Origin: Psychrobacter sp. FME6
GTDB taxonomy: Bacteria; Pseudomonadota; Gammaproteobacteria; Pseudomonadales; Moraxellaceae
Length of the DNA: 64,000 bases
NCBI RefSeq assembly: GCF_014861365.1
Contig: NZ_RRYW01000005.1
Span: forward strand, 1 to 64,000
Reading direction: 5' to 3'
Positions within the stretch are counted from its first letter, which is position 1; each line of letters opens with the position of its first letter. The position numbers and the translations under genes are program-made. Shown piece by piece: positions 1-64,000 of this stretch. The notes beneath the pieces were generated by a model, which saw only the letters and a program-made list of their open reading frames with translations, ran no database searches and had not been told where the DNA came from.

Positions 1-150
1 GGGTTGTGACTTTAGACAAGTCTCTGATAATGAGATACAGGACATTGAGAATAAACTAAACAACAGACCAAGAAAACGCTTAGGGTTTAAAACGCCCAAT
101 CAGGTGTTCTATAATATAATTTAGCGTTGCACTTGGTGTGTTAATCTAAG
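1..150 (+). mobile_element. Truncated IS30-family element: transposase C-terminus and right end
   Basis: Reading from base 2, an open frame of 40 codons ends at the TAG at 122-124. It contains the stretch LNNRPRKRLGFKTPNQVF, which matches the C-terminal end of IS30-family DDE transposases as I know them. The stop is followed by GCGTTGCACTTGGTGTG, which resembles the right terminal inverted repeat of this family, so the element probably ends near 140-150. The rest lies outside the window, so whether the copy is intact cannot be told. Confidence 0.75.
2..124 (+). CDS. IS30-family transposase, C-terminal fragment (runs off the left edge)
   Basis: Only the last 40 codons are inside the window. 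The residues NNRPRK and GFKTPNQVF are typical of the end of the IS30-family catalytic domain, which moves the element by DDE chemistry. The frame is intact up to its stop. Upstream sequence is needed to say whether the transposase is full length. Confidence 0.7.
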   Translation, partial: GCDFRQVSDNEIQDIENKLNNRPRKRLGFKTPNQVFYNII

Positions 151-173
151 AAGTAAAATAAATAACATTACTC

Positions 174-1139
174 TTATTGATGATTACTGGCAGTATTATC
201 ATGACGATATTGTACAAAATTACTAGATTTTAATGGCAATGGCTGTTCGGTATCGAGCTGGTAGCACGTCATATAACCACTGTCTACCGCTGCCGAATAA
301 TCGGTACAAGCGACTTGTGGACTCAAGGGTTCAGGCGCGCCAGTCAGCCAATAATGACCGACAAATACCGGTTTATCGGTTTTTAGCGCAAAATCAATAT
401 TTTCAGCCAGCAGCTCATTTGGAATCTGAGCCAATGCAGAAGTAGGGGCGCGAGCAACTTCATGAAGTGTGCGTTTATTTAGCTCATCCAGCCACCAACG
501 CACTCTGACTCGTGTGCGCTTCGTACCTTCTTTATCGACCATTACAATACCATCAGGTAGCGATGTTTCGACCCCTTTTAACACACGCTCTAGCGCATCG
601 AATGGTGCGGTGCCTTCTTTAGAAGTCGCGACTAAACCATGCGGCGTTAGGCAGTTATTATCAGTCAACAGGGGTTTAAGTATCGCCATACTATCGACAT
701 CCCAGCAAGCATGTACAAAGCAAGCGTAGTCTGTTTCGAGCCATAAAGGAATCTCATATAGGCGTTGTAGCCAATACTGATGTCGCTCTGAGCCAAATGG
801 TACTTCGGCTAAAAACGCCTCATGCTGACGATTATGTATCTCATTATGGGAGCGTAAATACTGGCTAGTATTATCGGGATCAAGAGTAGAAAATGCCAAC
901 GCATTATATTCGTGATTGCCCATCACTGCATCGGCCACGTCAGCATCAAGCATGGAAAAGACAATCTCTAGCGTCTCCACCTGCTGCGATCCACGGTCAA
1001 TCAAATCACCGATAAATAACGCTCGATGACCTGCTGGCGGCACAAAATGTTGACCATTATGTACGTAACCCAATTGTTTTAGCAGACCGACTAGCTTGTC
1101 TGCATAACCATGAATATCACCGATAATATCTATAATCAT
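174..1139 (-). CDS. Metallophosphoesterase (PrpE/ApaH-like serine/threonine phosphatase fold)
   Basis: This 321-residue protein starts straight into the calcineurin-like phosphoesterase motifs: GDIHG at residues 7-11, GDLIDRG at 44-50 and GNHE at 74-77. A later GHYW near residue 260 is the usual fourth metal-binding block. These residues bind two divalent metals. Relatives act as protein phosphatases or as dinucleoside tetraphosphate hydrolases; the substrate cannot be read from sequence. It has no signal peptide, so it should be cytoplasmic. The gene stands alone, converging on the IS30 remnant. No strong ribosome site precedes the ATG. Confidence 0.85.
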   Translation of the reverse strand: MIIDIIGDIHGYADKLVGLLKQLGYVHNGQHFVPPAGHRALFIGDLIDRGSQQVETLEIVFSMLDADVADAVMGNHEYNALAFSTLDPDNTSQYLRSHNEIHNRQHEAFLAEVPFGSERHQYWLQRLYEIPLWLETDYACFVHACWDVDSMAILKPLLTDNNCLTPHGLVATSKEGTAPFDALERVLKGVETSLPDGIVMVDKEGTKRTRVRVRWWLDELNKRTLHEVARAPTSALAQIPNELLAENIDFALKTDKPVFVGHYWLTGAPEPLSPQVACTDYSAAVDSGYMTCYQLDTEQPLPLKSSNFVQYRHDNTASNHQ

Positions 1140-1243
1140 AATAAATCATCAAATTTTTAAAGTTAACATTGTACAGGATATCAAGCGCCATCAACCGATA
1201 GCCAACTATTCAGACAGCGATGAAAAATAGAAACGAGCCAGGT

Positions 1244-1852
1244 CTAAAAACCAGGCGACAGCAAGGCATTTAAGAAATGTGGCAATACTTGTGGCTGTAA
1301 AATAATCGTGGCTATTACCCCAAATGCGCCGCCCCATAGATGCGCCATATGATTGATATTTGAGCCACCACGTTTATCGGCATAGATGCTATAAGCAACA
1401 TAAGCGACCGCGAATAGTATCGCAGGAATGGGGATTATCGCAAATAGATAGATTTTTTCCCATGGGGCCAGCAAAATAAAAGCAAACAACACCGCCGATA
1501 CACCGCCTGACGCGCCAAGGCTTAAATAACTGGCGCTTTTTTTATTCTTAAGGTAGCTTGGAATCATCGCAATAATAATGGCCAATACGTAAAAAACCAC
1601 GAAACCATAACCGAATAAGAATGGCTTATACAATCCTTCGATGGCACGACCAAAAAAGTATAAGGTAAACATATTAAACAGCAGATGCATGCCATCGGCA
1701 TGGATAAAGCCATGCGTTACAAAGCGATCCCATTGCCCATTGTTTATCGCTGGTGGATAAAAAATAAGCCGATTAAAAAACGTCTTGTTTTGCCACGCTA
1801 TTAGGCTGACAATAACCGTAATAATGATAATAAGTGTCGTATGATTGAACAA
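1244..1852 (-). CDS. Rhomboid family intramembrane serine protease
   Basis: This 202-residue polytopic membrane protein has about six hydrophobic segments. The rhomboid catalytic pair is visible: Ser115 in GASGG and His171 in AHLWGG. The HLLFN segment near residue 57 and the G-x-x-x-G-like GGAFG are also family traits. Rhomboids cleave transmembrane helices of other membrane proteins; the substrate here is unknown. The start is an unusual TTG, supported by AAGGA seven bases upstream. The gene is monocistronic and on the same strand as the metallophosphatase, about 100 bp upstream of it. Confidence 0.88.
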   Translation of the reverse strand: MFNHTTLIIIITVIVSLIAWQNKTFFNRLIFYPPAINNGQWDRFVTHGFIHADGMHLLFNMFTLYFFGRAIEGLYKPFLFGYGFVVFYVLAIIIAMIPSYLKNKKSASYLSLGASGGVSAVLFAFILLAPWEKIYLFAIIPIPAILFAVAYVAYSIYADKRGGSNINHMAHLWGGAFGVIATIILQPQVLPHFLNALLSPGF

Positions 1853-2240
1853 AGGAAAGTCCTTAGGCCGCGCCTGGTGTGTGCCAATATTATCAATGGC
1901 AATGTTATAAATGATGGCAATGTTCAGAGCCTAGTTCAATGCCTAAGTATTAGCATTAGGGCTTAGTCAAAACTAAATATGACCAATAATGAAACAATAC
2001 TAACAGTAGTTATGAGGAGGCGAAAACTTATTGTGTGACAAAATAGTGCATTTCTATGCTTTTATAGTGAGTAATGTAGTCCTGCGTCAGGCAGAATGAG
2101 TAAAGCTTCATATACTGACGATCACGATGTCATGAATGCCAGCAGTTTTCTAGGGTAGGTAATGTATTACTACATAAAACAAAAACGAACCATTCATTCT
2201 TTTATAAAGTTAAAGTGCAGGTCGAAAAAGGCAGTCATCT
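1853..2240. other. Intergenic region without recognised genes
   Basis: This AT-rich 388-bp spacer separates two divergent genes, the rhomboid protease and the first DUF/OmpA-type paralog, so it must hold both promoters. I see no RNA gene, no terminator and no convincing coding frame. Confidence 0.5.
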
Positions 2241-3866
2241 ATGAGTATTATTGAGCAGTTGGAACAAACCGTAACCCCCGCTCTATTAGGCGACCATGAT
2301 AACCAAGGCAGCAGTGATAACCAAGGTAGCGTGGCCTATATTAGCTTACTTGAGCAGTTTTATGCCATTTTGGCAGCACGTCTGGCATTGCCACAGATTT
2401 ACTCACAGTTAATTCGCGCTGAGCAAGTGATGGCAGCTGATATGGTCACAGAACGTCCATTGTTTGAACAACTATGGCACGACCCTAGGATGCAGCAGGT
2501 TATTGTTCAAGAGCTGTCCGCCACCCATCATATAGATGAGGTTAAGACCGCGCAGTTACTCATTAATGCCGCTCCATTGGCTTATCGTGAGCTCAAAATA
2601 TTGGCCGATGGACAGTTTCTACCCGCATTTTTGCAAGCAGAACAATCTGCGCTGCGTAGCTATTTACCTATATGGTCGGCTCCCGTTATCACAGCGACTC
2701 AAAGCCTTGGTGAAGACACCAACTCAAATAATGTAGTGAATGCTGGTACTGCCACAAGGAATGATCGTGCGCTAGATAAAGCTCAAGATTCTGATGGAAG
2801 TACAAGCGCGATAGTGGCGGCGCCCACTACCTCATCGACGGTAGCTGATATAAACAACACTGATGAAAGTACAGGTATAGAGAGTACGGGTATAGAAAGT
2901 ACTGATGCCATCCATGCCAATCCAGCTGCGCATCATTTGGCAGAAAACGACAACATGAAGCGAGTCGAAGTGCGCACTCGTAATCAACGTAACGACCTAC
3001 TAATACGAGTGTTTTTGTTAATAGGAGCGGTGGCAGCGATTGGGTTGGCTGTTTGGGCTTTATTGATAAAGCCTAGTAATACTGTGCCAGTGGAACCTGT
3101 TGTGACAGCGCCTGTGGTCGTACCACCTGCGCCAGCAGAGCAGACTATGACCCCAGTCGAGCTCATCATTGGCATGGACGATAGCGGTAATCTCTATACC
3201 TGTAGTGCCACTGTGGGTGATGAAGCATTACAAAGCACCTTACAAAATGCATTAAATACTAGCTTTGGTGAGCAGGCGAGCATTTGCACATTGGCGGTAC
3301 AAACAGACACTGCAACCAGTATTGCTAACATTTCTGTAGAGAAGTTACCCAACATCTTGACCATGCTTAGGTCAACGCCGTTTGCACGCTTACAGTTGCA
3401 AAACGACCGCCTTACGTTAGAGGCACCAGATAGTATGTTGTTGCAGCGATTGGTTACGGATATAGGTGCTTTGGCACCAGCAATGACAATCGATAGTACG
3501 GCACCACTACCATTGCCCGAAAACAATGATGTCAATGCGATGAATGAGGAAGATAATCAGTTTGAAAATGAGGGTGCGGGCACAAATAACCAGTATGGTA
3601 ATGATGACAATGGGGCTGGAGAGTATCAGGCATCAGATGATGATACAGGTGATAACGTGATACCTGCTCCTGCTCCAAATAACAATGATGTTAATAATAC
3701 TAACAATGCTGCTGATAGTATTCCTCGTAACGTACCGAGCAATATACAAAGAAATCCACCGAGCAATAACCGACCGACCAGACCACCAGGTCCTTTTTCG
3801 CCAGAGGAAGTCGATGAGATGGCCAGTACAGTCATCGTCGCTGAGCCTGCACAGGTAAGGCAATAA
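2241..3866 (+). CDS. Membrane-anchored protein, paralog of the next gene but lacking an OmpA domain
   Basis: This 541-residue protein shares its architecture with the following gene. It has an N-terminal helical domain containing LLEQFYAILAARLA, a variable Ser/Thr/Asp linker (about 155-235), a single transmembrane segment at about 253-276 after a basic stretch, then an outside domain with Cys321 and Cys349. The two cysteines are 28 residues apart, exactly as in the paralog. After about residue 410 it diverges into an Asn/Asp/Pro-rich tail and has no peptidoglycan-binding domain. I do not recognise the N-terminal domain with certainty; a distant DUF937-type helical domain is possible. N-in/C-out topology is inferred. 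Function unknown. Confidence 0.7.
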   Translation: MSIIEQLEQTVTPALLGDHDNQGSSDNQGSVAYISLLEQFYAILAARLALPQIYSQLIRAEQVMAADMVTERPLFEQLWHDPRMQQVIVQELSATHHIDEVKTAQLLINAAPLAYRELKILADGQFLPAFLQAEQSALRSYLPIWSAPVITATQSLGEDTNSNNVVNAGTATRNDRALDKAQDSDGSTSAIVAAPTTSSTVADINNTDESTGIESTGIESTDAIHANPAAHHLAENDNMKRVEVRTRNQRNDLLIRVFLLIGAVAAIGLAVWALLIKPSNTVPVEPVVTAPVVVPPAPAEQTMTPVELIIGMDDSGNLYTCSATVGDEALQSTLQNALNTSFGEQASICTLAVQTDTATSIANISVEKLPNILTMLRSTPFARLQLQNDRLTLEAPDSMLLQRLVTDIGALAPAMTIDSTAPLPLPENNDVNAMNEEDNQFENEGAGTNNQYGNDDNGAGEYQASDDDTGDNVIPAPAPNNNDVNNTNNAADSIPRNVPSNIQRNPPSNNRPTRPPGPFSPEEVDEMASTVIVAEPAQVRQ

Positions 3867-4270
3867 ATGATTCGATCATAAAGAATATTTGGCGTATCGG
3901 TTTTAAAGTGAATCAACTATGTTGCTGTATTACAAGGCAAAGGACTTGATAAAGTCTCGGTCATAATCACGTATTGGCATGTTGATAATTTATATTTTAT
4001 TGTATACATGGTTACGTGTGACAACTGAAACATTACCTAACGTAGCATTTGCACAACAACGTGTTGATTGTTAATACTCGCTTAATACTTTTATAATGAT
4101 AAAAATTGAATATAGCTCGGACGATGGTTTTTTCAACCATGGTCGTGGCTTTCAGCTCATATACTTTAATACCACATACTTTCATACCACCTAAAGGTTT
4201 CATTGAGTCAATTTTTAAGCATTCTAATTATACAAATAAGCCAAGTAAGCATTGATAGGAGAATTATATT
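3867..4270. other. Intergenic region between the two paralogs
   Basis: The 404-bp gap holds a solitary repeat end at 3893-3920 (see that entry) and otherwise AT-rich DNA. A short hairpin, GACGATGGTT paired with AACCATGGTC around 4120-4145, may be structural. No gene was recognised. The gap is long enough for the second paralog to have its own promoter. Confidence 0.4.
3893..3920 (+). repeat. Solo end of the MITE-like repeat
   Basis: The 28 bases read CGTATCGGTTTTAAAGTG followed by AATCAACTAT and match the right end of the complete copy at 31691-31853 base for base. No core or left end is seen nearby, so this is a remnant. Confidence 0.6.
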
Positions 4271-5890
4271 ATGGATATTATCAGTCATTTGACGCGCACA
4301 GTCAGCCCAGCAGTACTAGAAGATGACCGTAGCCCAGCTAAGAAAAATCTACTTGAACAGTTTTATGCTATTTTTGCCGCCCGTCTGGCAGACAATGATA
4401 CTTACGACCGCTTTGCCAATGAGAATATCGCCCGTGACGACCAAGGGTTCTATGATCGCGTGTGGACAGATGGCTCGCACCGTGACCAAATCGCGCGTGA
4501 GTTGGCTGGCAAGCATAATGTTGATGTAACAGCCGCTCGTGGTTTGATTGCTATGGCAGCACCGCTGGCTTTTCACGAAATTAAAAGTTTGGCTGGTACC
4601 ACACCTGTCCCACAGTTTTTGAGTGATAATCTTGCAAATTATCAACATCATATTCCTGCATGGGCAAGTGCCGTTTTGCCCGCCGGGATTTTGGCTACCA
4701 CGCCTGCTGCTGGAGCGCGTATTTCTGATACGGTAAGTACGGCACCATTGCAACATGAAGAAGAGCCGCAAGGCAGCTTTATGAAGGCGCTGTTACCCAT
4801 CATTGGCTTGATTATTTTAGGGGCCTTGGCTTGGGCGTTACTGCGTGGTTGCCAAGAAACTCCTGAGCCTGTCGCCACACCAGCTGCTACGACGCAACAA
4901 GCGGCAGATGACGATGGACAAACAGCGGTTGCTGCTGATGTTGAGCCTGCGTCATTGCGTATTGCCACTGGTGAAAACAGTGAACTGTACGCTTGCCGCA
5001 TGAATGTTGGTGATGAGACCTTACAGACCAATGTGATGGATGCGTTAACTGGCGTCTTTGGTGATGAAACCAGTAAATGCCGCGCCGATGTTGATGACCA
5101 TTTTGCAATAGATATGCCAGCGGCTGCCCAGCTTGCCACTATACTGCCTATCGTCAAAAATGTACCAAACGCCAGCATGGTTATCAAAGGTGATAATATT
5201 ATTGTTAACGCACCCGATGCTGCAACATTAGATAAGTTGGTCGATGACTTACAAGCCGCTGCCCCAGCGATGACGGTAAAAGCCGAAGGTCCGTTGGATG
5301 AGCAAAGCGAGATCGATAATAGCTTAACAGCATCGCAAGCAGCTATGGATGATCTTGGTGACAATCCAGATCCTCGTGATGTTGCGCGCGCTTTAAGTTT
5401 ACAAGTCGTTAACTTTGAAGTAGACAAAGCAGTGATTCCAGATGCTAACAAGCCATTGTTAGACAATGCTGTGGCGCTTATGGAACAAGTGCCTAACATG
5501 AAATTGATGATTATTGGTCACACTGACAAAACGGCTGACGCGGATTATAATATGAAGCTATCGCAAGAGCGTGCCGAATCTATGAAGGAGTATTTGGTCG
5601 CCCAAGGCGCCGACCCAAGCAAACTTATGACTAAAGGCATGGGCGAGACAGATCCTATCGCTGATAACTCAACCGAACAGGGACGCTTTCGTAACCGCCG
5701 CATTGAGTTCATGGTAAATGATGAAACAGTCGATGCCAATGCTAGTGCTGATGCTGATGTTAATGACGGTATGGCTATTACTAACGATGCGCTTGATCCT
5801 GATTTAAACCCTTTAGACAGTAACAACGATGATTTATTGCCAGATGGTGATGACGCAACTCAAGGTACCGCCATTGACCCAACAAATTAA
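4271..5890 (+). CDS. OmpA-family peptidoglycan-binding protein with N-terminal helical domain and single membrane anchor
   Basis: This 539-residue protein has four parts. An N-terminal helical domain (about 1-130, with LLEQFYAIFAARLA) is followed by a linker and a transmembrane helix at about 172-192. A small domain at about 228-338 carries Cys242 and Cys270 and may be BON-like. An OmpA C-terminal domain spans about 378-483, with NFEVDKA, GHTD (416-419) and the RFRNRRIEF block that binds peptidoglycan stem peptide. An acidic tail ends it. It probably links the inner membrane to the cell wall, with the first 170 residues cytoplasmic. AGGAG precedes the ATG by nine bases. A rho-independent terminator follows at 5934-5968. 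Confidence 0.82.
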   Translation: MDIISHLTRTVSPAVLEDDRSPAKKNLLEQFYAIFAARLADNDTYDRFANENIARDDQGFYDRVWTDGSHRDQIARELAGKHNVDVTAARGLIAMAAPLAFHEIKSLAGTTPVPQFLSDNLANYQHHIPAWASAVLPAGILATTPAAGARISDTVSTAPLQHEEEPQGSFMKALLPIIGLIILGALAWALLRGCQETPEPVATPAATTQQAADDDGQTAVAADVEPASLRIATGENSELYACRMNVGDETLQTNVMDALTGVFGDETSKCRADVDDHFAIDMPAAAQLATILPIVKNVPNASMVIKGDNIIVNAPDAATLDKLVDDLQAAAPAMTVKAEGPLDEQSEIDNSLTASQAAMDDLGDNPDPRDVARALSLQVVNFEVDKAVIPDANKPLLDNAVALMEQVPNMKLMIIGHTDKTADADYNMKLSQERAESMKEYLVAQGADPSKLMTKGMGETDPIADNSTEQGRFRNRRIEFMVNDETVDANASADADVNDGMAITNDALDPDLNPLDSNNDDLLPDGDDATQGTAIDPTN

Positions 5891-5933
5891 TCCAAGGGTT
5901 ATGAGGTTAAAAAGCTTCTAATAACGTAGCAAT

Positions 5934-5968
5934 AAAAAACCGCATCTTATAAAAGGTGCGGTTTTTTT
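5934..5968 (+). terminator. Rho-independent terminator after the OmpA-family gene
   Basis: The inverted repeat AAACCGCA(T)CTT / AAGGTGCGGTTT is followed by a run of seven T, 45 bp after the stop codon. Confidence 0.85.
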
Positions 5969-6002
5969 ATTTTGCTAAGGCTATTATTTATAAGTGACTA
6001 TT

Positions 6003-6141
6003 TATAGTCAGTGAGAAGTAATATCGCTACATCACGTACTGCAGGTACCGTTTTTTCTTGCTTGCTGTGCCTACGCAGACAGAGGCTGCAAAAAAACTAT
6101 ACCCACAGTATCGTAGCGTTTTTTAAAGTATTTTAACTATA
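6003..6141. repeat. MITE-like interspersed repeat, copy A
   Basis: This 139-bp element starts TATAGTCA and ends TAACTATA. Its core, CTTGCTTGCTGTGCCTACGC then AGACAGAGGC, is shared with the other copies. The outer arms are roughly complementary. Its right terminus overlaps the 3' end of nagZ: the TAG stop at 6137-6139 (minus strand) lies in the terminal ACTATA. Confidence 0.75.
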
Positions 6142-7210
6142 TATAAGCGGTAGGGTCTTTGAAGTCAGAAGTTTGCACCTCAGATTCAAGATTAAAAAAG
6201 GTTTGAGTCACGTTTTGTTTTGCTTGTTGCCAGTAGTCAAACTGCTGACAAGTAGCATCAAGCTCGCCTTGCCATAAGGGTATATTGCCACACATGGTTT
6301 TGATACGGTTTTGGTTGGGATAAGGCAGCTCTTGCGCCGTCTCTGCTGCTTCGTGCGCGGCAACGCGGTCATTACAGACCAGCGCAATATCACAACCTGC
6401 TTCGATGGCAGCTTTTACACGAGCGCTGACATCACCAGCGGCTTGAGCCCCTGCCATGCATAGATCATCAGAGAATAAGACACCATCAAACTCAAGCTGA
6501 TTGCGTAGGATGTCTTTGAGCCAAATCTTAGAGAATCCTGCTGGTTTGTCATCCACTTGTGAGAAAATAACGTGCGCGGGCATTAAGGCATCGAGCCAGG
6601 GTAACGATTGCGCAAAAGGCTGCATATCACTGTGCATAATTTCATCAAAGCTACGTGTATCGACGGCCTCAGCCACATGTGAGTCAGGGGCGATAGCACC
6701 ATGACCGGGGAAGTGCTTACCCGTGGTTGCCATGCCGGCTGCTTTCATGCCGCGCATAAACTGGGTCGCCAGAGCCGTAATGGCTTGCGGGTCATGATGA
6801 AAGCTACGATCGCCAATGACCTGACTGATACCATCTCTATCGAGTACGGGTGCAAAGCTTAAATCAATGCCTACGGCCAATACTTCTGTCGCCATTAAAT
6901 AACCACAATCATAGGCACGAGCAAGCGCTTGGCTGGGGTCTTTATTAAATAACTCACCAAGACGACCCATGGCAGGTAGAGGGGTAAATCCATTACGTAA
7001 TCTGGCAACGCGCCCACCTTCTTGGTCGACACCAATTAAAATATCAGGATTGTGATAGCGTATGTCATCACATAATGCTCGCACTTGCGCGGCATCTGTG
7101 ACATTTCGGGCAAATAATATCACCCCACCAACCTGTGCTTGTTTGATTAAGCTAATATCCTCAGCCGTTAATACGGTACTATCGATATCGATCATTAAAA
7201 CGCCGTACAT
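6137..7210 (-). CDS. nagZ: Beta-N-acetylhexosaminidase NagZ (peptidoglycan recycling)
   Basis: This 357-residue cytoplasmic glycoside hydrolase family 3 enzyme removes GlcNAc from GlcNAc-anhydroMurNAc peptides imported from the wall. Visible family blocks are GVDQEGGRVARLR (substrate pocket), the signature KHFPGHG, whose loop holds the catalytic histidine, and FSDDLCM, whose aspartate is the nucleophile. The length fits proteobacterial NagZ. AAGGA sits seven bases before the ATG. The last codons and the TAG stop come from a repeat element terminus, so the C-terminal end (PTAYI) may be recent. No gene follows closely; it converges with the OmpA-family gene. Confidence 0.93.
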   Translation of the reverse strand: MYGVLMIDIDSTVLTAEDISLIKQAQVGGVILFARNVTDAAQVRALCDDIRYHNPDILIGVDQEGGRVARLRNGFTPLPAMGRLGELFNKDPSQALARAYDCGYLMATEVLAVGIDLSFAPVLDRDGISQVIGDRSFHHDPQAITALATQFMRGMKAAGMATTGKHFPGHGAIAPDSHVAEAVDTRSFDEIMHSDMQPFAQSLPWLDALMPAHVIFSQVDDKPAGFSKIWLKDILRNQLEFDGVLFSDDLCMAGAQAAGDVSARVKAAIEAGCDIALVCNDRVAAHEAAETAQELPYPNQNRIKTMCGNIPLWQGELDATCQQFDYWQQAKQNVTQTFFNLESEVQTSDFKDPTAYI

Positions 7211-7761
7211 TGCGTAATCCTTATAGGTTAACTATTGTTATATTATGAGTGTAATTGAATGGGTTTAACTGACGATAGATAATGAGTAATCACAATATTA
7301 GGCTATCATCCAGACAGTTGTATTATGACAGTTATTATTAATCGAGCATAATGTCACAATGTCACAATGTCACAATGTCATACAATCAAATCAATCTGTG
7401 AATACCTATAGCTGTCCATGTTGATGGATAAACAGACATAATAAATATGTTAGAAAGTTTGGTATGTGCTGGCGTAGCGTGTAATATTGCTTATACAGTT
7501 TGAGACAGTCCAGTATTTATGCTCATGTTAGTATTGTTTGATTTTTAAACATATATCGGCAGACGATAATAAAATTTAGAAGTGGTAGCTCAAAAGCTAT
7601 TGTTAAAAAGTATTATCAGCAAGGCAATGCTAAATGACAAGTGACCGCCAGCAGAAAAGTGAAGGCAGAAAAATAACAAACGTCGTGGGCAGTGACTCAC
7701 CAATCCTGCTTTAATTTTGATAAAACAAATAATATTATTAACGTAAAATAACTAGGTATAC
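7211..7761. other. Intergenic region with an 8-bp tandem repeat
   Basis: The 551-bp region lies between divergent nagZ and prc. It contains four tandem copies of ATGTCACA at 7351-7382, the last one altered to ATGTCATA. No gene or RNA was recognised. Both promoters must lie here; TTATTAACG-type AT-rich DNA precedes prc. Confidence 0.5.
7351..7382. repeat. Short tandem repeat, 4 x ATGTCACA
   Basis: Four head-to-tail 8-bp units are seen, the last with one change (ATGTCATA). Copy number of such tracts can vary by slippage. It lies about 380 bp upstream of prc and 140 bp upstream of nagZ. Confidence 0.8.
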
Positions 7762-9975
7762 ATGATGAAAAAACAACCAGCACAGTGGTTACTCAGTGCC
7801 GCGTCAGTGGGCGTCGCCGGTATCATTCTCGCCCAGAGCTATGGCACTGCGGTAGCAGAAACCAATACTGGGAGCTTTGTACAGACGCCTGAACAAAAAG
7901 TCACCACCCGCCAAGTAGCTGCCTTGCTGGATCGTAGCCATTATCTCAATCAGCCGCTCGATAGCGAGACAGGTAGCGAGATTTTATCTATGTATATTGA
8001 TAGCCTTGATCCAAACCATACGTTGTTTTTGCAGTCGGATGTCGATGAATTTAAGAAAAAATATGCTGATGAATTTGGTGCGCGCCTCAAACGCGGAGAC
8101 TTGTCTGCAGGGGTAGAAGTGTTTGAACGTTATCGTAAACGCTCGAACGAGTATTTTGTGATGGCAAGCAAAATGCTAAAAACAGACTTAGATTTGACCA
8201 GTAAAGACACCATCGTCCTCGACCGTGAAAAGCTCAAGCATTTTAAAACCAAAAAAGAGCAGCGTGATTATTGGTCGCGTCAGCTGAAATTTCAGTTGAT
8301 GAGTATTACTTTGGGTCAAGAAGATGAGAAAGCCAAAGAAAAAGTATTTTTAAGCAATCCAGATATTACTCGTGGACAGGATTTGGTGCGTAACGATAAG
8401 CGTACGCCAAGTGAGATTTTACAAAACCGTTTGTCGCGGCAGCAAGAGCAGTCTAAACGTCTCAAAGATGATGAAATCATGGAGACCATCTTAAACACAG
8501 CGATGCTGACTTATGATCCGCACAGCAACTACTATGCCCCGGTTCAAGCCAATGAATTACAAATCCAATCCAGCCTACAATTAGAGGGGATCGGGGTTTC
8601 TATTCGCCCTGACCGTAAAAACCCAGATTATACTCGTATCGTGACGTTAGTGGACGGTGGCCCAGCGGCGAAATCTGGTCAGATTAAGCCCAATGACTTA
8701 ATTGTGGGTATCGCAAAAGATGGGGAGACCATGACTGATGTGGTCGGCTGGTCGACACGTGAGATTGTCAGTTTGATTCGAGGTAAGCGTGGTACCTCAG
8801 TCACGCTCAAGCTGCGTCAGCCTAATACGCCGGACGCCAGCGCCCGTAACGTGACCGTGGTTCGTGACATCATTCAGCAAGAAGAATCAGGCGTTACTCA
8901 GCGTATCGTCGAAGTCCAGCGTCCTAATATTGACAAAACACCCAAGCGTATCGGCGTACTTGAAATCCCGAGTTTTTATTTAAATTATCGTGCCCGCCGT
9001 AATGGCGAAAACTATCGTAGTGTCAGTATCGATACCGAAAAAGCACTGAAAGAGCTGAATAAAGAAAATATTGATGGTTTGGTGGTTGATCTGCGTAATA
9101 ACCCAGGCGGCTCGTTAGATGAAGTGGCCAAAATGCTGGGCTTCTTTATTAAGAGTGGACCGATGGTACAAATCCGTGACAACCGCGGCAATATTCAGGT
9201 CTATCGTGACGATGATGGTGGCGAACAGCTTTATGACGGCAAGGTAGTGGTGTTGACCAACCTAGCATCGGCATCTGCCAGTGAAATCTTCGCTGCTGCT
9301 ATTCAAGACTATGGTCGTGGCTTGGTGGTCGGCAGTACCACAACAGGTAAAGGCTCTGCACAAATTCAACTCGATAGCTTGGCATTGGGTTCAGCGACTT
9401 TAACGCAGCGTAAGTTTTACCGTATTACTGGTGGTAGTACGCAGAATAAAGGCGTTGTGCCTGACGTTGAGTTGGTCAATATCTATGATGACGCAACCTT
9501 TGGCGAGCGCGCGCAGAAAAAAGCGTTGCCTTGGGATACCATTAAAACCGCTCCTTACAAACCTGAAGGCAAGTTTTCTGACGACACTTTAGCCACCCTA
9601 AATCAGCAGTCCAAAATTCGTCAACAGAAAAACCCGCAGTTTACTTACTTATCAACGCTCAACGATATTCGTGATATGGATGATGAAAAGAAGGCGGTTA
9701 ATCTCGATATCAATAGCCGCCGCGCCAAGATGCAGCTGATTGAAAAACGCTCATTGGAAGCGGAAAACAAACGCCTCATCGCCTCTGGTGAGCGCCCGTA
9801 TTCCAATTGGAATACCTATCAAGCAGCAATGGATGCAAAATTTGAAGAGCGCAGTCAAATGAAAGCCAATGAACGCCCAGAGTTGCCCGAAGACGAGGTA
9901 TTCATTAATGAAGCGGCCTATATCATGCTCAGCGCTGAACCCAAAGAACTGCTTAGCCCAGAAGAGAAGCTATAG
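7762..9975 (+). CDS. prc: Carboxy-terminal processing protease Prc/Tsp
   Basis: This 737-residue periplasmic serine protease of the S41 family has a signal peptide (MMKKQ..., hydrophobic to about residue 30). A PDZ domain follows at about 275-365 with the LEGIGVSI block. The catalytic Ser/Lys dyad is inferred as Ser505 in SASASEI and Lys530 in TGKGS; the 25-residue spacing matches E. coli Tsp. A long C-terminal helical region (DUF3340-type) completes it. It degrades or trims periplasmic proteins from their C-termini, including cell wall hydrolases in other species. It is monocistronic. A 30-bp perfect palindrome lies 40 bp downstream. Confidence 0.93.
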   Translation: MMKKQPAQWLLSAASVGVAGIILAQSYGTAVAETNTGSFVQTPEQKVTTRQVAALLDRSHYLNQPLDSETGSEILSMYIDSLDPNHTLFLQSDVDEFKKKYADEFGARLKRGDLSAGVEVFERYRKRSNEYFVMASKMLKTDLDLTSKDTIVLDREKLKHFKTKKEQRDYWSRQLKFQLMSITLGQEDEKAKEKVFLSNPDITRGQDLVRNDKRTPSEILQNRLSRQQEQSKRLKDDEIMETILNTAMLTYDPHSNYYAPVQANELQIQSSLQLEGIGVSIRPDRKNPDYTRIVTLVDGGPAAKSGQIKPNDLIVGIAKDGETMTDVVGWSTREIVSLIRGKRGTSVTLKLRQPNTPDASARNVTVVRDIIQQEESGVTQRIVEVQRPNIDKTPKRIGVLEIPSFYLNYRARRNGENYRSVSIDTEKALKELNKENIDGLVVDLRNNPGGSLDEVAKMLGFFIKSGPMVQIRDNRGNIQVYRDDDGGEQLYDGKVVVLTNLASASASEIFAAAIQDYGRGLVVGSTTTGKGSAQIQLDSLALGSATLTQRKFYRITGGSTQNKGVVPDVELVNIYDDATFGERAQKKALPWDTIKTAPYKPEGKFSDDTLATLNQQSKIRQQKNPQFTYLSTLNDIRDMDDEKKAVNLDINSRRAKMQLIEKRSLEAENKRLIASGERPYSNWNTYQAAMDAKFEERSQMKANERPELPEDEVFINEAAYIMLSAEPKELLSPEEKL

Positions 9976-10014
9976 AATAAATAGGATGTATTGAGCTATA
10001 AAAACAGCTATATA

Positions 10015-10044
10015 AATCGATGTAAGCATATGCTTACATCGATT
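10015..10044. other. 30-bp perfect palindrome
   Basis: The half-site AATCGATGTAAGCAT is followed immediately by its exact reverse complement. It lies 40 bp after the prc stop. There is no T-run on either side, so it is either a weak hairpin that protects or ends the prc transcript, or a protein-binding site. Confidence 0.7.
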
Positions 10045-10261
10045 GACGTTTATACCTCTTACTAACCATCGGCCAATCTGCGATTATAACTGTACGGCAC
10101 GATTGAACGAAACGGTTCATTGATACTAGGGATTGGTATCTGAAAGATCGCATCAGGGATAGGTGGTTTGCTGGTTAAGGATGATAAGGCTGGATGCCTG
10201 ACAGTTATAGGATGCCCCGGGATTAAGCCTCATATAACGTTAACATGGATGGTTGGTGATA

Positions 10262-10294
10262 AAAGCCGCATAATGCTAGTCGTTATGCGGCTTT
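10262..10294 (+). terminator. Terminator-like hairpin
   Basis: AAAGCCGCATAA pairs with TTATGCGGCTTT across a 9-base loop, but only three T follow. No gene directly precedes it; the nearest upstream plus-strand gene is prc, 290 bp away. It may end a long prc transcript or an unseen small RNA. Confidence 0.5.
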
Positions 10295-10349
10295 GTTACG
10301 TCTGGAAAATAGTAATTAATAAAAAACAGACGATTGAAGCAATAGTCTT

Positions 10350-10376
10350 GTATCGCTTTTAAAGTGACTCCACGAT
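10350..10376 (+). repeat. Degenerate solo end of the MITE-like repeat
   Basis: GTATCGCTTTTAAAGTGACT and the following CCACGATAT resemble the right-end consensus CGGTTTTAAAGTGAATCAAC with a few changes. No core is nearby. Confidence 0.4.
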
Positions 10377-10466
10377 ATCGATAGAAACTTAATCGATAGA
10401 AACTTAATCGATAGAAAATTAAACCCTTCTTATTTTTATAAACCACTCTTTATAAATGACAAACAC

Positions 10467-10502
10467 AAAAAAAGGTCAGTAGACATAGCTACCGACCTTT
10501 TT
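10467..10502 (-). terminator. Rho-independent terminator of slyD
   Basis: On the minus strand AAAAAGGTCGGTAG pairs with CTACTGACCTTTTT with a short loop and a T-run. It lies 66 bp after the slyD stop. Confidence 0.8.
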
Positions 10503-10568
10503 AAACCAGATAATAAGCGAATTAACTGCTTATTATTTAGTCATTCTCACTAAATTCTCAAAAAGAGA

Positions 10569-11054
10569 TTAGTGCTCAACGCCACCAGCGCCATGTACAT
10601 GGCCATGGTTTAGCTCGTCTTCAGTAGCAGCACGCACTTCTTGGATTTCAACATCAAAGGTCAGACGCTTACCAGCCAATGGATGGTTTGCATCAACAGT
10701 GACTTCTTGATCGTTTACAGCAGTAACGGTAACTAGCATTACTTGACCACCAGCTTCTGACTGAAACTGCATACCAGGCTGGATGTCGTCAACGCCTTGG
10801 AAGTTATCACGTGGTACATGTTGTACTGCTTGCTCTTGATACTCACCGTAGCCATCAGCAGGCTCAACAACTGCGTTTACTTTTTCGCCAGCAGATTTGC
10901 CTTCTAATTGTTTTTCTAGGCCTGGGATGATATTGCTGTGACCATGTAAATAAGCAAGTGGTTGACCTTCTGGAGATTGGTCAAGGATGTTGCCTTCGTC
11001 ATCTTTTAGCGTGTAATTGAATTGAACGGCAGTGTCTTTTGCGATAGTAGTCAT
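10569..11054 (-). CDS. slyD: FKBP-type peptidyl-prolyl isomerase SlyD
   Basis: This 161-residue cytoplasmic protein has the SlyD order: an FKBP half with YLHGHSNIIPGLE (residues 30-42), the inserted flap chaperone domain (VPRDNFQGVDDIQPGMQF), the second FKBP half with HPLAGKRLTFDVE, and a histidine-bearing end HGHVHGAGG. It catalyses prolyl isomerisation and acts as a folding chaperone; in E. coli the His/Cys-rich tail binds nickel. The tail here is much shorter than in E. coli (196 residues), so metal storage is probably reduced. AGGA lies six bases before the ATG. Monocistronic. Confidence 0.9.
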   Translation of the reverse strand: MTTIAKDTAVQFNYTLKDDEGNILDQSPEGQPLAYLHGHSNIIPGLEKQLEGKSAGEKVNAVVEPADGYGEYQEQAVQHVPRDNFQGVDDIQPGMQFQSEAGGQVMLVTVTAVNDQEVTVDANHPLAGKRLTFDVEIQEVRAATEDELNHGHVHGAGGVEH

Positions 11055-11389
11055 AAAATATCCTAAATATATCGGTGTAAAAAATTAAATACGATTGCAA
11101 TAAACCTAAAAAAGCCAATCAGCCAGCTAAATAGCCACGTCATTAGACAATTATCATCAGTTTATTAAAGTAACTGTAGCAGTTAGCATCTTTAATTGAG
11201 ATGCCTTACATGACTTTCAAGGCGAAAATAATAAAAAATGTCATTTAATTCTAATAAATGTCATATTTGATAGAAACAATCGCTGTTTTCTATTATTTAA
11301 AGGTGGCCAGCAGGGTATTCACGGTTTGTCAGTTGCGTTTTTGGGCGAGGGCTTCTACCATAATGTTAAAAATAAGGATGAAAAAGATT
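11055..11389. other. Intergenic region between slyD and the M61 peptidase
   Basis: The 335-bp spacer lies between divergent genes. The peptidase frame stays open upstream to an ATG at 11258, but that extension (44 residues) has no ribosome site and no family similarity, so I treat it as non-coding. Nothing else was recognised. Confidence 0.45.
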
Positions 11390-13372
11390 ATGACCTCATT
11401 TGCCAATACTGCTAATCGTCAGTCAACGGATACCAATACCATTAACAATCATGCCAATAATATAAACGCTGATATCAGTTATCGGTTCGATTTCGAGCGT
11501 TTTTTAGAACATTTGGTTGATGTGTCGCTCACTTTTACGGCAACAGCCGACTCGCCTCAGCTTTGGTTGCCTGCTTGGATTCCGGGTAGTTACTTGATGC
11601 GTGAGTTTGCCCGCAACATTACCGCGGTGCATTATCGTGTGCTAGGCAGCAAGGCTGATTTTGAAACGCATCGCGCGCCGAAAATAGATAAGAATACTTG
11701 GCAACTACCACAAGTTAAGGCAGGGCAAGCCATAGAAATCCATTATGAAGTGTACTGTTACGATTTATCAGTGCGGACCGCCTATGTCGATCAGCAGCGT
11801 CTATACGGCAACTTTACCTCGCTAGCATTGGCAGTTGAAGGGCAAACACATAAACCTGTACAGGCCAGCTTAATTATTCCAGCTGCATTTTTAGCAGACA
11901 AAGAAGACAGCCGCGTGCTATTGGCATGTGGTTTGGTATCTACTCATTTAAGTCTTGATGGGCAGCACAGTTATGGGCTACAGGCAGACAGCTATCACGA
12001 GTTGATTGATTACCCATTTGAAATCGCAGAGCAGGACGCCTTTGATTTTATTGTTCAAGATAATATGCATCAAACGCTTCATCACCGTTTTTACCTCTCG
12101 GGTAAGCACGATGCCAATATGGGCAGGTTGCAGCAAGATGTTACTCAGATTTGTCAGAGCTACCTAGATTGGTTGGGCGATGCGCCTTTTAATGACTATA
12201 CTTTTATGACTTATGCCAGTGGTCAGGATTATGGTGGACTTGAGCATATCAATTCAACCAGCCTGATTACGCCGCGTCGCGACCTACCAAGTATCGATGA
12301 GCCAAACATACCAAGCACAGATTATCAGCGTTTTTTGGGTTTATGCAGCCATGAATACTTTCATGCATGGTGGGTTAAGACAGTACGCCCAGATGTGATG
12401 TTAGATGTCGATCTACGCCGCGAAGCTTTTACGCCATTGCTATGGGTATTTGAGGGCTTTACTTCTTATATCGATGATTTTATGTTGCAAGCGTCTGGCG
12501 TGATTGATAAGCCCAGCTATCTTAAGCTGCTGGCCGAACAAATCAATCGTTACTATCAAACGGCTGGGCGTGCGCACCAAAGTGTCGCAGAGTCGAGCTT
12601 TGATGCGTGGATTAAACTGTATCGTAACGACGAGAATACAGGCAATGCGGGTATTAGTTACTACAATAAAGGCGCATTGGTGGCATTGTGTTTGGATCTA
12701 ACGTTGCTTGAAAAAACGAATGGTCGCTATCGCTTGTTTGATGTGGTCAAAGCTTTTTATACTCAAGCTAAGAAAAACGACAATAAACGCATCGGTATCA
12801 GTAGTGCCGATATGGGCACGGTGATTGGGCAGTTTATGCCTGCAGCTGACTGGGACAACTTTGAGCAGCGTTATGTCAATGGCGTTGAAGAATTACCGAT
12901 CGAAGCGCTACTAACAGCAAACGGCATTAACCTGCATACCAATACTAAAGAGACTGCTGATAAACAGGTGCCTTGGGGTATTCGTTGTACTGAAACGCCA
13001 GCTGGACTCAAGGTCAACCGCGTGGCACGCGCTAGTGTCGCTGCTAGAGCTGGCATTTCAGCGCATGATGTCATTATTGCGATTGATGGTATCAAAGCTG
13101 ATAGTAAACAGTTGGCAGCGCTTAATAAGGCTGCGCATAATGTCGAATGTTATCTCTTTCGCCGTGATGAGCTAATGTGTGTTAATGTCCAGCCTTTAGC
13201 CGCTAGTGAGGCTGTTGATGCTGTTGATGCTGAAAAAGCATTTCCCCATAAAGTAAGCCTGCATTTAGCAAAAGAGGGAAGCGAGTCTTTGTCAAAAGAC
13301 AGCAGTGAGCACGCAGCGGTAAAAACTGACTGGCAAGCATGGCTTAATGCGATGGAGCGTTATCAAGGCTAG
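11390..13372 (+). CDS. M61-family glycyl aminopeptidase-like protein with PDZ domain
   Basis: The protein is 660 residues from the chosen start. The zinc-binding HEYFH motif is at 321-325, with the third ligand expected in EGFTSYIDDF. An N-terminal beta domain precedes the thermolysin-like core, and a PDZ domain follows (RVARASVAARAGISAHDVI, about residues 540-600). M61 enzymes of this type release N-terminal glycine or alanine in vitro. No signal peptide is visible, so it is probably cytoplasmic. The start at 11390 was chosen because AAGGA lies 11 bases upstream; in-frame ATGs at 11258, 11363 and 11378 are possible. A terminator follows. Confidence 0.85.
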   Translation: MTSFANTANRQSTDTNTINNHANNINADISYRFDFERFLEHLVDVSLTFTATADSPQLWLPAWIPGSYLMREFARNITAVHYRVLGSKADFETHRAPKIDKNTWQLPQVKAGQAIEIHYEVYCYDLSVRTAYVDQQRLYGNFTSLALAVEGQTHKPVQASLIIPAAFLADKEDSRVLLACGLVSTHLSLDGQHSYGLQADSYHELIDYPFEIAEQDAFDFIVQDNMHQTLHHRFYLSGKHDANMGRLQQDVTQICQSYLDWLGDAPFNDYTFMTYASGQDYGGLEHINSTSLITPRRDLPSIDEPNIPSTDYQRFLGLCSHEYFHAWWVKTVRPDVMLDVDLRREAFTPLLWVFEGFTSYIDDFMLQASGVIDKPSYLKLLAEQINRYYQTAGRAHQSVAESSFDAWIKLYRNDENTGNAGISYYNKGALVALCLDLTLLEKTNGRYRLFDVVKAFYTQAKKNDNKRIGISSADMGTVIGQFMPAADWDNFEQRYVNGVEELPIEALLTANGINLHTNTKETADKQVPWGIRCTETPAGLKVNRVARASVAARAGISAHDVIIAIDGIKADSKQLAALNKAAHNVECYLFRRDELMCVNVQPLAASEAVDAVDAEKAFPHKVSLHLAKEGSESLSKDSSEHAAVKTDWQAWLNAMERYQG

Positions 13373-13442
13373 GTGCATTGGTTTGAAAGCTTGGTTTGGA
13401 AGTATTGATCTTAGTTGTTTTTATAACCGTTGATTAAAGATA

Positions 13443-13477
13443 AAAACCTCTGCTAAACAATATTTAGCAGAGGTTTT
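13443..13477. terminator. Bidirectional terminator
   Basis: AAAACCTCTGCTAAA pairs with TTTAGCAGAGGTTTT over a 5-base loop, between the convergent M61 peptidase and DUF305 genes. A-tract and T-tract flanks let it work on both strands. Confidence 0.85.
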
Positions 13478-13536
13478 GTGTAATAGCTATCAGTGTTCTT
13501 AATGTTTTTCAAAAAAACTAAGTATTAAGTCAATAT

Positions 13537-14376
13537 CTAAGAAGCCAGCTCAGGCGATTGATTGTCTGCTTCATCCTCATCACTTTCATCCTCGATACTC
13601 CCATCTTCAATACCTTTATCAGCAATCTTATTAGCCTTAAAATGTTCAATCCAATCTTCCATGCGCTCAATTTCAGCCTGCTGGGTATCGATAATATCTT
13701 GTGCCAATTGCCGCATTTCTTCATCAGTGCCGTATTTTAGCTGAATATTTGCCATCTTTACCGCGCTAATATGGTGCGGCAGCATGCCACGTGCAAATGC
13801 CATGTCAGGGATAGGGTCGGCGATGCCTAATACCATGTTGGCATTCAAGACATCCATACTCCTCTCGTACGCCTGCTGCATCGCTTCAGTATTGGGTTTT
13901 GGCTTGGGCGCATCAGGGTGGCTGGCAAGCCATTTGTTCAAAATATTGATTTCTAATTGCTGGGCGGTGATAATATCTTGGGCAAGGTGACGCATCGCCT
14001 CATCTGAGCCGTATTTTAGTTGGATTTTTGCGAGTTCTAACGCGCCGCGATGATGCCCAAGCATGCTTTTGGCAAAGGCGGTATCAGGATCGTTGTAGCC
14101 CATACCAATCATCATCTCGTCATGCATTCTAGTCATCGACTTTGTATAGTCTTTGAGCATATCAGTCATTTGGCTTTCATCAGCGAGATCTTCGCTTTCC
14201 AAGAGCTCATCATTCGCCTCAACGTCATTCTGACTATCAGCTGTATCAGTAACTGTTGGGCTGGCTGCTTCGCTAGATTTTGCGTCGTTGTCTTCTGTTT
14301 TCGGCTGACAGGCACTCAATATAAGTGCAGCAGAAATACTGCTGGCCAACAAGACAAAACGACGAGAAACAATCAT
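13537..14376 (-). CDS. DUF305 lipoprotein with two DUF305 repeats
   Basis: This 279-residue protein has a lipobox LSAC (Cys23), then an acidic linker, then two DUF305 copies. The first (about 75-155) carries MLGHHRGALELAKIQLKYG and the second (about 170-250) MLPHHISAVKMANIQLKYG. DUF305 domains are ferritin-like four-helix bundles with paired histidines that could bind a metal; they are often found near copper genes, though none is seen here. Lipidation points to the periplasmic face of a membrane. AGGGA lies six bases before the ATG. The tail is strongly acidic. Confidence 0.87.
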   Translation of the reverse strand: MIVSRRFVLLASSISAALILSACQPKTEDNDAKSSEAASPTVTDTADSQNDVEANDELLESEDLADESQMTDMLKDYTKSMTRMHDEMMIGMGYNDPDTAFAKSMLGHHRGALELAKIQLKYGSDEAMRHLAQDIITAQQLEINILNKWLASHPDAPKPKPNTEAMQQAYERSMDVLNANMVLGIADPIPDMAFARGMLPHHISAVKMANIQLKYGTDEEMRQLAQDIIDTQQAEIERMEDWIEHFKANKIADKGIEDGSIEDESDEDEADNQSPELAS

Positions 14377-14570
14377 GACATATCCCTATTATAAAAAATC
14401 GAATGATAAATGAATGAGACCTATGATATATAATCAGCTAAGTGCTGGAGCTTAGCAGATAAACCTTACTCATTCGAGACGCTACGTTTAATAAGTCGTA
14501 ATATAATGACTTTATATTCAAAAGACTCGTTCAATATGCTCGAACCTATTATGCTCGAACTTATAAAATC

Positions 14571-15197
14571 CTAACCGATAACTCCTAACTGCTGGCAGCG
14601 TTCGCTGTTTAAATGAATGCGTACAAACTCACCAACGGCTAAATCGCCCAACTCAAAACCCGCAACTGACCAGCGTATCAAGCGCAGGCAAGGCAGTCCG
14701 ACATGGGCAGTCATACGTCTGACTTGACGATTCTTACCTTCATAAATAGTCAGCATCAACCATGACGTAGGTACGTTTTTACGCTCACGGATAGGTGGCT
14801 CACGCTGCCATAACTCGATGGGCAAGTCGGTTTCTGCTACCATCATCGCAGTCGCAGGCAATGTTTTGCCGTCCTTTAGTTTGACGCCAGAAGTCAGCTC
14901 ATTTAGCTGTGCTGTCGTTGCAGTGCCTTCAACTTGTACCAAGTAAGTTTTACCTTGTTTATGGGTGTTTTTTGCAAAGCTCTTTGCGGATGGTGGTTGG
15001 GTAATGGCTTTATTGACCCGTCCATCGCTGGTCAAAATGAGCAGACCCTCTGAGGTCGCATCGAGCCTGCCAGCAACCCGTAAAGATTTATCGGTAAAAT
15101 ACTGCGAGAGGGTAGTGTGGTTATTATTGCTGTCATCACGAAACTGACTTTGTACCCCATAAGGTTTATTAAATAAAATGAGACTAGAGGTCGGCAT
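14571..15197 (-). CDS. rluE: RluE-type 23S rRNA pseudouridine synthase (RsuA family)
   Basis: The protein is 208 residues from the chosen start. The RsuA/RluB/E/F signature GRLDATSEGLL holds the catalytic aspartate. The opening LILFNKPYGVQSQF and the C-terminal IYEGKNRQVRRMTAHVGLPC match RluE, which modifies U2457 of 23S rRNA in E. coli. There is no S4 domain, as in RluE. The frame is open to an ATG at 15257, but the start at 15197 begins directly at the conserved fold with AGGA 11 bases upstream. Monocistronic. Confidence 0.85.
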   Translation of the reverse strand: MPTSSLILFNKPYGVQSQFRDDSNNNHTTLSQYFTDKSLRVAGRLDATSEGLLILTSDGRVNKAITQPPSAKSFAKNTHKQGKTYLVQVEGTATTAQLNELTSGVKLKDGKTLPATAMMVAETDLPIELWQREPPIRERKNVPTSWLMLTIYEGKNRQVRRMTAHVGLPCLRLIRWSVAGFELGDLAVGEFVRIHLNSERCQQLGVIG

Positions 15198-15384
15198 AAT
15201 ATGGTATTTCCTGAGTTTGCAGCATTCTATTGTGCTTATATGAGACTTACAAGACATTATTTTTTAAATCAACACGATAAGCTATAACTTTATTGATTTT
15301 ATATAAAGTCTTTTTGTTACTTTGCTTATTATTATAACAGTCTTGTGGTTGCGCTATGGTTAAATGGATTTTTTATGATGGTTT

Positions 15385-15475
15385 TATAACTAGGGCGTGC
15401 TTGTCTGCGCTGACAGAAGCTGCGAAAAATGAATCCCAGCAGCACTATATCCTTTTAAAATTGGATCAATCATAT
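15385..15475. repeat. Degenerate MITE-like repeat, copy B
   Basis: The core GCTTGTCTGCGC...TGACAGAAGCTGCG and the right arm TATATCCTTTTAAAATTGGATCAATC are recognisable but diverged, and the left arm is short. This is probably an old, partly deleted copy. Confidence 0.45.
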
Positions 15476-15553
15476 CTTTATCATGATTAATGATGCTATG
15501 TATAATCGCTTAGAATAGATATCAATGTGATTGCTCTTTCATATAATGAACAC

Positions 15554-15588
15554 AAAAAAATGCCCCTCACATCTGAGGGGCATTTTTA
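15554..15588 (-). terminator. Rho-independent terminator of icd copy 1
   Basis: AAAAATGCCCCTCA pairs with TGAGGGGCATTTTT around a 4-base loop. On the minus strand a T-run follows, 96 bp after the icd stop. Confidence 0.88.
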
Positions 15589-15683
15589 TTTTGAACTAAT
15601 AAAGGCTTAAAGATGCTTAAGTAAAAAGCAGTTTGAGCCGATGAACCGAAGCTAATAAAACTAAGCCAAGTTATATCAGCAGA

Positions 15684-17903
15684 TTACAACGATGCTAATG
15701 CTTCATTGAATAAGCTACTTGGACGCATGGTTTGCTCAGCTACTGCTTCATCTGCCAAGTAATAACCTTTAAGATCCATAGGTTTGCCTTGCGCTTCGTT
15801 GAACTGTTTGACGATAGCGTCTTCACTGCTCTCAAGCTTTTGCGCCAGTGGAGCAAATTGTGCTTTTAGCTCGCTATCTTGCTCTTGTGCAGCAAGCTCT
15901 TGAGCCCAGTACATGGCCAGATAGAAATGGCTACCACGGTTATCAAGCTCACCGGTTTTACGTGATGGTGACTTGTCATTTAACAACAGTTTTTCTGTCG
16001 CTTTATCCAGCGTATCAGCCAATATTTTAGCTTTGGGATTGTTGTCATTCGTTGATAAATGCTCCAAAGACTCCGTCAAGGCTAAAAACTCACCCAATGA
16101 ATCCCAACGCAAGTGGTTTTCTTCTACCAGCTGCTGAACGTGTTTCGGTGCAGAACCACCAGCGCCTGTTTCAAACAAACCGCCGCCTTTCATTAGAGGT
16201 ACGACAGACAGCATTTTGGCACTGGTACCTAACTCTAGAATTGGGAACAAATCTGTTAGGTAATCACGTAAAATATTACCGGTGGCAGAGATGGTATCAA
16301 GACCGCGAGCAACGCGCTCTAAGGTATAACGCATGGCACGAACCTGTGACATGATTTCGATGTGCAGGCCGTCGGTATCGTAATCTTTTAGGTACGTTTG
16401 AACCTTTTTGATTAGCTCGTTTTCGTGTGGACGGTAAGGGTCCAACCAGAAGATGACCGGCGTATCTGATTCGCGTGCGCGGCGTACAGCAAGTTTTACC
16501 CAGTCTTGGATAGGCTCGTCTTTGACCTGACACATGCGCCAGATGTCACCTTCTTCGACAGGCTGCTCAAGCAATACTTCACCCGTGTCAACGTCTACAA
16601 TACGAGCGACGCCCGTGTCGCTAGATTCAAAGGTTTTATCGTGTGAGCCGTACTCTTCTGCTTTTTGAGCCATCAAACCAACGTTAGGAACTGTACCCAT
16701 TGTGGTTGGGTCAAAGTTGCCATGCCACTTGCAGAAGTTAATCATTTCTTGGTAAATACGGGCAAAGGTAGACTCAGGCATCACCGCTTTACAGTCATAC
16801 ATTTTGCCATCAGCGCCCCACATTTTACCACCTGAGCGAATCATCGCTGGCATTGACGCATCGACGATCACGTCACTTGGCGAATGGAAGTTGGTAATTC
16901 CTTTATTAGAATCCACCATGGCGAGGCGAGGACGATGCACTTGGCAGGCATGCAGGTCACGTTCAATCTCTTCTTGTAGAGAGGTTGGCAGCTCTTTAAT
17001 TTTGTCGTATAACGAGGCCATACCGTTATTGACGTTGATGCCCAGCTCATCAAACAACGCGCCGTGTTTTTGGAAAGCATCTTTATAATAAGTTTTAACC
17101 GCATGACCGAAGACGATAGGGTGCGATACTTTCATCATCGTGGCTTTTACGTGCAATGAAAATAGGATACCTGCTTCGCGGCAATCTTCCATTTCACGCT
17201 CATAAAAATCAAGCAATGCTTTTTTGCTCATAAACATCAGATCGATGACTTCTTTATCGAGCAGCGCAATTTCTGGTTTTAAGACTTTAGTCTCACCACT
17301 ATCAGTCAACAGCTCCATACGTACTGTACGCGCTTTGTCTAGTGTGAGAGATTGCTCGCCATCATAAAAATCGCCGCTGTGCATGTGCGATACGTGCGTG
17401 CTTGACCATTGCTTCCATTCACCCATAGAGTGCGGATGTTTGCGCGCGTAGTTTTTAACCGCTTTTGGTGCACGGCGGTCTGAGTTACCCTCACGCAATA
17501 CTGGGTTGACCGAGCTGCCTAGGCTTTTGCCATAGCGTTTACGAATTTCTTTTTCTTCTTCGGTTTTAGGATCATCTGGAAAATCAGGTATGGCGAAGCC
17601 TTTGCTTTGTAGCTCTTTGATAGCAGCTTTTAGCTGGCCGACAGAGGCACTGATGTTAGGCAGTTTAATGATGTTGGTGTCTGGATCTTGGGTCAGACGA
17701 CCTAGCTCAGCCAAATTATCAGGAACGCGCTGTTCCTCAGTTAAGTATTCAGGGAATTCAGCCAATACTCGCGCAGCAACAGAAATATCGCTGGTTTCGA
17801 CAGAAACGCCTGCGGTTTGGGTAAATGCTTTGACAATAGGCAAGAATGACAAGGTCGCTAGCGCTGGTGCTTCGTCAGTTTTTGTATAAATAATTTTTGA
17901 CAT
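15684..17903 (-). CDS. icd: Monomeric NADP-dependent isocitrate dehydrogenase, copy 1
   Basis: This 739-residue protein has the length and motifs of the monomeric class of isocitrate dehydrogenase. The citrate-cycle enzyme converts isocitrate to 2-oxoglutarate with NADPH formation. The substrate-site block [15 protein letters not shown] is at residues 132-146. Ser130, Arg137 and Arg143 line up with Ser132, Arg139 and Arg145 of the Azotobacter enzyme. The C-terminal [18 protein letters not shown] block is also intact. A second copy lies immediately upstream on the same strand, and each has its own terminator. AAGGA lies 11 bases before the ATG. Confidence 0.93.
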
Positions 17904-18372
17904 TAGTAGGACATTCCTTTTGGTTGTAATTAATAATAAGGGTCAAATATAATTCAATAGTCCTATGCCGCCCTTATGTAATAATGGGTCATGCGATTAG
18001 ACTAAATAGTGTGTTGCTAATTTTTATAGGCAATCTCTTGGAGACTTCGAGAGTCTGCTTAGAGCTTTTGTTTCGTTAAGAAGGCAGTTTGACTGTCTTG
18101 TCTGAACGGCCTGCTTTTCTGAATGGTTTGAAAGTAGATCGTGGACGCTACATTGTAGTTAACTGATTATAAGTCTGATGCGATGTCAATATCGCATAAT
18201 GAACTAAGTGTAGTGTTTTCGGTTGTTTCTAATGTATCTAAATTACATTAAGATGTTAAGACCCTTATTCTATCAGTCATCGATAAAAATATCATCTTTT
18301 CTATAAAAAATGCCCCAACAGCCTTAGACTGTCGGGGTATTTTTTATAGGTTTAAAATGCTTTAAAACACAA
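17904..18372. other. Spacer between the two icd copies
   Basis: The 469-bp spacer carries the promoter region of copy 1 and the terminator of copy 2. Its right half (up to 18305) resembles the region upstream of copy 2 (to 20973): both end with ATTCTATCAGTCAT and ATCATCTTTTCTATA. This is a trace of a tandem duplication. Confidence 0.6.
18305..18346 (-). terminator. Rho-independent terminator of icd copy 2
   Basis: AAAAAATGCCCCAACAG pairs with CTGTCGGGGTATTTTTT, with one mismatch and one wobble. It lies 27 bp after the second icd stop (minus strand). Confidence 0.85.
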
Positions 18373-21261
<2,889 letters not shown>

Positions 21262-22584
21262 ATGACCATGAGTTTACAGTATGCGCTACTCAATGATATC
21301 AGCTGGCAAAGCCTAGGCGACTGGCAAACACCCGATAGCCCTTTTATGTCGTTTGCATTTTGGCAAGCGCTTATTGATACGGGGGCGATTGGTGAGCAGG
21401 CGGGCTGGTTGCCGTTATTTGTTTTGGTGCACCGCATCACAGATGAAGTGGCAGATAAAGCGATAACACAACCAGTTGCTGTATTACCAGTTTTTATAAA
21501 AGGCCATCACCGCGGTGAGTTTGTGTTTGATCATGCATGGGCAGAAGCTTACGCGCGCTATGGTGTCGACTACTATCCAAGGCTGGTCACCAGCGTGCCT
21601 TATACTCCGATTACGGGTCAGCGTTTATGGTTGGCAAAAGCTGAGGATTTAACGCCAGATATTATAAAAACAGCCATCGCAGGCGTGGATGATATTGCTC
21701 AGCAAGTGGGTGCCTCGAGCTGGCATGGGTTGTTTGTTACGCCTGAATTGGCGTCTGTCGCTCAGGAAGCTATGCCTACTGATATTGATATAGAACGGGC
21801 GCTTGCCGCCCAAAACAACAGTACTATCCCGACCGCTATTGATATGCCCATACTTGAGCGGCAGGGTTGTCAGTTTTTGTGGCAAAATAAAGACTTGCTC
21901 AATGACAGTCAGCCTTTTGCAGATTTTGATGCATTTTTGATGACCCTAAAAGCCAAAAAGCGTAAGACGATACGGGCCGAGCGGCGCAAGGTTGCCGAGC
22001 AAGGTATCACCTGTCAGCGCAAATGTGGTGAGGCGATTACCGAGGATGACTGGAAGGCCTTTTATCACTGTTATGTGATGACTTATGCAGTGCGCGGTCA
22101 GCAACCTTATTTGACCATAGATTTTTTTAGGGCATTGGCAGCGACTATGCCTGAGCATCTGATGCTAGCCCAAGCACTCGATACGACGGGTGAGATTATC
22201 GCGAGTAGCTTATTTTTATATGATAGGCCTGTTTCATATAATGACCCTGAGAGCAAAAATGCTACCCTTTATGGTCGTTATTGGGGAGCGCTGGGTGAGT
22301 ACGATAGCTTGCACTTTGAGCTGTGTTATTATCAAGGACTTGAGTTTGCCATCGAGCAGGGTTTGATGTACTTTGACCCCGGTACGCAGGGTGAGCATAA
22401 GTTGGTACGTGGCTTCATACCCACGACGACGCATTCTATCCACCGTATTTATGATCCGCGTTTTGTACCAGCGATTAGTAACTTCTGTCGTGAGGATCGA
22501 TTGCACATGGCACAGTATCGCCAGCAAGCGTTTGAAGCATTGCCGTTTAATGCCGATAATATGCCTAACTTTAATACGCCATAG
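21262..22584 (+). CDS. GNAT/FemAB-like acyltransferase family protein (COG3146 type)
   Basis: This 440-residue protein matches the peptidogalycan/FemAB-like family that COG lists as a predicted N-acyltransferase. Family blocks I recognise are FMSFAFWQAL near residue 30, LKAKKRKTIRAERRKVAEQG (about 230-250), and a C-terminal DPGTQGEHKLVRGF that follows ELCYYQGLEFAIEQG. The double GNAT fold is expected. The substrate is not known for the family. There is no signal peptide. Gene order places it 50 bp before ubiC, and the two may be co-transcribed. An in-frame ATG at 21268 is an alternative start. Confidence 0.82.
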   Translation: MTMSLQYALLNDISWQSLGDWQTPDSPFMSFAFWQALIDTGAIGEQAGWLPLFVLVHRITDEVADKAITQPVAVLPVFIKGHHRGEFVFDHAWAEAYARYGVDYYPRLVTSVPYTPITGQRLWLAKAEDLTPDIIKTAIAGVDDIAQQVGASSWHGLFVTPELASVAQEAMPTDIDIERALAAQNNSTIPTAIDMPILERQGCQFLWQNKDLLNDSQPFADFDAFLMTLKAKKRKTIRAERRKVAEQGITCQRKCGEAITEDDWKAFYHCYVMTYAVRGQQPYLTIDFFRALAATMPEHLMLAQALDTTGEIIASSLFLYDRPVSYNDPESKNATLYGRYWGALGEYDSLHFELCYYQGLEFAIEQGLMYFDPGTQGEHKLVRGFIPTTTHSIHRIYDPRFVPAISNFCREDRLHMAQYRQQAFEALPFNADNMPNFNTP

Positions 22585-22634
22585 ATACCCCTTAATATTT
22601 GTCTTTTTTAATACTTTATGATTAGCCGTTAATT

Positions 22635-23141
22635 ATGCCTAGTAATCTCTCTTTTTCTGCCCATTCATCACCGCCTGTTGAGCTATTGTCTTGGCTCAAT
22701 ACCGAAGGTTCTCTCACTGCCTTATTAGAGGTAAAAGCAGGACAGCCACTGCGCGTAGAGCGCAGCTTTGAAGGCTATCGACAGCTGTCCCTCATCCAAA
22801 AGCAGCAATTGGGCATCCAAGGCGCCATGCTGAATCGTCCGATGCTGGCTTGGGTACGCGAGGCGCAGCTATATGGTAATGATGAGCGCCCATGGGTAGC
22901 CGCGCAAAGTGTTTTTCCACTTCCCAGTCTTAAAGGTCGCGCACGGCGTTTGCAACAGCTCAAAGGCACGCCTATCGGTTACGTGCTATTTAAACGCAGT
23001 CGCACTTTACCCAATTATCGCTCTATTCAGCATACTACTGAGGGCTGGCAAAGGCAGACACGTTATGATTGGTATGGGCGTCAATTACTTATTAGTGAAA
23101 CGTTTTTGCCCCCATTTTGTCAAAAACTGCTGGATATTTGA
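22635..23141 (+). CDS. ubiC: Chorismate--pyruvate lyase (ubiquinone synthesis)
   Basis: This 168-residue protein resembles UbiC, which converts chorismate to 4-hydroxybenzoate, the first step to ubiquinone. Supporting blocks are the MLAWVREAQLYGNDERPW segment (product-site arginine and beta-strand), the QLKGTPIGYVLF segment and the end GRQLLISETFLPPF. The conserved glutamate of the last block (ETFLP) is a known UbiC active-site residue. The length is as expected. It follows the GNAT-like gene by 50 bp. ubiA is not adjacent in this window, unlike in many relatives. Confidence 0.85.
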   Translation: MPSNLSFSAHSSPPVELLSWLNTEGSLTALLEVKAGQPLRVERSFEGYRQLSLIQKQQLGIQGAMLNRPMLAWVREAQLYGNDERPWVAAQSVFPLPSLKGRARRLQQLKGTPIGYVLFKRSRTLPNYRSIQHTTEGWQRQTRYDWYGRQLLISETFLPPFCQKLLDI

Positions 23142-23598
23142 AAGCTGCATTGGTTTGTTACTCGGTTTCTACTGAATAAATTTCTGATGGTATCCTCATT
23201 TTTATAGGTGCTGTGTATTTATAAATTACTGATTTATAAATATTTATATAAAGAAGTTATTAACATGTAACCTACTTGATATGAGGTGAGGTTTTTTTGC
23301 GTTCGCAACATAAAGTTTCATGCTACACTTGAACTTTAGCGATGATATCGGTGCCTATGCGTATCGAATTTATTGCCGAACTGTACCAATTAATCACAGG
23401 GCAACTGCCTGCGTTTATTCCAACTCGTTCTTTGCTAATAGACTCAATTCGCAATGATATCAATACCACAAAACTGAGCACAACCGCACCTATTAGTAGT
23501 ACTGCAAGGGTGCTTATAGCGACGTTCATACAGGAATGGTTTTGTTGTGAGTAATCTATAGCTTCTTTTCAATGACAGTCACTACTTAGGACATCACT
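23142..23598. other. Intergenic region upstream of glyA
   Basis: The 457 bp lie between ubiC and glyA and contain only a possible small minus-strand gene at 23323-23529. I saw no riboswitch fold that I recognise ahead of glyA. The glyA promoter should lie within its last 300 bp. Confidence 0.4.
23323..23529 (-). CDS. Possible small single-span membrane protein
   Basis: A 68-codon frame begins MNVAIST and continues with a 21-residue hydrophobic stretch (about 7-28) that would form one transmembrane helix, then a polar tail with one cysteine. There is no clear ribosome site and I do not recognise the family. The opposite strand is also open over the same bases, so this may be chance. It is listed because the profile (short N-terminus, one helix, basic residues after) is that of real small membrane proteins. 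Confidence 0.3.
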   Translation of the reverse strand: MNVAISTLAVLLIGAVVLSFVVLISLRIESISKERVGINAGSCPVINWYSSAINSIRIGTDIIAKVQV

Positions 23599-24855
23599 AT
23601 GTTTAAAGATATTTCTATCAAAGAGTTTGATCCAGTACTTGCTGAAGCAATGGCCGCAGAAAGCGTTCGTCAAGAAAACCACATCGAGCTTATTGCCTCT
23701 GAAAACTATTGCTCACAAGCAGTAATGGAAGCGCAGGGCACCGATTTAACCAATAAATATGCAGAAGGCTATCCTGGCAAGCGTTACTATGGTGGCTGTG
23801 AACATGTCGATGTTGTTGAGCAATTAGCCATTGACCGAGCAAAAGAATTGTTCGGTGCTGAGTATGTCAACGTCCAGCCACATTCAGGTAGCCAAGCAAA
23901 CTCTGCGGTATTTTTAGCCTTACTTGATGCCAATGACACGGTTCTTGGTATGAGCTTAGACGCTGGTGGTCACTTGACCCATGGCGCGCACATCAACTTC
24001 TCAGGTCTTAACTACAATGCGGTGCAGTATGGCTTGGTCGAAGGCACGGGCCTCATCGATTATGATGAAGTTGAGCGTTTGGCAAAAGAGCATAAGCCTA
24101 AAATGATTATTGCTGGTTTTTCGGCGTATTCACAAGTAGTCGATTGGGCACGTTTCCGTGAAATCGCTGACGAAGTAGGCGCGTACCTTTTGGTAGATAT
24201 GGCACACGTCGCTGGTCTTATCGCTGGTGGCACTTACCCAAATCCAGTACCTTTCGCCGATGTCGTGACCACCACCACACACAAAACCCTACGTGGCCCG
24301 CGCTCAGGTATGATCTTGGCTCGTGATGAAAAACTGGCGAAAAAGCTAAACTCTGCTGTTTTCCCTGGCAACCAAGGTGGGCCGTTGATGCATGTCATCG
24401 CAGCAAAAGCGATTTGCTTTAAAGAAGCCTTAGAAGATAACTTTAAGACCTATCAGCAGCAAGTGGTGAAAAACGCCCAAGCAATGGCCAAAGTTATCAT
24501 CGACCGTGGCTATGAAATCATCTCTGGTGGTACTGAAAACCACTTAATGCTGATTAGCTTGGTTAAGCAAGAAATGACTGGTAAAGAAGCGGACAAATGG
24601 CTTGGCGATGCGTACATTACCGTCAATAAAAATGCCGTACCAAACGATCCAAAATCACCGTTTGTGACTTCTGGTATCCGTATCGGTACTGCAGCGTTGA
24701 CCACTCGCGGTTTTGACGAAGCAGATGTCAAAGACGTTGCAGGTTGGATTTGTGATGTACTAGACAGCCGTGGCGACGAAAAAGTGATCGCTGACACACG
24801 TGAGAAAGTAAAAACGCTTTGTGCTAAAAAGCCAGTTTATGCTAAAAACCAGTAA
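23599..24855 (+). CDS. glyA: Serine hydroxymethyltransferase
   Basis: This 418-residue PLP enzyme interconverts serine and glycine and feeds one-carbon units to tetrahydrofolate. The cofactor lysine is Lys229 in [14 protein letters not shown]. Other family blocks are [13 protein letters not shown] (substrate binding, about 55-67), the PHSGSQAN cofactor loop and the VDMAHVAGL aspartate block. Length and order are typical. It is monocistronic, with a strong terminator 32 bp after the stop. Confidence 0.97.
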
Positions 24856-24886
24856 TTCTTAATTATTGGATTTTAAGCTTTAAATG

Positions 24887-24922
24887 AAAAACCGCTTAGC
24901 TGAATGGCTAGGCGGTTTTTTT
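24887..24922 (+). terminator. Rho-independent terminator of glyA
   Basis: AAAACCGCTTAGC pairs with GGCTAGGCGGTTTT and a T-run follows. It also sits next to the convergent WG-repeat gene, which ends 5 bp further on. Confidence 0.88.
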
Positions 24923-24926
24923 GTGA

Positions 24927-26981
24927 TCAGCTCACTTCTGTTTTGATATAAAATATACTACCGTCTTTTTTAACAAGTATGACGCCTTTATTAAAAGGCT
25001 TTATGGCATCTTGATTCTGCGGAATAATGGCGATGTCATTATCGAGATATCCTAACTGCGCGTCTTGTTTCACACTGGTGATATCTCCTTCAAAGTACCA
25101 TAGGCTATCTTCTAAAAATTTCGTTTTTTTATCTACTATAGCTAAGGTATTGCCTTGCTCATCTTCTAATTTAAAGGTCATAGCACCTTCTATAGCCTCA
25201 TCCAAAAAATTAATATAAGTTAAATCTAAAAACTTAAGGTTATTAAACTGTACTGGCACAATCTCTTTACCTAGTTTATCTACTAAGCCTACCTGAGCAT
25301 TTTTGGTAACGAGGGCTATGTTATTGATAAAAGGCTCAACCTTATCGTATTTAAAGGGAACAACGGTTTTATTTTCGGTATCAATAAAGCCCCATAATTC
25401 GTCTTTTTGAGCAGGCGCCAAACCCGCTTCAAACGTGCCAATATTACCGTATTCTAAGGGTATGACCACTTGGCCGATTTTATTGATTAGCCCCATCATA
25501 CCTTTTATATCAACTGCCAATAAACCTTTATCAAAATGCCAAGTATAGTCATACTGTAGAGGAATTACGATAGCTCCTGTCGTATCTATAAACCCTGATT
25601 TACCATTTTTAGTGACAGGAGCAAGACCGTCATTAAAGTCCAAAACATTCGCATATTGCAAAGGGATAACGGCGTTACCTAACTTGTCAACGAAACCATA
25701 TTTATCGTCCTTTTTAACCCACACTAGACCATCAATAAATACACCAGCCTCATCGTATTGTGGTGGAGAGATGACGTTGCCTGACTTATCTAAAAAGCCG
25801 GATTTACCTGCTTGAACGATATGTATAATACCGTCGGCAGTGTGCGAGATACTGTCGAATTCCACAGCCACAATGACGTTGCCTGTACTATCGATAACGC
25901 CTCTTTTGTTTTCTTTCGTGACGATAACTAACCCCTGACTAAAGTCTTCGACAGAATCGTATTCTGTGAGGATGACTTCATAACCCACTTTATTAACAAA
26001 GCCAAATTTATAGTCTTTCTCAACGCGGGCTAATCCTTCATCGAAAGCTTCAATAGCATTGTATTGTATAGAAGTGATTTTATTTCCGCTTTGGTCAATT
26101 AAACTCCACTTATTCTCTTTTTTCACTCGAGCTAAGCCTTTATCAAACGAGTAAGCGCGATCAAACTGTTTTGGGATAATGACTTTACCTTTTTTATCTA
26201 TAAATCCATAATTGCTATCAAAAGAAGAGTAGAGTCCATTTTTGGAAACGCTCGCTAAGCCTTCACTAAAGGACATAGCATCGCCGTATTGTAAAGGAAC
26301 AATCTCGTCGCCTTGTTGGTTAATAAAACCATATTTATCCCCTTTTTCGACAACAGCTAAGCCTTCAGAAAACGCATCAACACGGTCATATTGCATGGGA
26401 ATAATAATCTCCCCACCTTTATTAATAAATCCCCATTTATCATCCTTTGCAACACCAGCCAAGCCTTCAGAAAAAGACCCAGCATTACTATATTGTAATG
26501 GGATGACTTGCTCTCCAGTCTTATTGATGAATCCACTACTACCATTTTTCTCAACTACCGCTAAGCCTTCAGAAAAGGAATCAACATTTACATATTGTAA
26601 TGGTGCGATAACTTTTCCGGTTTTATCAATAAATCCCCATTTATCTATCATGACCACATTTGCCAATGGCCGCGACATCGCGACAGCGGCCAACCCTTCT
26701 TGGAACGATTGAGCTTTATCGTATTGTAGTGGTACAACGATTTGCCCTGCGGCGTCAACATAACCATATTTGTCGTAAGTGTACGGGCTTTTAAAGGTGG
26801 CGCGCATCACTCTGGCTAATCCCTCATTTAAGCAATCAACGCTATCGTAGTTTGCTACGGGTGGCTTTTTGCATACCTCAGTCAATGAATCATTAGCCCA
26901 TGTATTTTGCGCAAATAACGTTGTCGCTAGGGCAAGACTGATAGGTAGTTTTAATAGAATAGAGTTGAGGGTCATAAACAT
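24927..26981 (-). CDS. Large secreted WG-repeat protein
   Basis: This 684-residue protein has an N-terminal signal peptide (hydrophobic 9-24, cleavage near AQNTWA-ND). The rest is a nearly unbroken array of about 16 WG repeats, each about 34 residues with the pattern GFID..G..VIP.QYD....F.EGLA.V. WG-repeat proteins (PF14903) are widespread and mostly uncharacterised; some are found in ADP-ribosylation or surface systems. The mature protein is probably periplasmic or surface-exposed. ATG 26975 (residue 3) with GGA five bases upstream is a slightly better start. A second, shorter WG protein lies at 60927-61928. Confidence 0.88.
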   Translation of the reverse strand: MFMTLNSILLKLPISLALATTLFAQNTWANDSLTEVCKKPPVANYDSVDCLNEGLARVMRATFKSPYTYDKYGYVDAAGQIVVPLQYDKAQSFQEGLAAVAMSRPLANVVMIDKWGFIDKTGKVIAPLQYVNVDSFSEGLAVVEKNGSSGFINKTGEQVIPLQYSNAGSFSEGLAGVAKDDKWGFINKGGEIIIPMQYDRVDAFSEGLAVVEKGDKYGFINQQGDEIVPLQYGDAMSFSEGLASVSKNGLYSSFDSNYGFIDKKGKVIIPKQFDRAYSFDKGLARVKKENKWSLIDQSGNKITSIQYNAIEAFDEGLARVEKDYKFGFVNKVGYEVILTEYDSVEDFSQGLVIVTKENKRGVIDSTGNVIVAVEFDSISHTADGIIHIVQAGKSGFLDKSGNVISPPQYDEAGVFIDGLVWVKKDDKYGFVDKLGNAVIPLQYANVLDFNDGLAPVTKNGKSGFIDTTGAIVIPLQYDYTWHFDKGLLAVDIKGMMGLINKIGQVVIPLEYGNIGTFEAGLAPAQKDELWGFIDTENKTVVPFKYDKVEPFINNIALVTKNAQVGLVDKLGKEIVPVQFNNLKFLDLTYINFLDEAIEGAMTFKLEDEQGNTLAIVDKKTKFLEDSLWYFEGDITSVKQDAQLGYLDNDIAIIPQNQDAIKPFNKGVILVKKDGSIFYIKTEVS

Positions 26982-27079
26982 CCATAGTGGTCATCATTAG
27001 TTCAATAGTAGGTAGACAACTAAATTAAGTCCAGACAAATATCTTTATCCATGGTTATACTTGGTTTATGCTAATGAAT

Positions 27080-27116
27080 AAAAAAAGCTGGACTACGATA
27101 GCGTAGCCCAGCCTTA
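27080..27116 (-). terminator. Rho-independent terminator of gltS
   Basis: On the minus strand GGCTGGGCTACG pairs with CGTAGTCCAGCTTTTTT around a 4-base loop, about 33 bp after the gltS stop. Confidence 0.85.
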
Positions 27117-27148
27117 TTAAAATTGATTTGAATTTACTATTGAAAAAA

Positions 27149-28423
27149 TTACATAAATGGCAATTTGGTAAATATCTGCAATACCGTAGCGTTGACGATA
27201 TCAACGAAGAAAGCACCAACCATCGGTACAATCAAGAACGCTTTAGGCGATGGCAAGTAGCGATCGGTGACCGCTTGCATATTGGCAATCGCCGTTGGTG
27301 TCGCGCCCATACCAAAACCACAATGTCCTGCTGATAGTACCGCGGCATCATAATCTTTGCCCATCACTTTAAAGGTGATAAAGTAAACGTAAATAATCAT
27401 AATCACAGTCTGCACCAGCAAGATGACCAATACAGGACCTGCCAAATCAGTCAGCTGCCATAATTTCAATGACAATAGCGCCATGGCTAAGAATAGACTC
27501 AATGAGGCGTTACCAAAGACATCAATCGAGCGATCAAACATATCAAAATTGAACACCGTGGTTAAGACGTTACGAATGATAACGCCACCTGCCAATGCCC
27601 AAACGAAGGTAGGCAATTCAAACCAAGTATCTTGAGCAACGAGGGTCATCACATCGGCGAAGGCCAACGCTGCGGCAAACAAAGCCAAGGTTTCGATAGT
27701 AGAGGAAGCAGTGATAAAGCGCATGCTGTCTGGTCTTTCGAAGATTTCTTTATTGCTATGCGCCGAATCTTCATCATGTTTGGTGCTATATAACGACTGC
27801 ACGCCAGCGACTTTTTCGATATCACTTGGATCAGTATTGGCAGGAGTAGGTTTTAGTCCCAGTCGTTGAATCAAGCGACGAGCAACGGGACCACCAACGA
27901 TACCGCCCGCAACCAAACCATAAGTCGCAACCGCGATACCAAGCGTCGTCGCACCGACCACGCCATACTCTTGTTCTAAGGTAATACCCCACGCACCTGC
28001 AGTACCATGACCACCAGTCAGAGCGATAGAACCTGTCACTAGACCGAGCAGCGGATCAAGCCCCAATACGCTTGCCATTGCCACGCCCACGATGTCTTGC
28101 AATACGATGAAGACTGAGACGACGATAGTAAAAATCAATAATGGCGTACCACCTGCTTTGAGTCTACTAAAATCAGCGCTCAGACCAATAGAGGCAAAGA
28201 ACATCAGCATGGTCGCGGTCTGTAATCCTTGATGAAAGTTGAAGCTATAGCCCCAAATGATATTGAGCATATAAACCACAATAGCAGCGACGAGGCCACC
28301 AGCAACAGGTTCTGGAATATTAAAGTCCTCTAAGAACTTCACTCTCCTCACCAAAAAGCGCCCAAGTAGCAGCACTAAAGTGGCTAATATCAAGGTGTAA
28401 TAGCCATTTAAGGTAATTTCCAT
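27149..28423 (-). CDS. gltS: Sodium/glutamate symporter GltS
   Basis: This 424-residue inner-membrane transporter has about ten hydrophobic segments. Family blocks are FNIPEPVAGGLVAA near residue 35 and the two re-entrant-type loops with LTGGHGTAGAWG (about 145) and SAGHCGFGMGATPTA (about 378). It takes up glutamate with sodium. A basic cytoplasmic loop carrying the SIDVFG block lies in the middle. AAAGGA is seven bases before the ATG. A strong hairpin (28452-28495) stands 28 bp upstream of the start, between it and the RNase-barstar cassette. Confidence 0.93.
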   Translation of the reverse strand: MEITLNGYYTLILATLVLLLGRFLVRRVKFLEDFNIPEPVAGGLVAAIVVYMLNIIWGYSFNFHQGLQTATMLMFFASIGLSADFSRLKAGGTPLLIFTIVVSVFIVLQDIVGVAMASVLGLDPLLGLVTGSIALTGGHGTAGAWGITLEQEYGVVGATTLGIAVATYGLVAGGIVGGPVARRLIQRLGLKPTPANTDPSDIEKVAGVQSLYSTKHDEDSAHSNKEIFERPDSMRFITASSTIETLALFAAALAFADVMTLVAQDTWFELPTFVWALAGGVIIRNVLTTVFNFDMFDRSIDVFGNASLSLFLAMALLSLKLWQLTDLAGPVLVILLVQTVIMIIYVYFITFKVMGKDYDAAVLSAGHCGFGMGATPTAIANMQAVTDRYLPSPKAFLIVPMVGAFFVDIVNATVLQIFTKLPFM

Positions 28424-28451
28424 ATGTTAATCCTTTCTATAAAAATAAATT

Positions 28452-28495
28452 AACCTGAATTCGGGATAAATATGGCTTTATCTCGAATTCAGGTT
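28452..28495. terminator. Long hairpin between the barstar gene and gltS (terminator or leader)
   Basis: Nineteen-base arms (AACCTGAATTCGGGATAAA and its near-exact complement) flank a 6-base loop, TATGGC. Only one pair is a wobble. T-runs follow on both strands, so it may terminate the RNase-barstar transcript before gltS, or act in the gltS leader. Confidence 0.55.
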
Positions 28496-28500
28496 TTTGT

Positions 28501-28607
28501 CATCATACCATTCACAAAAATTAGCGTAGCAAGGAAAACGAGTGCAAGTGCTACGCACTGTAGACTAAACGAGTTTGACTCAGCTAATCGTACTTTTTGG
28601 GTTTGGT
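28501..28607. repeat. Left inverted repeat of the RNase-barstar cassette
   Basis: This copy is about 107 bp and matches, in reverse complement, 29810-29922. Shared stretches include GACTAAACGAGTTTGAC and TACTTTTTGGGTTTGGT. About eight mismatches and a small gap separate the two. It ends 12 bp from the barstar stop codon. Confidence 0.85.
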
Positions 28608-28618
28608 GTTATTAGCGA

Positions 28619-28999
28619 CTAAGCATCATCCTTGGATGGCACAATAACCCACAGTTGTGGTTTACCAAAATCCTTATAAGCGTCCTCAATAATGCGCTTA
28701 AAAGTATTAAAGTCCTCTGTGTTTATGTTTTTTACCGCTATTAAATCAAGCTTTAGGTGAGTCACGTCACTATCTGTTAGACAATCCCATGCTGCATCCC
28801 AGTTGTGAGAAAAATAATTGGGGAAATCACAGGCATCGGCTAAACTGGTTAATAGCGTGGTTTTATCCAGTACCTCACCTACGCGTATATTAACAGCCTG
28901 CGTTGGAATGCTAGCATTTAGAGCTGTAGCTTTTTGGTTACTATTTTCGTTAATGTGCTGATTGCTGCTCTGATCAATATAGTAGATGGCTTGGCTCAT
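28619..28999 (-). CDS. Barstar-family ribonuclease inhibitor
   Basis: This 126-residue protein resembles barstar, the cytoplasmic inhibitor that plugs the active site of barnase-type RNases. The binding-helix block NYFSHNWDAAWDCLTD (61-76) lines up with barstar's YYGENLDALWDCLTG; Asp68 and Asp72 correspond to barstar Asp35 and Asp39, which contact the nuclease directly. It has no signal peptide. It begins one base after the stop of the RNase gene, with AGAGGT eight bases upstream inside that gene, so the two are translationally coupled. Its role is most likely to protect the producer from the linked nuclease. An N-terminal extension of about 35 residues is longer than in barstar. Confidence 0.88.
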   Translation of the reverse strand: MSQAIYYIDQSSNQHINENSNQKATALNASIPTQAVNIRVGEVLDKTTLLTSLADACDFPNYFSHNWDAAWDCLTDSDVTHLKLDLIAVKNINTEDFNTFKRIIEDAYKDFGKPQLWVIVPSKDDA

Positions 29000-29000
29000 A

Positions 29001-29780
29001 TTATTTTACCTCTAGTTTGCGAAAGCTATCGTAGTGGTCAATGGTCAAATAATAAACGGTGGGAGGGTTGCCGCCCGTGACGATACGCCGTGCCCCGCGA
29101 TGCGAAACTCCAGGAGTAGGCACGGTATATTCATGATAGTAGCTTTGCGACTGTGCGGGCAGCTTGCCTTCACGGTTATAAAAGATAGTGCCGTCTTTAT
29201 GAGGATAAGGAAAAGGCCCACCTTGCTGAATCAGGGCGATGGTATTATCAATTTGCGTATCGCCCGTTATGCTTGCATTATTAGCCTGCTGCGTTTGCGT
29301 AGCTGATGTTTGTGTCTGTCTTTGAGGTTGCGATGTTGTCGTTGGTGCAGCGCTATCAGTGAGAATTGTAGGTTTAAAATTGCCTAAGAAATAAACGGCG
29401 ACCGCGATGATGGCGATCAAACTAAACAAAGTAGACAGCGAGCTTCTCTTATTTTGGCGACCACCGTGGCGGTTGATATGGCTTTGATTGTTTTCAGTTG
29501 ATTGATGATCTTTATGTCGGCCAGTCCTATTTGAAGGACGCTTGGGTACATCTAATTCAGGCGTTTCTAAGATACTCAACTCATTAGAGGTCACTTCAGT
29601 TGCCCGCAGTTGGTTCTTGTCATTGCGCTTACTATTAAAATAGACTTTTTGCCCGACGGCTATTGGCTGCGGTAATCGTGCTTTACTGACGTGAAAAAAC
29701 ACGTCTTCATCTTGATTGTTCACATCGATAAAGCCATAGCCTTTATCCTGATTCCAATGTTTTATTTCGCCACTTTGCAT
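29001..29780 (-). CDS. Cold-shock domain + transmembrane + guanyl-specific RNase (RNase Sa/barnase family) fusion
   Basis: This 259-residue protein has three parts. Residues 1-65 are a cold-shock domain with RNP1 KGYGFI (13-18) and RNP2 VFFHVS (27-32). A basic linker leads to one transmembrane helix at about 116-133. After a Gln/Thr-rich linker, residues 172-259 form a microbial guanyl-specific RNase domain with GGPFPYPHKDGTIFYNREG and YYHEYTVPTPG. The RNase Sa catalytic set is complete by alignment: Glu217, Arg228, Arg232 and His249. The basic residues before the helix predict the cold-shock domain inside and the RNase outside the inner membrane. The barstar gene follows at 1 nt. A cold-shock domain on a barnase-type toxin is unusual to my knowledge. 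Confidence 0.88.
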   Translation of the reverse strand: MQSGEIKHWNQDKGYGFIDVNNQDEDVFFHVSKARLPQPIAVGQKVYFNSKRNDKNQLRATEVTSNELSILETPELDVPKRPSNRTGRHKDHQSTENNQSHINRHGGRQNKRSSLSTLFSLIAIIAVAVYFLGNFKPTILTDSAAPTTTSQPQRQTQTSATQTQQANNASITGDTQIDNTIALIQQGGPFPYPHKDGTIFYNREGKLPAQSQSYYHEYTVPTPGVSHRGARRIVTGGNPPTVYYLTIDHYDSFRKLEVK

Positions 29781-29804
29781 GAGGCTTAGTTCCTATAAAG
29801 TGTT

Positions 29805-29813
29805 TTTATACCA
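29805..29813 (-). promoter_or_regulatory. Candidate extended -10 promoter of the RNase-barstar operon
   Basis: On the minus strand TGGTATAAA forms an extended -10 element, 24 bp before the RNase start codon, and it begins at the inner edge of the right inverted repeat. No good -35 box is visible at 17 bp, as expected for extended -10 promoters. This is an inference from sequence. Confidence 0.4.
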
Positions 29814-29922
29814 AACCCAAAAAGTAAGATTAGCTGTGTCAAACTCGTTTAGTCTACAAGGCGTAGTACTTGCACTTGTTTTCCTTGCCACTCTATTTTT
29901 TTTGAATGGTATTATTATGATG
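29810..29922. repeat. Right inverted repeat of the RNase-barstar cassette
   Basis: This is the reverse complement partner of 28501-28607. It begins ACCAAACCCAAAAAGTA and runs out to GAATGGTATTATTATGATG; the left copy lacks a 6-bp piece of that end. The MITE-like copy C starts 12 bp further out. Confidence 0.85.
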
Positions 29923-29933
29923 CTATCGTCAGT

Positions 29934-30069
29934 TATAACTAAAAGAAGTAAAAAATATTGTAACGCGCTACTGGTATAAGTTTTTCTTGCTTGCTGTGCC
30001 TACGCAGACAGAGGCTACAAAAAACTTATACCAGCAACCCTGTATACCTTTGAAAGCGGAGCAACTATA
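29934..30069. repeat. MITE-like repeat, copy C
   Basis: The 136-bp element starts TATAACT and ends ACTATA. Inner arms CTGGTATAAGTTTTT and AAAAACTTATACCAG are perfect complements around the core TTGCTTGCTGTGCCTACGCA then GACAGAGGCTA. A stable stem-loop is expected in RNA or single-stranded DNA. Confidence 0.8.
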
Positions 30070-30109
30070 AATAATTATTTTACAGTAGACGTAATCTATC
30101 TACCGCCAA

Positions 30110-30143
30110 TAAAAAACGCCAGCAATTAAGCTGACGTTTTTTT
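30110..30143 (-). terminator. Rho-independent terminator of proA
   Basis: AAAAAACG(C)CAGC pairs with GCTG.ACGTTTTTTT around AATTAA. It lies about 50 bp after the proA stop on the minus strand. Confidence 0.75.
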
Positions 30144-30192
30144 GTGTATTATACGCTAAGTCACGCTATAGGTGACTGCTTAAAACTATGGA

Positions 30193-31494
30193 TTAGGCAC
30201 GAGTCTCGCCTTGACCGTAAACGATCCATTTTTGTGAGGTTAGTCCTTCAAGGCCGACAGGGCCGCGAGCATGAATTTTGTCGGTTGAGATACCAATTTC
30301 GGCACCAAGCCCATATTCGAAACCATCGGCAAAACGGCTAGAGGCGTTAATCATCACGCTTGCTGAGTCGACTTCGCGGATAAACCTTTGTGACTTGGTA
30401 TAGTTATCGGTAATGATAACGTCGGTATGATGGCTACCATGAGTATTGATGTGCTCAATCGCTTCATCGATGCCTGATAATACTTTTACCGCTAAAATAG
30501 GCGCGAGGTATTCGGTATCCCAGTCTTCAGAAGTGGCAGCTGAAAGATGACCGCTAAGCTTGGCATTATCATTTAAGATGGCTTGTGATTTTTCATCGAG
30601 GCGCAGTTGCATTGCATCATCAGCGGCTATAATCGCTTCGGCAATCTTTGGTAATAGCTCATTGGCGACGGCTTCGTCGACCAGTAGCGTCTCCATGGTA
30701 TTACAGGTACCGTAGCGATGGGTTTTTGCATTGACGCTAACTTTGACCGCTGTCTCCGGATCAGCATCGCTATCGATAAAGGTATGACAGTTACCATCTA
30801 AATGTTTGATGACCGGTACTTTGGCATCGTTACTGATACGAGCAATCAGGCCTTTGCCGCCACGTGGAACGATGACATCGACATACTCTGTCATGGTGAT
30901 AAGCTCGCCAACTGCCGCACGGTCAGTGGTTTGCAATACTTGCACGCTATGCTCAGATAGACCGGCCTTTTTTAACCCTTGCAAGATGCATTTAGCAATC
31001 GCTTGATTAGATTCAAAGGCTTCAGAACCACCGCGTAAGATAATGGCATTGCCTGATTTTAGTGCCAGAGAAGCAGCTTCGAGGGTCACGTTTGGACGCG
31101 ACTCATAAATCATGCCGACCACACCAAGCGGCACACGCATTTTACCCAAATGAATACCCGATGGCTGGTAAGTCATGTCCGTGACTTCGCCGATAGGATC
31201 AGGTAGCGCGGCGACATCTTCTAGTCCTTGCAACATACCATCGAATCGTACATCGTTTAGCTCTAAACGGTCTAATAATGCGGCGTCCAAATCGTTCTTT
31301 TGTCCATTATCCATATCGATTTTATTGGCGGCTAAAATCTCTGACTTGGCATTCAACAACACCTCATGAATCGCCATGAGTGCTGAGTTTTTATCCCCAG
31401 TATTGGCAGCAGCGAGGGTACGCGAAGCTGCTCGTGCTTGCTTGCCGACAGATTGCATATATGTGGTAACGTCTGTGGTAGTCGATTGACTCAT
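30193..31494 (-). CDS. proA: Gamma-glutamyl phosphate reductase (proline synthesis)
   Basis: This 433-residue cytoplasmic enzyme reduces gamma-glutamyl phosphate to glutamate semialdehyde with NADPH, the second step of proline synthesis. It has the ProA blocks [16 protein letters not shown] (about 127-142), the catalytic cysteine region [15 protein letters not shown], and [22 protein letters not shown] near the C-terminus. Length is normal. AAGGA is nine bases before the ATG. proB is not adjacent in this window. Confidence 0.96.
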
Positions 31495-32092
31495 AAATTA
31501 TTTTCCTTATGGTTATAGATGTTTTAAACAAATAAAGCGCCCAAAAAGGCGAAAGTTTAGCAAAAAAGCATGTTTGGATGCCTATATGGCATTATGCTAT
31601 TTAACATAGAGGAGATTGAGTCGATAGTAAAGATGATTTTGTGAACAAGCTTTGCTTTACAAAGCGTTTACGACTGTCTTTATGGTCTTATAAGCAGTTC
31701 TAAATAAAATCGATACGACTGTAATAAAGTAAATAACCACGTGCTAGTGCTACTGTTATAAATGTTTCTTGCTTGCTGTCCGCAAGCGTGACAGAGGCTG
31801 CGTAAAATTGATAACAGTAGCACTCGTATCGGTTTTAAAGTGAATCAACTATATACTACATACTACTGATTTCATTTTAAGCTTTTAGGGCATAAATACT
31901 ATAAGAAGTTCTAAGGAGAAAACCTCCTGTTACATGGCTTTTTTTCGTTACGTACCTTTAACAGAACTGTGCTGTAACTACTAAGGTAGTGATGGGTAAT
32001 CGTCAGTATAGTGAGCGATAAGTTAATTGATGGTCAAGCTATTAATAAGATAACTAGCAAGATCTAAATAAATACTGATGATGGAGAATAAA
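31495..32092. other. Intergenic region holding a complete MITE-like repeat
   Basis: The 598-bp space between divergent genes contains repeat copy D (31691-31853). The sequence after it (31854-32080) is AT-rich with no recognised gene and should hold the promoter of the small lipoprotein gene. Confidence 0.5.
31691..31853. repeat. MITE-like repeat, copy D (longest)
   Basis: This 163-bp copy has outer left arm TAAGCAGTTCTAAATAAAAT and right arm ending TGAATCAACTATA. Inner arms GTGCTACTGTTAT and ATAACAGTAGCAC flank a core TTGCTTGCTGTCCGCAAGCG then TGACAGAGGCTG. The left arm is also found alone at 33589-33649. Confidence 0.75.
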
Positions 32093-32419
32093 ATGGCGAT
32101 TAAAAGTAACATGTATAAAAACGGGTTAATGGTTGGTTTGGTCGCGGCGGCATTGACCCTAAGTGCGTGTGGCAAAAAAGATGAGCCGCCGATGGAAACT
32201 GATCCAGCGGTTGATGCCCAGGCGCCAGTAGAGCAAGAAGCGGTGGGTGCAAATGATGATGTCGCTGTTGCTAGTGCAAATGACATTAATAATGATACCG
32301 ACACTGTGGTCATGACCGATGACGAAATCATGAATGATGATGTTGCAGTCGCCACTGCCGATGATGAAGCAGAAGTCATGGATGGTAGTGAATCTGAGGA
32401 ACACGTCTCGACTTATTAG
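32093..32419 (+). CDS. Small acidic lipoprotein of unknown function
   Basis: The product is 108 residues from the chosen start. An N-terminal basic/hydrophobic signal ends in the lipobox LSAC, followed by GKKDEPP. The mature part is low complexity, rich in Asp, Glu, Ala and Val, and has no recognisable domain. It should be lipid-anchored in the envelope. The frame is open to an ATG at 32078, but GGAG six bases before the ATG at 32093 makes this the better start. A strong terminator follows at 32472-32514. I do not recognise the family. Confidence 0.72.
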   Translation: MAIKSNMYKNGLMVGLVAAALTLSACGKKDEPPMETDPAVDAQAPVEQEAVGANDDVAVASANDINNDTDTVVMTDDEIMNDDVAVATADDEAEVMDGSESEEHVSTY

Positions 32420-32759
32420 GCCATTCAATTTAAGGTGCTAGATAAAACAACGCCTAGTACGCTAAAGTGATAAAATAAAGCTCAGCACTGTCAATGCAGT
32501 CTGAGCTTTATTTTATCCGTTATTTGGTCGCTCACTAAATATAGCTGTAATGGCGGTTTTAAACATAGGGTTTGCCTTTTTACTGCGTAATAAGCGACAA
32601 TGTGACATTTTTCTGTTTGTCTCATTAGCTGTCATGCTATCGCGTTAAGACGATGGTTGCTATTTATAGCGATAGCAGCTGATATCGTACTATTTACTTG
32701 TATCCACTTATTACTTGTATTCACGTTTTCACTCATATTTATTGGAAGTCTGCTAAACC
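32420..32759. other. Spacer before the first amino acid transporter locus
   Basis: The 340 bp contain the lipoprotein terminator at 32472-32514. After it comes AT-rich DNA that must hold the promoter of the ABC ATPase gene. No gene was recognised. Confidence 0.4.
32472..32514 (+). terminator. Rho-independent terminator of the small lipoprotein gene
   Basis: AAAATAAAGCTCAG pairs with CTGAGCTTTATTTT, and CACTG/CAGT extends the stem. It lies 53 bp after the stop. Confidence 0.85.
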
Positions 32760-33560
32760 ATGCTTGATACTGCAAAGAATCCGACTCGGCCTATCGCCTT
32801 AGATTTACAAGACATTCATAAAAGCTTCGGCTCGCTTGCTGTGCTAAAAGGGGTGTCTCTTACCGCCTACGACGGTGACGTCATCTCTATTTTGGGCTCA
32901 TCTGGCTCAGGTAAATCTACATTGCTGCGCTGTATCAATTTGCTCGAAAAGCCCAATCAGGGTCGCATCATCATCGGTAACGACGAGCTGATGCTAAAAC
33001 CTGCCAAGTCAGGCGAGTTGCAAGCAGCAGATGTCAAACAGTTAGAAAGCTTGCGCGCGCGCGTGGGTTTTGTGTTTCAGAACTTCAACTTGTGGCCGCA
33101 CAAAACGATTTTGCAAAATATTATCGAAGGGCCAACGCAAGTCTTAAAAATTAAAAAAGACCAAGCCATTAGCGATGCGGAAAAGCTACTCGATAAAGTA
33201 GGTTTACTCGATAAAAAAGACGCTTATCCAGCGAATTTATCAGGTGGTCAACGCCAGCGTGTCGCTATAGCGCGCGCTCTAGCGATGCAGCCGCAAGTAC
33301 TGTTGTTTGATGAGCCAACCTCAGCGCTAGACCCTGAGCTGGTCAACGAAGTGCTGGCTGTGATGCGCGAGTTGGCAGCAGAAGGGCGTACGATGCTGAT
33401 TGTTACCCATGAGATGCGTTTTGCTCGTGAGGTCTCCAGCAAGGTAGTCTTTTTACATCAAGGCGTGATCGAAGAAATTGGCACGCCTGAACAAGTCTTT
33501 GATAATCCTACCTCTGCGCGCGTCAAAGACTTTATGGCCTCGCATCGCCAAAACAGCTAA
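32760..33560 (+). CDS. Polar/basic amino acid ABC transporter ATP-binding protein (HisP/ArtP type)
   Basis: This 266-residue ATPase drives the transporter formed with the two permeases at 37148-38620. It has Walker [10 protein letters not shown], a Q-loop [12 protein letters not shown], the signature [15 protein letters not shown], Walker [14 protein letters not shown] and the H-loop TH of LIVTHEM. It lies first in the locus, 360 bp before the first binding-protein gene, so it may be a separate transcript. The family imports arginine, histidine, lysine or glutamine; the exact substrate is not shown by sequence. Confidence 0.9.
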
Positions 33561-33916
33561 TCTGGCATTTAGCCCCTGTTTATCTTCAAGCAGCACGTGG
33601 CTATTTACCTTATTACAATCGTATCGACTTTATTTAGAACTGCCTATATCCTCAATTTATTTAAACTATAGAAACTACTGTTTAGTAAGCATCGTTGATT
33701 ATTTATTACCCATTAATAACAGTCGGTATGCAAAACGTTTGTTTTTGATATTTTACTCAGGTATTATCAGAAGGTTTATAAGTGGTCGATATGACGGCTG
33801 CTTGTCTATTCTGCTATCTATATTGTTTGTCTGGCAGGGACGTCAGAGAACGCTATATTAGAGCAACCATATATTAAAACTCCCCTATTAAAATCCCATC
33901 AGAATTTAAGGAATGT
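33561..33916. other. Intergenic region with a repeat remnant
   Basis: The 356 bp hold a half-element remnant at 33589-33649 and otherwise AT-rich DNA. An open plus-strand frame overlaps the ATPase 3' end but has no ribosome site or family match. The first binding-protein promoter is expected in the last 100 bp. Confidence 0.4.
33589..33649. repeat. Solo left arm of the long MITE-like repeat
   Basis: These 61 bases match the reverse complement of the left arm of copy D (31691-31752) with about five changes, including the stretch GACTTTATTTAGAACTGC, but the palindromic core is missing. Confidence 0.65.
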
Positions 33917-34717
33917 ATGATGTCGAATTCTCGCCTATTGTGGTCATCGATGACCGTCACTGTAGCATTGATGCTGAGTGCTTGTAGTCAACCAGCTGAT
34001 GAAGCTACTGATACCAACGCTGATGCACCTGCGGCAGAAACGGCTGGCAAGACCATTCGTATCGCCACCGAAGGCGCTTATCCTCCTTTTAACTATACCA
34101 ATGCTGATGGTAGCTTGGCAGGGTTCGACATCGATGTTGCCAATGCCTTATGTGACCAGATGCAAGCCAAGTGTGACATCGTCGCACAAGATTGGGACGG
34201 TATCATTCCAGGTCTATTGGCGCAAAAATATGACGCCGTCATCGCTGGGATGTCTATCACTGACGAACGTCAAGAAAAGGTCGATTTTAGCGAGCCTTAC
34301 TTTGCCAATACCATGGTATGGCTGACAGATAATGATGGTAGTTTTGATCCTAAGACTATTAAAGACTTGACGCTCGGTGGTCAGCGTTCAACGACGCCTG
34401 GTGCTTATCTGCAAGATAATTATGAAGGCAAAGACGGTAATACTGTCCAGTTGTATGACAATTATGACAATGCCTATTTAGACCTAAAATCTGGTCGTAG
34501 CGATGCGGTATTGGCCGAAAAAGTCTCTGCTAAATCATGGTTAGCAGACAATACCAAAGGCTTCGGTATCGTGGGTGATGAGATTGATAACGATGACAAT
34601 ATTGCCATTGCTGTGCGTAAAGGTGATCCAATCAGAGACGACTTTAATAAAGCGTTGAGCGAAATCCGTAGTAACGGTGAGCTTGCTCGTCTCGAACAGG
34701 AAAACTTTGGTCAATAA
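33917..34717 (+). CDS. Amino acid-binding lipoprotein 1 (HisJ/ArtI-like)
   Basis: This 266-residue periplasmic binding protein has a lipobox LSAC. The fold blocks are IRIATEGAYPPFNYTNADG, the family line AQDWDGIIPGLLAQKYD, AGMSITDERQEKVDFSEPYF, and the ligand-site GGQRSTTPG. It should capture a polar or basic amino acid and hand it to the permeases downstream. AAGGA lies four or seven bases before the two possible ATGs (33917, 33920). It is the first of three tandem paralogs. Confidence 0.88.
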   Translation: MMSNSRLLWSSMTVTVALMLSACSQPADEATDTNADAPAAETAGKTIRIATEGAYPPFNYTNADGSLAGFDIDVANALCDQMQAKCDIVAQDWDGIIPGLLAQKYDAVIAGMSITDERQEKVDFSEPYFANTMVWLTDNDGSFDPKTIKDLTLGGQRSTTPGAYLQDNYEGKDGNTVQLYDNYDNAYLDLKSGRSDAVLAEKVSAKSWLADNTKGFGIVGDEIDNDDNIAIAVRKGDPIRDDFNKALSEIRSNGELARLEQENFGQ

Positions 34718-34805
34718 TTTTGATTGATAGGTTTCAATCAATAATCTTTGAGCAACCAATTGCGGATCAATAAACGGCTGGTAAATATATTAAGGAATAA
34801 TACCT

Positions 34806-35750
34806 ATGATAATTTCAATGACATCATCAATGAGCAAAAAAGCCTTGTGGCTTGCCCCACTAAGTGCAGCCATGCTAATGCTGACAGCTTGTAACAATAG
34901 CTCAGCACCGGTAGATAATGCAGAAACTGATGCGGCAGCTGAAGCGCCTCTAAACATCAAAATCGCCACAGAATCAAGCTATAAGCCTTTTAGCTACACC
35001 GATGCCGATGGCAAACTGATCGGCTATGAAATTGAGCTGGTTGATGCGTTATGTGCGCAAATGAAAGCGGAGTGTGAGGTCGTCTCGCAAGATTGGGACG
35101 GTTTGATTCCAGGCTTGAATGCGCAGAAGTTTGATGCGGCTATCGCTGGTATGTCAATCACGCCTGAACGCAAAGAGGTTGTGGACTTCAGCGACCCTTA
35201 CTTTCATACCGGTATTATCTTAATTGGTAAAAAAGGTGATGACATCAGTGTAGAAGGCCTAAAAGATCAGCCTATTGCGTCACAGCGCTCAACGGTTGCT
35301 TCACAGTATTTGCAAGATGAACATAAAGATGCGGATATCAAGCTTTATGACACTCAAGACAACGCTTATCTAGACCTCACGTCAGGTCGAGTACGCGGCA
35401 TGATGTCTGACAAAGTAACAGGCATCGACTGGTTAAAAACCGAAGCCGGTAAAGACTACGAAGTCAAAGGCCAAGAAATCAGCACCAGCGACGACGCCAT
35501 GGGTATTGCTTTCCGTAAAGGCGATCCATTGGTTGCTAAATTTAATACAGCCTTAGCTGAGTTAAAAGACAACGGCACTTATGATCAAATAACGGGCAGT
35601 TACTTTGGTACCAGCTCGACCACTGCGGCGCAAAAAGCAGTCGTGACCAATAGTGTCGAAGAGGGTGTTGTTGATAACAGTGTTGATAACATTGTTAATA
35701 GTAACGCAATCACCGCTGAAGAAGAGCAAGCAGAAGCGGCAGCTAATTAA
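34806..35750 (+). CDS. Amino acid-binding lipoprotein 2 (HisJ/ArtI-like)
   Basis: This 314-residue paralog has lipobox LTAC. It has the same core blocks: ATESSYKPFSYTDADG, SQDWDGLIPGL, AGMSITPERKEVVDFSDPYF and IASQRSTVAS. It differs from its neighbours by an acidic/Val-rich C-terminal tail of about 45 residues after the binding domain. AAGGA lies nine bases before the ATG. Gap to binding protein 1 is 88 bp. Sequence differences around the ligand site suggest a different ligand range, but which is unknown. Confidence 0.86.
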   Translation: MIISMTSSMSKKALWLAPLSAAMLMLTACNNSSAPVDNAETDAAAEAPLNIKIATESSYKPFSYTDADGKLIGYEIELVDALCAQMKAECEVVSQDWDGLIPGLNAQKFDAAIAGMSITPERKEVVDFSDPYFHTGIILIGKKGDDISVEGLKDQPIASQRSTVASQYLQDEHKDADIKLYDTQDNAYLDLTSGRVRGMMSDKVTGIDWLKTEAGKDYEVKGQEISTSDDAMGIAFRKGDPLVAKFNTALAELKDNGTYDQITGSYFGTSSTTAAQKAVVTNSVEEGVVDNSVDNIVNSNAITAEEEQAEAAAN

Positions 35751-35817
35751 TACGACAGCTAATGGATAACGTTGTATTTTTTACCGTGTTTTCTCAAAGT
35801 AAAAATCAAGGACGATT

Positions 35818-36735
35818 ATGAGCAACCATTGTGTCCCAGCCATCACCGTGACGGGCAAAACGATCATGAATTCTGTAACAACGAGTCATAAGTCAACGTC
35901 ATTGCTGGTACTGGCGGCGCTCTTAGCTTTAGGTGGCTGTAGCAATAATCAAGAGAGTGCTACTGAGACCAATACGCAGGTTACTGAGAACACTGCGGCA
36001 ACAACTGATGAAGTATTGCGCATCGGTACTGAGGGCGCTTATGCCCCTTTTAACTATACCAATGCCGATGGGACGTTGGGTGGCTTTGATGTTGAAATAG
36101 CCAATGCCATCTGTGCTGATATGCAAGTGAGCTGTGAAATCATGGCGCAAGACTGGGACGGTATTATCCCTGGTCTAAAGGCGGGTAAGTATGATGCCAT
36201 TGTCGCGGCGATGTCGGTAACACCTGAACGCGCCAAACAAGTTGCCTTCACAGATCCGTACTTTAGCAATGCATTGGTTTTTTTAGCCAAAAAAGACAGC
36301 AGTTTTGATCCGAGCAGTAGCAGCGATATTAATGCACACTCTATTGCCGCGCAGCGCTCGACCATCTCCTCGCAGTGGTTAGAAGATGTTTATCCAAAAG
36401 CCAATATGAAGCTATATGATACGCTGAGTAATGCCTTTTTGGATTTGGGTTCTGGTCGCGTCGATGCCATGATTTCTGACAAGCTGCCAGCGATAGAATG
36501 GCTTGGCTCACCGTCAGGTAGTGATTATGTGCTAAAAGGTGATGATATTGATATCAATGATAATTTTGCCATTGCTGTACGTCCTGACGATGAAGCGTTA
36601 CAAGCGAAGATTAATCAATCATTGGCTAACCTAAAGTCTAATGGCACTTATGACAAAATCAATCAAAAATATTTTGCCGTGCCAGCCAGTGCGACAGCCA
36701 CAGAAACTCCAATCGTAGATAGCGCTGCACAATAG
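35818..36735 (+). CDS. Amino acid-binding lipoprotein 3 (HisJ/ArtI-like)
   Basis: This 305-residue paralog has lipobox LGGC (Cys41). Core blocks are IGTEGAYAPFNYTNADG, AQDWDGIIPGLKAGKYD, AAMSVTPERAKQVAFTDPYF and IAAQRSTISS. AAGGA lies five bases before the ATG at 35818; the in-frame ATG at 35866 would give a more usual signal length. It closes a transcription unit: a terminator follows at 36797-36827 before the permease genes. Confidence 0.86.
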   Translation: MSNHCVPAITVTGKTIMNSVTTSHKSTSLLVLAALLALGGCSNNQESATETNTQVTENTAATTDEVLRIGTEGAYAPFNYTNADGTLGGFDVEIANAICADMQVSCEIMAQDWDGIIPGLKAGKYDAIVAAMSVTPERAKQVAFTDPYFSNALVFLAKKDSSFDPSSSSDINAHSIAAQRSTISSQWLEDVYPKANMKLYDTLSNAFLDLGSGRVDAMISDKLPAIEWLGSPSGSDYVLKGDDIDINDNFAIAVRPDDEALQAKINQSLANLKSNGTYDKINQKYFAVPASATATETPIVDSAAQ

Positions 36736-37147
36736 CCATAATCACTCAGTATTATTGTCGCATTAATGACTGTATTACTGTTGTATGAATAAGCAGAAAG
36801 ACATTACCAGTGGTGATGTCTTTTTTTATTTTATGGGTAATTGACTGTCAACTTTGGTCAAACCTCTGTTATTTATTTAATATTAATCGCTATAAGTGCC
36901 TATTTAAGCAGCGCTTTTACGTGTCAGTATTAACATAGCGGCGAGCGAATATGATAAAATCAGCGCTCATTTCTACTGTGTCAATTACCGCAGCAATAAT
37001 CGTATGCATCTGACGTCAATCTATGACGCAAGCGGCCATTATCTATTTGGTCTACAATACGTTTATCAGCAGCGCTCAGCTATTGATGCTGATTCTTTTA
37101 ACTCATATTTTGCAACTTGCTAATATAAAGAGACTGAGTGGATAATT
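36736..37147. other. Spacer between binding-protein and permease genes
   Basis: The 412 bp contain a terminator and then AT-rich DNA that must hold a separate promoter for the permeases. No gene was recognised. Confidence 0.4.
36797..36827 (+). terminator. Rho-independent terminator after the third binding protein
   Basis: AAAGACATTACC pairs with GGTGATGTCTTT over a 3-base loop, with a T-run after it. It separates the three binding-protein genes from the permeases. Confidence 0.85.
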
Positions 37148-37882
37148 GTGTTTGATTTACAAGGATTTGGCGCGCTTTTATTGAGCGGCGCTACCGTCAC
37201 CATAAAGCTTGCTATGACCAGCTTAATCATCGGTTTGGCTCTAGGCCTGCTCGGTGCGACAGCGAAACTGTCTAATATCTGGCTGTTGCGTAAACTTGCG
37301 ACTGTCTATACCGCTACGATGCGCGGTATTCCTGAGTTGCTGTTGGTACTGTTTATCTATTATGGCGGTTCTATACTGCTAATGAGCGTCCTCAAAAAGT
37401 TTGGCTATAACGACTATGTCGAAATTAGTGCTTTTTGGGGCGGGGTGATGGCGCTGTCTATTGCTTTTGGGGCTTATGCGACTGAAATTTTCCGCATGTC
37501 GATTCAAGAGATTCCGATAGGGCAAAATGAAGCGGCGCAAGCGATTGGGATGCGTCCTTTTCAGACTTTTTATCGTATTACCTTACCGCAAGTATGGCAG
37601 ATTGCATTGCCAGGACTGGGCAATTTATTTTTGGTATTGCTCAAAGACACGGCATTGGTCTCGGTCGTGGGTCTCAAGGATATCATGTATCAATCTTCGC
37701 GTGCGGCGCAGTCAACACAGCAGCCATTTACCTTTTATATGGCAGCGGCGATTATCTATTTGGGTCTGACCATGTTGATTACTGGCTTTATGATGTGGCT
37801 TGAATGGCGCGCCAATCCAGCGGCGCGCTATGCTAAAAAGCTCAGCCGTCAAACCACTCACCGTCAATCGACCATAGGGTAG
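37148..37882 (+). CDS. Amino acid ABC transporter permease (HisQ/ArtQ type)
   Basis: This 244-residue inner-membrane protein has five or so helices. The family EAA loop reads GQNEAAQAIGMRPFQTF, near residue 125, which contacts the ATPase. It likely pairs with the next permease as a heterodimer, and with the ATPase at 32760. The start is GTG at 37148, with only a weak ribosome site (GAGTGG). The next gene starts 12 bp after its stop, so the two are one operon. Confidence 0.88.
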   Translation: MFDLQGFGALLLSGATVTIKLAMTSLIIGLALGLLGATAKLSNIWLLRKLATVYTATMRGIPELLLVLFIYYGGSILLMSVLKKFGYNDYVEISAFWGGVMALSIAFGAYATEIFRMSIQEIPIGQNEAAQAIGMRPFQTFYRITLPQVWQIALPGLGNLFLVLLKDTALVSVVGLKDIMYQSSRAAQSTQQPFTFYMAAAIIYLGLTMLITGFMMWLEWRANPAARYAKKLSRQTTHRQSTIG

Positions 37883-37894
37883 AGGAGAGATACT

Positions 37895-38620
37895 ATGGAT
37901 TGGAATTGGCAGGTCATTTTTGACCATATCCCTGACTTACTTGGTGGCGCGGTATTGACCGTACAGCTGGTGGTGTTCTCAGGGGTTATCGGGCTGTTAT
38001 TTGGTTTGATTTTGGCGTTATTGCGGCTGTCCAAAAGTTGGACAGTGCAGGTGTTACCGTTTTTATATATTTTCTTTTTCCGCGGTACACCGTTACTGGT
38101 GCAGATATTTTTGATTTACTACGGTCTTGGTCAATTTGAAGCCGTACGTGAGTCGTTCTTATGGGAGCCGGTACTTAGCCAAGCTTACTGGTGTGCCATC
38201 ATTGCCTTTACTTTAAATACCAGCGCGTACTTAGCCGAGATTATTCGTGGTGCTATTCAGAATATCCCTGTAGGTGAGCTTGAAGCCGCCGACGCGATTG
38301 GTATGTCAAAATGGCAAAAGCTGACGCGTATTACTTTACCGCGTGCCTTTGGTATTGTCATTCCAGCTTACAGTAATGAAGTTATCTTTATGCTAAAGGG
38401 TAGTGCGCTAGCCTCCACCATCGCCTTGATGGACATCACTGGCGTCGCGCGGACGATTAGTGCGCGGACTTATACCTTGATGGAGTTATTCTTTGCCGCC
38501 GGTATTGTCTATCTTTTATTATCGTGGGTGATTCTATTTAGCTTTAGATTGTTTGAAAAGCGTATGAACCGTCACGCAAGTTATGTGCCACCAGATGTGA
38601 TTACCAATACCATTCCTTAA
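37895..38620 (+). CDS. Amino acid ABC transporter permease (HisM/ArtM type)
   Basis: This 241-residue partner of the preceding permease has the EAA loop VGELEAADAIGMSKWQKL and the helix-start block FFFRGTPLLVQIFLIYYG. GAGGAG is well placed before the ATG. It is the last gene of the transporter locus. No clear terminator follows; a short TAATGG repeat and a damaged MITE-like repeat come next. Confidence 0.9.
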   Translation: MDWNWQVIFDHIPDLLGGAVLTVQLVVFSGVIGLLFGLILALLRLSKSWTVQVLPFLYIFFFRGTPLLVQIFLIYYGLGQFEAVRESFLWEPVLSQAYWCAIIAFTLNTSAYLAEIIRGAIQNIPVGELEAADAIGMSKWQKLTRITLPRAFGIVIPAYSNEVIFMLKGSALASTIALMDITGVARTISARTYTLMELFFAAGIVYLLLSWVILFSFRLFEKRMNRHASYVPPDVITNTIP

Positions 38621-38631
38621 TGGTTTAGGGT

Positions 38632-38656
38632 TAATGGTAATGGTAATGGTAATGGT
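38632..38656. repeat. Hexamer tandem repeat (TAATGG)n
   Basis: Four copies of TAATGG in a row lie just after the permease stop. Such tracts can change length by slippage. It sits outside any gene. Confidence 0.8.
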
Positions 38657-38659
38657 AGA

Positions 38660-38750
38660 TATAGTGGATTCATTTTAGAAAAGATACAGTGTTATTGCCT
38701 GTATTTTTTGCTTGCTGTTTGCAGGTGAGACAGATCCTATAGTGCTGTAA
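38660..38750. repeat. MITE-like repeat, copy E (diverged)
   Basis: It starts TATAGTGGATTCATTTTAGA and holds the core TTTTTTGCTTGCTGTTTGCA then GGTGAGACAG. The right arm is not clear after about 38750, so the copy is probably truncated. Confidence 0.5.
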
Positions 38751-38794
38751 TTACTCCTGATAATAATAGCCATCCTTTGTTTTGAGAGTTTAGT

Positions 38795-39520
38795 ATGAGC
38801 CAATCGCCCCATATGTCTATCGCTAGTGCCATTGTTGATAGCGTCAATAACAGTGATAATAATCATAGCGCGAAAAACACCAATGAGCAGTTACGGGCGA
38901 CTATCGGTAAAGTTGTCTGCGTCGGTCGCAACTATGCCGCGCATGCTCGTGAATTGGGCAATGAAGTGCCTACTTCGCCGATGCTGTTTATGAAGCCAGC
39001 GTCTTCAGTTGTTTCTATGCGTGATGGTATTGTGCGTCCAAATCCAGAGCAGTTTGGTGAGACGCATTACGAGGCCGAGCTATGTATTCAGCTGTCAGCA
39101 GATTTATCTGCAGCAACGATTGAACAGGCTAAGCAAGCAATTGGTGGCGTGACCTTAGGGTTGGATTTGACCTTGCGTGAGCTACAATCTAAGCTAAAAG
39201 AAAAAGGTCATCCGTGGGAGCGCGCTAAGTGCTTCGATGGTGCTTGCGTGCTAGGTGATTGGCTTGATCCACAAGCGTTCGCTGACTTCAAAAACGTACA
39301 TTATCAGCTGACTATCAATGATGAGCTCAAGCAAGATGGCGATAGCGCTTTGATGCTATTTCCAGTCTATGAATTACTGGTCAATATCAGCCATGCTTTT
39401 AGCCTGCAAGCTGGTGATGTCATTATGACCGGTACGCCAAGTGGCGTTGGGGTATTGCAGGCAGGTGATGCGCTAATGCTAAAACTTGGCGCGCATCAAT
39501 GGCAAACTCACGTCGCATAA
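38795..39520 (+). CDS. Fumarylacetoacetate hydrolase (FAH) family protein
   Basis: This 241-residue enzyme has the FAH fold: KVVCVGRNYAAHARELGNE near residue 37, the metal site HYEAELCIQ (about 90) and GDVIMTGTPSGVG near the C-terminus. Family members cleave or tautomerise 1,3-dicarbonyl acids such as acylpyruvates or oxaloacetate; the exact substrate is not readable. The length fits the short YcgM-like type. It stands between the amino acid transporter and the lipase-like gene. A terminator follows at 39680-39707. Confidence 0.87.
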   Translation: MSQSPHMSIASAIVDSVNNSDNNHSAKNTNEQLRATIGKVVCVGRNYAAHARELGNEVPTSPMLFMKPASSVVSMRDGIVRPNPEQFGETHYEAELCIQLSADLSAATIEQAKQAIGGVTLGLDLTLRELQSKLKEKGHPWERAKCFDGACVLGDWLDPQAFADFKNVHYQLTINDELKQDGDSALMLFPVYELLVNISHAFSLQAGDVIMTGTPSGVGVLQAGDALMLKLGAHQWQTHVA

Positions 39521-39589
39521 ATGATAAACGAGTTACTTGTTATAAAATCTTTAATAAACATCAATGTAAAAATTATTATTTATAAACAA

Positions 39590-39672
39590 TATAGTGCTAA
39601 CAATTATAGGTTTTTTTAGCCTCTGTCGCACCTGCGCACAGCAAGTAAGAAAAATCTATAGTCAGGAGCAGG
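39590..39672. repeat. MITE-like repeat, copy F (reverse orientation, truncated)
   Basis: The inner arms and core are inverted relative to copy C: TTTTAGCCTCTGTCGCACCT then GCGCACAGCAAGTAAG. Outer arms are short or lost. Confidence 0.6.
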
Positions 39673-39679
39673 TTAAACT

Positions 39680-39707
39680 AACCTCAAATTTGATTTGGGG
39701 TTTTTTT
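39680..39707 (+). terminator. Rho-independent terminator of the FAH-family gene
   Basis: AACCTCAAAT pairs with ATTTGGGGTT (one G-T pair) around a 3-base loop, then T7. Confidence 0.75.
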
Positions 39708-39839
39708 GACGAATGTATTATGATAATAAAAATGTATCGTGACAATAAAACTACCCGATAGTTAAATGATTTTCTTCTGTTTGTCATCTTTACAGGATAG
39801 TATGGCAAACTCCCCTCCATTGCTTGATGTATAAAAATT

Positions 39840-41297
39840 ATGCGCAGTCCAAAATCCCTAAATACCATTCATGATTTATTTGCGACAACTCGGCGTCCAC
39901 CTGAAACCGATAGCGAATCTGACTTTCAAGGTGATGTGTATGAAGAGTTGGATAAGCTTGAATATATTTATATGGATGAGCAGTCAGCAGAAGTTGTAGA
40001 TAATAATGATAGCCAGCCGTATCAACCTATCTCTTTGGTTGATTTTTTTGAAGGCTTGGCCCAGCTTGCAACGATGGGCGTGGTTGAGGTCACCGATATC
40101 GTAGAGGCCATCCATCGTGAAGTTCTGTTACGTCCGTTAGGGCGTTTTAATGAAGGCAATCTCAATCGATGGCAGCGCGGTATCACGGGGCGAATTTATG
40201 GCACGGTACGCAATGCGATGCAATTGGTTGGCAACAACATCGCTGTTGGACTGCGACTCTATAACAATGTTGTGAAACCAAAAAAAGTACAACCGCTACC
40301 GAAAAACTTACGCCGCCTCGTTAATATTTTAAATGGCGTGATGGGCGATCATCTCATCAATCATGACAATCCACTGGCAGTTTCGATGACGTTGTATGAT
40401 AAAAATAATTGTATTCAAAGTGGCGAGTTATCAGGGCGGGTGATTGTTTTATGCCACGGGCTTTGCATGAGTCATTTAAGCTGGCAGGTATCTGGAGAGG
40501 ATAATCTAGGTGATACGCTGGTCAACAAGATGTCAGATTCGACCGTTTTGTATTTAAATTACAATACAGGTCGCCGTATCTCTAGTAATGGACGCAGCTT
40601 TGCTAGAGTGTTGCAAAACATGCTCGATAGTCATCCTGATATCACCCAGATCGATTTAATCGGTCACAGTATGGGGGGGTTGGTGAGTCGTAGCGCGCTG
40701 TTTTATGGTAAAGAACAAGGCTTTAGCTGGGTGGAGCGCGTCGGCAATCTTGTCACTTTAGGCTCGCCGCATCATGGCGCGAGTTTGGAGCGGATTGGTA
40801 ATTTTGTGCAATATAAAATCGCTAAACTGCCTTTTGCAGGGTCATTGGCCAAGTTGGGCGATTTGCGTAGTGCGGGTATTATTGATTTGCGTTATGGCAG
40901 TATTCGCGATGCCGACTGGAAGTCTTTAGAAGGGCGCAGTGTATTGCCAGCAGAGTTCCGTCATCCAACGCGCCTACCTTTGCATGTGAATACCTATTTA
41001 GTGGCGGCGGCTATGATTGAGACGCATTATGAAAATAAAACCACAAGCTTACTGGGTGATGGACTGGTTTCAGTAGAATCGGCACTTGGTGAATATACCG
41101 AAGAGCATACTTTGGCAGTACCAGAGGGTCATAAGGCGATTTTTTATGGTGTCAATCATATGAATCTCATTTATAACGATAGAGTACATCAGCAAGTCGT
41201 TGCTTGGCTGTTAGAGAATAAACTGGGCGATGCACATGAAGAAAAATATGGCATTGACTCTCGTATCTACTCTTATCCGGTAGAGGATGAAGCTTAA
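39840..41297 (+). CDS. Lipase-like alpha/beta hydrolase with long N-terminal extension
   Basis: This 485-residue protein has an N-terminal helical extension of about 180 residues with no family I know, then an alpha/beta hydrolase core. The oxyanion block is VLCHGLCMSHLSWQ. The nucleophile is Ser277 in GHSMGG, followed by LVTLGSPHHGAS. The expected Asp and His follow later (GDGLVS, GVNHMNL). It resembles triacylglycerol lipase or PGAP1-like esterases. No signal peptide is seen, so it is probably intracellular. Substrate unknown. A strong terminator follows. Confidence 0.82.
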   Translation: MRSPKSLNTIHDLFATTRRPPETDSESDFQGDVYEELDKLEYIYMDEQSAEVVDNNDSQPYQPISLVDFFEGLAQLATMGVVEVTDIVEAIHREVLLRPLGRFNEGNLNRWQRGITGRIYGTVRNAMQLVGNNIAVGLRLYNNVVKPKKVQPLPKNLRRLVNILNGVMGDHLINHDNPLAVSMTLYDKNNCIQSGELSGRVIVLCHGLCMSHLSWQVSGEDNLGDTLVNKMSDSTVLYLNYNTGRRISSNGRSFARVLQNMLDSHPDITQIDLIGHSMGGLVSRSALFYGKEQGFSWVERVGNLVTLGSPHHGASLERIGNFVQYKIAKLPFAGSLAKLGDLRSAGIIDLRYGSIRDADWKSLEGRSVLPAEFRHPTRLPLHVNTYLVAAAMIETHYENKTTSLLGDGLVSVESALGEYTEEHTLAVPEGHKAIFYGVNHMNLIYNDRVHQQVVAWLLENKLGDAHEEKYGIDSRIYSYPVEDEA

Positions 41298-41307
41298 ATA
41301 ATAAAAG

Positions 41308-41350
41308 CAATAAAAACCCCTCAAGCATCATACTTGAGGGGTTTTTATTG
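41308..41350. terminator. Bidirectional terminator between the hydrolase and hslO
   Basis: CAATAAAAACCCCTCAAG and its exact complement flank a 7-base loop between two convergent genes. Confidence 0.88.
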
Positions 41351-41366
41351 CTCATTCGGTTAAATA

Positions 41367-42347
41367 CTACTCAGCAAATATCGCTGCCACATCGTCTTTA
41401 TTAAACTTGTAAACTTCACCGCAAAATCCGCAATCCATCTCAAAAGTTCCGCCTTGCTCTTCGACGATATCTAACGCTTCCGCTTCACCGATTTGCTCGA
41501 TGGCTGTCTCGCATTTCTCGCGAGAGCAGGTACAACCAAAAGATAATGGCACAGGAGCAGGAGCAACGACATTTTCTTCATTATATAAGCGATAAAGAAT
41601 TTCGTTAGTATCCAGCGTGGTCAGCTCTTTTGCCTTGACCGTGCGGGTTAAAATGCTCAAACGCGTCCACAAATCATCATCGATACCAGCGTCTTCATTT
41701 TGCTCGACTTCATAGGTTTCTGCCGCCGTACGCGGTAGCATTTGTACCAAGATACCACCAGCTTGCAAGCCATCAGAGGCCAAGTTAATGAGCGTCGGGA
41801 TTTGTGCCGATTGCTTTTGATAATGGGCTAAGCAGTCCGCCAAATTGTCATGGCTACGCTCAACGATACCTTGATACGGTTCGCCGCCTTCGGGCTGGAT
41901 ATTAATAAACAGCACGCCTTGCCCCGTCGCACCCAGCTCAGCAAAAGCTTCTTTGGCATGGGTCATGTTTTCCCAAGCCTGTACTTGCGCTTCAGTGTCA
42001 CCTTTCCAGCTGGCAAGCGCGCGGATGATACCGTTTTGGTCACACTCAGCCATCGCCCAATTGAGTAAGCTATCGCTATCAGATGATTGCAATTGAATCG
42101 ACAAGCGGCCGTTGATTTTAACGGTGCTGATTAGCAAGCTCGCTGCCGTTAGCATCTCGCCCAATAAACGTTTCAGCGCTTCGGGGTAGGGCTTTTGGGC
42201 AATAGTGCTCGCATAGCTGCGTGATAGGCGCACCACATCACCGCGCACTGGTGAATCTTCAATAAAAAAGCGTTGACGGACGTCGTTTTCGCTATGGTTG
42301 TCAGTGGTTTGGTCGTCATTACTTGGGGTCTGCGTATCTTGTGTCAT
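41367..42347 (-). CDS. hslO: Redox-regulated chaperone Hsp33
   Basis: This 326-residue cytoplasmic chaperone is switched on by oxidative unfolding. The zinc-binding cysteines that act as the redox switch are present near the C-terminus: the CTC of FGCTCSREK and the CGFC of MDCGFCGEVY, with the usual 30-odd residue gap. The N-terminal RFFIEDSPVRGDVVRL also matches. Length is slightly more than the E. coli protein (about 290). The start codon has no strong ribosome site. Monocistronic. Confidence 0.93.
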   Translation of the reverse strand: MTQDTQTPSNDDQTTDNHSENDVRQRFFIEDSPVRGDVVRLSRSYASTIAQKPYPEALKRLLGEMLTAASLLISTVKINGRLSIQLQSSDSDSLLNWAMAECDQNGIIRALASWKGDTEAQVQAWENMTHAKEAFAELGATGQGVLFINIQPEGGEPYQGIVERSHDNLADCLAHYQKQSAQIPTLINLASDGLQAGGILVQMLPRTAAETYEVEQNEDAGIDDDLWTRLSILTRTVKAKELTTLDTNEILYRLYNEENVVAPAPVPLSFGCTCSREKCETAIEQIGEAEALDIVEEQGGTFEMDCGFCGEVYKFNKDDVAAIFAE

Positions 42348-42733
42348 AGGTCGTTTATAGTATTAAGAAGTTGTTAGCTTTATGGGGATTCATCGTGATT
42401 TATCAATTGTGCTTATAGATTTTTCAGTATTTTGAAGGGAGGTATAAATAATAAATGTCAGTATGAATTTTTTAAACAGCGATGAATATACTTGCTCATA
42501 GCGTTTGTTTTATTTGATAGCCCAAAGTGTATAAGCCTGAAATTATTAAATATAACACTCATCAAAAAAAGTTTACCTTCGCACGCCAATTTGTTGTACA
42601 GTAACATTAAGTTGCATTGTGATAAGTAATAGCAACAACCGCATGGATGCGTGGCAATCAGGTCAACGAATAAGACTTACGTCGTCCAAGCACTCATTCA
42701 ATCTTGTGTTAATGTGATAAAAGGATGTATCCC
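42348..42733. other. Intergenic region before gltI
   Basis: The 386 bp lie between divergent hslO and gltI and must carry both promoters. AT-rich sequence only; no gene, RNA or repeat was recognised. Confidence 0.4.
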
Positions 42734-43717
42734 ATGAGCTACTCACTTTCCAAACCGTTGACTCTGGCTGCCTTTATGGCGCTAGGCCTAGCAGGTTGTA
42801 ATAACAGCAATCAAGCCACCACTGAAGCGACGCCAGCAGATGGTGAAAACACCACAGAAGCGGCAGCAAATGCTAATGGCACCTTAAAAAAGATTAAAGA
42901 CTCGGGCACTATCGTAGTCGGCCACCGTGATTCCTCTATTCCATTTTCTTATATCGCTGACGATCCTAATCAGCCGATTGGTTATGCGCACGATTTAGAG
43001 ATGAAAGTGGTGGATGCGGTAAAAGAAAAACTGAATATGCCCGATCTAAAAATTCGCTATAACCTCATCACCTCGCAAACGCGAATTCCATTGGTACAAA
43101 ACGGTACGGTAGACTTTGAGTGTGGCTCAACCACCAACAACGAAGAGCGTCAAAAGCAAGTTGGTTTCTCTAACGGCTTCTTTGAAATTGGTACGCGTCT
43201 ATTGACCAACAAAAACTCTGGCATTCAAGACTTTGAAGACCTAAAAGGTAAAACACTGGTCACTACCGCAGGGACGACCTCAGAGCGTTATATCCGTCAG
43301 TACAATGACGAAAACAAAATGGATACCAATATCATTTCAGCAAAAGATCATGGCGAAGGCTTCCTGATGCTAGAAAATGGTCGTGCTGATGCCTTTATGA
43401 TGGATGATGTGTTGCTGGCTGGCGAAAAAGCCAAAGCAAAAAATCCTGATGAATGGGTCATCGTTGGTGAACCACAATCGTTTGAGATTTATGGTTGTAT
43501 GATGCGTAAGGATGACCCTGAATTCAAAGCGGTCGTTGATGAAGCGTTAGCCAATGTCTTTAAGTCAGGCGAAATCAATGCCATCTATGACAAATGGTTC
43601 TTAAACCCAATTCCACCAAAAAACGTCAATCTAAACTTTGAGATGTCTGACAACTTAAAAGCCCTGATTGCCAATCCACATGATGGTACTCAGCCGAAAG
43701 TTGCGACGGCAGAATAA
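42734..43717 (+). CDS. gltI: Glutamate/aspartate ABC transporter binding lipoprotein GltI
   Basis: The product is 327 residues from the chosen start. Lipobox LAGC lies after the hydrophobic signal. The binding-domain line is VVGHRDSSIPFSYI, followed by NLITSQTRIPLVQNG and ECGSTTNNEERQKQVGFS, all features of GltI-type glutamate/aspartate-binding proteins. The start at 42734 was preferred over the ATG at 42725 because AAGGA lies eight bases upstream. gltI is the first gene of the gltIJKL cluster. Confidence 0.9.
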   Translation: MSYSLSKPLTLAAFMALGLAGCNNSNQATTEATPADGENTTEAAANANGTLKKIKDSGTIVVGHRDSSIPFSYIADDPNQPIGYAHDLEMKVVDAVKEKLNMPDLKIRYNLITSQTRIPLVQNGTVDFECGSTTNNEERQKQVGFSNGFFEIGTRLLTNKNSGIQDFEDLKGKTLVTTAGTTSERYIRQYNDENKMDTNIISAKDHGEGFLMLENGRADAFMMDDVLLAGEKAKAKNPDEWVIVGEPQSFEIYGCMMRKDDPEFKAVVDEALANVFKSGEINAIYDKWFLNPIPPKNVNLNFEMSDNLKALIANPHDGTQPKVATAE

Positions 43718-43813
43718 TGGTTGTTTTTTAGCATAGCTTGCTTACGCGTGCCGACTGAGATCAATGTCTGTCTGCGCACGTAGGCTTTTTAACCGTTGTT
43801 CGGAGAGACGACC

Positions 43814-44560
43814 ATGAATTATAGCTGGAACTGGGGTGTGCTCTTTGAGCAAACGGGTATCGGTAACGAGCTTTATCTCCATTGGATGATTACGGGTCTT
43901 GGCTGGTTACTATTGATTGGTAGTATAGCCTGGGCTATAGCCATGGTCGTGGGTACTGTGTTTGGCATCATGCGCACCTTACCCAATAAAGCCGCCCGTG
44001 CAATTGGTACGGCTTATGTGACTTTTTTTCGTAATATTCCTTTGCTTGTTCAACTATTTTTTTGGTTTTATATTGCCCCTGGTTGGCTCACGCCGACGAT
44101 TCAAGAGTGGTGGTATAAAGACTTGTCTCCAAATACCTCCGCCATGCTATCAGCGAGTATTGGTCTTGGCTTATTTACCGCGGCGCGTATTGTCGAGCAA
44201 GTACGTACTGGTATCGAATCGTTGCCTGAAGGGCAAATCAATGCCGCCTATGCGCTGGGATTCAGTATTCCACAAGCTTATAAAGAAGTGCTGTTACCAC
44301 AAGCGTTTCGCGTTATTCTTCCCCCGCTTAGCTCAGAGCTGACCAACTGTTTTAAAAACGCGTCGGTGGCGTCTTTGGTCGGGGTCATGGAGCTGATTAG
44401 CCAGACCAAAACCATCAGTGAATATACCCAAAACAGCCTCGAAATTTATACCTATGCGACCATTATTTATTTGGTATTTAATCTGTCGTTGATAGCTATT
44501 ATGGGATTAATCGAGCGTAAATTGCGCGTGCCTGGGCTTATTGCAGGGAGTCAGAAATGA
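43814..44560 (+). CDS. gltJ: Glutamate/aspartate ABC transporter permease GltJ
   Basis: The product is 248 residues from the chosen start. It is an inner-membrane permease with EAA loop EGQINAAYALGFSIPQAY and the block FFRNIPLLVQLFFWFYIAPG. The family's N-terminal segment begins MNYSWNWGVLFEQTG. GGAGAG lies six bases before the ATG at 43814; a TTG at 43796 also keeps the frame open. The next permease gene starts in the ATGA overlap of its stop codon. Confidence 0.92.
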   Translation: MNYSWNWGVLFEQTGIGNELYLHWMITGLGWLLLIGSIAWAIAMVVGTVFGIMRTLPNKAARAIGTAYVTFFRNIPLLVQLFFWFYIAPGWLTPTIQEWWYKDLSPNTSAMLSASIGLGLFTAARIVEQVRTGIESLPEGQINAAYALGFSIPQAYKEVLLPQAFRVILPPLSSELTNCFKNASVASLVGVMELISQTKTISEYTQNSLEIYTYATIIYLVFNLSLIAIMGLIERKLRVPGLIAGSQK

Positions 44561-45228
44561 ATATGATGACTGAGCTTGCAACGGCTTATCCAGGTTTGAT
44601 GGGTGGCATGATTACCACTCTAAAAGTATTGTTTTTGGCCATTCTTGGTGGTATTAGTTTGGGTACGGTATTGGCGTTGATGCGCTTATCTGGTATCAAG
44701 GCGTTAGAAATTCCTGCCAAGCTATACGTCAATTACTTCCGCTCAGTCCCGCTATTACTGGTATTGCTGTGGTTTTATTTTGCTGTACCGATGATTTATT
44801 TTTGGATAGCCGGTAAGTATCTGCAACTTGATACTGCTTTTACCTCGTGTGTGGTCGCTTTTATGATGTTTGAGGCGGCTTATTTTTCAGAGGTGGTGCG
44901 CGCTGGTATTCAGTCGATTGGTAGTGGGCAGGTCAATGCAGCGAAAGCGCTGGGCATGACCTATGGGCAGACCATGCGTTTGGTTATTTTGCCGCAAGCA
45001 TTTCGTAAGATGCTGCCATTAATTTTGCAGCAATGTATTATTTTATTTCAAGATACGACCCTGGTCTTTGCCATCGGTTTGACGGACTTTTTCCGTGCCG
45101 CCTATGTTCGTGGTGAGTTAATGGGTTTATTAACGCCTTATATCTTAGGGGCGGGTGCTGTTTATTTTGTCATTAGTTTAAGCGCGTCGATTGGCGTGCA
45201 GCAATTGCAAAAGCGTTTCAGATTTTAA
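44557..45228 (+). CDS. gltK: Glutamate/aspartate ABC transporter permease GltK
   Basis: The 223-residue partner of GltJ has EAA loop SGQVNAAKALGMTYGQTM and FRSVPLLLVLLWFYFAVP. The start overlaps the gltJ stop (ATGA), a sign of coupled translation. The stop codon TAA at 45226-45228 is immediately followed by a MITE-like repeat that separates it from gltL. Confidence 0.92.
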   Translation: MNMMTELATAYPGLMGGMITTLKVLFLAILGGISLGTVLALMRLSGIKALEIPAKLYVNYFRSVPLLLVLLWFYFAVPMIYFWIAGKYLQLDTAFTSCVVAFMMFEAAYFSEVVRAGIQSIGSGQVNAAKALGMTYGQTMRLVILPQAFRKMLPLILQQCIILFQDTTLVFAIGLTDFFRAAYVRGELMGLLTPYILGAGAVYFVISLSASIGVQQLQKRFRF

Positions 45229-45374
45229 TATAGTAAGTTCAATATAAAAGCGGTACAGCGGGACTGGTATACATTTTTTGCAGCCTCTGTCAGCGTAGAC
45301 ACAGCAAGCAAGAAAAATTTATACCAGTTCTGCGTCATATCATAATGTATCTGTTTTATTTAGAACCAACTATA
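45229..45374. repeat. MITE-like repeat, copy G (inside the glt cluster)
   Basis: The 146-bp element starts TATAGTAAGTTC and ends GAACCAACTATA. Its core is in reverse orientation: GCAGCCTCTGTCAGCGTAGA then CACAGCAAGCAAG. It lies directly after the gltK stop and 98 bp before gltL. Confidence 0.8.
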
Positions 45375-45472
45375 GTTTTAGATTTTAATAATAAAAGTAT
45401 CTTTAAAAATATTTCGCTTTAGAAGCTTTATTTAATAAATATTGTCGAAAATAATGTGGTTAGGAGCCAGTG

Positions 45473-46276
45473 ATGAGCAATGCTGATACGTACCTAAATG
45501 CCTTTGGCGGACTGGTCACCGATAATGGTCATGCTAGTGATGAGATGGTCATTAAAATGACTGATGTCAGCAAGTGGTATGGCGATTTTCAAGTACTGAC
45601 TGACTGTACCGCGCATGTGCACAAAGGCGATGTGGTAGTCGTTTGTGGTCCATCGGGTAGCGGTAAGTCGACCTTGATCAAGACAGTCAATGGACTGGAA
45701 CCTTTTAAAAAAGGTGAAATCTTGGTCAACGGTATCTCTGTTGGCGCAGCAAAGACCAATTTACCCAAACTCCGCAGCAGTGTCGGTATGGTGTTTCAGC
45801 ATTTTGAGCTGTTTCCGCATCTAACGATTATTGATAACCTGACGGTCGCCCAAGTCAAAGTATTGGGCCGTAAAGAGTCTGAGGCTAAGCAAAAGGCCAT
45901 GGCTTATCTAGACCGTGTCGGACTCACAGTACAGGCAGCGAAGTATCCCGCTGAGCTGTCTGGCGGTCAGCAGCAGCGGGTAGCGATTGCTCGCGCGCTT
46001 GCGATGGACCCAGTCGCCATGCTGTTTGATGAACCAACCTCGGCGCTTGATCCAGAGATGATTCAGGAGGTGCTTGATGTCATGGTCGAGCTGACCCGCG
46101 ATGGCATGACCATGATGTGTGTGACTCATGAGATGGGCTTTGCCAGTCAGGTCGCCAACCGTATTATCTTTATGGATGAGGGGCATATCGTTGAGAACTG
46201 TAGTAAGGATGAGTTCTTTGAAGGTGCAAAAAGTGACCGCGCGCAAATGTTCTTATCAAAAATTTTGAATCATTAA
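45473..46276 (+). CDS. gltL: Glutamate/aspartate ABC transporter ATP-binding protein GltL
   Basis: The 267-residue ATPase of the glt system has Walker A GPSGSGKST, Q-loop VFQHFELFPHLT, signature [15 protein letters not shown], Walker [14 protein letters not shown] and H-loop CVTHEM. AGGAG is six bases before the ATG at 45473; a GTG three bases earlier is less likely. It is 244 bp from gltK because of the repeat, so it may have its own promoter. A terminator follows. Confidence 0.92.
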   Translation: MSNADTYLNAFGGLVTDNGHASDEMVIKMTDVSKWYGDFQVLTDCTAHVHKGDVVVVCGPSGSGKSTLIKTVNGLEPFKKGEILVNGISVGAAKTNLPKLRSSVGMVFQHFELFPHLTIIDNLTVAQVKVLGRKESEAKQKAMAYLDRVGLTVQAAKYPAELSGGQQQRVAIARALAMDPVAMLFDEPTSALDPEMIQEVLDVMVELTRDGMTMMCVTHEMGFASQVANRIIFMDEGHIVENCSKDEFFEGAKSDRAQMFLSKILNH

Positions 46277-46301
46277 AGATAGCATTTAAGATTAATTTAT
46301 C

Positions 46302-46331
46302 AAAAGCGTCTATTTTTAGGCGCTTTTTTTG
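46302..46331 (+). terminator. Rho-independent terminator of gltL
   Basis: AAAAGCG(T)CTA and TAG(G)CGCTTTT form a short stem ending in T-rich sequence, 26 bp after the stop. Confidence 0.65.
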
Positions 46332-46447
46332 GTCATTGATTTATCGATTTAACAATCCTGTTAATGTCAGTGACTGTGTGTATACTGATATAATGGCGGT
46401 CAATTATCCCAAAATGAAAACAATCCCCCGTCTATATTGGAGCCAAT

Positions 46448-47731
46448 ATGAGCGCAGAAACTATATTACCATCAACCACATCCCCATCATCCATGTCGAA
46501 AGAGTCGAAAGAGTCTAAACAAGGCATTGTTATCATTGGGGCAGGTTTGGCAGGCTGGCATGTTATTGATGCCATTCGTGCTAAAGATAAAGACATTCCG
46601 ATTACTTTAATCACAACAGATGATGGCGACCGTTATCACAAGCCCATGCTAACCATGGCGATTAGCCAAAAGAAAAGCGCGGCAGATTTGGTGCGAGCGA
46701 CTGGTATTGATGCTGCAAAAGCCGCGCAAGTAACCCTACTGGCCAATACGCAGGTGACGGATATTGATGCTGCCACGCAACAATTACAGCTTGTCTCGGC
46801 GCTGCGCTCAGATCCTGTTTATACCAATTACGCAACGATCAGCTATGACAAGCTGGTACTGGCGATGGGTGCGCATCCTATTTTTCCCCAAAGCCTACCA
46901 GAAGATTTGGTTTGGCATGTCAACCATATCGAGCGCTTTGGGCAATTACAAGAAAAGCTAGCAGCAGGTAGCCAGCATGTGGCTATTGTTGGTGCAGGCA
47001 TGGTGGGTACTGAGATTGCCGAGGATTTATTAAAAGCGGGTCATCAAGTAACATTGATTGATTTAAATGATGCGCCGCTATCACAAATGCTGCCAGCAAA
47101 AGCCACTGCGCGTATTGCCCAAGCAGTGAAATCGCAAGGGATTAACTTTTTGGGCGGCTATCAGGTAACAGATGTTATTCGTATCAGTGATGGTAACCAT
47201 GGTGAAAAGTTGCAAGTCAGCTATGAGCCGCTTCACTCTGATTCAGAAGATAGCGCTGCTAAGTCAACTATACAAACAGAGCCATTGATTGTCGACCATA
47301 TGATTGCCAGTACGGGTTTGACGGTCGATGGTAAATTGCCAACAGCGGCAGGAGTCGAGTTTGATCGCCGTACTGGTATCGTAGTTGATGCGCCGACGCT
47401 GCGTACCAACACCGATAATATTTATGCCATCGGTGATTGTATGTCGATTAATGGTGTTGCTTGCCGTTATGTGGCCCCGTTACGCGCGCAGGCAGCGACC
47501 ATTGCTGATGATATCTTAGGTTTAGAACATAGCGGCTATGAGCATAAACCGCCGATGATTCGTCTAAAAAACAAAGCAATATCGGTCATGGCAACAGGTG
47601 TGCCGCAAGCTTCTGGTAACTGGCAAGTGAGCAGTGAAAATGATGATGAGCTTATCATGGACTTGCTCGATGATAACAATGAAGTCAGTGCGACGGTAAC
47701 GATTAAAGCACCGCCAACGGTTAAAGTCTAA
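46448..47731 (+). CDS. FAD/NAD(P)-dependent reductase, rubredoxin reductase-like
   Basis: This 427-residue protein has a two-dinucleotide-binding flavoprotein fold. FAD site GIVIIGAGLAGWH is near residue 26 after a Ser/Lys-rich N-terminal extension. The NAD(P) site is VAIVGAGMVGTE (about 178), and NIYAIGDC closes the FAD domain. The layout and the YHKPMLTMAISQKKS block resemble rubredoxin-NAD reductases (RubB/AlkT type), which pass electrons to rubredoxin for alkane oxidation; no rubredoxin gene is adjacent. GGAG precedes the ATG by five bases. A hairpin terminator is at 47976-48015. Confidence 0.82.
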   Translation: MSAETILPSTTSPSSMSKESKESKQGIVIIGAGLAGWHVIDAIRAKDKDIPITLITTDDGDRYHKPMLTMAISQKKSAADLVRATGIDAAKAAQVTLLANTQVTDIDAATQQLQLVSALRSDPVYTNYATISYDKLVLAMGAHPIFPQSLPEDLVWHVNHIERFGQLQEKLAAGSQHVAIVGAGMVGTEIAEDLLKAGHQVTLIDLNDAPLSQMLPAKATARIAQAVKSQGINFLGGYQVTDVIRISDGNHGEKLQVSYEPLHSDSEDSAAKSTIQTEPLIVDHMIASTGLTVDGKLPTAAGVEFDRRTGIVVDAPTLRTNTDNIYAIGDCMSINGVACRYVAPLRAQAATIADDILGLEHSGYEHKPPMIRLKNKAISVMATGVPQASGNWQVSSENDDELIMDLLDDNNEVSATVTIKAPPTVKV

Positions 47732-47769
47732 TCGTTGCAAGATTAAACCGTGTCTATATCCAGAATTTG

Positions 47770-47914
47770 TATAGCCAGGTCTAAATAAAAAAGAATCATT
47801 CACATTAACGTGCTACTGCTAGAATTTCTTTCTAGCTTGCTGTTCGCAAGCGTGACAGAGGCTGCGAAAAATTTATAGCAATAGCACTGTACGCTTTAAG
47901 GTTAATCAAGTATA
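47770..47914. repeat. MITE-like repeat, copy H
   Basis: The 145-bp element starts TATAGCCAGGTCTAAATAAA and ends TTAATCAAGTATA. The inner arms GTGCTACTGCTA and TAGCAATAGCAC flank the core TAGCTTGCTGTTCGCAAGCG then TGACAGAGGCTG. Confidence 0.8.
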
Positions 47915-47975
47915 GTTTAATTATAATAATAGATCTAAAGCTTGATTCTCAATTTTTATTACCGCCATTCTCATC

Positions 47976-48015
47976 AAAAAGCCAGCCGTGCAGTAAATGC
48001 CTGACTGGCTTTTTT
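47976..48015 (+). terminator. Terminator-like hairpin
   Basis: AAAAAGCCAG pairs with CTGGCTTTTT over a 20-base loop containing CCGTGCAG. It lies 245 bp after the reductase stop. Confidence 0.6.
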
Positions 48016-48239
48016 GTGTCAAATGTTTGCCATGTTTTTATGGTATCTTTTATAGAGTAGTTATTTCTATAACTTAATTAAATGATACATATTGTATTGC
48101 TGTGATTGACAGGCTTTCATTGATAGCGTTATAGTAGTTCACACGATGTAAGACCTATTCAAGGAAGAAGGACTTGTCTACAGGCGATTAATAAGCACAA
48201 TTTATACGTGCCATAAAAAGTAAAACGAAAGGACTCGTT

Positions 48240-49994
48240 ATGACCCAAACTATTGACTTCGATAGCATTCTTAATAATATTCCTAGTATCAATATGGGCG
48301 CTCGCTCGTCAAACGCGCCACTCACCCAAAGCTATGACACAGGCCCTGACGTCCCACTGATTGAAGCAACAATTGGTGATTTTTTTGATGCCATTGTTTT
48401 TAAATATCCTGAGCGTGAAGCGCTGGTCGTCCGTCACCAAAACATCCGTTGGACCTATCGTGAGCTGCAACAGCAAGTTAATCAACTCGCCAGCAGCATG
48501 ATTGAAATGGGGCTTGAGATTGGCGATCGTATCGGTATCTGGTCGCATAACAATGCCGAATGGCTACTCATGCAACTGGCGACCGCAAAGATTGGCATCA
48601 TTCTTGTCAATATCAATCCTGCCTACCGTACTTTTGAATTGCAATATGCGCTGAATAAATTGGGCTGCTCAGCGTTGGTGCTGATGCGTCATTTTAAAAC
48701 CAGTGATTATGCACAATTAATCCGTGAATTATGTCCTGAGATTTATCATAAAGACTATACCCAGCTTGATTTGGTCGAGATTCCAACGATTGAGCGTATC
48801 ATTTGGATTGACGAGCCAGATTCTGATGAAGAATTTCACTTTATGCAGAAGTTTTCTGCATGGATGGCTGAAGGTGATGCCAACGATCCACGAGTGGCGG
48901 AGCGTCAGGCGCAGCTTAAAAATACCGATGCTATCAATGTTCAATTCACTAGCGGTACGACGGGCACGCCAAAAGGCGCAACGTTAAGCCATCGTAATAT
49001 CCTTAATAATGGCTACTTTATCGGTGAGGCGATGAATCTCACTGAAAAAGATAGGCTGTGTATTCCCGTACCGTTATATCATTGCTTTGGTATGGTGCTC
49101 GGTAACTTAGCAATACTGACACATGGCGGTTGTATCGTTTATCCGAACGATGGTTTTGAGCCATTGTCAGTATTAAAAGCAGTCGAAGAAGAAAAGTGTA
49201 CAGGTCTCCATGGCGTGCCAACAATGTTTATCGCCGAACTCGACCATCCTGAATTTAAAAACTTTGATTTATCGACCTTGCGTACTGGCATTATGGCCGG
49301 CTCTAGCTGCCCGATTGAGGTGATGCGCCGCGTCATCGATGAGATGCATATGAAAGAGGTCACCATTGCTTATGGAATGACCGAAACCAGTCCAGTTTCT
49401 TGTCAGACCAATGAACATACGCCTTTAGATAAACAGGTCTCGACCGTAGGACTGGTGCAGCCGGCGCTCGAAGTTAAAGTCGTCGATATCGAGTCTGGCG
49501 AGATTGTAGCGTTAGGTGAAACTGGCGAGCTACTCACACGTGGTTATTCAGTGATGAAAGGCTATTGGGGCAGTCGCTTTAAAACCCGCGAAGCGATTCA
49601 AGATGGCTGGATGCATACGGGTGATTTGGCAACGATGGATGAGGACGGCTATGTCAAAGTCGTCGGTCGTAGTAAAGATATGGTCATCCGCGGCGGTGAA
49701 AATATCTATCCAGTAGAAGTCGAGAACTATCTATACCGTCATCCTAAAATCCGTGACGTGCAAATTGTAGGTATACCAGATAAGCGGTATGGCGAAGTGC
49801 TGGCTGCTTGGATTATTCCTAGAGAAGAGGGCTGCTTGACCGAAGAAGAAGTGCGTCAGTTCTGTAGTGAGCATATTGCCCATTATAAAGTGCCGACCTA
49901 TTATCGTTTCGTCACCGAATACCCGATGACCATCACTGGTAAAATTCAGAAATATAAAATCATTGAGCAGATGAAAGAAGAGTTGGGCTTATAG
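48240..49994 (+). CDS. Acyl-CoA synthetase (AMP-binding), linked to the leucine/isovalerate cluster
   Basis: This 584-residue adenylate-forming enzyme activates a fatty or branched acid to its CoA thioester. The ATP block is [18 protein letters not shown], the adenine-pocket line is [10 protein letters not shown], and the [16 protein letters not shown] and [16 protein letters not shown] motifs carry the ATP-ribose and hinge residues. The catalytic lysine is expected in ITGKIQKYK near the C-terminus. There is no signal peptide. Its position before liuB suggests it feeds isovalerate or similar acids into the pathway. A repeat (50029-50174) separates the two. Confidence 0.92.
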
Positions 49995-50028
49995 TTAATT
50001 TAACTATTATGTCTAGTTTATTAAAAGT

Positions 50029-50174
50029 TATAGTTGATACCAAATGAAATAAATACGTTATGTTATGACGCGAGATTCGTATGGATTTTTCTGGCTTGCT
50101 GTGCCTACGCCGACAGAGGCTGCAAAAAATTCACCCAAATCTCGCTGTATCGATTGTAAATCGAAATGACTATA
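50029..50174. repeat. MITE-like repeat, copy I (inside the liu cluster)
   Basis: The 146-bp element starts TATAGTTGATACCAAATG and ends AAATGACTATA. The core is TTCTGGCTTGCTGTGCCTAC then GCCGACAGAGGC. It lies between the acyl-CoA synthetase and liuB genes. Confidence 0.8.
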
Positions 50175-50263
50175 CGAACACGAGTAAATAATAAAATAAC
50201 CAGTAGTTAGAATAATTCGCATAACAAGCTACTCGCATTTACGCATCAAAGAAAAGGGATATC

Positions 50264-51874
50264 ATGAGCGCTATTATAACCAGTAAATTGAGTCCAAACG
50301 CCGCTGAATTTCAGCAAAACAGTGCCGCTATGCAAGAAGTGGTTGATGACTTATATGGTCACTTGCGTAAAGTTGCCCAAGGTGGCTCCGAGCGTGCGAG
50401 AGCCAAGCATTTAGCGCGAGGCAAACTCTTACCTCGCGAGCGTGTCGAGCGTTTGCTGGATGTTGGTACATCATTTTTAGAAGTGGCGCCAATGGCAGCG
50501 CATGACATGTATGGTGAAGATATTCCAGCGGCTGGCGTGATTGCTGGTATCGGCCGCATTAACGGCACCGAGTGTATGATTGTCTGTAATGACGCCACCG
50601 TTAAGGGCGGTACTTACTTTCCCATGACGGTCAAGAAACATTTACGTGCGCAGGAAATTGCCCAAGAAAATCATTTGCCGTGTGTTTACTTGGTTGATTC
50701 TGGTGGTGCAAACTTGCCCAATCAAGATGAGGTATTCCCAGATAAAGAGCATTTCGGGCGTATCTTCTTTAATCAAGCCAATCTTAGTGCCGCTGGTATT
50801 CCACAAATCGCCGTGGTAATGGGTAGCTGTACGGCAGGCGGCGCTTATGTACCAGCGATGAGTGATGAGTCTATTATTGTCAAAGACCAAGGAACCATCT
50901 TTTTGGGTGGTCCGCCATTGGTAAAAGCCGCAACCGGCGAAGAAGTTACAGCAGAAGATTTGGGAGGCGGTGATGTCCATACCCGTCTGTCAGGCGTGGT
51001 TGATCATTTGGCGCAAAACGATACGCATGCATTATCAATCGCCCGTAATATCGTCAGTCATTTAAATCGTCCTGCTAAGCACATTCCGAATCAAATCGAG
51101 CCGCTTCCACCACGTTATGATGCCAAAGAATTATACGGAATTATTCCAACCGATAAACGTAAGCCGTTCGATATTAAAGAAATCATTGCTCGTATCGTCG
51201 ATGACAGCGCCTTTGATGAGTTTAAAGCGCGTTTTGGCACCACGCTGGTTTGTGGATTCGCCCATATCGAAGGCATGCCAGTGGGGATTATTGCCAATAA
51301 CGGTATTTTATTTAGTGAATCAGCGCAAAAAGGTACGCATTTTATTGAGCTGTGCTGTAAACGCAAAATTCCATTGGTATTCCTACAAAATATCACCGGC
51401 TTTATGGTCGGTCGTAAATATGAAAACGAAGGTATCGCTCGTCATGGCGCCAAGATGGTAATGGCGGTGGCGAATGCTAAAGTGCCAAAATTTACTGTCA
51501 TCGTTGGTGGCTCATTTGGTGCGGGTAACTACGGCATGTGTGGCCGTGCTTATAGTCCGCGCTTCTTATGGATGTGGCCAAGTGCGCGAATTTCTGTGAT
51601 GGGCGGCGAGCAAGCAGCGTCGGTCTTGGCAACGGTCAAGCGTGATAACTTTGACCGTAAAGGCGAAGCGTGGAGCGACGAAGACGAAGCGGCATTTAAA
51701 GCGCCAATACGTGAGATGTACGAAGAGCAAGGTCACCCTTATTATGCCACGGCTCGTTTATGGGATGACGGGGTGATTGATCCTGCTGATACCCGTAATG
51801 TGTTGGCATTAGCGCTTAGTGCGGCTCATAACGCCCCGATTGAAGGGACAAGCTTTGGTGTCTTTAGAATGTAA
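50264..51874 (+). CDS. liuB: Methylcrotonyl-CoA carboxylase carboxyltransferase (beta) subunit
   Basis: This 536-residue carboxyltransferase moves the carboxyl group from biotin to 3-methylcrotonyl-CoA in leucine breakdown. Family blocks are the acyl-CoA pocket [16 protein letters not shown] and [28 protein letters not shown], and in the second half [23 protein letters not shown] and [17 protein letters not shown]. Length fits MccB rather than propionyl-CoA carboxylase. Its alpha partner is the product of 52869-54992. AGGGAT precedes the start. Confidence 0.94.
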
Positions 51875-51909
51875 GAGTTTTAATGTCTGCCCATAATAAG
51901 TTTTTTTCA

Positions 51910-51980
51910 TTATAAGAGGCTGCTGCGACAACTTTTTAAGAAGTACGATTTGTACTCGGTTTTCTTGTATTAATATTATT
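51910..51980. repeat. Possible short repeat related to the second repeat type
   Basis: AAGTACGATTTGTACTCGGTTTTCTTGTATT resembles TACATCTACACTCGGTTGCC at 56020-56040 and the cassette repeat's ACTTGCACTCGTTTTCCTTG. Only the core is seen here; ends are not defined. Confidence 0.35.
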
Positions 51981-52031
51981 ATGGATTGATCCAGAGTTTT
52001 TTAAGTATTTACATAAAATATAGAGAAAGTT

Positions 52032-52838
52032 ATGCAACAAAATCTGAATAACTATAAAAGTCTATTGGTTAATATTGAGCAGCATGTGGCGACGGTAATC
52101 TTAAATCGCCCTGAGATACGTAATGCCTTTAACGATGAGATGATTGCTGAGTTGACCGATACTTTCAAGGCGCTTGGCGCTAATGACGACGTACGCGTTA
52201 TAGTCTTAGCCGCTACTGGGAAAGCGTTTTGCGCAGGTGCGGATCTTAATTGGATGCGGGCCATGGCAGACTATAGCTATGAAGAAAACCTAGCAGATGC
52301 GGATAAGTTAGCACAAATGCTGAAGACTATTTATGAATGTCCGAAACCGACGGTTGCTGCTATCCAAGGGGATGTGTATGCAGGCGGTATGGGTTTGGTT
52401 GCCGTTTGCGATGTAGCCATTGCTGTCAAAACAGCCAATTTCTGTTTAAGTGAAGTCCGTTTAGGATTAGCGCCTGCCACTATCAGCCCTTATGTGATAC
52501 GCGCATTGGGCGCACGAGCATCGCAGCGTTACTTCCTCAGCGCTGAAGTTTTTGATGCCAAAAAAGCGCGTCAGCTCGGCTTTGTGCATGAGCGCGTCAG
52601 CGAAGAGTCGCTTGATGGTGCGGTTGCAGCATTCTGCGCTAAAGTGGTCAAAAACAGCCCTGACGCGGTCAAAACCTGCAAGCGTTTATTACATGACGTC
52701 GCAGGTGCAGATATTACCGATGAATTAATCGCTGATACGGTTAAAGGTATCGCCGATATCCGCTCGTCAGAGCAAGGAAAAGAAGGTGTGCAAGCATTTT
52801 TGCAAAAGCGTAAGCCTGATTGGCTGATAGCTGATTAA
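52032..52838 (+). CDS. liuC: 3-Methylglutaconyl-CoA hydratase (enoyl-CoA hydratase family)
   Basis: This 268-residue crotonase-fold enzyme is predicted to hydrate 3-methylglutaconyl-CoA to HMG-CoA. The oxyanion loop is KAFCAGADLNWMRAM, and the second loop VYAGGMGLVAVCDVAIA holds the usual acidic side chain region of the family. The LSEVRLGLAPATISPYV block is typical for LiuC-type hydratases. Its order between the two carboxylase subunit genes supports this substrate. The gene ends 30 bp before liuD. Confidence 0.9.
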   Translation: MQQNLNNYKSLLVNIEQHVATVILNRPEIRNAFNDEMIAELTDTFKALGANDDVRVIVLAATGKAFCAGADLNWMRAMADYSYEENLADADKLAQMLKTIYECPKPTVAAIQGDVYAGGMGLVAVCDVAIAVKTANFCLSEVRLGLAPATISPYVIRALGARASQRYFLSAEVFDAKKARQLGFVHERVSEESLDGAVAAFCAKVVKNSPDAVKTCKRLLHDVAGADITDELIADTVKGIADIRSSEQGKEGVQAFLQKRKPDWLIAD

Positions 52839-52868
52839 TAATAAAAATCACAAGAGACAGGGATCGTT

Positions 52869-54992
52869 ATGTTTTCTAAAATTCTAATCGCCAACCGTGG
52901 TGAAATTGCCTGCCGTGTTGCTGCGACTGCCAAGCGTCTAGGTGTGAGTACCGTCGCTGTTTACTCTGATGCTGATCGTGAGGCTAAGCATGTCGCGGTC
53001 TGTGATGAAGCGATTTACTTGGGTGGCTCTGCGCCAAAAGACAGCTATCTTAAAGGCGATGCTATCATAGCGATTGCCCTCGATGTTGGCGCACAAGCGA
53101 TTCACCCAGGTTATGGGTTTTTGAGTGAAAATGCAGATTTTGCGCAGGCTTGTCAAGATGCAGGATTGGTTTTTATCGGTCCATCAGCAGACGCTATTCG
53201 CGCCATGGGCGGTAAGTCGGAGTCTAAACGCTTGATGGAAGCGGCTGGCGTACCGCTGATACCCGGTTATCACGGCGACAATCAAGATGCGGATTTTTTG
53301 AAGCAGCAAGCTGATAGTATTGGCTATCCGGTATTGATTAAAGCCAGTGCCGGTGGCGGCGGTAAGGGCATGCGTATCGTCGAGCAGTCTAGCGAGTTTA
53401 TTGAGTTACTAGAATCCTGTCGCCGTGAAGCCATTACCAGCTTTGGTAATGATCAGGTGTTGGTCGAAAAATATGCCCTAAAACCACGTCACATCGAAAT
53501 CCAAGTATTCGGTGATACGCATGGCAATTATGTGCATCTGTTTGAGCGCGATTGCTCAGTACAGCGTCGCCACCAAAAGGTACTAGAAGAAGCCCCCGCA
53601 CCCGGTGTCGATGCAGCTATGCGTGAGGCGATGGGAACAGCGGCGATTGAAGCGGCGCGTGCCGTTGATTATGTAGGCGCTGGCACAGTTGAGTTTATTG
53701 TTGAACAACGCGAAGACTCGATGAACTTTTATTTTATGGAAATGAATACTCGTCTACAAGTTGAGCATCCCGTTAGTGAAGCCATTTCGGGTGTGGATTT
53801 GGTTGAATGGCAGCTATTAGTCGCAGCAGGTCAGCCGTTACCTAAAAAACAAGCAGACTTGGCTATTAATGGTCATGCGATTGAAGCACGTATTTGTGCT
53901 GAAAATCCTGACAATGGGTTTCTACCAGCGACGGGTACTTTATTTACCTATCAAAAGCCCGAGCATAGCACTTTTGTTATTAATAAAAACAGCGCAGATG
54001 TGCGTATCGACGATGGCGTCCGCGAAGGTGATGTCATCAGCCCGTTCTATGACTCTATGATTGCCAAGCTTATCGTCCATGCACCCACTCGTGAGCAAGC
54101 ATTGGCCAAACTTGATCGTGCACTGGCACAAACGCGCATCGTCGGTCTGCCAAATAACGTGGCATTTTTACGTTATATTATAAATACCGAATCATTTAGC
54201 CAAGCCAATCTTGATACGGCGCTGATAGAACGTGAGCGTGATGAGTTGTTTGATCAGCATCCGCTTGCGCTATCGACGCTTGCAGTGACGGCTATTACCC
54301 AGCAGCTTGCCAGTGAAGCGGCAGCGCAAACAGCGAAAAGTACAGGTGCAGACCCATTTAGTAAACCGATAGGCTTTCGTGCCTTTAGCGATTATACGCG
54401 CTCGTTTAGCTTGGTTTATGATGAGAAGTCTTATAACGCTCGTATTAGTAATTGGCACAATGCTAATTGCTCAGACAGCAAAAAAGGCAGCGATAGCCTC
54501 AGTAGCTTTGCGCTGGTCATTGAAAAAGAAATCGCCAATACTGAAGAGAATAGCAATATTAATATAGCCGCCCAGACAGAAATGGTCTATGAAGGTCAAG
54601 TTAGCTATAACAGTATTGACGCGTATAATCATACGTTATGGTTGGAGGGCGCACGGGTCAATGTTCAAAGTTGGACAAATAAAGAAACCGTTTATGTCTT
54701 TACCGATAATGGACGAGATGAAATTACACTGGTCGATATCATGGCGCACGTCGGCGAAGATAGCGCTGCGGTTGGTAGTTTGAAATCACCGATGCCGGGT
54801 CAGGTAGTGGCATTTAAAGTAGCCGTTGGCGACACGGTCAAAGAAGGCGAGCCATTAGCTGTCATTGAAGCGATGAAAATTGAGCATACTATTACAGCAC
54901 CAACCGATGGCGTGGTGGCAGAGTTATTATTTGCGGCGGGCGACTCGGTTGCTGATGGTGATGAGCTGTTGCGTATCGATACGGAAAGCTGA
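52869..54992 (+). CDS. liuD: Methylcrotonyl-CoA carboxylase biotin-containing alpha subunit
   Basis: This 707-residue subunit carries biotin carboxylase, then a biotin carrier domain. Biotin carboxylase blocks are ILIANRGEIACRVAATAKRLG (start), the ATP-grasp glycine loop KASAGGGGKGMRIV and the EMNTRLQVEHPVSE strand. The carrier domain near the C-terminus holds the biotin-attachment Lys670 in EAMKIEH. The middle region is less conserved, as in MccA. BirA (58884-59861) is the expected enzyme that adds biotin. AGGGAT precedes the start. Confidence 0.94.
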   Translation: MFSKILIANRGEIACRVAATAKRLGVSTVAVYSDADREAKHVAVCDEAIYLGGSAPKDSYLKGDAIIAIALDVGAQAIHPGYGFLSENADFAQACQDAGLVFIGPSADAIRAMGGKSESKRLMEAAGVPLIPGYHGDNQDADFLKQQADSIGYPVLIKASAGGGGKGMRIVEQSSEFIELLESCRREAITSFGNDQVLVEKYALKPRHIEIQVFGDTHGNYVHLFERDCSVQRRHQKVLEEAPAPGVDAAMREAMGTAAIEAARAVDYVGAGTVEFIVEQREDSMNFYFMEMNTRLQVEHPVSEAISGVDLVEWQLLVAAGQPLPKKQADLAINGHAIEARICAENPDNGFLPATGTLFTYQKPEHSTFVINKNSADVRIDDGVREGDVISPFYDSMIAKLIVHAPTREQALAKLDRALAQTRIVGLPNNVAFLRYIINTESFSQANLDTALIERERDELFDQHPLALSTLAVTAITQQLASEAAAQTAKSTGADPFSKPIGFRAFSDYTRSFSLVYDEKSYNARISNWHNANCSDSKKGSDSLSSFALVIEKEIANTEENSNINIAAQTEMVYEGQVSYNSIDAYNHTLWLEGARVNVQSWTNKETVYVFTDNGRDEITLVDIMAHVGEDSAAVGSLKSPMPGQVVAFKVAVGDTVKEGEPLAVIEAMKIEHTITAPTDGVVAELLFAAGDSVADGDELLRIDTES

Positions 54993-55043
54993 TAGCGGAC
55001 AGACGAGTAATAACAAGGTGAATAAGTAAAAAGGATGATTAGC

Positions 55044-55964
55044 ATGAGTATATCGTATCCAAAGCACGTCACCATCGTCGATGTCAGTCCACGCGATGGC
55101 TTACAAAACGAGTCAATGACGGTGCCGACGGCAGTAAAGCAAGCACTTATCGATGATTTAATTGCAGCAGGTATAAAGAAACTTGAAGCCACCAGTTTTG
55201 TCTCGCCAAAATGGGTACCGCAGATGGGTGATAATAGTGCGCTGCTCGAAGCACTTGCACCGACACGTCACTCGGACGTTTGTTACTCGGTACTCGTACC
55301 GAATATGCGCGGTTTTGAGAATGCTATTTTGCATCGCCCTGATGAAATCGTCATCTTTGGCTCAGCCAGTGAGACCTTTAGCCAAAAGAACATCAATTGC
55401 AGTATTGATGAAAGCATTGAGCGTTTCGCGCCCGTTGCCGCTGCAGCAAAAGCGCAAGGCATCAAGGTGCGCGGCGTTATCTCTTGCACCGTCGGCTGCC
55501 CTTATGAAGGTGAGATTGACCCAAGCCAAGTGGCGTATGTGACTAAAAAATTAGTTGAGATTGGCGCTGAGCAAATCGGTATTGCGGATACGATTGGTGT
55601 TGGCACGCCGCTGAAAGTACAGCGTGCGCTACAAGCTGCATTGGAGTACGCTGATATTGCCATGCTATCTGGGCATTTTCATGACACTTACGGTCAAGCA
55701 CTAAGTAATACTTTAGCCGCCTTACAAATGGGCGTCAGCGAATTTGATACCTCAGTCGCTGGACTTGGCGGCTGCCCATATGCCAAAGGTGCAACGGGTA
55801 ATGTCGCCACCGAAGACGTGGTCTACATGCTGCATGGTATGGGTATCAATACTGGTATCGATTTAGAGAAATTAGTAGTGGCAGGCGAGCGCATCAGTGA
55901 GTTTTTAGGGCGAGTTAACGGCTCAAACGTGGCACGAGCATTGATTAATAAACGTCAGTCTTAA
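55044..55964 (+). CDS. liuE: Hydroxymethylglutaryl-CoA lyase
   Basis: The product is 306 residues from the chosen start. It splits HMG-CoA to acetyl-CoA and acetoacetate, the last step of leucine breakdown. Family blocks are VSPRDGLQNES (start, metal-binding Asp), the GVISCTVGCPYEGEIDP loop, HFHDTYGQALSN metal ligands, and the signature GLGGCPYAKGATGN with the catalytic cysteine. The start at 55044 was preferred to the ATG at 55035 because AAGGA sits eight bases before it. It is 51 bp from liuD. Confidence 0.94.
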   Translation: MSISYPKHVTIVDVSPRDGLQNESMTVPTAVKQALIDDLIAAGIKKLEATSFVSPKWVPQMGDNSALLEALAPTRHSDVCYSVLVPNMRGFENAILHRPDEIVIFGSASETFSQKNINCSIDESIERFAPVAAAAKAQGIKVRGVISCTVGCPYEGEIDPSQVAYVTKKLVEIGAEQIGIADTIGVGTPLKVQRALQAALEYADIAMLSGHFHDTYGQALSNTLAALQMGVSEFDTSVAGLGGCPYAKGATGNVATEDVVYMLHGMGINTGIDLEKLVVAGERISEFLGRVNGSNVARALINKRQS

Positions 55965-55968
55965 CCAA

Positions 55969-56074
55969 TATAGTCAATCCACTATAAAAGTGTTACCGCG
56001 TTAACCTCGCTTGAGGTATTAAATATACATCTACACTCGGTTGCCTTGTACCACTTTCAAATTGAATTGACTAT
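55969..56074. repeat. Second-type repeat with TATAGT ends
   Basis: It starts TATAGTCAATCCACTATAAA and ends ATTGAATTGACTATG. The outer arms are imperfect complements, but the core (ACATCTACACTCGGTTGCCT then TGTACC) differs from the main type and resembles the cassette repeat and the stretch at 51940. It stands 5 bp after the liuE stop. Confidence 0.6.
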
Positions 56075-56160
56075 GGCATCAAAACCAGTATAGAAAATAT
56101 AGTGGCTTTAAAAAACAGATTAAAATTCAAATTTAAAACATTAAAATACAAGGAATGGTT

Positions 56161-57348
56161 ATGAGTTTACCTGGATTGAATTTTCAGCTTGGCGAAGATA
56201 TCGACGCCTTACGCGATGTGGTACAACAGTTTGCTGCAAAAGAAATCACCCCGCGTGCTGCCGAGATAGACAGTAGTGATGAGTTCCCCATGGATTTATG
56301 GCAAAAAATGGGCGATCTTGGTCTACATGGCATTACTGTTCCTGAAGAATATGGCGGTTCTGATATGGGCTATGTCGCGCATATGGTGGCGATGGAAGAG
56401 ATTAGCCGTGCGTCTGCATCAGTGGCGCTGAGCTATGGTGCGCATTCAAATCTATGTATCAATCAGCTCAAACGTAATGGTAGCGAAGCACAAAAACAAA
56501 AGTATCTGCCAAAACTTATCAGCGGCGAGTTCATCGGTGCTTTAGCAATGAGCGAAACGGGCGCTGGCTCAGATGTCGTTAGTATGAAACTGAAAGCAGA
56601 AGAAAAAGACGGTAGCTATATTTTAAATGGTAGCAAAATGTGGATTACCAATGGTCCTGATGCCGACGTGATGGTGGTTTATGCCAAGACCAATCCAGAG
56701 CTCGGTGCTAAAGGCATGACCGCTTTTATCGTTGAAAAAGGCATGGAAGGTTTTGGCACCGCGCAAAAGCTCGACAAGCTCGGCATGCGCGGTAGTCATA
56801 CCGGTGAGATGACCTTTAACAATGTCAAAATTCCCCGTGAAAATATCTTGGGCAATTTAAACGAAGGCGTTAAAGTCTTGATGAGCGGTCTCGATTACGA
56901 GCGTGCGGTATTGGCTGCAGGTCCTATCGGCATCATGCAAGCAGTAATGGATAACGTCGTGCCCTACATTCATGATCGTAAGCAGTTTGGACAAGCGATT
57001 GGCGAATTCCAGCTCATTCAAGGTAAAGTCGCAGACATGTATACTATCTTGCAAGCGGGTCGCAGCTTCTTATATACCGTTGGCAAAAACCTCGATATGC
57101 TAGACAAACGTGGTGCCGGTCATAGCCGAGAAGTACGTAAAGATTGTGCCAGTGTGATTTTATGGTGTGCCGAAAAAGCCACTTGGATGGCAGGCGAGGG
57201 CATCCAAATATTTGGTGGTAATGGCTATACCAACGAGTATCCGCTTGGTCGTTACTGGCGCGATGCCAAGCTATATGAGATTGGCGCGGGTACCAGTGAG
57301 ATTCGCCGTATGTTGGTCGGTCGTGAGTTATTTAACGAGACTAAGTAG
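56161..57348 (+). CDS. liuA: Isovaleryl-CoA dehydrogenase
   Basis: The product is 395 residues from the chosen start. It is an FAD-dependent acyl-CoA dehydrogenase that oxidises isovaleryl-CoA to 3-methylcrotonyl-CoA. The blocks [19 protein letters not shown] and [19 protein letters not shown] are family marks; Glu247 in the second is the expected catalytic base position of isovaleryl-type enzymes. [20 protein letters not shown] follows near the C-terminus. The start at 56161 follows AAGGA by six bases. It closes the cluster, after the second-type repeat. No regulator gene is adjacent. Confidence 0.93.
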
Positions 57349-57467
57349 ATATCTTTGGGTTAATAGTAAACTTTTATCCAAAATATCTGCTCTAAAATCT
57401 AAAAATGTGCTACGTTATGTATCCAATAGCGTGGCACATTTTAATGATTTGGATAAAAGACTTTTAT

Positions 57468-57971
57468 ATGATCAGTAAATTACACATTAAGCCAGTTTTT
57501 AATACAGCCTTTCACTTGTTAACCAATATAAAAGCTATCAGTACTTATAGTTTGTTAACTAGCCTACTTGCACTGTTTGCATTGACAGTAAGTATGACGC
57601 CAGCGCAGGCAGAGTTAGTTGATTTATCTGATTCAGAAAAAGTGATTCAGTTTTCTAGTCGAGACGCAAATTGGTTACAGCCGCCAAAATTTTCTTTTAA
57701 TAAACGATCAGTCAGATGCTTAGATGAGGAAACTGGGGAACCTGTTAAGATTAGGAGGGAACAGAAGTTCGAAGTAACATTGGGGTTTCAGGTTGATAAG
57801 CAAGGTGAAATAACCAAAATATATGTCGAAAAAAGTAGTGGTAATAAGTGTTTTGATAGAAGGGCTGCTAGACAGGTTCAGACAGGACGTTTGATGCCAT
57901 TTCTGTTGAAAGGGAAAGCAGTAAAAGGAAGGGCTAGTTTACCCATTACATTTAAATATCGAGCACACTAA
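57468..57971 (+). CDS. Secreted TonB C-terminal-like protein
   Basis: The product is 167 residues from the chosen start. A signal peptide (hydrophobic stretch LLTSLLALFALTVSM, cleavage near PAQA-E) is followed by a small domain with EVTLGFQVDKQGEITKIYVEKSSG and SLPITFKYRAH at the end, a pattern typical of TonB C-terminal domains. It has two cysteines (KRSVRCLDEE and GNKCFDRRA) that could pair in the periplasm. It lacks the TonB proline-rich spacer, so it is not an energy transducer of the usual type. Function unknown. A terminator follows. Confidence 0.7.
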   Translation: MISKLHIKPVFNTAFHLLTNIKAISTYSLLTSLLALFALTVSMTPAQAELVDLSDSEKVIQFSSRDANWLQPPKFSFNKRSVRCLDEETGEPVKIRREQKFEVTLGFQVDKQGEITKIYVEKSSGNKCFDRRAARQVQTGRLMPFLLKGKAVKGRASLPITFKYRAH

Positions 57972-58008
57972 TTGGTGATAAGAGTTTTCTTTATAGTTTG
58001 CTCAAACC

Positions 58009-58044
58009 AAAAAAAGCAGGGCGCTTAAAACGTCCTGCTTTTTT
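58009..58044. terminator. Bidirectional terminator between the TonB-C-like gene and coaX
   Basis: AAAAAAGCAGG(GCG) pairs with (CGT)CCTGCTTTTTT around a short AT loop. It lies between convergent genes. Confidence 0.85.
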
Positions 58045-58072
58045 ATTGTTATTTGGTAAACATTCCAAACTA

Positions 58073-58801
58073 TTATGACTGTTTTTCATGGTCAAAATAG
58101 CGTGCCAAACCATTTAATAATAAATCATCGCGAAGGCGGACTGGACGGTTGACGTGTTGGGCAATAATGGCAGCGTCACCACCGGTCATGATAATCTCAA
58201 AGTTAGGATGGCGCGTGCTAACCTCATTTATAGCCCCAACGATGGACAGCATAATTCCGCGATGTACCGCATCTTTGGTGGTAGTTCCTTGAGCGACACT
58301 ATCAAAGGTGCCATTAGAGATGGTAATTTGCTTGGTACCAGAAAATAGCGACTCGCGTTGTAGATAGATGCTAGGGAAAATATAACCGCCCAAATGCTCA
58401 GCATGATCTATCAAATCAATCGTTACCGCTGTACCGCAGCCAATCACACACTGGCGTTTGGTCTTATCTACGGCGCCAAGCATTTGTAGCCAGCGATCAC
58501 AGCCAAGTTGTTCATCATTATAAGCGCTCTTCATCAAGGCGTGCTTGGCATCGACATGGACAAACTCAAACGGAATATCAAGGCGACTGAGCGTCTCTGA
58601 AACTTTTATGTTGAGGTCGTCGCCGAGTACCGACGAGATCCCGATAAAATGAGGCGCATAACGCTCAAAGCGATCGGTCAGACCCATTAATAATTCAGCA
58701 GGCGCTTGCAAATGTTGCTTGGCATCATGCGAGACTATCTGTCCGATATCATCGGTTAGCCAGTATTTAAGGCGGGTGTTTCCAAGATCAAGCCAGAGCA
58801 T
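58073..58801 (-). CDS. coaX: Type III pantothenate kinase
   Basis: The product is 242 residues from the chosen start. It phosphorylates pantothenate, the first step to coenzyme A. The ASKHA fold is visible: LWLDLGNTRLKYWL at the start (phosphate loop), QLGCDRWLQMLGAVDK in the substrate region, GCGTAVTIDLID and a late ITGGDA block. AAGGA lies five bases before the ATG at 58801, and an upstream ATG at 58834 would only add an unsupported extension. The birA gene lies 83 bp upstream on the same strand, an arrangement seen in several bacteria. Confidence 0.92.
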   Translation of the reverse strand: MLWLDLGNTRLKYWLTDDIGQIVSHDAKQHLQAPAELLMGLTDRFERYAPHFIGISSVLGDDLNIKVSETLSRLDIPFEFVHVDAKHALMKSAYNDEQLGCDRWLQMLGAVDKTKRQCVIGCGTAVTIDLIDHAEHLGGYIFPSIYLQRESLFSGTKQITISNGTFDSVAQGTTTKDAVHRGIMLSIVGAINEVSTRHPNFEIIMTGGDAAIIAQHVNRPVRLRDDLLLNGLARYFDHEKQS

Positions 58802-58883
58802 AAATATCCTTATATAGAGTGACGTGATTTTCAACCATTAAGCTGATATTTGGTTCACTTTTAGTGCTCGTTAGGTAAGCGGT

Positions 58884-59861
58884 TTAAACTTGATAAATAA
58901 CGTCGATGCGTCCAGTAAAAAGCGCAGAAATATTACCGTTATCTTGGCGTAATTGCAAACATCCATGTGTATCGATACCGCATGCATAACCCGTGATGCT
59001 ATCTGTTTTGCCGTTATGTTCTTGAGTAACACGCAAGCGTAGTCCTGCCAATGCATCCATCGAGTCAAACTGTTTTAAGAAGCTGTCCAAATTATAGGTT
59101 TGACCAGTGGGCTTCTCTAAGCCCAAATGCTCAAAACGTGTCATCGCCGCCATTAACGCCTTGCTCATTTGCTGATAAAGCTCGCGTAAGCTTGGTAGAC
59201 TGCTTGCTGGTGCTTTTGGCTCCAGTATCCGCTCGATATCCTGTAAGCTAATCGCTTGATAGCTCATGCCTTCACAGGTTTGCGCGGTGAGTTTCGGCGT
59301 CGCTTGTACATTGAGACCCACGCCCATCACTACGCCAACCAGCTTGCCAGCTTGGGTGACTGGTTCTATCAAAATACCTGCAAGCTTATGAAAAGGCAGG
59401 GTTTGGTTTGCTTTTTTATGTGTCTCTTTTTCAGATAAGTTCAATGCAGAATGATGCGAATAAAAACCTAAATCGTTTGCCCATTTTACCCCGATAGGTG
59501 TCAATCCTTGTGCACACAGTTGCTCATTTAGCACTTGAATAACTGGCATTTTAGCCAATTCAACGCCGATAATTAACGACAATAAACCGCTAATCGGCAT
59601 ATGCACTGGATAATATAACGACAGATAAACATTGCCACGCGGTGACTGCCACGAGCGCCCATGTTGCCCACGTCCTGCGCTTTGGGTTTCTGCAGTCAAT
59701 AGATGCATTTCAGCAGCATTGAGCGTGCCATTCTGCACGTCTGCTATCAGCTGGCTATTGGTAGAGCCGCTACTAATAAGGTGGCGATGGTTGAGTTCAG
59801 GCAAATGATCGAGCACTAACGAATGAGGTAGGCCGTCAGATAAATGGGCGAGTGTTGGCAT
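58884..59861 (-). CDS. birA: Biotin--protein ligase BirA (no N-terminal DNA-binding domain)
   Basis: This 325-residue enzyme activates biotin to biotinyl-AMP and attaches it to carrier lysines, such as that of LiuD. The biotin loop is AGRGQHGRSWQSPRGNVYLS, followed by KWANDLG and KLAGILIEPV blocks. No helix-turn-helix domain is present, so it does not repress biotin genes as the E. coli protein does. A long insertion near the middle (about 145-160) is rich in His, Lys and Glu and is unlike E. coli. It likely shares a transcript with coaX. Confidence 0.9.
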   Translation of the reverse strand: MPTLAHLSDGLPHSLVLDHLPELNHRHLISSGSTNSQLIADVQNGTLNAAEMHLLTAETQSAGRGQHGRSWQSPRGNVYLSLYYPVHMPISGLLSLIIGVELAKMPVIQVLNEQLCAQGLTPIGVKWANDLGFYSHHSALNLSEKETHKKANQTLPFHKLAGILIEPVTQAGKLVGVVMGVGLNVQATPKLTAQTCEGMSYQAISLQDIERILEPKAPASSLPSLRELYQQMSKALMAAMTRFEHLGLEKPTGQTYNLDSFLKQFDSMDALAGLRLRVTQEHNGKTDSITGYACGIDTHGCLQLRQDNGNISALFTGRIDVIYQV

Positions 59862-60078
59862 AAGTTTGGTCGATGTAGTTAAGGGAGCAAATGTAGCATT
59901 GGAAATCTTTGATATACTGAGCGACTGTTGCTAATAAAAACTGTCGCTAATAAACAGGATCAAATAGACAGCATAAAGATCAGTTTATGATTTGGCAAAT
60001 GCAATTAAAAATGTGTTATATAAGTGATAACAAAATAAATAATTTGATGAAAGAGATGCATTATAAAAGGCTGATTGA

Positions 60079-60885
60079 ATGATGTTATATGTATGGTTTG
60101 TGATTGCAGGAGCATTTGCTGGCGTTAGTGCGGGTCTGTTTGGGGTCGGTGGCGGTATGATTATCGTCCCAGCATTGGTGTGGATTTTTACCGCGTATGA
60201 TTTTTCACCAGAAGTGGTCACCCATTTGGCCATTGGCACCTCGCTTGCGACCATTGTAGTGACCTCAATCAGCTCACTTACGGCGCATAATAAGCGCGGC
60301 GGGGTGCGCTGGGAAGTCTGGCGAAAAATGGCATTGGGTCTAGTCATTGGCAGTCTGGTCGGCGCGGGCGTCGCAGATATGATTGATGGCAAAGTGTTGC
60401 AAGCGCTTATCGGTGTTGGCGCACTATTAGTCGCCTTAAAAATGTTGTTCTTATCCAATAAAGAGCAGCTCGGTAAACCATTGCCATCTACTGGCGTACA
60501 GTTTGGGGCGGGTACTGGCATCGGTATGGCGTCATCTATTTTTGGGATTGGCGGTGGCAGTTTGACCGTACCGTTTTTAAACTGGGCAGGACTGTCGATG
60601 AAGCAATCGGTCGGGACGTCTGCCGCTTGCGGTCTACCGATTGCACTGGCGGGCGCGGCAGGGTTTGCATGGTTCGGTCAAGATGTCGCTAATCTACCTG
60701 AGGGCACGATAGGCTTTGTGCATATTTCAGGATTTTTATGTATTTCAGTGGTCAGTTTTGCGATGGCAAAAGTCGGAGCCAAGCTTGCCCATGTCTTACC
60801 TGCGCTGACGCTCAAACGTGCATTTGGCGTGCTCCTGCTATTTGCGGGCGGGCAGTTATTGTTAAGTGGAATTGGGGTGATTTAA
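60079..60885 (+). CDS. Sulfite exporter TauE/SafE family transporter
   Basis: This 268-residue integral membrane protein has about eight helices and the family's internal duplication: GLFGVGGGMIIVPALVW at about 20-36 and SIFGIGGGSLTVPFLNW near 155-171. The family moves sulfoacetate, sulfite or other organosulfur anions in some bacteria; no sulfur gene is adjacent, so the substrate cannot be assigned. A second ATG at 60082 is an equally plausible start. The next gene starts 41 bp after its stop. Confidence 0.87.
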   Translation: MMLYVWFVIAGAFAGVSAGLFGVGGGMIIVPALVWIFTAYDFSPEVVTHLAIGTSLATIVVTSISSLTAHNKRGGVRWEVWRKMALGLVIGSLVGAGVADMIDGKVLQALIGVGALLVALKMLFLSNKEQLGKPLPSTGVQFGAGTGIGMASSIFGIGGGSLTVPFLNWAGLSMKQSVGTSAACGLPIALAGAAGFAWFGQDVANLPEGTIGFVHISGFLCISVVSFAMAKVGAKLAHVLPALTLKRAFGVLLLFAGGQLLLSGIGVI

Positions 60886-60926
60886 CTAAACCTTAATATT
60901 CGAGCTATTAAATTTAGAGTCTTGTT

Positions 60927-61928
60927 ATGTCAATCAAAAAACACTTTATTGAATTTCTCTATTTAAATTTTCCAACTTTTTTAAAGTTGTTTGCTAATCG
61001 GTATTATAAAGAGAGAGCTAAACCAAGAATTCAACAGCCTATCATTCATAAGTTTAATGATGAGTTTAGAATCGTTAGACATATGGGGAAGCATAGTCTT
61101 ATTGATAACAAAGAAAATATTTTTTTATGCCTACCTTACGACGATATCATGCTTCCACAAGAAGGTTTGGCCCTAGTATTCAACATTGATTCTGATAAAT
61201 TGTATAATTCCGACGACGATGATTGTGAAAGTTTTGGCTTTATTGATGAAAAAGGCAAGCTTGTTATTCCTATGATTTACAGTTGTGGTGATGATTTCTC
61301 TGGTGGTTTAGCCGTTGTCAAAAAAAATGGTAAATGGGGCTTTATTGATTCATTAGGGAAAACAATCATAGCCTTTAAGTATGAAGATGCTATGAGCTTT
61401 GAAGAGGATTTAGCCGCTGTGCAATTAGAGGGCAAATGGGGCTTTATTGATAAACAAGGACAGATGATAATTGAGCCTAAGTATCAAGAAGCTAATAGCT
61501 TCAACTTAGGGTTGGCAGCAGTGAAACAAGATGGTAAGTGGGGTTATATTGATAAAAACGAGAAATTTATCGTATCCAATGATTTTGATTGGATAAATAT
61601 ATTTAAAGAAGGTTTGGCCGCTGTAGAAAGTAATGGTAAGTATGGTTATATTGACGTATTAGGCAATATCGTCATTCCTTTGATTTACGACTATGCTGAT
61701 GAGTTCAGCGATGGCTTAGCTGGAGTGATGCAAAAAGATACGCGTGGTTTTATAGACAAGTCAGGTAATATAATTGTCCCTTTAAATTATGATTTCGTCG
61801 GGGATTTTAGCAACGGAGTCGTTTCTGTGACTTACCAGGATGAAGAAATTTGGTTCGATAAACAAGGTAGTCAGGTCGAAAACCCTAACCAACAAACCAT
61901 AGATAAAATCCTATTATCTGAGAGTTAA
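60927..61928 (+). CDS. WG-repeat protein, cytoplasmic type
   Basis: This 333-residue protein has no signal peptide. After about 65 residues with a basic start it has about seven WG repeats, each with a GFID/GYID.xG.. and F.xGLA.V pattern of about 34 residues. It resembles the repeat part of the large secreted WG protein at 24927-26981 but is much shorter and probably intracellular. Function unknown. It starts 41 bp after the TauE/SafE gene and ends 140 bp before smc. Confidence 0.82.
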   Translation: MSIKKHFIEFLYLNFPTFLKLFANRYYKERAKPRIQQPIIHKFNDEFRIVRHMGKHSLIDNKENIFLCLPYDDIMLPQEGLALVFNIDSDKLYNSDDDDCESFGFIDEKGKLVIPMIYSCGDDFSGGLAVVKKNGKWGFIDSLGKTIIAFKYEDAMSFEEDLAAVQLEGKWGFIDKQGQMIIEPKYQEANSFNLGLAAVKQDGKWGYIDKNEKFIVSNDFDWINIFKEGLAAVESNGKYGYIDVLGNIVIPLIYDYADEFSDGLAGVMQKDTRGFIDKSGNIIVPLNYDFVGDFSNGVVSVTYQDEEIWFDKQGSQVENPNQQTIDKILLSES

Positions 61929-62068
61929 TCAATGGTAATTAAATGAAGGTTAGTAGTAATAGTAATAAATGCTATGTATTACTATTACTTAACCCTCTAA
62001 AACCCTAAAAACCCACCACAATATCAGGTAGAATAGCCGCCTGTTTTTGCTAAGTTTACTGATTCTTC

Positions 62069-64000
62069 ATGCGTCTAAAATCTCTCAAGCTGGCAGGCTT
62101 TAAATCCTTTGCCAATCCTACGACTTTTACCTTTCGACATGGCATTACCGCCATTGTCGGACCGAACGGCTGTGGCAAATCTAACGTTATTGATGCCATT
62201 CGCTGGGTGCTGGGCGAAACCTCTGCTAAGCAATTACGCGGCGGGGCGATGAGTGATGTCATCTTCGCTGGTACGCAAGATAAAACGGCCAAAAGTGTCG
62301 CTAGTGTCGAGCTAACTTTTGAGCATACCCAAGATGAGCAGACGGGTATTCGCCACGAGTTCAATCTCTATCAAGAGCTATCCGTCCGTCGTCAGGTAAA
62401 TAAAGAGGGGCGCTCAGATTACTTTATCAATGGTACCCGCTGTCGTCGCCGTGATGTCGTCGATGTATTCTTGGGCACTGGCCTTGGTGCACGCAGTTAT
62501 GCAGTCATCGAGCAGGGCATGATTGGGCGAATTGTAGATTCCAATCCGATGCAGCTGCGAGAGTTTATCGAAGAAGCAGCGGGAGTGTCGCGCTATCAAG
62601 CGCGCCGTGAAGAAACCCAAAAGAAGCTTGAGAAAACTCAAGATAATTTAGCACGTCTGCATGATATGCAAAGCGAATTGGTCAGCCAACAAAGGCGACT
62701 GTCCAAGCAAGCAGCCAGCGCTAAACGTTATGAAGCGTTAGCGCTAACACTGGCTGATATCAAGCAACAGCTTTCCATTCAGCAGTTATATCAAGCCAAA
62801 CATAACCAGCAGCAGCAAAAATTAGCCCATGAGCGTATCGCCGCCGAAGTCGCCACCCTGCAAGCGAGTTACGAGACGCTAAAAACTCAGCAAGATAAGT
62901 TGGCTGCCCACATCAATCAAGAGCAATGGCTCAAAGACGATGCCCAAAGTAGCCATTATCAGCAGCAATTAAGCTATCAACAAGCAGAGCATCAACTAAG
63001 TGACGCAAAGTCCCAGCTGCACGCCATCGAGCAGCAGCTTGCGAGCTTATATCAGCAGCGCGAGCAAGCAAGCAAAGAGATTGAGCGCTTAAAGGCTGAG
63101 CAGATTGAGCAGCAAGAGTCATTAGCAGCTTTGCGTCCACAGCTTAGCGAGTTAGGCGGTAAACGTGAGACGTATAAAGGCAATGAGCAACCATTGCAGC
63201 GTGCCTACCATGACGCGCAAAACCAGTTGTCGCGTTTACAAGATAAGGCTCGCTCGCTCGAGCAACAGCAAGCCATTAATCATCAAGCCCAAAAACGTCA
63301 GCAGCAAAGCCAGGAGAAATGGCAACGTCGCCAGCAAAATTGGCAGGATTTGTGGCAGCAATTACAACAATCACTATCACCTATTGATACTAATAATGGT
63401 ACTGATGGGCGCGAAAAAATTGATGCGAACCATTTACAGCAGACCTTAGAGACGCAGGTTGCTGAGCTGAATAAGCAATTGCAGCAGATTGAGCGCCAAC
63501 AAGACAGCATCGATGAGCGATTAGCAGAGCTACAACCGCAAGCCCATGATTTGCAGCAGCGTTTGAATACGCAGCAGCGCGAATTAAATGAGTCTGAAAA
63601 ACGCCACGCCGTATTGGCAAGTGAATACGATACTCTGCACCAGATATTGCATCTGAAGCCGACGCCAAAACCTCAACAGCCTATTAATGGGCAAACTGAA
63701 TTAGAAAGAAATGCTGCCAATAACGCTCACGACTTGGCTGTTGCAACTTTACGTGAACAGATTGAGTTAAGCGCAAAAGGACGTGAGCACGCAGCACTAC
63801 TCGATAGCGTATTGGCGTTATGGTTAGATAGCCATGTGCTAATCTCAAATCAAACCCATCAACTAAGCGTTAATAACGCGCGTGCTGACTCTGAGAAAAC
63901 GCACAGCTTATGGCAGGTGCTTGAGCCTGACTTAACCGACTTGTTTATTTATCAGACAGCGCAAAACCAGATTGTACAAAAGAAGCACACTAATACAGAA
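62069..64000 (+). CDS. smc: Chromosome segregation protein SMC, N-terminal part (runs off the right edge)
   Basis: An open frame of 644 codons from the ATG at 62069 reaches the window end without a stop. It begins MRLKSLKLAGFKSFANPT, typical for SMC, then has Walker A GPNGCGKSN at residues 33-41, and GAMSDVIFAGT. The block REFIEEAAGVSRY precedes a long coiled coil rich in Gln, Glu and Lys. The ATPase compacts and segregates chromosomes together with ScpA and ScpB. The hinge and the C-terminal Walker B lie beyond the window. Confidence 0.95.
   Translation, partial: MRLKSLKLAGFKSFANPTTFTFRHGITAIVGPNGCGKSNVIDAIRWVLGETSAKQLRGGAMSDVIFAGTQDKTAKSVASVELTFEHTQDEQTGIRHEFNLYQELSVRRQVNKEGRSDYFINGTRCRRRDVVDVFLGTGLGARSYAVIEQGMIGRIVDSNPMQLREFIEEAAGVSRYQARREETQKKLEKTQDNLARLHDMQSELVSQQRRLSKQAASAKRYEALALTLADIKQQLSIQQLYQAKHNQQQQKLAHERIAAEVATLQASYETLKTQQDKLAAHINQEQWLKDDAQSSHYQQQLSYQQAEHQLSDAKSQLHAIEQQLASLYQQREQASKEIERLKAEQIEQQESLAALRPQLSELGGKRETYKGNEQPLQRAYHDAQNQLSRLQDKARSLEQQQAINHQAQKRQQQSQEKWQRRQQNWQDLWQQLQQSLSPIDTNNGTDGREKIDANHLQQTLETQVAELNKQLQQIERQQDSIDERLAELQPQAHDLQQRLNTQQRELNESEKRHAVLASEYDTLHQILHLKPTPKPQQPINGQTELERNAANNAHDLAVATLREQIELSAKGREHAALLDSVLALWLDSHVLISNQTHQLSVNNARADSEKTHSLWQVLEPDLTDLFIYQTAQNQIVQKKHTNTE

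Follow-up and report, generated by a model that had tools for sequence, protein, structure and literature searches.

A tandem pair of paralogous membrane-anchored proteins in Psychrobacter, only one of which carries an OmpA domain

Two neighbouring genes of Psychrobacter sp. FME6, ORF1 and ORF2, encode proteins of similar size, only one of which has an OmpA domain. This raises the question of what a sister protein without that domain does beside one that has it. Both genes lie in the window (the whole 64,000-nucleotide stretch of DNA that was analysed), at the coordinates given in the preliminary description. They and their parts are as follows.

2241..3866, forward strand: ORF1 (P1), 541 aa, the paralog without an OmpA domain
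2241..2696, forward strand: ORF1 N-terminal helical domain, residues 1-152, predicted cytoplasmic, probable remote DUF937 relative, with helices in the AlphaFold model
2988..3065, forward strand: ORF1 membrane helix, residues 250-275, a helix in the model
3144..3518, forward strand: ORF1 outside domain, residues 302-426, with Cys321 and Cys349, predicted Rv0899 B (BON-like) fold
3519..3788, forward strand: ORF1 Asn/Pro-rich disordered linker, residues 427-516, 37% Asn+Pro, pLDDT mostly <50
3789..3863, forward strand: ORF1 C-terminal peptide, residues 517-541, conserved
4271..5890, forward strand: ORF2 (P2), 539 aa, the paralog with an OmpA domain
4271..4693, forward strand: ORF2 N-terminal helical domain, residues 1-141, predicted cytoplasmic, probable remote DUF937 relative, pLDDT 90-98
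4793..4846, forward strand: ORF2 membrane helix, residues 175-192, as modelled
4940..5305, forward strand: ORF2 outside BON-like domain, residues 224-345, with Cys242 and Cys270, homologous to the ORF1 outside domain
5414..5698, forward strand: ORF2 OmpA domain (PF00691, by Pfam), residues 382-476, with Asp419 and Arg434
5795..5887, forward strand: ORF2 acidic Asp/Asn/Pro C-tail, residues 509-539, seen in the sequence

Pairwise alignment matched the two N-domains at 35% over 152 aa (E 4e-22) and the two outside domains at 33% over 159 aa (E 7e-20). These E values place the relationship far beyond chance, and ORF1 and ORF2 are thus true paralogs. The common layout described earlier, with a helical N-domain, a single membrane helix and an outside domain with two cysteines, was borne out by the alignments and by the models, which place one membrane helix in each protein at the residues listed above. 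We infer the domain folds and the topology of both proteins from these predicted models. In ORF1, the block pLDDT was 82-98 in the N-domain, but 62 at residues 21-30, and 94-98 at residues 301-420; Lys/Arg residues flank the membrane helix unequally, with four in the preceding 15 residues and one after it. The order of strands and helices in the outside domain is identical in the two models. The cysteines are 28 residues apart in both proteins, as had been described, and both are present in 85 of the 86 family members of the tree set and jointly lost in the other one; Cys321-Cys349 and Cys242-Cys270 are probable disulphides. The models also support the layout of an inside domain joined by a helix to a wall domain, and the suggested role as an envelope sensor would be a reasonable reading of this predicted layout.

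We found that the OmpA domain separates the two paralogs. ORF2 matched PF00691 with 78 bits (gathering cut-off 27.2), and its OmpA domain gave Z values up to 13.6 in structural comparison, where OmpA domains took up the results for ORF2. NCBIfam, too, gave ORF2 OmpA-type hits only. In agreement with the preliminary description, Pfam found OmpA in ORF2 only, and ORF1 had no Pfam match of any kind: no OmpA match appeared in it up to E 10, and its model is mostly disordered after residue 426. The wall-binding residues of ORF2 are intact, with Asp and Arg kept in 56/56 ORF2-type members of the tree set and the motif present in 78/78 ORF2-type proteins of the named loci. D271 and R286 of A. baumannii OmpA are reported (PMC6572160) to be critical for diaminopimelate binding. 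Their spacing of 15 equals that of Asp419 and Arg434. The earlier statement that ORF2 ends in this domain was right about its presence and wrong about its position, because about 60 more residues, mostly disordered and acidic, come after it.

The outside domain of ORF1 resembled solved BON-type structures. It reached Z 10.4, 9.9 and 9.0 against 2l26, 2kgs and 2ksm (VIA), the next unrelated chain having 4.9 and the other displayed chains 4.9 and below. Foldseek matched it to solved BON-type domains at E 1.9e-5 (2kgs) to 1.4e-4. This points to a BON-like fold as in the B domain of the mycobacterial protein Rv0899/ArfA, an assignment that is new here and is made on the predicted model. Only ORF2 has the helix, the predicted B domain and the OmpA domain in the Rv0899/ArfA order. 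The likeness to the Rv0899 B domain was missed by sequence searches: a profile of 36 outside domains did not find any Rv0899 chain up to E 10, no Pfam BON match (PF04972 / PF21923) was obtained in ORF1 or ORF2, and one of 39 family members had a BON_like hit, at E 0.044. The sole NCBIfam hit of ORF1, TafF, was ignored at E 0.018 and 14 bits versus a cut-off of 420; it covers part of the outside domain and the low-complexity tail.

The N-domain was tested for family membership by profile-profile comparison. Its family profile matched 21 DUF937 domains at 86.8% and P 4.3e-6 over 61 columns (hhalign), and 27 decoys (six unrelated alignments, the reversed DUF937 alignment and 20 column-shuffled DUF937 alignments) gave P 0.0034-0.79. 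This argues for a remote kinship of the N-domain with DUF937, which is also new here. Pfam gave no DUF937 (PF06078) match up to E 10 in ORF1 or ORF2, and a match in 2 of 39 family members, with a best E of 0.031. Neither the outside domain nor the N-domain had a convincing PDB match in sequence or profile searches; the best N-domain row, 8vd6 'CAP REPEAT' (E 0.0011), was rejected as a repeat protein matched in several weak stretches. The ORF1 structure search gave the N-domain no close match, its best value being 4.9, in a comparison that barely covered this domain.

In place of an OmpA domain, ORF1 carries the tail described earlier as Asn/Pro-rich. The composition is as described (the Asn+Pro share in residues 1-426 is 11%), but the tail is more than low complexity because its terminal peptide is conserved. 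The mean fraction of the most common residue is 0.77 at residues 521-540 versus 0.41 at 481-500, and a tail profile recovered five ORF1 tails from outside its training set at E 1e-15 to 5e-9. In a family sample of 249 genomes, the peptide was matched in 78 of the 91 Psychrobacter and in no other genus. In 10 of the 13 Psychrobacter without a match there is only one BON-like domain, ORF1 being absent or decayed, and G066, G083 and G213 have two, so that the ORF1 tail has diverged in these three. Outside ORF1, the profile gave matches of E 0.4 or worse only, across 19 relative genomes. The conserved C-terminal peptide behind an Asn/Pro-rich linker is new here. The end of the second Moraxella copy described below looked alike by eye (PKEVLELSQTVISSED vs PEEVDEMASTVIVAEP), and a common tail peptide was dropped; we do not claim the likeness, since the profile misses it and profile-profile comparison gave P 0.024 over 15 columns.

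We next consider how widely the pair is kept. Decay of the first gene in most Psychrobacter was looked for, and ORF1 was found in 86/100 genomes, with a few copies frameshifted, and as an ORF of >450 aa in 66 of the 67 ORF1-bearing named loci. It lies beside ORF2 in 67/79 readable loci. Values of dN/dS were 0.12-0.29 in 12/12 chosen pairs, and ORF1 is under purifying selection. The remaining 14 Psychrobacter genomes have the ORF2-type protein alone; ORF1 is missing from a single deep clade and from a recent lineage. The part of ORF2 outside OmpA was matched in 100/100 Psychrobacter (the frame is interrupted in G058, G076 and G094) and in 196/249 family genomes, and ORF2-type proteins in 9 of the 16 family genera. 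Paired retention, as claimed in the preliminary description, therefore holds for most Psychrobacter but is not general in Moraxellaceae. Nor is the pair always adjacent in the family: a single BON-like domain in each listed match genome of g9, g11, g14, g15 and g16 indicates one copy in these five genera, and Moraxella has the pair in part. G106 of g8 has two BON-like domains. Many genomes of g15, which may be Acinetobacter, matched this cryptic BON-type domain. The occurrence of the ORF2 type alone in 14/100 Psychrobacter and in the listed genomes of the five genera indicates that ORF1 is dispensable for the basic role of ORF2. Statements on single matches in the family and Psychrobacter searches rest on the rows for each genome, and the scan of relatives took the best 80 of 92.

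A second paralog was also found in 9/22 Moraxella genomes, and its OmpA domain has lost conserved wall-binding residues: the conserved Gly is replaced in 8/8 aligned copies and the Arg in 7/8, where the ORF2 type keeps both in 56/56. In three genomes this copy directly precedes the OmpA-competent one, both genes sharing a strand, which is the ORF1-ORF2 order, and in three of the nine it lies elsewhere or 12 kb off. In two of the nine (G164 and G181, the latter 88% complete), the second copy occurs without a first copy among the matches listed, so the wall-binding-deficient type may manage without a tethered partner.

The tree joined ORF1 to the second Moraxella copy (97/83) and ORF2 to the first (95/89). 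Its set was hand-picked (22 ORF1, 32 ORF2, 12 first copies and 8 second copies from Moraxella, and 12 of the 15 homologues from other genera), excluding the g7 proteins, which have no BON-like domain, and the G173 second copy; L208 and L209 have long branches and align poorly. AU tests did not reject a clade of ORF1 with ORF2 (p 0.245), a clade of the two Moraxella copies (p 0.076) or an origin of ORF1 from within the ORF2s of those species that carry ORF1 (p 0.070). A single early tandem duplication predating the split of Psychrobacter and Moraxella is favoured, though not proven.

We propose, with a probability of somewhat under one half (about 0.46), that ORF2 is a membrane-to-wall tether and ORF1 its untethered duplicate, the two likely being joined in one envelope structure. 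ORF2 would be an inner-membrane anchor of peptidoglycan: its DUF937-like helical domain would lie in the cytoplasm, a single helix would cross the membrane, and a BON-like domain of the Rv0899/ArfA type would be followed by the OmpA domain, which would hold on to the wall. ORF1 would be a duplicate of ORF2 that gave up wall binding and kept the cytoplasmic domain, the helix and the BON-like domain. Wall binding may have been lost in two ways, by deletion of OmpA in Psychrobacter and by replacement of the binding residues in the Moraxella counterpart; the Psychrobacter protein would also keep its conserved peptide on a flexible linker. The two proteins would cooperate through their common inside and outside domains, ORF2 fixing the distance to the wall and the free tip of ORF1 touching another component, and the cytoplasmic domains may thereby report or stabilise the spacing between membrane and wall. 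A further reading, which presumes one complex and takes the ORF1 peptide as a probe tip, is that wall-fixed and wall-free arms act as a caliper, informing the cytoplasmic DUF937-like domains of the distance from inner membrane to wall or of wall growth. We regard this as unlikely; if true, it would give DUF937 a first function.

A mirror-tree analysis showed no coevolution of ORF1 and ORF2 beyond shared ancestry, with partial correlations of -0.17 to 0.34 between their domains versus 0.53-0.55 between ORF1 and the neighbouring nagZ (control). This is consistent with ORF1 being a re-targeted sibling that acts alone, its free tail on another envelope partner and without contact to ORF2, in which case the adjacency would come merely from tandem duplication. 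ORF1 also has an evolutionary rate some 2-3 times that of ORF2 (mean distances 0.46 vs 0.16 for the N-domain and 0.42 vs 0.23 for the outside domain, 53 species), has a C-terminal peptide of its own, and has a Moraxella counterpart that is displaced in 3/9 genomes and the sole copy found in 2/9. We hold this alternative to be somewhat less probable than one common structure, as ORF1 is retained beside ORF2 with its inside and outside domains preserved, and it never occurred without an ORF2 match in the 100 Psychrobacter genomes, counting the three with an interrupted ORF2 frame. That ORF1 is instead an eroding duplicate of little function, with OmpA loss as the first step of decay, seems very improbable: it lacks OmpA, a decayed remnant is found in Psychrobacter sp. 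TAE2020 (L173), and the gene is absent in the relative of that strain, ACAM534, and in a deep clade, but the dN/dS values, the ORF of >450 aa in nearly all ORF1-bearing loci and the conserved terminal peptide speak against erosion. We give least credence of all to ORF2 as an oligomeric channel or permeability device with ORF1 as a subunit, as once proposed for OmpATb/Rv0899. The predicted B-domain fold is common to both, and PMC6151718 reports Rv0899 to be pore-forming, but the models have a single membrane helix, a predicted cytoplasmic domain and no barrel, and later titles in the reference list of that paper call Rv0899 monomeric, membrane-anchoring and peptidoglycan-recognising.

The proposed tether with its untethered duplicate can be set beside known systems. 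Rv0899/ArfA/OmpATb shares with ORF2 the succession of N-terminal membrane helix, BON-like B domain and OmpA C domain, and it has a role in acid adaptation and ammonia release, according to PMC6151718. The Moraxellaceae proteins differ in having a DUF937-like domain of ~140 residues ahead of the helix, an outside domain without sequence relation, a near-invariant cysteine pair and, in ORF1, no OmpA domain. A 2011 paper reportedly dealt with Rv0899-family proteins of nitrogen-fixing bacteria. The BON+BON+OmpA proteins listed as cluster 7 in the DolP paper (PMC7806268, Table 1) likewise have a BON-type fold and then OmpA; they came from a HMMER search with BON models, mostly in alpha-/betaproteobacteria and actinobacteria. 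The Moraxellaceae domain, in contrast, is unrecognised by Pfam BON models. The BonA paper (PMC8406262) credits A. baumannii with a single BON-family protein. A gammaproteobacterial protein, L260, has an N-terminal DUF937 domain (53.8 bits, above the cut-off) and, judged by eye from its translation, a hydrophobic stretch and an OmpA-like end; it differs in that no BON-like domain is apparent by eye in its Ala/Thr-rich linker, and the N-domain of Moraxellaceae has diverged beyond the reach of the Pfam DUF937 model. Pal / YiaD / OprF-type anchors, which are outer-membrane lipoproteins or barrels, share with ORF2 an OmpA domain with the Asp/Arg pair, whereas for ORF2 the prediction is an inner-membrane location and a domain in the cytoplasm. 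MotB/PomB and TssL-type proteins, in which one inner-membrane helix is joined to a periplasmic OmpA domain, gave weaker matches to the OmpA domain of ORF2; its N-domain and BON-like domain are unrelated to theirs, and no motor or secretion gene is among the four labelled flanking genes.

A literature search with most subscription journals outside its scope found no published account of this gene pair and no paper combining DUF937 with OmpA. In several Moraxellaceae genera, these proteins would represent a form of the Rv0899/ArfA architecture that sits in the inner membrane, is linked to the cytoplasm and was missed by sequence models. The pair also offers a natural experiment, one of two sister proteins being without wall binding, so that the roles of wall binding, the BON-like domain and DUF937 become separable by gene removal.

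Finally, we examined the surroundings of ORF2.

5934..5967, forward strand: candidate intrinsic terminator 3' of ORF2, 15 pairs and a T-run

Terminator-like sites in the region numbered 5 versus 4.0 expected from shuffles. A promoter-like site lies ahead of ORF2, one of 18 such sites in the region versus 10.0 expected, and the ORF1-ORF2 gap is 261-812 nt in 63 loci; given this gap and this site, co-transcription of the pair is not assured. The acidic tail of ORF2 was considered as a partner of ORF1 and rejected, being absent in ORF1-bearing L076 and confounded by ancestry. A strict pattern of this tail matched 52/65 ORF1-bearing versus 4/12 ORF1-less loci, and the 13 ORF1-bearing misses carry variants of it by eye.

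The two open reading frames lie where the preliminary description had placed them, and its view that they are paralogs holds: the proteins share two separate alignable blocks, an N-terminal inside domain (35% over 152 aa, E 4e-22) and an outside domain after the membrane helix (33% over 159 aa, E 7e-20); hardly anything aligns between or after them. The described cysteine pairs are real (321/349 in ORF1, 242/270 in ORF2), and Pfam places the OmpA wall domain in ORF2 only.

1244-1852, minus strand: rhomboid protease gene (PF01694, GxSG motif), divergent from the ORF1/ORF2 block
2241-3866, plus strand: ORF1, 541 aa, the paralog without OmpA
4271-5890, plus strand: ORF2, 539 aa, the OmpA-bearing paralog
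5795-5887, plus strand: acidic, repeat-like C-terminal tail of ORF2 (DPDLNPLDSNNDDLLPD...)

AlphaFold models, built from 58 (ORF2) and 47 (ORF1) aligned sequences, have a common order of N-domain, disordered stretch, one membrane helix, linker and compact alpha/beta outside domain. The N-domain is all-helical in both, with block pLDDT mostly above 90. In ORF2 the OmpA domain follows, then an acidic, mostly disordered C-terminus; in ORF1 a long disordered Asn/Pro-rich linker follows, with a short helix at residues 521-528, close to the C-terminus. We infer an N-in, C-out topology, because the OmpA domain must face the wall and Lys/Arg residues favour the N-terminal side of the helix (four in the preceding 15 residues and one after in ORF1; a slight bias of one before and none after in ORF2). 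By eye, the acidic tail of ORF2 resembles calcium-binding repeats; at one relative's locus (L190) this tail is present twice.

In the OmpA domain of ORF2, Asp419 and Arg434 have the same spacing as A. baumannii OmpA D271 and R286, two residues reported to be critical for diaminopimelate binding (PMC6572160). Both residues are kept in the tree set by 32/32 ORF2 proteins, 12/12 ORF2-type first copies of Moraxella and 12/12 homologues from other genera. Among the best 80 of 92 relative loci, the wall-binding motif was found in 78/78 ORF2-type proteins. The homologue in genus g7 of the Moraxellaceae family sample (L101-L105) is about 400 aa long with a shorter OmpA-like end, and no BON-like match occurs in the three g7 genomes among the matches listed.

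The Pfam DUF937 model matched neither ORF1 nor ORF2, and only 2 of 39 family members (best E 0.031). A profile of 37 N-domains, compared with one of 21 DUF937 domains drawn from genomes within the order and class, aligned over 61 columns (86.8%, P 4.3e-6). Control alignments (six unrelated ones, DUF937 reversed, and DUF937 with its columns shuffled 20 times) ranged from P 0.0034 to 0.79. We regard the N-domain as DUF937-like and not as a DUF937 member. No function for DUF937 was found in the accessible portions of the literature searched. One of the DUF937 domains in that profile comes from a 607-residue open frame of a gammaproteobacterium (L260), which scores above the Pfam cut-off for DUF937 and reads on into a hydrophobic stretch and then an OmpA-like C-terminus; the architecture without the BON-like domain therefore appears to be wider than Moraxellaceae. 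A homologue from genus g15 (L120:3361-4284), 307 residues long, starts just before the membrane helix, and its cytoplasmic domain is therefore missing or in another frame.

The outside domain received no name from Pfam or from sequence and profile searches of the PDB. By structure, the ORF1 domain matched the B domain of mycobacterial Rv0899 (ArfA/OmpATb; 2l26, 2kgs and 2ksm) with Z 10.4, 9.9 and 9.0 (next chain 4.9) and Foldseek E 1.9e-5, 6.8e-5 and 1.4e-4 (next match 0.026). PMC6151718 calls this B domain BON-like. The ORF2 outside domain aligns with that of ORF1 as its homologue. The cysteine pair is present in 85 of 86 tree members and the remaining one lacks both residues, a conservation and joint loss as expected for a disulphide. 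The outside-domain profile matched 13 of 293 Pseudomonadales genomes, comprising 10 Moraxellaceae (E 1e-25 or better) and 3 others (E 0.002-0.008), and 189 genomes from 8 of 16 genera in the 249-genome Moraxellaceae sample. Outside of Psychrobacter and Moraxella, genera g9, g11, g14, g15 and g16 have one BON-like domain per genome among the matches listed. Two matches were seen in genome G106 (genus g8), and two each in G161 and G177 (genus g10), where open frames of 703 and 733 aa occur; each pair of matches may sit in one protein or in two genes. One ORF2 homologue (L096:3669-5741) has two tandem copies of the BON-like domain; judged from identical ORF1, L096 is the same genome as L174, P. 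submarinus KMM 225.

The non-OmpA part of ORF2 was matched in 100/100 Psychrobacter; across the family sample it was matched in 196 of the 249 genomes, from 9 of 16 genera including g7. ORF1 is present in 86/100 Psychrobacter and absent or decayed in 14, each of these regions being checked by reading. The best 80 of 92 relatives, scanned with the ORF2 family, comprised 79 Psychrobacter and one Moraxella caprae (L200). ORF1 lies directly upstream of ORF2 in 67 of these loci, two of them frameshifted (L125, L137); the rest are 11 loci without ORF1 (including L200), one contig beginning at ORF2 (L123) and one broken remnant upstream of an intact ORF2 (L173:4545-5085, Psychrobacter sp. TAE2020). 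On a nagZ+Prc tree of 71 loci, which includes 8 of the 12 ORF1-less loci, the absences require two changes: the first in a deep clade with P. phenylpyruvicus and P. lutiphocae among its members, the second in a recent pair formed by TAE2020 and ACAM534.

Across 67 ORF1 proteins, the mean fraction of the most common residue was 0.41 at linker positions 481-500 and 0.77 in the last 20 residues. The tail profile matched 13 ORF1 among the fetched loci, 8 of which had trained it; the other five (L076, L077, L079, L095, L100) gave E 1e-15 to 5e-9. In the family sample it matched 78 of 91 Psychrobacter (78 of the 81 that have two or more BON-like domains) and nothing in the other 15 genera. Because the tail and linker differ in conservation and the matches are confined to Psychrobacter, OmpA-less ORF1 carries a conserved terminal peptide on a variable leash, genus-specific as far as searched.

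In our reading, ORF2 would tether the wall to the inner membrane and carry a cytoplasmic domain, and ORF1 would be its untethered sister. We favour the two acting in a common complex, as the preliminary description had proposed, and a mirror-tree test for their coevolution was negative. Nearly as likely, ORF1 is a sister that has been re-targeted and meets a partner of its own through the tail. Decay into a pseudogene is unlikely to explain ORF1 in general: in 12/12 chosen close pairs dN/dS was 0.12-0.29 for ORF1 and 0.03-0.13 for ORF2, and ORF1 is therefore under constraint, though less than ORF2.

Genus g10 is taken to be Moraxella on the strength of its member L225, which shares 92% identity with the M. 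caprae protein (L200). A second paralog retaining the OmpA region was found in 9 of 22 g10 genomes. In eight aligned second copies (L208 and L209 fit poorly), the Gly of GHTD is replaced in 8/8, the Arg in 7/8 (Gln in six, Phe in one) and the Asp in 3/8. Since these conserved residues are replaced, this copy is likely also wall-binding-deficient, by a different route than ORF1. In G122, G179 and G185 it directly precedes the first copy on the same strand, the ORF1-ORF2 order. The distance is 12 kb in G132; in G108 and G173 the second copy lies elsewhere, and in G189 it sits on a different contig. In G164 and G181 the second-copy type was the only one found, with one BON-like domain per genome, which argues against an obligate partnership there. 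In the best tree (86 rows), the Moraxella second copy falls with ORF1 (97/83) and the first copy with ORF2 (95/89), which would mean that a single tandem duplication preceded the split of the genera and that the deep Psychrobacter clade later lost ORF1. AU tests did not reject the alternatives (p 0.245, 0.076, 0.070), and long branches lead to ORF1 and to the second copies. Under either duplication history, both genera end up with one type that binds the wall and one that is deficient in wall binding.

The rhomboid gene lies upstream on the opposite strand in 77/79 Psychrobacter, 5/5 g7 and 7/13 Moraxella loci (L200, among the six without it, has less than 2 kb of upstream DNA), and in 0/15 other loci. 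A single-helix protein next to an intramembrane protease could be a rhomboid substrate. Downstream, a GH3 gene (nagZ-like) was found in 72/80 loci and a tail-specific protease gene (Prc-like) in 69/80, both named from protein families. At L119, the one g15 locus examined, the flanking genes look pyrB- and pyrC-like from their translations.
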